Shown here: in pieces, positions 1-21,037 of the stretch | How positions within the stretch are numbered: position 1 is the stretch's first letter | Layout: the number at the start of each line of letters is the position of its first letter | IMG/VR virus record: IMGVR_UViG_3300032284_002500 | Coordinates: 1 to 21,037 of that record | Direction: 5' to 3' (one strand) | DNA length: 21,037 bases | Source: a virus | Notes under the pieces: generated by a model | The model's database searches: none | What the model saw: the letters and a program-made list of their open reading frames with translations, nothing else | What the model was told of the DNA's origin: nothing | Program-made: the position numbers and the translations under genes

Positions 1-51
1 CAAAATATATCAGTAGAGACCTGTGCTAAATTAGATGGATTGATTGAGTAA
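1..51 (+). CDS. C-terminal end of an upstream gene (partial)
   Basis: The first 51 bases are open only in frame 1 and encode 16 residues ending in KLDGLIE before a TAA. That TAA overlaps the ATG of the next gene as TAATG. The other two frames hit stops within about 30 bases. The tight overlap matches the coupling seen between most genes in this window, so this is probably the tail of a real upstream gene. Too little is visible to name a product. Confidence 0.5.
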   Translation, partial: QNISVETCAKLDGLIE

Positions 52-491
52 TGACTAACGTCGATATCAAAGACATGGAATATAAAATATATGATCGTGT
101 TTATACAAACGACTATTATGAACTTGTCTTTGAAAATGAAGTTGGTCGTTATGTTTTTTATCATCGTCAAGATTGTTGTGAGCGAGTTTACATTGAAGAA
201 ATTGTCGGTGATTTAAACGATTTGGCAGGTCACCCACTATTTCTTGCAGAAGAAGTAAGTGGATATATTGGTCCAGAACCAGATTCTGCTGAATCATATA
301 CTTGGACATTTTATAAGTTTGCAACACCAATGGGGCATGTGACTGTTCGTTGGCTTGGTGTAAGCAATGGATATTATGGTGAGCGTGTAGATTTAGAATA
401 TGAACCAAAAATTAATGGTCGTTATGTTAGTGCCGATGATGAATTAACTGTTCCTGAATGGGAAGAGCACTTATTAGGTGATGAACAATGA
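51..491 (+). CDS. conserved phage protein, possibly DUF7448-like
   Basis: This 146-aa acidic soluble protein has no signal peptide or membrane segment. Its centre reads EEIVGDLNDLAGHPLFLAEE, followed by a TWTFYKFAT block and an RWLGVSNGYYGE block. I recall this arrangement from a widespread small phage family annotated as DUF7448 (function unknown); the family name is from memory. The start is set by the TAATG overlap with the upstream gene. The stop overlaps the next start as ATGA (488-491), so both neighbours are probably translationally coupled to it. No function can be given. Confidence 0.75.
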   Translation: MTNVDIKDMEYKIYDRVYTNDYYELVFENEVGRYVFYHRQDCCERVYIEEIVGDLNDLAGHPLFLAEEVSGYIGPEPDSAESYTWTFYKFATPMGHVTVRWLGVSNGYYGERVDLEYEPKINGRYVSADDELTVPEWEEHLLGDEQ

Positions 492-802
492 TATTTTTAA
501 ATTTTCGTATTCAAAATCCATTCCATAATGATTGGGCAAAACTACGTGATTGGTTTTGGTGGGATAGAAAATTAACCAAGCATAAAAACTTTGAAATTCA
601 ACTTGGGCATTTTCATAATTTACCTACACTATTCAGCTTTGAGGTCGATACTCGTTGGCGGGGCCATGATCATGCAGGACCAAGTTTTGACTTGACAATA
701 TTATGGTTCTATGTTATGGTAAAAATATACGATAATCGTCATTGGGATTATAGCGAAAACAAGTGGGAAGTATACGATGAAATTGATATCACGAAAAAAT
801 AA
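488..802 (+). CDS. small conserved phage protein of unknown function
   Basis: This 104-aa protein is rich in Trp, His, Phe and Asp. It begins inside the ATGA overlap with the preceding gene. It contains a GHDHAGPSFDLTILWFYV block followed by KIYDNRHWDYSENKWEVYDE. A similar 'IYDxRHWDYxxxxWEVY' ending occurs, as I recall, in many small uncharacterised phage proteins. The high aromatic content suggests a compact folded domain. No catalytic motif stands out. Its 3' end overlaps the next gene by 26 bases. Confidence 0.75.
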   Translation: MIFLNFRIQNPFHNDWAKLRDWFWWDRKLTKHKNFEIQLGHFHNLPTLFSFEVDTRWRGHDHAGPSFDLTILWFYVMVKIYDNRHWDYSENKWEVYDEIDITKK

Positions 803-1412
803 TATTTTTCACATTGAGTTTCCAAATAGAAAAGAACTAACGTTCACTATGGGACGTGTTGGCGAATACTATGAGAGTGGTCATAAAAATCTTCGCAACA
901 AAATCTTTACGCTAGAAGACTTTCTTGACACGTTCATGAATGACAAAGGTGAAGTAAATTATTTCGACGGCTGGAGCGGATATAATATTCCAAGTCACAA
1001 GTTTTATGAGTTCTATAGCAGGTTCAAAGATTTAACATCACGTGAGTCTAAGATGTATAATCTTATAGACAAGCACAGTGAGGGCATTGATAAGTTTTAT
1101 ATTATTGCAACCATGGCTGGTGATAACTTGACTATTACTCACGAAGTTGCACATGCGCTGTATTATCTTAACCCACAATATAAACGTCGTGCTGATAAAC
1201 TTGTAAAAGCACTAGATGCTGACCTACATAAAAAACTCGTTGATCGTATGCTTGAGTGGGGATATGGTCGTGCGGTGTTGGTCGATGAAGTAAATGCGTA
1301 TATGGCAACGTCTCCTGCGTCATACATGCGTAAGCGATTTGGTTTGAGTGGCATTACAAAAGAAATGAAACCTTTTACCACCTTACTAAATGAGTATATG
1401 GAGTTAATCTAA
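777..1412 (+). CDS. putative zincin-like metallopeptidase
   Basis: This 211-aa protein contains a THEVAHALYY segment, giving an HExxH zinc-binding motif at His122-Glu123-x-x-His126. About 45 residues later comes VDEVNAY (Asp170-Glu171), a plausible position for the third, glutamate zinc ligand of gluzincin-type peptidases. The first 110 residues match nothing I recognise. There is no signal peptide, so it would act in the cytoplasm or be packaged. The ATG lies after GGAAG and within the end of the preceding gene. The motif and spacing are seen; peptidase activity is inferred from the fold family. Substrates could be host proteins or a phage precursor, and nothing nearby decides this. Confidence 0.7.
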   Translation: MKLISRKNNIFHIEFPNRKELTFTMGRVGEYYESGHKNLRNKIFTLEDFLDTFMNDKGEVNYFDGWSGYNIPSHKFYEFYSRFKDLTSRESKMYNLIDKHSEGIDKFYIIATMAGDNLTITHEVAHALYYLNPQYKRRADKLVKALDADLHKKLVDRMLEWGYGRAVLVDEVNAYMATSPASYMRKRFGLSGITKEMKPFTTLLNEYMELI

Positions 1413-1483
1413 TGTCAGGTTGGACAGCATGGTTAATAGTGGCCGCACTAATTACACTACTTTTTTGGAGCATACACAAATGA
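1412..1483 (+). CDS. 23-aa single-pass membrane peptide
   Basis: A very short frame starts with ATG overlapping the previous TAA (TAATG) and has GGAG about 8 bases upstream. It encodes 23 residues: a short polar start, a hydrophobic run (WLIVAALITLLFW) and a short SIHK tail. This is one membrane span with a basic C-terminal end. Its TGA overlaps the ATG of the following signal-peptide gene (1480-1483), so the two are probably coupled. The pairing of a tiny membrane peptide with an exported protein suggests an envelope function. There is no lipobox and no spanin signature. Confidence 0.55.
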   Translation: MSGWTAWLIVAALITLLFWSIHK

Positions 1484-1806
1484 AGAAATATCTTACTATC
1501 GCAGCAGTGATCCTTGGGGTTACCGCTGCACATGCAGAGGCACCTGCAACATTTACCTGTGCTTATCAAAACGGTGATATGTTTACCGTTGTGGGAAGTG
1601 GTGGTGTTACACTAATTCAGTGGGGAAATAACCCATTTCACGACGCAAAAAGTGAATGGAATGAACCGTTTCTGTATGTTAGTGAAACCGCCGAGCATGG
1701 CACATTTGCAATGCGTTGGAATGTAAAAACTGGCGAGGCCGATGGTTGGACCAAGTTTGATAACGGTGAAACACGTGGTGGTCCACTGTTTTGTAGGTTC
1801 AAATAA
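1480..1806 (+). CDS. small exported two-cysteine protein with Sec signal peptide
   Basis: Starting at the ATG at 1480, the 108-aa product has a classic signal peptide: a KK start, the hydrophobic core LTIAAVILGV and an AHA cleavage site after about residue 19. An in-frame upstream ATG at 1420 would bury this signal peptide and is rejected. The mature part is about 89 residues and Trp/Gly-rich, with only two cysteines near its ends (Cys27 and Cys105). These are well placed for a disulfide in the periplasm. The start overlaps the stop of the 23-aa membrane peptide. The function is unknown. Modification of the host envelope or exclusion of competing phages would fit but is inference. Confidence 0.8.
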   Translation: MKKYLTIAAVILGVTAAHAEAPATFTCAYQNGDMFTVVGSGGVTLIQWGNNPFHDAKSEWNEPFLYVSETAEHGTFAMRWNVKTGEADGWTKFDNGETRGGPLFCRFK

Positions 1807-1809
1807 TAC

Positions 1810-1830
1810 TCAAGGGTTAAATACCCTTGA
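1810..1830 (+). promoter_or_regulatory. perfect 7-bp hairpin abutting the next start codon
   Basis: TCAAGGG (1810-1816) pairs perfectly with CCCTTGA (1824-1830) around a 7-base loop. The final A of the hairpin is the A of the ATG at 1830. No T-run follows, so it is not a standard terminator. No Shine-Dalgarno site is visible for the downstream gene. The hairpin could stop ribosomes or regulate initiation of the glycosyltransferase-like gene. Confidence 0.45.
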
Positions 1831-2924
1831 TGTTTGCTAAAAAAACAAAAAATTATGTAGTATATGATGTTGTAATGAGTGGTGTTCCCACACATTACGA
1901 CATTTTATTTTCTATGCTAGATTCTATAGATTTATCTGGTAAGTTATTATTTGTATTGAGTGTTAGGCACGTTGACTATTTTACTCGTTGCGAATCAAAA
2001 ACATTGCGACTCATTAATGCTGCAAAAAAAATTGCACAAAATAATAATCTGACATTTCACTTAGTGTTTGAAGAATTATACGAGGCACCAAGCTATCGTT
2101 ACAATCTTATAAATTATGTTAATGACATTTCAGAACAGTGCCATATTCCAACCACCGATATGATAATTTGGGCAGGTGGATTACATCAATTTGGTGATCC
2201 CGTAAAATACGCAGTTAGCTATGAAATGGCTGGTATTGGTCCACTTGATGTTAGTAAATGCGATCTTGATCCATATCATCATTACATTAGTTTAGCTAAG
2301 ATTGCAAAACCACATCGTATACATTCAACAGTTGAAATGTTAGATCGTGGACTTAAGTTTAACGGATACATGAGCCTTGGTTGTGGATATTATAGTGATA
2401 GTTCAGAGAACAATTTTGATCTAGTTCCAGAACGATACAGAGATTTAATGCCACTTGTTCTAGATACTGAATTAGTTGGGTTAACACACGATGCAGAGTT
2501 TTCAAATGAAGATGAACGCATATCCCGTGCTTTTATTAATGTAGTTCAAGAAACTAGTTATGATCATGGAATACATAATGGTAGATGGAACTTACCATTT
2601 ATCACTGAAAAAACAATAAAGCCATTTGCATGGGGGCAAGTTCCTATTTTCATAGCACCACGTTATACAGTAAAATATATTAGAGAACTTGGATATGATG
2701 TATTTGATGACCTAATAGATCACAGCTACGATGAAGAGTCAGATGGCATGTGGCGTATAAACAAAGCTATTACACAGCTTGAAAAGATATGCCGAATGGA
2801 TATGGGCAGTCTTATACAGTACAAACGTGACAATATAAACAGATTTTATAAAAATAGAAAGAGATTAAGAACTTTTGATTCACGAACCCTAACCATAAAA
2901 AATCTTATAGAGGTGTTAACATGA
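1830..2924 (+). CDS. glycosyltransferase-like protein (copy 1)
   Basis: This 364-aa protein carries the block HYISLAKIAKPHR near the middle and, around residues 258-290, ITEKTIKPFAWGQVPIF followed by an 'ELGYDVFDDLIDHSYD' segment. The 'xEKxxKPFxxGxxP' pattern resembles the nucleotide-sugar-binding C-terminal half of GT-B glycosyltransferases such as the exostosin and fucosyltransferase families. That assignment is from motif memory. A TTG three bases upstream is possible, but ATG at 1830 is preferred. The protein is clearly paralogous to the one at 3765-4886, and the two flank an aminotransferase-like gene. Its stop overlaps that gene as ATGA. It probably transfers a sugar in a small phage glycan pathway; donor and acceptor are unknown. 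Confidence 0.65.
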   Translation: MFAKKTKNYVVYDVVMSGVPTHYDILFSMLDSIDLSGKLLFVLSVRHVDYFTRCESKTLRLINAAKKIAQNNNLTFHLVFEELYEAPSYRYNLINYVNDISEQCHIPTTDMIIWAGGLHQFGDPVKYAVSYEMAGIGPLDVSKCDLDPYHHYISLAKIAKPHRIHSTVEMLDRGLKFNGYMSLGCGYYSDSSENNFDLVPERYRDLMPLVLDTELVGLTHDAEFSNEDERISRAFINVVQETSYDHGIHNGRWNLPFITEKTIKPFAWGQVPIFIAPRYTVKYIRELGYDVFDDLIDHSYDEESDGMWRINKAITQLEKICRMDMGSLIQYKRDNINRFYKNRKRLRTFDSRTLTIKNLIEVLT

Positions 2925-3772
2925 ACTTTCGTGGGGCACGAGCAATACCTGATCAAGAACAACGAACATTTGTTGAATCTTTAAATGTTAACTATTCATT
3001 GTATGACAGTTCTGTATCAGATAAGTTTATAAGTGCATTTACGCCATGGATAACAGGTGGTAGCAACAGCATCGTTGGGTTAGAAACGTTTAATAATATT
3101 AAACTTTGTCATGGCAGTGCACAGGCATTTGACCACTTCTATATAAAAAATCATACACGACGTTTTAGAACACTGACTGGTGATTTCATGTATCATCGTG
3201 CAGTTCTGAAGCATGGGTTTGAGCACTGTTATATTGAAGATGATCCACTTACATCATACGATGCAGTTATCCTAAGTTTACCATTTAGTGATTTTGGACG
3301 CACACATCACTCAACACACGATATACTTGATTGGTGTGATGAATTAAAAATACCTGTACTGATTGATATGGCTTATGTAGTCGCTGCAAAGAATATCAAC
3401 ATTGACTTATCTCACCCGTGTATTGATGCGGTTACATTCAGTATGAGTAAGTTCTTTTATGGTGCAGAACAACTACGAGTCGGACTACGCTATCAACGAG
3501 AAAACAGTGACGATGGTATAGATGTGTTCAATAGCGTCGGTATGAATAATAGAATAGACGTTGCTATTGCATATGAAATCATTAACAATTACGGTCCAGA
3601 TTATTTGTGGAATCGTTGGGGAAATGATTATGCACGTGTTATTAAGGAATTAAACTTAACTTCAACTGATACTATATTGTTTGGACTAACAGATGATAGT
3701 CAATATAAGAGTTACAATAGAGGCAATTTTACTACGAGATTATGTATAAGTGATTTAATACCAAATGTTTGA
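2921..3772 (+). CDS. PLP-dependent aminotransferase-like protein (fold type I)
   Basis: This 283-aa protein has the landmarks of fold-type-I PLP enzymes. CHGSAQAFDHF sits where the phosphate-binding GS(T)xA loop falls. IDMAY holds the Asp (149) that pairs with the pyridine nitrogen and a Tyr (152). SMSKFFYG has Lys177 in the Schiff-base position, and LRVGLRY follows. Family members are usually near 400 residues, so the C-terminal small domain is short here and activity may be altered. It lies between two glycosyltransferase paralogs, overlapping the first by ATGA and the second by 8 bases. An amino-sugar-forming or glycan-linked role is therefore plausible. Lys, Asp and loop are seen; the substrate is unknown. 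Confidence 0.65.
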   Translation: MNFRGARAIPDQEQRTFVESLNVNYSLYDSSVSDKFISAFTPWITGGSNSIVGLETFNNIKLCHGSAQAFDHFYIKNHTRRFRTLTGDFMYHRAVLKHGFEHCYIEDDPLTSYDAVILSLPFSDFGRTHHSTHDILDWCDELKIPVLIDMAYVVAAKNINIDLSHPCIDAVTFSMSKFFYGAEQLRVGLRYQRENSDDGIDVFNSVGMNNRIDVAIAYEIINNYGPDYLWNRWGNDYARVIKELNLTSTDTILFGLTDDSQYKSYNRGNFTTRLCISDLIPNV

Positions 3773-4886
3773 AATAAGAAAAGAAAATTATGCAATTATT
3801 ACACAAGATGACGGTTACAAAAGTAATCTATATCACCACCTTGACATCATTGACTTAACAGATAAGTTTGTATTTGTAGTTTACTTTGAAGATTTGATGC
3901 CAACGATAAACATGAATCCAGTATACCCAGATGTTAGTTGGATCATACACAACATAGACTTGTATCGGTCAATACATACTAATAAAAAGTTTATATTACT
4001 AATCGATGGTGGTTGGGAAGGTCCAACATATAAACATAATTTTAAGAAATCACTTGATAGGATTTGTGAAGAATGCAACATACAGTTATCGGATGTTGCA
4101 ATATATGGTGGGTCTCATGTTCAACCCGATTGTCCTATTAGAAACGCAATTAACATTGGGATGGCGTTTAGTAACAATTGCTTTAAGAATGCAGTTGGCA
4201 GTGAACTACCAAACAAACATTTTATAAGTTTAGCACGTGTTGCAAAACCACATCGTGTGTATGCAACAGTTGAAATGCTAGATCGTGAACTAGATAGATT
4301 TGGCTATATGAGTTTAGGCAGTGGATATTATAATAATCCTGGAGAAAACTTTGACTTGAGATTAGTTCCGCCAAAATATGAACATCGTGTTCCACTTTAT
4401 ATAGATGGTCCTGTAATTGGTGCTGCTGATCATCAACAACATGTTGCAGTTGATAGTAGATTTACTTCGTGCTTTGTAAACTTTGCAATGGAAACTAGTT
4501 ATGATGCAGAGATTAGTCCGTTTACATGGAACTCGCACATGATAAGCGAGAAGACAACCAAACCGTTTACATGGGGGCAGGTTCCTATATTTCTAACAGT
4601 CAGCAACAGAGTACAATATTTACGAGATTATGGATTTGATGTATTTGATGACATTATAGATCACGACAGTTATGATCTTGAGCAAAATCCAAAATTACGT
4701 ATCGTTAAGGCAGTAGACCAACTAGAAAAAATATGCCGTTGGGATATACAGCAGTGTGTCGATTATAAAGTTAAAAATATGGATAGATTCCTAACCAATC
4801 GTGATCTTGCTGAGCATTATGAACGATATAAGAAGTCAGATATTAGCTTTGCCAACTTAAAAAGAGTGCTTGACAGCTATACATAA
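3765..4886 (+). CDS. glycosyltransferase-like protein (copy 2)
   Basis: This 373-aa protein is a paralog of the one at 1830-2924. Shared blocks include HFISLARVAKPHR, VEMLDREL, FGYMSLGSGYY, METSYD, ISEKTTKPFTWGQVPIF (from residue 260) and DYGFDVFDDIIDHDSYD. The central Glu-Lys with the following Gly-Gln-Val-Pro is the best candidate for sugar-nucleotide binding in a GT-B-type fold. The first 130 residues diverge more, as expected for the acceptor-binding half. It starts inside the last 8 bases of the aminotransferase-like gene. Its 3' end contains a strong promoter for the next gene. It is probably a second transferase acting on a related acceptor; the target is unknown. Confidence 0.65.
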   Translation: MFEIRKENYAIITQDDGYKSNLYHHLDIIDLTDKFVFVVYFEDLMPTINMNPVYPDVSWIIHNIDLYRSIHTNKKFILLIDGGWEGPTYKHNFKKSLDRICEECNIQLSDVAIYGGSHVQPDCPIRNAINIGMAFSNNCFKNAVGSELPNKHFISLARVAKPHRVYATVEMLDRELDRFGYMSLGSGYYNNPGENFDLRLVPPKYEHRVPLYIDGPVIGAADHQQHVAVDSRFTSCFVNFAMETSYDAEISPFTWNSHMISEKTTKPFTWGQVPIFLTVSNRVQYLRDYGFDVFDDIIDHDSYDLEQNPKLRIVKAVDQLEKICRWDIQQCVDYKVKNMDRFLTNRDLAEHYERYKKSDISFANLKRVLDSYT

Positions 4887-4897
4887 CCTGATATAAT
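4870..4897 (+). promoter_or_regulatory. consensus sigma-70 promoter, predicted leaderless transcript
   Basis: TTGACA (4870-4875), a 16-base spacer and TATAAT (4892-4897) match both consensus hexamers exactly. The promoter lies over the end of the preceding gene. By normal spacing transcription starts at about 4904, which is the A of the next ATG. No Shine-Dalgarno site is present. Confidence 0.75.
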
Positions 4898-4903
4898 GCT
4901 TAA

Positions 4904-5185
4904 ATGGTTAGACGTATAGCATACAACTATAACAAGATTGAATATACGAAATACACTGTTGAAGACGGTGATGTCAATATTCATGCTTGGCTTAGTCGTA
5001 ATGTTGGACCTATGAGTGCGGGAACTGCATATGGAACATCGTTAGCTGTTCGCTATGGCGAGGGTTGGCGTATGGTTACTATGTATAAGCGTAAAAACGG
5101 CAAGGTTGCCTACGGTAATTGGGTAGAGTTTGCTGATACTGTTCCTGAAGAAATTATATTATACTTCGCACTGCGATGGGGTTAA
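4904..5185 (+). CDS. small phage protein with C-terminal LRW tail
   Basis: This 93-aa protein has a basic N-terminus, a central ...WRMVTMYKRKNGKV strand-like region and the ending EEIILYFALRWG. The 'FxLRW' ending recurs in several other tiny genes here (for example 6102-6401 and 5495-5821), which suggests a shared fold or origin. It is the first gene after a consensus sigma-70 promoter whose predicted start site coincides with this ATG. It probably leads the tiny-gene run that follows one base later. I do not recognise a function. Host-takeover proteins are typical for such early-type small genes, but that is inference. Confidence 0.75.
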   Translation: MVRRIAYNYNKIEYTKYTVEDGDVNIHAWLSRNVGPMSAGTAYGTSLAVRYGEGWRMVTMYKRKNGKVAYGNWVEFADTVPEEIILYFALRWG

Positions 5186-5186
5186 A

Positions 5187-5498
5187 ATGAAACACGGTAG
5201 ATTGTCAGAACACATCACGATTGATGAAATTGATGGACGTTGCAGGGTATATCCAGATTATACTCATCGCATTACTGTGCGTGGTTGGACACTATGCAAA
5301 CGATTTCATCGTTGGGTAGAGGCTGAACTCGGCAAAGAGAATGGATATTACAGCAGCTATACGTGGAATAAGAAGTATGACCCTACCCACGTAAAGCCAC
5401 GGTGGCTGTTTGAAAGAGATACGTCATCACGTTACAAATACTATATCAATGCTGATGATGCTATGTATGTTACCATAGTAAAGATGAACGATGAATGA
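5187..5498 (+). CDS. small phage protein of unknown function
   Basis: From the ATG at 5187, one base after the preceding stop, this encodes 103 residues rich in Arg, Tyr and Trp. A longer in-frame version from 5130 would overlap the previous gene heavily and is rejected. The middle reads VRGWTLCKRFHRWVEAELG, followed by YYSSYTWNKKYD. The next gene has a comparable order (a Trp-containing helix, then a WN-K segment), so the two may be diverged tandem copies. The stop overlaps the next start as ATGA (5495-5498). No catalytic motif is visible. Confidence 0.7.
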   Translation: MKHGRLSEHITIDEIDGRCRVYPDYTHRITVRGWTLCKRFHRWVEAELGKENGYYSSYTWNKKYDPTHVKPRWLFERDTSSRYKYYINADDAMYVTIVKMNDE

Positions 5499-5821
5499 TG
5501 ACAAATATTGGCAAATACATTGTGCGTAGAACCGACAGTCGGTATCGTGCACACCCACGATACCAGTATATTATTACGGCCCATGATAGTGTGGTTAGCG
5601 GTTACAATGTTGGCTATGATTTTATGGCAATGCATGACCTTGAGAGTTGGTGTAGAGATATGTGGGGGCATCCATACTGGTTAAATGATAACAGTGTTCT
5701 GGGGTCAGAATGGAACAAGCACGGTAATTGGGCACAAGAGTTTAATTACCGTTTAAAACGTTCACGTGTGTATCTGCGTAGTGAAGATGAGTTGTTACAG
5801 TTTGTGGTGCGGTGGTCATGA
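5495..5821 (+). CDS. small phage protein with C-terminal VRW tail
   Basis: This 108-aa protein starts in the ATGA overlap with the gene before it (a second ATG follows at 5498). The segments MHDLESWCRDMWGHPYW and SEWNKHGNWAQEF resemble the layout of the preceding protein. The ending SEDELLQFVVRWS belongs to the recurring 'acidic stretch + FxLRW' type. The coding start also contains two overlapping potential hairpins (5531-5564). Its stop overlaps the next ATG as ATGA (5818-5821). The function is unknown. Confidence 0.75.
   Translation: MMTNIGKYIVRRTDSRYRAHPRYQYIITAHDSVVSGYNVGYDFMAMHDLESWCRDMWGHPYWLNDNSVLGSEWNKHGNWAQEFNYRLKRSRVYLRSEDELLQFVVRWS
5531..5564 (+). other. two mutually exclusive RNA hairpins inside a coding start
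   Basis: ACCGA (5531-5535) can pair with TCGGT (5539-5543). The GGT at 5541-5543 also begins a perfect 9-bp stem, GGTATCGTG (5541-5549) with CACGATACC (5556-5564), around a 6-base loop. Both cannot form together. No regulatory role is established, and the sequence is also coding. Confidence 0.3.
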
Positions 5822-6126
5822 ACAGTAATTTTCAAGTAGGTCAGGTATGGTATGATACCAAGACAAACGAAATTAAAATATGGGATGGGGATGATTGGAT
5901 AATTATGAGTGTGCCATATACTCCAGACCCATATTATGTTCGTGCAAAGTTTGTCAAACGTTTTGCATTTCTACCACACAAGTGTGAATTGACAGGCCGT
6001 ATTATTTGGATGGAGTGGGCAATTCGTGGAGAAGAGACAATAGGTGGATGGTCTGCTTTTATAACAGAGTATCGTTGGTTTGATGCAGGTGAACATTTGC
6101 TATGGATGTTGAAAATATCGAAATAA
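5818..6126 (+). CDS. small phage protein of unknown function
   Basis: From the ATG at 5818 this encodes 102 residues. A GTG two codons upstream is possible, but the ATGA overlap with the previous stop favours 5818. The N-terminus reads FQVGQVWYDTKTNEIKIWDG, which resembles the short beta-rich 'label' modules found in phage structural and hypothetical proteins. Later come LTGRIIWMEWAIRG and AGEHLLWMLKISK, the latter a degenerate version of the LRW-type tail of its neighbours. It overlaps the next gene by 25 bases. The function is unknown. Confidence 0.72.
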   Translation: MNSNFQVGQVWYDTKTNEIKIWDGDDWIIMSVPYTPDPYYVRAKFVKRFAFLPHKCELTGRIIWMEWAIRGEETIGGWSAFITEYRWFDAGEHLLWMLKISK

Positions 6127-6401
6127 CCAACCTTGGTTATGGGTTCTGGGTGCCTGAAATATGGGATTATATCAAAGAAGACTCAACTGCTACATGTTGG
6201 TGGAACTTTGCAACCGACGTGAGAAATACGCTCGGTTTAAGCCGCTCTGATGATATTCTTGACACATGTCTTAAAGAATACAATGCATATGTTATACGAT
6301 TTAGAGATAATATAGATGATGGCTTCTGTGAATACGATCAAACATTCATAAAGTTCGATACCAAAGAAGACATGGTTATGTTTATATTACGTTGGTCATA
6401 G
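6102..6401 (+). CDS. small acidic phage protein with C-terminal LRW tail
   Basis: This 99-aa acidic protein starts at ATG 6102 inside the end of the previous gene. It has a Trp-rich N-terminal third (FWVPEIWDYIKED, CWWNFATDV) and ends TKEDMVMFILRWS, one of the clearest examples of the recurring tail motif. It is the last gene of the 4904-6401 tiny-gene run. A 13-base gap with a weak late-type element follows. The function is unknown. Confidence 0.75.
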   Translation: MDVENIEITNLGYGFWVPEIWDYIKEDSTATCWWNFATDVRNTLGLSRSDDILDTCLKEYNAYVIRFRDNIDDGFCEYDQTFIKFDTKEDMVMFILRWS

Positions 6402-6409
6402 AATAAATA
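6402..6409 (+). promoter_or_regulatory. possible T4-type late promoter element (one mismatch)
   Basis: AATAAATA differs from the T4 late element TATAAATA at one base. It lies in the short gap before the ATG at 6415, which has no Shine-Dalgarno site. With the usual late spacing the start site would fall at or beside that ATG. In AT-rich DNA this can occur by chance. Confidence 0.3.
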
Positions 6410-6414
6410 ATATA

Positions 6415-7446
6415 ATGCGTATTAGAGAAATTATTATTGAGGGTGGTTGGGATACTACCGTAACACAGAGCACCGTAATTAAGCCAGCCGTGGTTGCAAC
6501 TACGTTGAGCCAAATTGATCGTTTTGTTAATGACTTCAATGTGTGGCTGTCTGATCGTGGACTAGGACCAGTTAAACTTGGTCGTCCAACAGGCAGTGCA
6601 AGTTATTATAAAAAAGATATGGCACATGATCCTGAAAAGATTTATGGCGATGTTGACTTACAGATGATTGCACCACCAATTGAAGGTGCTACACACGGTC
6701 AATACTCTGGTAAGTGGAATGCTCTTGCAGACGAATTTGTTAAGGCACGTAATCCAGATTATGTTCATCCTGCAGAAAGCAAACCTGGACATCCAATTAT
6801 AAAGATTGGCGATAATGCATACGTACAGGTTGACTTTATGTGGCATACTCCAGAACTACAACAGTGGGGTGCTGCACGTGTAACACCTGAACACGGTGTT
6901 AAGGGATTGCTTATGGGTAATCTATTCAGTGTTCTCGGTGAACTTATGCATATGAGTATTCAACATGCTGGTGTTCAACTTAAGGTTCAGGATGGCAAGC
7001 GTGTGCCATTTAGTAAACAAAAGAATGTTGAAGTAAGAACCGTAACTAAAAACCCAAGAACATTCATACTTGATATATTCAATTATCAGTATAAAGAACT
7101 TATGGGCGATAATGCTCGCATTCCAAACATTGATGACCTACTAAAACACCACAGTGGTATCAACCCTGATAACGTTAAGGTAAGTGATATGGCTCAAGGC
7201 ATCATTGGTTTAGCCAACAGCTTTGAAGAAAACAACATGTTTAGTCGTGGCGACCTAGCACACTACAATAATGCTACTGAGTTCTTAGATGCATTTTTAC
7301 GTCGCTATGAAGAAAAAGCAATGGGCGATATTAATGCTACTAAACGTGATAAGGCTACTACTCCAGAGGCTAGAGCACGTGCTGATGCTGATAAGAAGAA
7401 AGTCCTAGATGGTTTGAAGATGGTTAAGGGCATTTTTGGGGCTTGA
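6415..7446 (+). CDS. nucleotidyltransferase-fold protein (pol beta type)
   Basis: This 343-aa protein has the three-part signature of the DNA polymerase beta-like nucleotidyltransferase superfamily. GS is at 60-61 (LGRPTGSASYY), DVD at 79-81 (YGDVDLQMI) carries the two metal-binding aspartates, and a third aspartate lies at 140 (YVQVDFMW). The C-terminal half is helical, with a charged Lys/Arg/Ala-rich end. Such proteins transfer a nucleotide to RNA, protein or a small molecule; which applies is not evident. The N-terminus MRIREIIIEGG resembles short leader sequences I recall at the front of unrelated large-phage proteins. All three catalytic acidic residues are seen, so it is probably active. 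Confidence 0.7.
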   Translation: MRIREIIIEGGWDTTVTQSTVIKPAVVATTLSQIDRFVNDFNVWLSDRGLGPVKLGRPTGSASYYKKDMAHDPEKIYGDVDLQMIAPPIEGATHGQYSGKWNALADEFVKARNPDYVHPAESKPGHPIIKIGDNAYVQVDFMWHTPELQQWGAARVTPEHGVKGLLMGNLFSVLGELMHMSIQHAGVQLKVQDGKRVPFSKQKNVEVRTVTKNPRTFILDIFNYQYKELMGDNARIPNIDDLLKHHSGINPDNVKVSDMAQGIIGLANSFEENNMFSRGDLAHYNNATEFLDAFLRRYEEKAMGDINATKRDKATTPEARARADADKKKVLDGLKMVKGIFGA

Positions 7447-7471
7447 CAAGTTCGCCATTCGGTGGTAATAT
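7443..7471 (+). promoter_or_regulatory. sigma-70 promoter, predicted leaderless transcript
   Basis: TTGACA (7443-7448) starts in the stop region of the preceding gene. A 17-base spacer separates it from TAATAT (7466-7471). The last base of the -10 element is 6 bases before the ATG at 7478, so the predicted transcript starts at or next to the start codon. No good Shine-Dalgarno site is present. Confidence 0.6.
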
Positions 7472-7477
7472 ACACAA

Positions 7478-7978
7478 ATGAGCGAAATATACATTGTATC
7501 TGATACACATTTTGGGCATAGTAACATTCTGAAGTTTAAAGACTCAGGTGGTAACCCAATTCGTCCGTTTTCCTGTGTTGAGGAAATGGATGAGCATATG
7601 GTTGATGCTTGGAACCGTGTGGTTAGTCCAGATGATATTGTATACCATCTTGGCGATGTATATTTTGAAGATGGTCACAAGCACCTGTCACGCCTAAAGG
7701 GTCGTAAGCGGTTGCTACTTGGCAATCATGATAATGGTAAATCATCGTATGTCCAGTGCAACTTCCAAAAAGTGCTACTGTGGCGTATGTTCCCAGAATA
7801 TAACTGCCTACTCACGCACGTGCCTGTGCATGAGAGCACATTGTTTAAGGTGAAGTATAATCTGCATGGTCACATTCACCAGAATAATAGCCCTACACCA
7901 GTGCATATCAACTGTAGCGTAGAAGTTCAAGACTATAACCCTAAACATATTTCAACATTGGTGCCAAAAGATGAATAG
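7478..7978 (+). CDS. calcineurin-like metallophosphoesterase 1
   Basis: This 166-aa protein shows the full metallophosphoesterase motif series in order: DTHFGH (Asp9, His11), HLGDVYF (Asp60), LGNHDN (Asn83, His84), THVPVH (His114) and HGHIHQN (His132, His134). These residues bind the two metal ions and the phosphate. Its size matches the small phage/bacterial members of the family, which hydrolyse phosphodiesters or phosphomonoesters. The substrate is not predictable. It sits directly downstream of a TTGACA promoter, and its 3' end overlaps the next small gene by 8 bases. A second, unrelated-looking phosphoesterase is at 12776-13606. Confidence 0.85.
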   Translation: MSEIYIVSDTHFGHSNILKFKDSGGNPIRPFSCVEEMDEHMVDAWNRVVSPDDIVYHLGDVYFEDGHKHLSRLKGRKRLLLGNHDNGKSSYVQCNFQKVLLWRMFPEYNCLLTHVPVHESTLFKVKYNLHGHIHQNNSPTPVHINCSVEVQDYNPKHISTLVPKDE

Positions 7979-8195
7979 TCGTCAGCGTAGACAGTTTAAC
8001 AGACGGTGGAAATATGTTGTTGACCTTTCACCTAAAGTAACATATTCCGATTTATACGATGATGGTGGTCCTATTGCGTGGGTGCACAATAATTATGGAT
8101 ATCACAAATATCAACTTGAAAATGGATATTGTTCTGTGAGATTTGATGATAAAGCGAAGGCAGTGCAGTTTGCATTGATGTGGAGTGGAACATAA
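7971..8195 (+). CDS. small basic phage protein with LMW tail
   Basis: This 74-aa protein has a strongly basic start (RQRRQFNRRWKY) and an ending of the recurring type, DDKAKAVQFALMWSGT. Phages often carry small proteins with this layout: an RRQFxRRW head and a 'DxAxxFxLxW' tail. No function is established that I know of. It overlaps the upstream phosphoesterase gene by 8 bases and the downstream gene by 11, so it belongs to one transcription unit with them. Confidence 0.75.
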   Translation: MNSRQRRQFNRRWKYVVDLSPKVTYSDLYDDGGPIAWVHNNYGYHKYQLENGYCSVRFDDKAKAVQFALMWSGT

Positions 8196-8412
8196 AACTC
8201 GAATTAAAGTTCATGACTTAGGTCCGACTCGCTGGCATATGAGTATTTGGTTTCGCCATCCGTATAATGGACAATTTGAAGAATGGATGAAGGATAATTA
8301 CCCAGACTGTTTATGCCGTTATTGTTTCAATTACGGAGACAGACCATATTATGAACTTCGTGGTGGTGATCCCGATGACCAAACAATGATTGCAATGAGG
8401 TGGGCAGAATGA
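8185..8412 (+). CDS. small phage protein with MRW tail (GTG start)
   Basis: This 75-aa frame begins at GTG 8185 inside the end of the previous gene. The next in-frame ATG would remove the conserved-looking RIKVHDLGPTRW segment. It contains WFRHPYNGQFEEWMKDNYPD and two cysteines, and ends DDQTMIAMRWAE, again the recurring tail type. Its TGA overlaps the ATG at 8409 of the disrupted dehydrogenase start. This is the same ATGA coupling used by the other genes in the run. Confidence 0.65.
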   Translation: MEHKTRIKVHDLGPTRWHMSIWFRHPYNGQFEEWMKDNYPDCLCRYCFNYGDRPYYELRGGDPDDQTMIAMRWAE

Positions 8413-8441
8413 AAATAGCGTGGATTGGTCTTGAAACATAA
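8409..8441 (+). pseudogene. broken 5' end of the nucleotide-sugar dehydrogenase gene
   Basis: The ATG at 8409 overlaps the upstream stop as ATGA and encodes MKIAWIGL, then ET and a stop. The intact gene at 9217 begins MKKIAWIGLGKLGLP, so the first eight codons here are homologous. The bases differ at synonymous positions (ATT GGT CTT against ATA GGA TTA). This looks like the original start of the dehydrogenase gene, cut after codon 8 when the homing endonuclease gene arrived. If joined to the downstream frame after GGTCTTG, the reading frame would continue correctly into GKLGLP. Confidence 0.8.
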
Positions 8442-8444
8442 ATA
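8437..8444 (+). promoter_or_regulatory. T4-type late promoter element before the homing endonuclease
   Basis: CATAAATA differs from TATAAATA by one base. It sits six bases ahead of the endonuclease ATG at 8450, placing the predicted late start site at or beside that codon. T4 homing endonuclease genes are known to have their own late promoters, so the position is sensible. No Shine-Dalgarno site is visible. Confidence 0.45.
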
Positions 8445-8449
8445 CATGT

Positions 8450-9220
8450 ATGAATAACACACCACATCAACCTTATACATACTTTATTGGATGGTCCAAA
8501 CAAAGAAAATTTTACTATGGCGTTCGCTATGCAATAAACTGTCATCCAGAAGATTTATGGGTAAAGTATTTTACTTCATCAGTAGCTGTCCAAGAAATGA
8601 GAATAAAATATGGCGAGCCAGATATTATACAGATTAGAAAAAAATTTTCCACAAAAGAACAAGCGATTAATTGGGAAGTAAAAGTATTAAAAAGAATGAA
8701 AGTCGTATTAAGAGAAGACTTTTTAAATAAAAATGATGTTCAAGCACCACCAATTAATGATAGAATAATGTCCGATGATACTAAACAAAAAATTAGAGAA
8801 AAAATTTCGGGAACAATTAGAAGCGACGAAACAAAAAATAAAATACGAGAAGCAAGAAAAAAACAAGATATGAGTTGGAGATTAAATTTTAAACATACTC
8901 CAGAAACCATACAAAAAATAAAAGATGCCAGAGCAAAACAAGTTATTACTGACGAAACAAAAATAAAAATGTCGTTGGCACAAAGTGGAGAGAAACATTC
9001 ACAATATGGAAAAAGTCGCAGTGATGAAACAAAAAATAAAATAAAAGAAAAATTAACAGGAAAAAAACAATCATTAGAAACTAAAAATAAAATATCATCT
9101 GCGTTAAGTAATAAAAAGAAAAAAGTTATCGAATGCCCGTTTTGTAAAAAAGTAGGCGGCGAACCTCAGATGAAAAGATGGCATTTTGACTTATGCAAAT
9201 TTAAAGCAGAGATGATATGA
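8450..9220 (+). CDS. GIY-YIG-type homing endonuclease with NUMOD3-like repeats
   Basis: This 256-aa protein has an N-terminal GIY-YIG-like nuclease domain: YTYFIGW (10-16), FYYGVRYA (21-28) with Arg26, and INWEVKVL with the probable catalytic Glu76. Residues 108-220 hold about five 'S/TDETKxKI' segments typical of the NUMOD3 DNA-binding module. The C-terminus has a zinc-finger-like CPFC...HFDLC arrangement (Cys229, Cys232, His245, Cys249). The gene is far richer in A-runs than its neighbours, a sign of separate ancestry. It lies between a broken and an intact copy of the dehydrogenase 5' end, and its TGA overlaps the intact ATG at 9217. It would cut an uninterrupted allele and spread itself by recombination. 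Confidence 0.85.
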   Translation: MNNTPHQPYTYFIGWSKQRKFYYGVRYAINCHPEDLWVKYFTSSVAVQEMRIKYGEPDIIQIRKKFSTKEQAINWEVKVLKRMKVVLREDFLNKNDVQAPPINDRIMSDDTKQKIREKISGTIRSDETKNKIREARKKQDMSWRLNFKHTPETIQKIKDARAKQVITDETKIKMSLAQSGEKHSQYGKSRSDETKNKIKEKLTGKKQSLETKNKISSALSNKKKKVIECPFCKKVGGEPQMKRWHFDLCKFKAEMI

Positions 9221-10377
9221 AAAAAATTGCGTGGATAGGATTAGGAAAACTTGGTTTGCCATGTGCGTCAGTCATCAGTAAAAAATTTGAAGTTGTTGGA
9301 TATGATATTAATATAGGCATTGAAGCACCATTCAGGATAGCAGATACGATTGAAGATTGTATAAACGGCGCAGACATAATATTTGTTGCAGTGCCTACGC
9401 CACACGCACCTGAATATAGTGGCGATAAGCCTAGCAGTCACCTAGCACCACGAGATTTTGATTATAGTATTGTAAAATCAGTTCTTACTAAGTTATCGCA
9501 GTATCGTAACAAAGACCAACACGTGGTGTTAGTCAGTACCGTGATGCCTAGAACTATACGACGTGAGTTTGCAAAGTTAATACCAGATTTAGTTTACAAT
9601 CCTTCACTTATTGCCACTGGTACAGTTGCTGAAGATTTTGTTAATCCTGATATTATTATCTTAGGCAATACAGATGGCAAGAATAACCCTGCTATAGAAA
9701 AACTATTCAACATGTATGGAAACGTATGCCATCGTCAGATTAGGTATACAGTTGGAACATGGGAAGAAGCAGAGATAACAAAGATATCTTACAATGTATT
9801 CGCTACGATGAAGGTAAACTTTGTTAATACGCTTAATGATATTTCACGTGGCGTGGGGCATAGCAATATTGACGTAATTACAAATAATCTATTCGCTGCT
9901 AGCAAACGTTTACATAGCCCCGATTACATGACTAAGGCTGGTATGGGTATTGCAGGTCCATGTCACCCACGTGATATAAATGCTATGGAATGGTTAGTAG
10001 AGAATCTACATCTTGGCTATGAAACATTTGGCGAGATGATGCATGTGCGTGAGGTTCATGCAAACAATCTTGCAAGAAAATTATGTAGCTACGGAAAAGA
10101 GATTGTGATACTCGGTATTGGATTTAAGAAAAACTTACCAGATACCGATGGAAGTTATAGTTTACTAGTTGCACATTACCTAAAGAAGTTAGGGTGCACA
10201 GTTCACATTCATGATCCACTTAATTCTCAGATATATTACAGTGAAAACCCATGCGTATATCTACTATCTCAGCCACATAGTTGGATATCAGACTATGACT
10301 TTGCTGATGGTAGCACTATTGTTGACCCTTGGAGAACTGGGTTGCAAATTACAAACTGCACGGTAGTAAAATACTAA
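9217..10377 (+). CDS. UDP-glucose/GDP-mannose-type nucleotide-sugar 6-dehydrogenase
   Basis: This 386-aa protein has the order of the nucleotide-sugar dehydrogenase family. An N-terminal NAD-binding GLGKLG (residues 8-13) is followed by VYNPSLIATGTVAEDF, then AEITKISYNVFATMKVNFVN with Lys189. GPCHPRDINAM has the catalytic Cys249, and the C-terminal Rossmann-like domain includes ILGIGFKKNLPDTDGS. Such enzymes oxidise the C6 hydroxyl of UDP-glucose, GDP-mannose or a related nucleotide sugar to the uronic acid in two NAD-dependent steps. All key residues are present, so it should be active. It shares ATGA with the homing endonuclease and TAATG with the glycosyltransferase-like gene. The nucleotide sugar used cannot be read from the sequence. 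Confidence 0.85.
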   Translation: MKKIAWIGLGKLGLPCASVISKKFEVVGYDINIGIEAPFRIADTIEDCINGADIIFVAVPTPHAPEYSGDKPSSHLAPRDFDYSIVKSVLTKLSQYRNKDQHVVLVSTVMPRTIRREFAKLIPDLVYNPSLIATGTVAEDFVNPDIIILGNTDGKNNPAIEKLFNMYGNVCHRQIRYTVGTWEEAEITKISYNVFATMKVNFVNTLNDISRGVGHSNIDVITNNLFAASKRLHSPDYMTKAGMGIAGPCHPRDINAMEWLVENLHLGYETFGEMMHVREVHANNLARKLCSYGKEIVILGIGFKKNLPDTDGSYSLLVAHYLKKLGCTVHIHDPLNSQIYYSENPCVYLLSQPHSWISDYDFADGSTIVDPWRTGLQITNCTVVKY

Positions 10378-11537
10378 TGTTACATTTTTTGTTTAGATCA
10401 CAGGGAAGAAAGCAGGGTCGGTTTAACCTAACCTATAATTTATTTGAAGAGATGTATAAAGACGATAACGTTCTTTTTATTGATTTTCAAAAAGCTGATA
10501 TGTTTTTTGATTTTGAAACAACAACAGATAAGATTTATTACTTTGTATCCAAAGCAGCCAAGACTAAAAAGTATTCTAGAGTTCTCCTAACTGATACTTG
10601 GGAATCTTTTAGCTATGACCTGACGATTGAAATAGCACGTAGGTTAATAGACGATGGACATTTTGGCGCAGAACAAATATCCGTAATGTTCTTCCTGTAT
10701 CCGTTTAGTGAAAAATATATAAATGAGTTCAAAGATTTAGGAATAACGGCGTTATACCATGTCAATTATTTTTTTCCAAGAATCTATTTCTTTAATCAAG
10801 ACGTATATAATACACCGTCCAGTGAAAGAAACTTCCTAGCATTAAACAACGTAGACACTGTTGCCAGACGGTACATGATTTCACAGCTACATGAATCTGG
10901 TATCAATAGTGGTATTAGTTGGGGTGGATCAAATGAGATTCGTGCTCCCAATGATTCATTTTTTAGAAATAAAAACTCACTGCGACTTACTAGAGATTTT
11001 AGTGAATGCTGCGATGAGGATACACTGAATCTTATTAACAAACACAGTGACTGGTTTAGTGAACCACATCGTCTAGATGAGTTTGACGATCACAGTGATG
11101 ATCGTTATACTATTAACAATCCATTTCTTAAGTATCCGATTAATTTGGTTACGGAGACACGAACACAGCCTATCTATACGGACAATTTACCATTTCCACG
11201 AGACGTATATTCACGTGACTATCTACATGTTAGTGAGAAAACCGTAAAAGTTTTAATGACTGAACAGATATTCTTTCTCTATAGTAGTATGGGCATATTA
11301 AAATATTTGCAGGATTTTGGGTTTAAAACCTTTGGCGATTATATTGATGAAAGCTATGATAGTGAGCCAAATTGGACAGTTCGTGCACAAAAAATTGCAA
11401 CTAATATCAAGACACTAATGAATATGCCAGAAGACCGTTGGCAAAAACTATTTGCAGCTACACGTCCTATCGTAAAACACAACCGTGAGTTTATTGAAGA
11501 TTTTACACTTACTGCACGATATATTGTAAAATTATAA
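10377..11537 (+). CDS. glycosyltransferase-like protein (copy 3, divergent)
   Basis: From the ATG at 10377 (TAATG overlap) this encodes 386 residues. An in-frame start at 10329 would overlap the dehydrogenase by about 50 bases and is rejected. The C-terminal half has VSEKTVKVLMTEQIFFL (from residue 285) followed by YLQDFGFKTFGDYIDESYD. This is the same architecture as the proteins at 1830 and 3765, though the KPFxWGQVP core is altered to KVLMTEQIF. It is a distant relative and probably GT-B-like. Its position directly after a nucleotide-sugar dehydrogenase suggests it uses the uronic acid product or works in the same glycan pathway. Confidence 0.6.
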   Translation: MLHFLFRSQGRKQGRFNLTYNLFEEMYKDDNVLFIDFQKADMFFDFETTTDKIYYFVSKAAKTKKYSRVLLTDTWESFSYDLTIEIARRLIDDGHFGAEQISVMFFLYPFSEKYINEFKDLGITALYHVNYFFPRIYFFNQDVYNTPSSERNFLALNNVDTVARRYMISQLHESGINSGISWGGSNEIRAPNDSFFRNKNSLRLTRDFSECCDEDTLNLINKHSDWFSEPHRLDEFDDHSDDRYTINNPFLKYPINLVTETRTQPIYTDNLPFPRDVYSRDYLHVSEKTVKVLMTEQIFFLYSSMGILKYLQDFGFKTFGDYIDESYDSEPNWTVRAQKIATNIKTLMNMPEDRWQKLFAATRPIVKHNREFIEDFTLTARYIVKL

Positions 11538-11539
11538 AC

Positions 11540-11567
11540 TTGACAAATACCAAAAACTGTATATTAT
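11540..11567 (+). promoter_or_regulatory. sigma-70-type promoter
   Basis: TTGACA (11540-11545), a 16-base spacer and TATTAT (11562-11567, five of six consensus bases) lie in the 53-base gap before the gene at 11591. The predicted start is about 11574, giving a short leader of about 17 bases containing a weak GGA. Confidence 0.65.
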
Positions 11568-11590
11568 GTTAGTTAGATAGGAACGTTGAC

Positions 11591-11821
11591 ATGACACGAC
11601 AGAGCAGTGAGATTATTGAAGACCTAATCAATTCATTGGAAAAAATGATTGATACACTTGATGATGAGTGGAATCATAATAAGCAGGGCGAGTGGCGTAT
11701 GGCAGATAATATTCGTAAATCTGTCCTACCAGAAGTAAAATCTCAATTCAAAGCTCACCTAGACGAATACATTGATCGTAGAATCCAAACTTATTTGAAA
11801 GTAAAACAGGGAGAAGAATAA
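11591..11821 (+). CDS. small helical phage protein
   Basis: This 76-aa acidic protein is predicted from sequence to be mostly alpha-helical. A regular hydrophobic pattern runs through IIEDLINSLEKMIDTLDDEW and again through the C-terminal half (FKAHLDEYIDRRIQTYLKV). It has no cysteine, membrane span or catalytic motif. It is the first gene after a TTGACA promoter and is followed one base later by another small helical gene. The function is unknown. Confidence 0.72.
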   Translation: MTRQSSEIIEDLINSLEKMIDTLDDEWNHNKQGEWRMADNIRKSVLPEVKSQFKAHLDEYIDRRIQTYLKVKQGEE

Positions 11822-11822
11822 T

Positions 11823-12065
11823 ATGTTTAAAATTGAAATTAGTGACGAAACCGCCGATAGCATGTTCCGTGATATTCTTAAACAAGATTATCTTGGACTA
11901 AAGCGTGATATTAAAAATCTCAAGGAACGTGGTGATTTGCTGCCTGAGTTCGAGCGTAAAGATTTAGAGTTCAATCAACGCATAGCTGATGCTATGGAAA
12001 TTGTAATGGAATATTATTTCGTTGAATCAACAATGTTGAAAATTATTCAATCTACAAATGAATAA
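11823..12065 (+). CDS. small conserved helical phage protein
   Basis: This 80-aa protein has the layout TADSMFRDILKQDYLGLKRD, then a 'DLLPEFERKDLEFNQRIADAM' stretch and a VMEYY ending. I recall similar short proteins ('DYxxLKxDIxxLK ... DLExNxRxxxAxxxVxxYY') in many T4-like and other phages, with no known function. The GGAGAAG at the end of the previous gene is a good Shine-Dalgarno site for its ATG. It overlaps the next gene by 8 bases. Confidence 0.75.
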   Translation: MFKIEISDETADSMFRDILKQDYLGLKRDIKNLKERGDLLPEFERKDLEFNQRIADAMEIVMEYYFVESTMLKIIQSTNE

Positions 12066-12795
12066 TTTTAGTCATATCTACCTAGTAGGTTGTAGTTATA
12101 TGAATAGCTATGCTTCATCAGGTCCACAAGACCTGTTAAGCCAATACTTTGGTGGAGAAGTGACCGATCTGTCATGGGGTGGTAGTGGATTAGACTATCA
12201 AGAAAGAAATCTGATTGATAGAATAATATCTGACCAACCAGAGAAAGCACTTGTAATATGGGGATTAAGTTTCTGGGACAGATTTGAATTAGGGTATCGC
12301 TATTTCCAAAACGGTAATAGTAGTTTAAAATATATGCAGTTTAATTCAGGAATGATTCTTGATTCTCACACGTTTGGAGACTACTATCATAAAATCTCAA
12401 ACTTGCCTGACCAACTTTTTGAACATCGGTTGTTTATTAGTGAAGCATATGTCAAGCAGAACTTACAAACACTGATAACAGTTAGTGGATGGTTACGTAG
12501 TTTAGGTCACGAATATATTATCTTTAATCAAATAGAAGACCATTATCAGTATTACCTGCGTGACCATGGTGAATATCGTGAACTGTTTAATAGCGACAGT
12601 GGGTTTGTTGATTTGGGCAATTTTGAGATGCTAGATTATTTGTACGCTAACGGGGTTCAACCAGACCCACAAGATTTAGAACAGTTTGGCGTTATAGAAG
12701 GATGTCACCCAATCATTGATGATACGCTAAAACGTGTTATGACTAATTATATAATACAATATTATGAGAAAAACCATGAAGCTACAAATTGTTAG
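12058..12795 (+). CDS. SGNH/GDSL-hydrolase-like protein
   Basis: This 245-aa protein shows an SGNH-like order. The N-terminal block YLVGCSYMNS has Ser13 in the nucleophile position, WGGSG (40-44) matches the second block, and VIWGLSFWDRFE is in the third block's position. A late EGCHP places His217 where the catalytic histidine falls, with Glu214 in place of the usual Asp three residues earlier. Family members deacylate or hydrolyse esters, including on sugars. Similar proteins are common among phage glycan-modifying genes. It has no signal peptide, so it acts inside the cell. The altered acidic residue leaves activity uncertain. The following gene starts within its last 20 bases. Confidence 0.6.
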   Translation: MNNFSHIYLVGCSYMNSYASSGPQDLLSQYFGGEVTDLSWGGSGLDYQERNLIDRIISDQPEKALVIWGLSFWDRFELGYRYFQNGNSSLKYMQFNSGMILDSHTFGDYYHKISNLPDQLFEHRLFISEAYVKQNLQTLITVSGWLRSLGHEYIIFNQIEDHYQYYLRDHGEYRELFNSDSGFVDLGNFEMLDYLYANGVQPDPQDLEQFGVIEGCHPIIDDTLKRVMTNYIIQYYEKNHEATNC

Positions 12796-13606
12796 TGATC
12801 TGCACCTAGAGTTCCGTGACCCTATCTTTATCCAGAATAGTGGCAGTGATGTGCTTATTCTTGGTGGAGATATTGTTACCGCATGGCCACTGTATCGTCA
12901 TCCTCGCAGTGAACGTGGGTTGCCCAATAATGCCGAAGGTGGATTAAATGCTGCCCAATATCGTAGGTTCTTTCAACATGTAAATGACAATTGGAAGCAT
13001 GTTATCTTACTAATGGGAAACCATGAGCATTATAGTGGTCGTTGGGAGTTGACCCCAAAGATTCTTCGTGAAGAAATGGAACATTATCCAAACATACATT
13101 TCTGCGACCAAGATCGTGTGGATATTGACGATGTGATTTTTTTGGGGTGTTCTCTTTGGACAAATTTTAATAATGGCGATCCTCTAACTATGTTAAGTGT
13201 CCGTGACCTTATGAATGATTATCGTGCAATTACAGAAAATCCAAAAGAGGGTTTATATCACAAACTTCGTCCTATTACAACCTTTGCAAAACATGTTAGT
13301 GACTTAGATTGGTTGCGTGTTCAACTATCACTACTAAAAGACCGCAAAGTTGTTGTATGCACACATCACCAACCAAGTTTTCAGAGTGTGCATGAAAAGT
13401 ATAAATCACAAACTATCATGAACGGAGCGTTTTGTAGCAATTTGGATGATTTCATAATTGACCATCCACAAATTAAACTATGGACGGCAGGGCATATCCA
13501 CAATACTATGGATTATATGATTGGTGAGACACGAATCTTTACTAATCCGTGTGGATACCCTTCAGAAAATACAGGTTGGAATCCGCAAACTACCGTTGAG
13601 GTTTAA
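12776..13606 (+). CDS. calcineurin-like metallophosphoesterase 2
   Basis: From ATG 12776 this encodes 276 residues. An ATG at 12764 adds MRKT before the conserved LQIVSDLHLEF strand and is less likely. The motif series is complete: SDLHLEF (Asp8, His10), ILGGDI (Asp32), GNHEHY (Asn82, His83), THHQPS and GHIHNT. It is longer than the phosphoesterase at 7478 and resembles the bacterial SbcD/Icc-like soluble members rather than that protein. The substrate is unknown. Its stop codon is interlocked with the stop of the convergent fibre gene (13603-13606), leaving no room for a terminator. Confidence 0.85.
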   Translation: MKLQIVSDLHLEFRDPIFIQNSGSDVLILGGDIVTAWPLYRHPRSERGLPNNAEGGLNAAQYRRFFQHVNDNWKHVILLMGNHEHYSGRWELTPKILREEMEHYPNIHFCDQDRVDIDDVIFLGCSLWTNFNNGDPLTMLSVRDLMNDYRAITENPKEGLYHKLRPITTFAKHVSDLDWLRVQLSLLKDRKVVVCTHHQPSFQSVHEKYKSQTIMNGAFCSNLDDFIIDHPQIKLWTAGHIHNTMDYMIGETRIFTNPCGYPSENTGWNPQTTVEV

Positions 13607-16600
13607 GCCCAAGTTCCTACGCTTGTGTTACCAGTGATGCTACCAACTGGCCAAATCTGCATAAACGCACCAGCCTGAACATATGAACCAGCACCAGGCG
13701 AGTTAGTAAATCCTATTAGTGGATTGATATACCCACCTGTTGTCACATCTATATCACCATCTATAATCAGGTTATAGTATTGTGCGGCAAAACCACTTGC
13801 AGGTGAAATTGTAACAGCACTTTGGAAGTTGGCAAGTAGGTAATTGCTCATTTGATATGCTTGATTAAGTGCTTGCTGACTTGTTCCACAAGCAGGATTT
13901 ACAACATATGTATGATGTTGCAGCGTTGCATTACTTTGACCTTGGAAACTACCACCCAACGCATAGTTCACCGCTGTTTGTGAGCCAGTGGTGCTCTTGT
14001 AAGCAATTGCCATAATGCGATAGATGTAACGAGTATTGCTACTAACAACAACACCATTGCCCAAAGCAAACATAGATTGTAGTGTAGATTGGTTAGCAAG
14101 CCCAACGTTTGCATTAGCAATATAAGTTTGAACGGCAGGTAAAATACCACGTTGTTTGCCAAGCGGTGTAAAATATAGACTTGTGCCATCATATTCCATA
14201 TCACCAGTTGCAAGATTGACATTTGATTGCAATGTTCCAGTTTTATAATTTGATGGTGCATAAGTTGTCGTGCCAGCAGCGTGATAAATTGTGCTATTAG
14301 CAACCATAGTGATATTGCCAGCACTTATATTGCCACCATAAACTGGCATATAACCAGCAACGTTAGCATTACTATATACTGAACCTTGCAACGCAGTGAT
14401 AGCACTATTAGCCGCAGTGACATTAGCATTTATGCTGCTGATTTCACCTTCTTGGTAAGATGCATTAGCGTTCCAAGCAGTGATAACATTGTTGATCTGT
14501 GTGCCAAGACTGCTGTTAGCAGCATTGATGTTAGCACGTAGCCCACTAATTTCATTTTCTTGGTAAGCGGCGTTTGCCAACCAATTAGTTGCGGCATAAG
14601 AATTAGCAGCAGCAATTGCACTATTTGCGGCAGTGATATTGGCATTTAGATTTGCGATTTCACCTTCTTGGTAAGCGGCGTTTGCAATCCAACCACTGCT
14701 GTTATAAGCATTTGCGGCAATGATAGCAGAGTTAGCAGCGGCAATATTTGCTTGTAGCGCACTAATTTCATTTTCTTGGATAGTTGCGTTAGCGTTCCAA
14801 TTTGTGATAATGCTTGCAGTATTTGCTTGCCAAGCACTTGTAACTGCACTGTTAGCAGTAACGATTGCGCTATTTGCCGCTGTGATATTAGCACGAAGCG
14901 CAGCAATTTCATTTTCTTGTGTTGCAGCGTTTGCGTTCCAATTGACAATAATATTATTCAGTGATGTTGCAGTAGATGCATTAGCAGCAGTCAAACCAGC
15001 CTGAACAGAATTGATTTGGCTATCTTGATAAGCGGCATTAGCAGTCCAAGCTGCCGTAACCGCAATATTTGCATTGAGAATAGCAGCATTTGCACCACTA
15101 ATATTATTATTTGCAGCATTTATATTAGCACGAAGCCCACTAATTTCATTTTCTTGGATAGTGGCATTTGCTTGCCAAGCAGAGGTTACCGCATTATTTG
15201 CAGTAATAATAGCAGCATTAGCAGCAGTGACGCTTGCATTGACATTTAAGATTGTTGCATTGGCGGCGGTGACATTTGCATTGAGTAGTGCAATTTCACC
15301 TTCTTGGTATGCGGCATTTGCTACCCAACCACTGCTATTATAAGCATTAGCGGCAATGATAGCAGCATTTGCGGCAGCAATGTTTGCGTTAAGTGCAGCA
15401 ATTTCACCTTCTTGATAAGCGGCATTAGCATACCAAGATGTAGAAGCATAACTGTTAGCAGCACTGATTGCACTATTAGCGGCATTAACATTGGATTGTA
15501 GTTGTGCAAGAGTTGCATAATTGCTGTCGTTTGTAAATGTAGAAACGAGTGTAGGTTGGTTATACCATACTACACCATTAGAGTTATTATAGTTTATGCT
15601 ACCAGCCGCACTTATAGAACTACGAGCACGTGCAGTTGTAAAGAATTGGTTTGTATCTTCTACAAGATTCTTGGTATTAGCATAAAGAGCAGTAGCAGTT
15701 ACGCTATTCATATGCCAAGTATTGCTATCAACCCATCCAACACGGTTAGCAAGCAGCGTATTACCAACGTGGAATACAATAGATGTGCCAACTGTTTGTG
15801 TTCCAAGAGACAAATTGCCACCATTTACATATAGGTAACCAGCATTTGCTCCCATAATAGTATAATTTGGATCATTATAAACACTGCTATTGATACCCAT
15901 ATCAATATAGTTTGCGCCATCGGTTCCAATATCGTTTTCTGCAACATAGTCAGTAGATGCACTGCCACCCTTATAGTGGTTTGTATGAACAACTTGACTA
16001 TAAGTGTTGATATTACTGTCTAATTGTAAATCACTATTAGGATAATCATAACCAATATATGCGGCACCAAAGTGACCAGCGTCAGTAAACCAACCTAATG
16101 ATGCATTTACATTGCTTGCATTAATATTTCCAGTAGTAATACCAGTAGAACCGCCATCTACAAGCCAAGTATCACTCGCTTGGTCATACTTAATATATTT
16201 GCTTATACCACTTGCAACATTACCTAAAATAATACCACCACCACTTATTGCTGATAGTGTATTAGCAGTATTACCAAGATAAAGCACTGTGCCTACTGTA
16301 ACAGCAGGTTGAACAGTATATGTGTTACCAAGAACAGTAAGATTACTTACAGTCAAGTTAGCAAATGTTACGTTACTATTTGTGCCGATACTTTGTGGCA
16401 GACTTAGCGTAACAACGTTGCCAACATTATTAACATTGATTTGGTTTGCTGTGCCATTAACGCCAAGAATACCAGTGCTATCTACTGTAATATCACCAGT
16501 AGCACTGCTTACATGTATACCAGCACCAGCAGTAAGGCTTGTTACATTTTGGCTTGGAATATATGCAGTTGATTGGAAACTGCCGTCACGGAATGTAATA

Positions 16601-18552
16601 CCACGAGTTGTGCCACCACTTGCAAGTGTAATACCATTATTATCAAACTGAACTTGTTTTGCAATAGTGCTGCTACCAATTGGTGTTGTCCAAATTTCTA
16701 TTTGGTTACCACGAGCACTTGTAGTTTGTGCTTCGCTTGCTACAAAATCCATACGCATTGTAGAAATTGGTGCATATGCGCCACTGCTATCAAAAGGAGT
16801 AGCACCTATACGTGAAATAATATCACCAGCAATAGTTTGTGTTGGTGCATCAACATTGCCACGTGCTTTACGTCCAATATACCCACTATAATTACTTGCA
16901 CCATAACTGTCGTTATAAATGCGGCTTGGTGCCGCACTTGTGCCTGTAAGATGTATTAAAACACCAGGATTGTTAGGTGTAATAAGACTTCTGGTGCGGC
17001 TACCAATTACTTCAAGTGCAGCCTGACCTGTGCTGTTAGCAACATTACTAACAATACTTGTGAAACCTTGTGCTTGATTTATACTGAATAATTTCCAAGT
17101 GCCATCAACACTAGCAACATTAAATTGACGATTTACTGTTAAATTACCAGTAGCACCAACAGTTCCTACATAGAAGTCTTCACTTCTACTTTGTAATGCA
17201 ATTGCATTACCAAATAGTGTAAACTTACCAACCGTTAGACCAGTGCCACCACCTATATAAAGATTGCCATCACGTGCGCCAATAGTTTGGTCAGTTCCAA
17301 GTGTTTCATCCAACACATAAATTGTACCAGCACCTACCCATACGTGACGCCAACGCTTTGCAGGACTACCAAGGTCATAAACATCATCTGTAAATGGTAA
17401 TAAACTACTACTTGTAATAGTGCTACCACCAGTGCCAGGAACAAACGATACGTCAGTATTTGCTGCTGTGGTAATATTAAAGCCAGCATTGACAACATCA
17501 CGTGTTGTGAATATAGTTGTGCCACTTGTTGGAATTGACAAATTGTTTAATGTTAGGTTTGTAATAACAACATTGGCATTGGCACCAGTTCCAATAGCCA
17601 AAACATTACTTAAATATGGAATACCTGTGCCAGTAATATGATCACCAACTTGCAATACTGGCGATGGGTTAGTAGTCATTTGATAGACTGCCCAACCAGT
17701 GCCAGCACCACTTATACCATTAGTAATGCCATAATCACCAGCATTTAAGTTATCACTGCTGCCTGTGCTATAATCAAGTGTTTGATTTAGGGTAAGATTT
17801 GCAATTGTAACTGTGATAGGTGCAGTTCCTTGCACGATACTACCAACAGGGATTTTAAGACCAGGAACACTTACATAACCACTGCCAGCAGGTGATAAAA
17901 CAATATCTTGATTGTTGTTTATACCGTGAATGGTTTCATCGCTTATATAAAGATTGCCAAGATTTGCAACATTACCAACAGTTAGATTAGAGAATACTAC
18001 ACTGCTATTAGTATAAAGATTTTGGTTACTTAACTGTGCATTAGAATAAAGAAAACCAACATCATTGTTATAACCACTTAAATTGCGTGGTAGCGTGACA
18101 GCAGTAAGATAACCACTATCATTGGCAAAGAAACTTATATTTGTAGGAATACTTGCAGCAGTAATGTAATTTGTATCATTATTATAATAACTTAAATTAT
18201 GCGGTAATGTGCTTGTAGTAAGATAAGCGGCGTCATTATAAAATGCACTAACATTGTGCGGAATACTTGCTGCTGTAATGTATGCCGAATCATTATTAAA
18301 GAAACTGATATTTTGCGGCATAGTGCTTTGTGTAATATAACCAACATCATTAGTATATGCACTTAAAACTGTTGGATATGTAAAAGAACTGCCATTACCA
18401 CTTATGATAATGCCGCCAGGAGTATGACCATCGCTAACTCGCAAGGTATTGGTAATTGGATCATACCAAAGACGACCAAGTTCACCAAGTCTGGTCATAC
18501 CATTGCTATTGTTATTTCTACTGGTAAATAATTCCTGAACGAAATTGGACAT
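13603..18552 (-). CDS. long tail fibre-like protein, 1649 aa, repeat-rich
   Basis: The N-terminus (LGELGRLWYDPITNTLRVSD, residues 22-41) matches the short attachment-type module seen at the front of phage fibres. Residues 66-165 hold five-plus copies of a 19-residue repeat (Asp69, 88, 107, 126, 145, 164). A long beta-rich middle follows, with many 'NLTVGN' and 'DLGSPAKRWRHVWVG' segments. Residues about 1018-1390 form a coiled-coil-like repeat region. The last 250 residues are a distinct Tyr/Gly/Asn-rich tip that probably contacts the host receptor. No C-terminal self-cleaving chaperone signature was recognised. The ATG has AAGGATGGGC upstream. It is the distal gene of the late minus-strand operon, and its stop interlocks with the convergent phosphoesterase gene. 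Confidence 0.85.
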   Translation of the reverse strand: MSNFVQELFTSRNNNSNGMTRLGELGRLWYDPITNTLRVSDGHTPGGIIISGNGSSFTYPTVLSAYTNDVGYITQSTMPQNISFFNNDSAYITAASIPHNVSAFYNDAAYLTTSTLPHNLSYYNNDTNYITAASIPTNISFFANDSGYLTAVTLPRNLSGYNNDVGFLYSNAQLSNQNLYTNSSVVFSNLTVGNVANLGNLYISDETIHGINNNQDIVLSPAGSGYVSVPGLKIPVGSIVQGTAPITVTIANLTLNQTLDYSTGSSDNLNAGDYGITNGISGAGTGWAVYQMTTNPSPVLQVGDHITGTGIPYLSNVLAIGTGANANVVITNLTLNNLSIPTSGTTIFTTRDVVNAGFNITTAANTDVSFVPGTGGSTITSSSLLPFTDDVYDLGSPAKRWRHVWVGAGTIYVLDETLGTDQTIGARDGNLYIGGGTGLTVGKFTLFGNAIALQSRSEDFYVGTVGATGNLTVNRQFNVASVDGTWKLFSINQAQGFTSIVSNVANSTGQAALEVIGSRTRSLITPNNPGVLIHLTGTSAAPSRIYNDSYGASNYSGYIGRKARGNVDAPTQTIAGDIISRIGATPFDSSGAYAPISTMRMDFVASEAQTTSARGNQIEIWTTPIGSSTIAKQVQFDNNGITLASGGTTRGITFRDGSFQSTAYIPSQNVTSLTAGAGIHVSSATGDITVDSTGILGVNGTANQINVNNVGNVVTLSLPQSIGTNSNVTFANLTVSNLTVLGNTYTVQPAVTVGTVLYLGNTANTLSAISGGGIILGNVASGISKYIKYDQASDTWLVDGGSTGITTGNINASNVNASLGWFTDAGHFGAAYIGYDYPNSDLQLDSNINTYSQVVHTNHYKGGSASTDYVAENDIGTDGANYIDMGINSSVYNDPNYTIMGANAGYLYVNGGNLSLGTQTVGTSIVFHVGNTLLANRVGWVDSNTWHMNSVTATALYANTKNLVEDTNQFFTTARARSSISAAGSINYNNSNGVVWYNQPTLVSTFTNDSNYATLAQLQSNVNAANSAISAANSYASTSWYANAAYQEGEIAALNANIAAANAAIIAANAYNSSGWVANAAYQEGEIALLNANVTAANATILNVNASVTAANAAIITANNAVTSAWQANATIQENEISGLRANINAANNNISGANAAILNANIAVTAAWTANAAYQDSQINSVQAGLTAANASTATSLNNIIVNWNANAATQENEIAALRANITAANSAIVTANSAVTSAWQANTASIITNWNANATIQENEISALQANIAAANSAIIAANAYNSSGWIANAAYQEGEIANLNANITAANSAIAAANSYAATNWLANAAYQENEISGLRANINAANSSLGTQINNVITAWNANASYQEGEISSINANVTAANSAITALQGSVYSNANVAGYMPVYGGNISAGNITMVANSTIYHAAGTTTYAPSNYKTGTLQSNVNLATGDMEYDGTSLYFTPLGKQRGILPAVQTYIANANVGLANQSTLQSMFALGNGVVVSSNTRYIYRIMAIAYKSTTGSQTAVNYALGGSFQGQSNATLQHHTYVVNPACGTSQQALNQAYQMSNYLLANFQSAVTISPASGFAAQYYNLIIDGDIDVTTGGYINPLIGFTNSPGAGSYVQAGAFMQIWPVGSITGNTSVGTWA
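14385..15500 (-). repeat. fibre coiled-coil repeat array (nine W-x-ANA...QE units)
   Basis: The encoded stretch holds nine copies of W-x-A-N-A-x-x-Q-E/D-x-E-I, each followed by an Ala/Asn-rich 'LxANIxAANxAI' heptad-like run. At least one unit is 36 residues from Trp to Trp. The next is 50, longer by 14 residues, which is two heptads. The pattern suits a trimeric coiled-coil shaft. Adjacent copies are similar in DNA, so the array could change length by recombination. Confidence 0.75.
18058..18357 (-). repeat. 19-residue (57-base) repeats in the fibre N-terminal shaft
   Basis: Units of the form 'NDxxYxTxxxxPxNxSxxx' recur with exact 19-residue spacing, marked by Asp at 69, 88, 107, 126, 145 and 164. 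A single related copy (FTNDSNYATLAQLQSN) reappears just before the coiled-coil array near 15500-15545. A regular period without gaps suggests a beta-structured shaft. Confidence 0.8.
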
Positions 18553-18561
18553 TGCCCATCC

Positions 18562-18903
18562 TTATGATTCTATATCGGTATCTTCGCTAGCCATATGAGT
18601 CACAATTGGATGAATACCAGCATTACGCTTGATAATTGACAATTCGTCTTCTGGACCTTCAACATCTTCGTCGCCAGGTTGGTTAAAGATGCTTTCTTCG
18701 CCAGCAACTTTCTTCAACAATTCTAATTTTTGTTGTAGTGGTGGAACCATAATACCGCCAGTTTCATCACTGGTATGTGTTTTTTCTGGCATTGGGTCTT
18801 GTGGTAGCACAATTTCTGGTTGTGATTGATTAGTAGCAGAAGCCATAGAATCATGACTGTCCAATACTGAAATAATTTGTCTTATCAAATCTACGGCGTT
18901 CAT
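18562..18903 (-). CDS. presumed small virion or assembly protein
   Basis: This 113-aa acidic protein has a helical start (MNAVDLIRQIISVLD), a Pro/Ser/Thr-rich disordered middle, a helical PLQQKLELLKKVAGEE and an acidic tail rich in Asp and Glu. It lacks membrane spans and catalytic motifs. Its Shine-Dalgarno site is AAGGA, 6-7 bases before the ATG. It lies between two late minus-strand genes, 9 bases from each. It is probably a structural or scaffold-type component, but it could be a fibre assembly factor. I do not recognise a named family. Confidence 0.7.
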   Translation of the reverse strand: MNAVDLIRQIISVLDSHDSMASATNQSQPEIVLPQDPMPEKTHTSDETGGIMVPPLQQKLELLKKVAGEESIFNQPGDEDVEGPEDELSIIKRNAGIHPIVTHMASEDTDIES

Positions 18904-18912
18904 GGTAATTCC

Positions 18913-19206
18913 TTAACTGCTCTGGACAACTGCAATAGCTGTAGGCGATACATAACCAACAGCAACAACACTTACTTCTGCGACACTGGTATTAGTAATA
19001 AATGCTAGTTTATTTCCTAAACCTTCCATATTAATGTAACGTGTTGTGCCAGCAGGTATAACGTCACAATTGCCAATATAGGCAGTTGGGCTAACCCCAA
19101 CAGCATAATGGACGCTTGCATTTGCGGTTACCTTTGCTTTAGTGCTTGTGATGGCACTACTTTGGCTACTTGAAGTAGTAGCGTTAATAATCTGTGCAGA
19201 TGGCAT
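18913..19206 (-). CDS. presumed small structural protein, first gene of the late operon
   Basis: This 97-aa protein is rich in Ala, Ser, Thr and Val, with an all-beta look (HYAVGVSPTAYIGNCDVIPA, then RYINMEGLGNKLAFITNTS). This composition is typical of head-decoration or neck/tail accessory proteins. AGAGGA precedes the ATG at good spacing, and an exact T4-type late promoter element lies just upstream (19228-19235). As the promoter-proximal late gene it should be abundant. Decoration protein is a guess from composition and position only. Confidence 0.7.
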   Translation of the reverse strand: MPSAQIINATTSSSQSSAITSTKAKVTANASVHYAVGVSPTAYIGNCDVIPAGTTRYINMEGLGNKLAFITNTSVAEVSVVAVGYVSPTAIAVVQSS

Positions 19207-19227
19207 CTTTTTTATCCTCTATACCAG

Positions 19228-19235
19228 TATTTATA
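19228..19235 (-). promoter_or_regulatory. T4-type late promoter (exact TATAAATA)
   Basis: On the minus strand this reads GTATAAATACTGG, containing the exact T4 late element. Its predicted start lies about 15 bases before the Shine-Dalgarno and ATG of the 97-aa gene. It is the only exact copy I noticed in the window and implies a gp55-like late sigma factor elsewhere in the genome. Confidence 0.75.
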
Positions 19236-19259
19236 CGGTTATAGGCCATAATTTATTTC

Positions 19260-19288
19260 TTGACATATGCGATATTAGTTGTTAAATT
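19260..19288 (+). promoter_or_regulatory. sigma-70-type promoter of the restriction-modification operon
   Basis: TTGACA (19260-19265) and TAAATT (19283-19288, four of six consensus bases) are separated by 17 bases. The promoter diverges from the late promoter 25 bases away. A strong Shine-Dalgarno site, AAAGGAGA (19307-19314), precedes the ATG at 19318. This predicts early expression by host RNA polymerase. Confidence 0.65.
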
Positions 19289-19317
19289 AATAGGGTTGAA
19301 ACCAATAAAGGAGACCT

Positions 19318-19998
19318 ATGGCGACCGCTGCACAACTTAGCAAAAACAACCAAAATGCTCAGATTTGGACAAATTGGGGTATTAATACTGAAAAAACCTT
19401 TCAAACTTGCACAGAAGATGTGTTTGAAACGGTAAAACTGGCTTATCCCCAGTATAAGTTCAAGCATACCAAGATTATTACTAATAAAGAACTACTTGAT
19501 AACTTGATTGAGTATGCTCCGCTTCTGTCGGAGTCTGCAGTTCACAATGGTCGCAATGGCAATAGTCGGCCTGATGGTGGGGTCATCTATGTAGAGTGCA
19601 AGGACGGCTCGTGGATGATTGTGCTTATTGGTGAAAACAAGCACCAAGCTGCCAATGGTGGAAACGCTATTGAACGAGCGTCAAAGAACATTGAGTTCTT
19701 TAAAAACATGTTAATTGAGTATGATTATCTTCCATACCATCTTAACATCAATGGTGATATTGCCATAAAGAAAGAAGATGATTCTTATGAATACGGCACA
19801 CACTTTGACCGTATTACCCAAGCTGGCGGGTTTATGCCTGTAAATACAGTGCACGTTAAGAGCAACCCAGCCACACCACGCATTCGACCATTTACCGTAA
19901 CGGTAAACGTTGAGTTTGATTATGCAGGTGTCAAGGATACCAGTTTGAAAATTATCGAAGAATCATTGGATTACCTCAAGCATGTTAATAAACTTTAA
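19318..19998 (+). CDS. EcoRI-family type II restriction endonuclease
   Basis: This 226-aa protein matches EcoRI in order and motif. SRPDGGVIYVECKD contains Asp86, and the strand IVLIGENKHQ contains Glu106 and Lys108; these correspond to the EcoRI catalytic Asp91, Glu111 and Lys113. GGNAIERASKNI (114-125) corresponds to the EcoRI segment GNAIERSHKNI, whose Glu and Arg contact the recognition bases. DRITQAGGFMPVNT parallels EcoRI DRLTAANYGMPINS. EcoRI is 277 residues; the gap lies mainly between the catalytic lysine and GNAIER, where EcoRI has an inner arm of roughly 25 residues. The catalytic set is intact, so cleavage activity is likely. GAATTC or a close relative is the expected site, by inference. 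The methyltransferase gene overlaps the 3' end by 17 bases. Confidence 0.88.
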   Translation: MATAAQLSKNNQNAQIWTNWGINTEKTFQTCTEDVFETVKLAYPQYKFKHTKIITNKELLDNLIEYAPLLSESAVHNGRNGNSRPDGGVIYVECKDGSWMIVLIGENKHQAANGGNAIERASKNIEFFKNMLIEYDYLPYHLNINGDIAIKKEDDSYEYGTHFDRITQAGGFMPVNTVHVKSNPATPRIRPFTVTVNVEFDYAGVKDTSLKIIEESLDYLKHVNKL

Positions 19999-21037
19999 AG
20001 ATTCATATCTTACAGAAAATATCATTACGTATATCGGAAATAAAAGAAAACTATTAATCGAAATAAGCGAAGTGGTGGATGAGATCATGGAAAAAAATCC
20101 TGATTTCACCACCTGCTTAGACGCATTTAGTGGCAGTGGAATTGTAAGCAGACTTTTACGACGTAAAGGATTTGTAGTATATGCAAATGATTTAGAAGAC
20201 TATACAGTTCCTATCAATACAGCACATCTAACGCTGACTGCTGATCCACTGTCATCGGCGGATTACGCACAATTGAATGCTATTAGTTCAACATCTGCTC
20301 CATATTTCAGTAAACATTACGCACCAAAAGATACAAAAAATCCAGATTTAAAAAACGAAAGATTGTTTTATAGTCATGAAAATGCAGTCATCATTGATGG
20401 CGTATTAGAACTTATTCAAAATTGGCAACCAGATAAAAAGAACGCAGTTCTAGCTAGCTTGTTGTATAAGATGAGTAAAAATATTAATACAAGCGGTGTG
20501 ATGAAGGGATTTTATAATGGGTTCGGTGGTCCAAAAGGACAGAACCTACAACGTATCTTAGGCAAGATTACTATTGATCCTCTGGATTACATTGTGCAAC
20601 CAATTGGTCGAGTATTTCAATCAAAAGCAGAAGAACTTTATACAGGCACAGATTGTCCACCTGTTGATATTGCATACCTTGATCCACCATACAATAGTCA
20701 CCAATACAGTTCAAACTATCATCTGCTGAATAGTGCAGTAAAGTATGATTTCTATGATCCAGGTTCAGTAACTGCTCCAAAATCAAAAGTAGGAATACGC
20801 AGAGACCATAACCGTAGTGCGTTCTGTTCTAAGGCAACAGCTAAAGATAGTTTTGTTAAGCTCTTTAATAATCTACAAGCAAAATATGTTATTATTAGTT
20901 ACAACAATGAAGGTATATTATCAATTGATGAAATTAAAGATTTGCTTTCAGATGTTACTACTGAGATAACAGTATCTGCAAAGAACTATAAAAAGTTTGG
21001 TGGCGGATATGGTGGATATGAAAACACCAGTAACACA
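19982..21037 (+). CDS. D12-class (Dam-like) DNA adenine-N6 methyltransferase, partial at window end
   Basis: The frame from ATG 19982 stays open to the last base (352 codons) and so is truncated by the window. YIGNKRKLL (17-25) and LDAFSGSG (46-53) form the S-adenosylmethionine-binding front. LDPPYNSHQYSSNY (Asp234-Pro-Pro-Tyr237) is the catalytic motif IV of adenine methyltransferases. Motif I precedes DPPY with a helical recognition region between, the D12 or alpha class arrangement. It begins inside the last 17 bases of the EcoRI-like nuclease gene, so it is almost certainly the cognate modification enzyme that protects DNA from that nuclease. As far as I recall, the EcoRI methylase itself belongs to another class, so the pairing differs from the classical system. 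Confidence 0.88.
   Translation, partial: MLINFKDSYLTENIITYIGNKRKLLIEISEVVDEIMEKNPDFTTCLDAFSGSGIVSRLLRRKGFVVYANDLEDYTVPINTAHLTLTADPLSSADYAQLNAISSTSAPYFSKHYAPKDTKNPDLKNERLFYSHENAVIIDGVLELIQNWQPDKKNAVLASLLYKMSKNINTSGVMKGFYNGFGGPKGQNLQRILGKITIDPLDYIVQPIGRVFQSKAEELYTGTDCPPVDIAYLDPPYNSHQYSSNYHLLNSAVKYDFYDPGSVTAPKSKVGIRRDHNRSAFCSKATAKDSFVKLFNNLQAKYVIISYNNEGILSIDEIKDLLSDVTTEITVSAKNYKKFGGGYGGYENTSNT

Follow-up and report, generated by a model that had tools for sequence, protein, structure and literature searches.

A truncated dehydrogenase start beside a phage homing endonuclease gene as the probable footprint of a cassette carrying a recoded gene start

Mobile ORFs (mORFs) of fungal mitochondria form gene hybrids, as described for atp6, atp9, cox2 and nad3 of Glomus and for atp6 of Allomyces macrogynus (PMC3630166). 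The viral locus analysed here resembles them in that an endonuclease ORF is inserted into a conserved gene together with a foreign version of part of that gene, which replaces the native end, the latter being displaced but retained as a fragment (PMC3630166). It differs from them in that the phage cassette replaces the 5′ end of the gene, whereas the mitochondrial mORFs replace the 3′ end, and in that the replacement start opens an ORF of its own and overlaps the stop codon of the homing endonuclease gene (HEG). By analogy, the phage arrangement can be regarded as the 5′-end mirror image of the mitochondrial 3′-end replacement. Mitochondrial elements that carry a duplicated segment of the host gene are also comparable, in that they are linked to partial gene replacement and a cycle of gain and loss is proposed for them; those elements, however, are mitochondrial and discussed as introns.

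Among phages, the nrdA/mobE locus of Aeh1 is reportedly a gene split by the insertion of an endonuclease gene. Split phage genes, nrdA/mobE included, are covered in PMC2988022. As in nrdA/mobE and in gp17 of phage PX29, the HEG of our locus is inserted within conserved coding sequence; unlike those two genes, which were left in two pieces, the invaded nucleotide-sugar dehydrogenase gene (DH) has been rebuilt as a continuous frame, with a short stub left over. With the free-standing HEGs of T4 (Seg and Mob, intronless homing; PMC2988022) the locus shares a probable GIY-YIG enzyme without an intron, co-conversion of the flanks and a late-promoter-like element upstream; such elements are noted in that review for enzymes encoded in introns, and one is predicted for segB. 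Free-standing HEGs cut away from their own insertion site, unlike intron-encoded ones (PMC2988022). Our locus departs from the free-standing genes of T4 in that the insertion lies inside coding sequence at the inferred target, the gene being repaired by the 5′ end that the element carries. No phage report of a stub, a HEG and a recoded start in combination was found in an open-access library, from which most subscription papers are missing.

The window, that is, the whole stretch of DNA that was analysed, is the 21,037-base virus record IMGVR_UViG_3300032284_002500. We consider it very probable, from comparison of its sequence with those of related loci, that the window has received a homing cassette made up of a late-promoter-like element, a GIY-YIG/NUMOD3 HEG and a synonymously recoded 5′ end of DH. 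The features concerned are as follows:

8185–8412, + strand: gene for a 75-aa protein, function not assigned; the upstream neighbour, with an ATGA overlap with the stub.
8409–8432, + strand: stub MKIAWIGL, the first eight codons of the resident DH; the equivalent stub of the occupied loci L010 and L090 corresponds to the uninterrupted start of L034.
8433–8441, + strand: junction GAA ACA TAA, which ends the stub frame within the HEG leader.
8437–8444, + strand: CATAAATA, an octamer resembling T4-type late promoters, at −13 to −6 of the HEG ATG.
8450–9220, + strand: GIY-YIG/NUMOD3 homing endonuclease, 256 aa, probable from Pfam, PHROG and fold matches.
9134–9196, + strand: C-terminal zinc-finger-like segment of the HEG (CPFC...H...C), recognized in the alignment and missing from several sisters.
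9217–10377, + strand: intact gene of the UDP-glucose/GDP-mannose dehydrogenase family, 386 aa (Pfam PF03721/PF00984/PF03720).
9217–9276, + strand: differently spelled DH 5′ end of ~60 nt, presumably HEG-borne, its extent taken from the pairs L010/L090 and L105/L109.
6402–6415, 8437–8450 and 19206–19235: ATAAATA sites with their ORF starts; every copy of the motif lies just ahead of an ORF start.

The first-pass annotation, made from the window alone, had described an ATG at 8409 that encodes MKIAWIGL and soon stops, and an intact DH start at 9217. Both descriptions hold. The stub reads ATG AAA ATA GCG TGG ATT GGT CTT GAA ACA TAA (MKIAWIGLET-stop, with the stop at 8439–8441), so that its ORF comprises eight DH codons and two junction codons, and the ORF at 9217–10377 begins MKKIAWIGLGKLG. 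The reported difference between the two starts at synonymous bases is equally real, since I-G-L is spelled ATT GGT CTT in the 8409 copy and ATA GGA TTA in the 9217 copy while the protein is the same. A stub-like match as high as that between the 100 nt preceding the window HEG and the N-terminus of the downstream DH was obtained in none of 1000 dinucleotide shuffles. Both ATGs were also said to overlap the preceding gene through the same ATGA, which is true of the window (the 8409 ATG with ORF 8185–8412, the 9217 ATG with ORF 8450–9220), but the upstream overlap is not conserved, a gap preceding the stub in L010. The end of the HEG overlaps the start of DH in all twelve loci of this type described below.

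An alignment was needed to find relatives of the window DH, because a single-sequence search of viral contigs with it returned nothing; the alignment-based scan yielded L010, L034 and L011 as the nearest DH loci. No close DNA relatives of the window were found among named phages, nor any match there to the 75-aa protein, whose homologues in L010, L011 and L034 are 55–60% identical and lie upstream of DH. The prediction that in HEG-free relatives this gene would directly precede an uninterrupted DH was borne out in part: the DH start of L034 is uninterrupted, but the two genes are not adjacent, another ORF separating them in both uninterrupted relatives, L034 and L011.

A scan with the HEG alignment identified twelve distinct loci in which a HEG precedes DH, the window and L010 included. 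In every one of them a DH stub lies upstream of the HEG and a complete DH start downstream, and the stub matches were reached by 0–16 of 1000 shuffles per locus. The best upstream match in 128 HEG-free DH loci scored 27, against 38 for the window and 24–45 for the twelve occupied loci. Ten of the twelve stubs outscore all 128 controls; those of L091 (24) and L096 (26) fall inside the control range and, their scores being below its maximum, are weaker evidence, recognized by eye from where they lie and how they read. Two consecutive DH stubs precede the HEG in L095 and L101. This suggests the entry of a stub-bearing cassette into a fresh gene, and also repeated or non-homologous joining of the left end.

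The HEG and the 5′ end of DH appear to move as a cassette, the body of the gene being resident, since the blocks shared by occupied loci end ~60 nt into DH and the bodies diverge. L010 and L090 are ~99% identical from the upstream genes, through the stub and the HEG, to a point ~60 nt into DH; past this point their DH bodies are 72–96% identical by 50-nt window, mostly 78–90%. L105 and L109 share a block that begins shortly before the stub and extends 62 nt into DH, with 95–100% identity in each 60-nt window (98.5% overall in the HEG gene); outside this block identity is mostly 47–67% on the left and mostly 67–88% in the DH body. The breakpoints ~60 nt into DH in these two pairs delimit the flanking tract inherited with the HEG. 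A similar discordance is seen in L097, where the first 30 nt from the start of the motif are 97% identical (29/30 nt) to the occupied L104 and 63–80% identical to the uninterrupted L171–L175, while the DH body is closer to the HEG-free L171–L175. All these relatives are metagenomic contigs, and shared blocks of 97–100% identity could promote chimeric assembly, yet both contexts recur in several samples, L105 and L109 each being present in several contigs from different samples. Empty and occupied alleles of the one site are scattered over the DH tree, L034 and L171–L175 being empty. When mapped on a tree of 147 DH bodies, occupancy of the site by the HEG requires at least ten changes, a figure to be taken as a guide because the tree was quickly built and contains several long branches.

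These data bear on ordinary phage mosaicism, in which homologous recombination would have swapped the region with the HEG as a passive passenger. T4-like phages recombine freely, and other unrelated ORFs also occupy the intergenic region upstream of DH, in L034 and L011, both of which speak for such an exchange. We nevertheless find it improbable, because a single HEG family is present at the same codons in many DH lineages, each of which has a similarly truncated stub, and because the block shared by L105 and L109 has an end on either side of the HEG.

The relationship between the two starts is clearest in L010, which has the arrangement of the window: a stub, MKISMIGLGNK, then the HEG and then MNNFKIAVIGLGKLG. 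L034 has no HEG, and its DH begins ATGAAAATATCAATGATTGGTTTGGGC, which corresponds to the stub of L010 and L090 at 26 of 27 nt. Over the stretch that runs from shortly before the motif to the end of GKLG, the working start of L010 is identical to L034 at 22 of 36 nt, and beyond the start the two genes are 82–90% identical over most of their length. As L034 matches the stub of L010 closely and its working start poorly, it is the stub of L010 that represents the resident start, its working start having a different source. The proposal that the HEG arrived with its own DH 5′ end, stranding the resident codons, is therefore supported by relatives, both by L034 set against L010/L090 and by the pairs of occupied loci.

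Local tandem or target-site duplication, with copies that drifted apart after an ordinary insertion and nothing foreign brought in, would account for the fact that the stub and the intact copy of the window both encode KIAWIGL, their best ungapped stretch being 15 of 17 nt. The first-pass annotation had already set a simple target duplication aside, and the relatives make this origin very improbable: it is contradicted for L010/L090, whose stub is the start of L034, the second start of L010 being far more diverged than the rest of the gene. Moreover, the second start is common to other HEG-bearing phages and not to HEG-free neighbours, and the incoming starts of the window and L010 share ATAGGATTAGGAAAA (9235–9249 in the window) despite DH proteins that are only about 54% identical. 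Because the uninterrupted allele of the window itself was not found among the relatives, the nearest DHs being 54% identical, the course of its own invasion is reconstructed from theirs.

Phage homing endonucleases are often intron-encoded, but the joining of the stub to the downstream gene by a group I intron or by translational bypass is scarcely credible, as Rfam gave chance-level matches only in 8000–9700, with no group I core or other relevant intron RNA, several sister stubs lack a start codon, and the product would have residues 1–8 duplicated because the downstream ORF is complete alone, with its own start.

The cassette reading is further illuminated by the spelling of the incoming starts. 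Both Gly codons of GxG are GGA or GGG in 9 of 11 incoming starts compared with 20 of 135 HEG-free genes (p=6e-6, in a test that ignores relatedness), and the Leu of KLG is TTA in 10 of 11 compared with 34 of 135 (p=2e-5, with the same disregard of relatedness); the window has CTT where the other ten have TTA. Such recoding fits a protection of the incoming start from self-cleavage. Cassette-type starts are also present in three loci with no recognisable HEG hit, namely MKKYKLGF in L188 and MKKCKVGF in L198 and L239. In L188 the resident leader is joined to the apparent last bases of a HEG, in L198 the end of the upstream nadE is fused to the start of DH, and L239 retains a C-terminal HEG fragment. 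We infer from these junctions that the three are vacated sites, from which the HEG was lost while the start that came with it was kept. Given uninterrupted, occupied and apparently vacated relatives, the broken stub can be taken as the footprint of the spread of the HEG between viruses, and as the three kinds of allele can be compared, the cycle of invasion can be reconstructed and tested.

The HEG would most likely cut an uninterrupted DH in a co-infecting phage, within the conserved stretch close to the start of the gene that encodes GxGKLG, and repair from the cassette-bearing genome would copy in the HEG together with the recoded start. At the right junction the recoded start would join the resident body in frame ~60 nt into the gene, and on the left the broken end, with the resident ATG and the first 8–9 codons, would be joined before the HEG and become the stub. 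The recoded start would restore the enzyme and probably make the site resistant to cutting.

The protein encoded by the window HEG contains NUMOD3 (PF07460, Pfam E=2.6e-20) and matches the homing endonucleases of PHROG 314 (E=2.9e-23); NUMOD3 DNA-binding repeats are present in all 11 aligned members of the family. Its assignment to GIY-YIG is likely, not proved, given weak profile and fold scores. A model derived from the 11 members has an N-terminal beta-beta-alpha-beta-alpha order, at moderate confidence, and its three best fold matches in the PDB are all the catalytic domain of I-TevI, with probabilities of 0.93–0.99 and weak E-values (0.03–0.12). The SegE_GIY-YIG profile gave a weak match in 8 of the 11 members, the window protein not among them, and a PDB sequence search with the HEG profile returned nothing useful. 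Members of the same family lie in L120, L133 and L138 between apparent halves of one helicase-like gene, as judged by eye from the flanking translation. In Aeromonas phage PX29 (L250, 1305–4294) the large terminase subunit, gp17, is annotated in two pieces with a putative N- and C-intein, and this locus also carries a GIY-YIG endonuclease of the family.

The octamer upstream of the HEG is a mark of late promoters in T4. Since the full octamer TATAAATA has one exact copy in the window, its 7-nt core ATAAATA was used as the promoter marker. The core occurs three times in the window, compared with ~12 expected, each copy just upstream of an ORF start. It lies 8–13 nt before the HEG ATG in 11 of the 12 occupied loci, the window included, and in L101 too if the next ATG is the start; several stubs run straight into the octamer. 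If the element is a T4-type late promoter, the spacing at 8450, and similarly at 6415, would produce a nearly leaderless transcript.

I-TevI binds an operator and thereby represses its own promoter (PMC2988022). By analogy, the stub might be an operator that the HEG binds without cutting and through which it represses its own promoter, a role that we regard as unlikely; binding without cleavage is conceivable because the stub, which abuts the octamer, retains the left half of the inferred target but lacks what follows the GxG codons. Weak support comes from the stubs of L093, L097, L104, L105 and L109, which have no in-frame start codon, and from two locus pairs in which the 21-nt stub, untranslated there, shows 1 difference in 21 compared with ~20% at four-fold sites of the HEG (P about 0.06 each). 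A function of the stub as left homology arm is a suggestion that fits equally well. Were the operator reading true, each insertion would build its own off-switch from the gene that it invades. A conserved in-frame fusion of stub and HEG was also considered and rejected, the frame being shared in the inner stub of L095 and in L097, L104 and L109, and not in L093, L105, L096 or the window.

A selfish endonuclease gene directed at conserved coding sequence has to spare the function of the gene that it invades. The solutions familiar from phages are introns, inteins and split genes; the cassette instead brings a recoded replacement for the piece that it breaks. To our knowledge, fungal mitochondria and engineered gene drives are the only other settings in which this strategy is known. 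Through it, distant phages can also exchange the opening codons of a metabolic gene. The number of independent cassettes is small, and the combination of stub, endonuclease and recoded start makes a simple rule for finding more. The architecture of stub, HEG and start was not found at gp6 of Acidovorax phage ACP17. In L131 (2950–3624 and downstream) a NUMOD3 HEG follows an RNFYFDK stub and the octamer GATAAATA and precedes an intact gene that starts MRNFYFENYG (score 32); this single case among the screened loci may be the same device acting on another gene.

Elsewhere in the window, three proteins (1827–2924, 3765–4886 and 10377–11537) have no Pfam or PHROG match; they look mutually related, since their tblastn matches in related loci fall on the same stretches, and are possibly glycosyltransferases. 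A 226-aa protein encoded at 19318–19998 on the + strand matches the EcoRI restriction endonuclease family (PF02963, E=1.9e-17).
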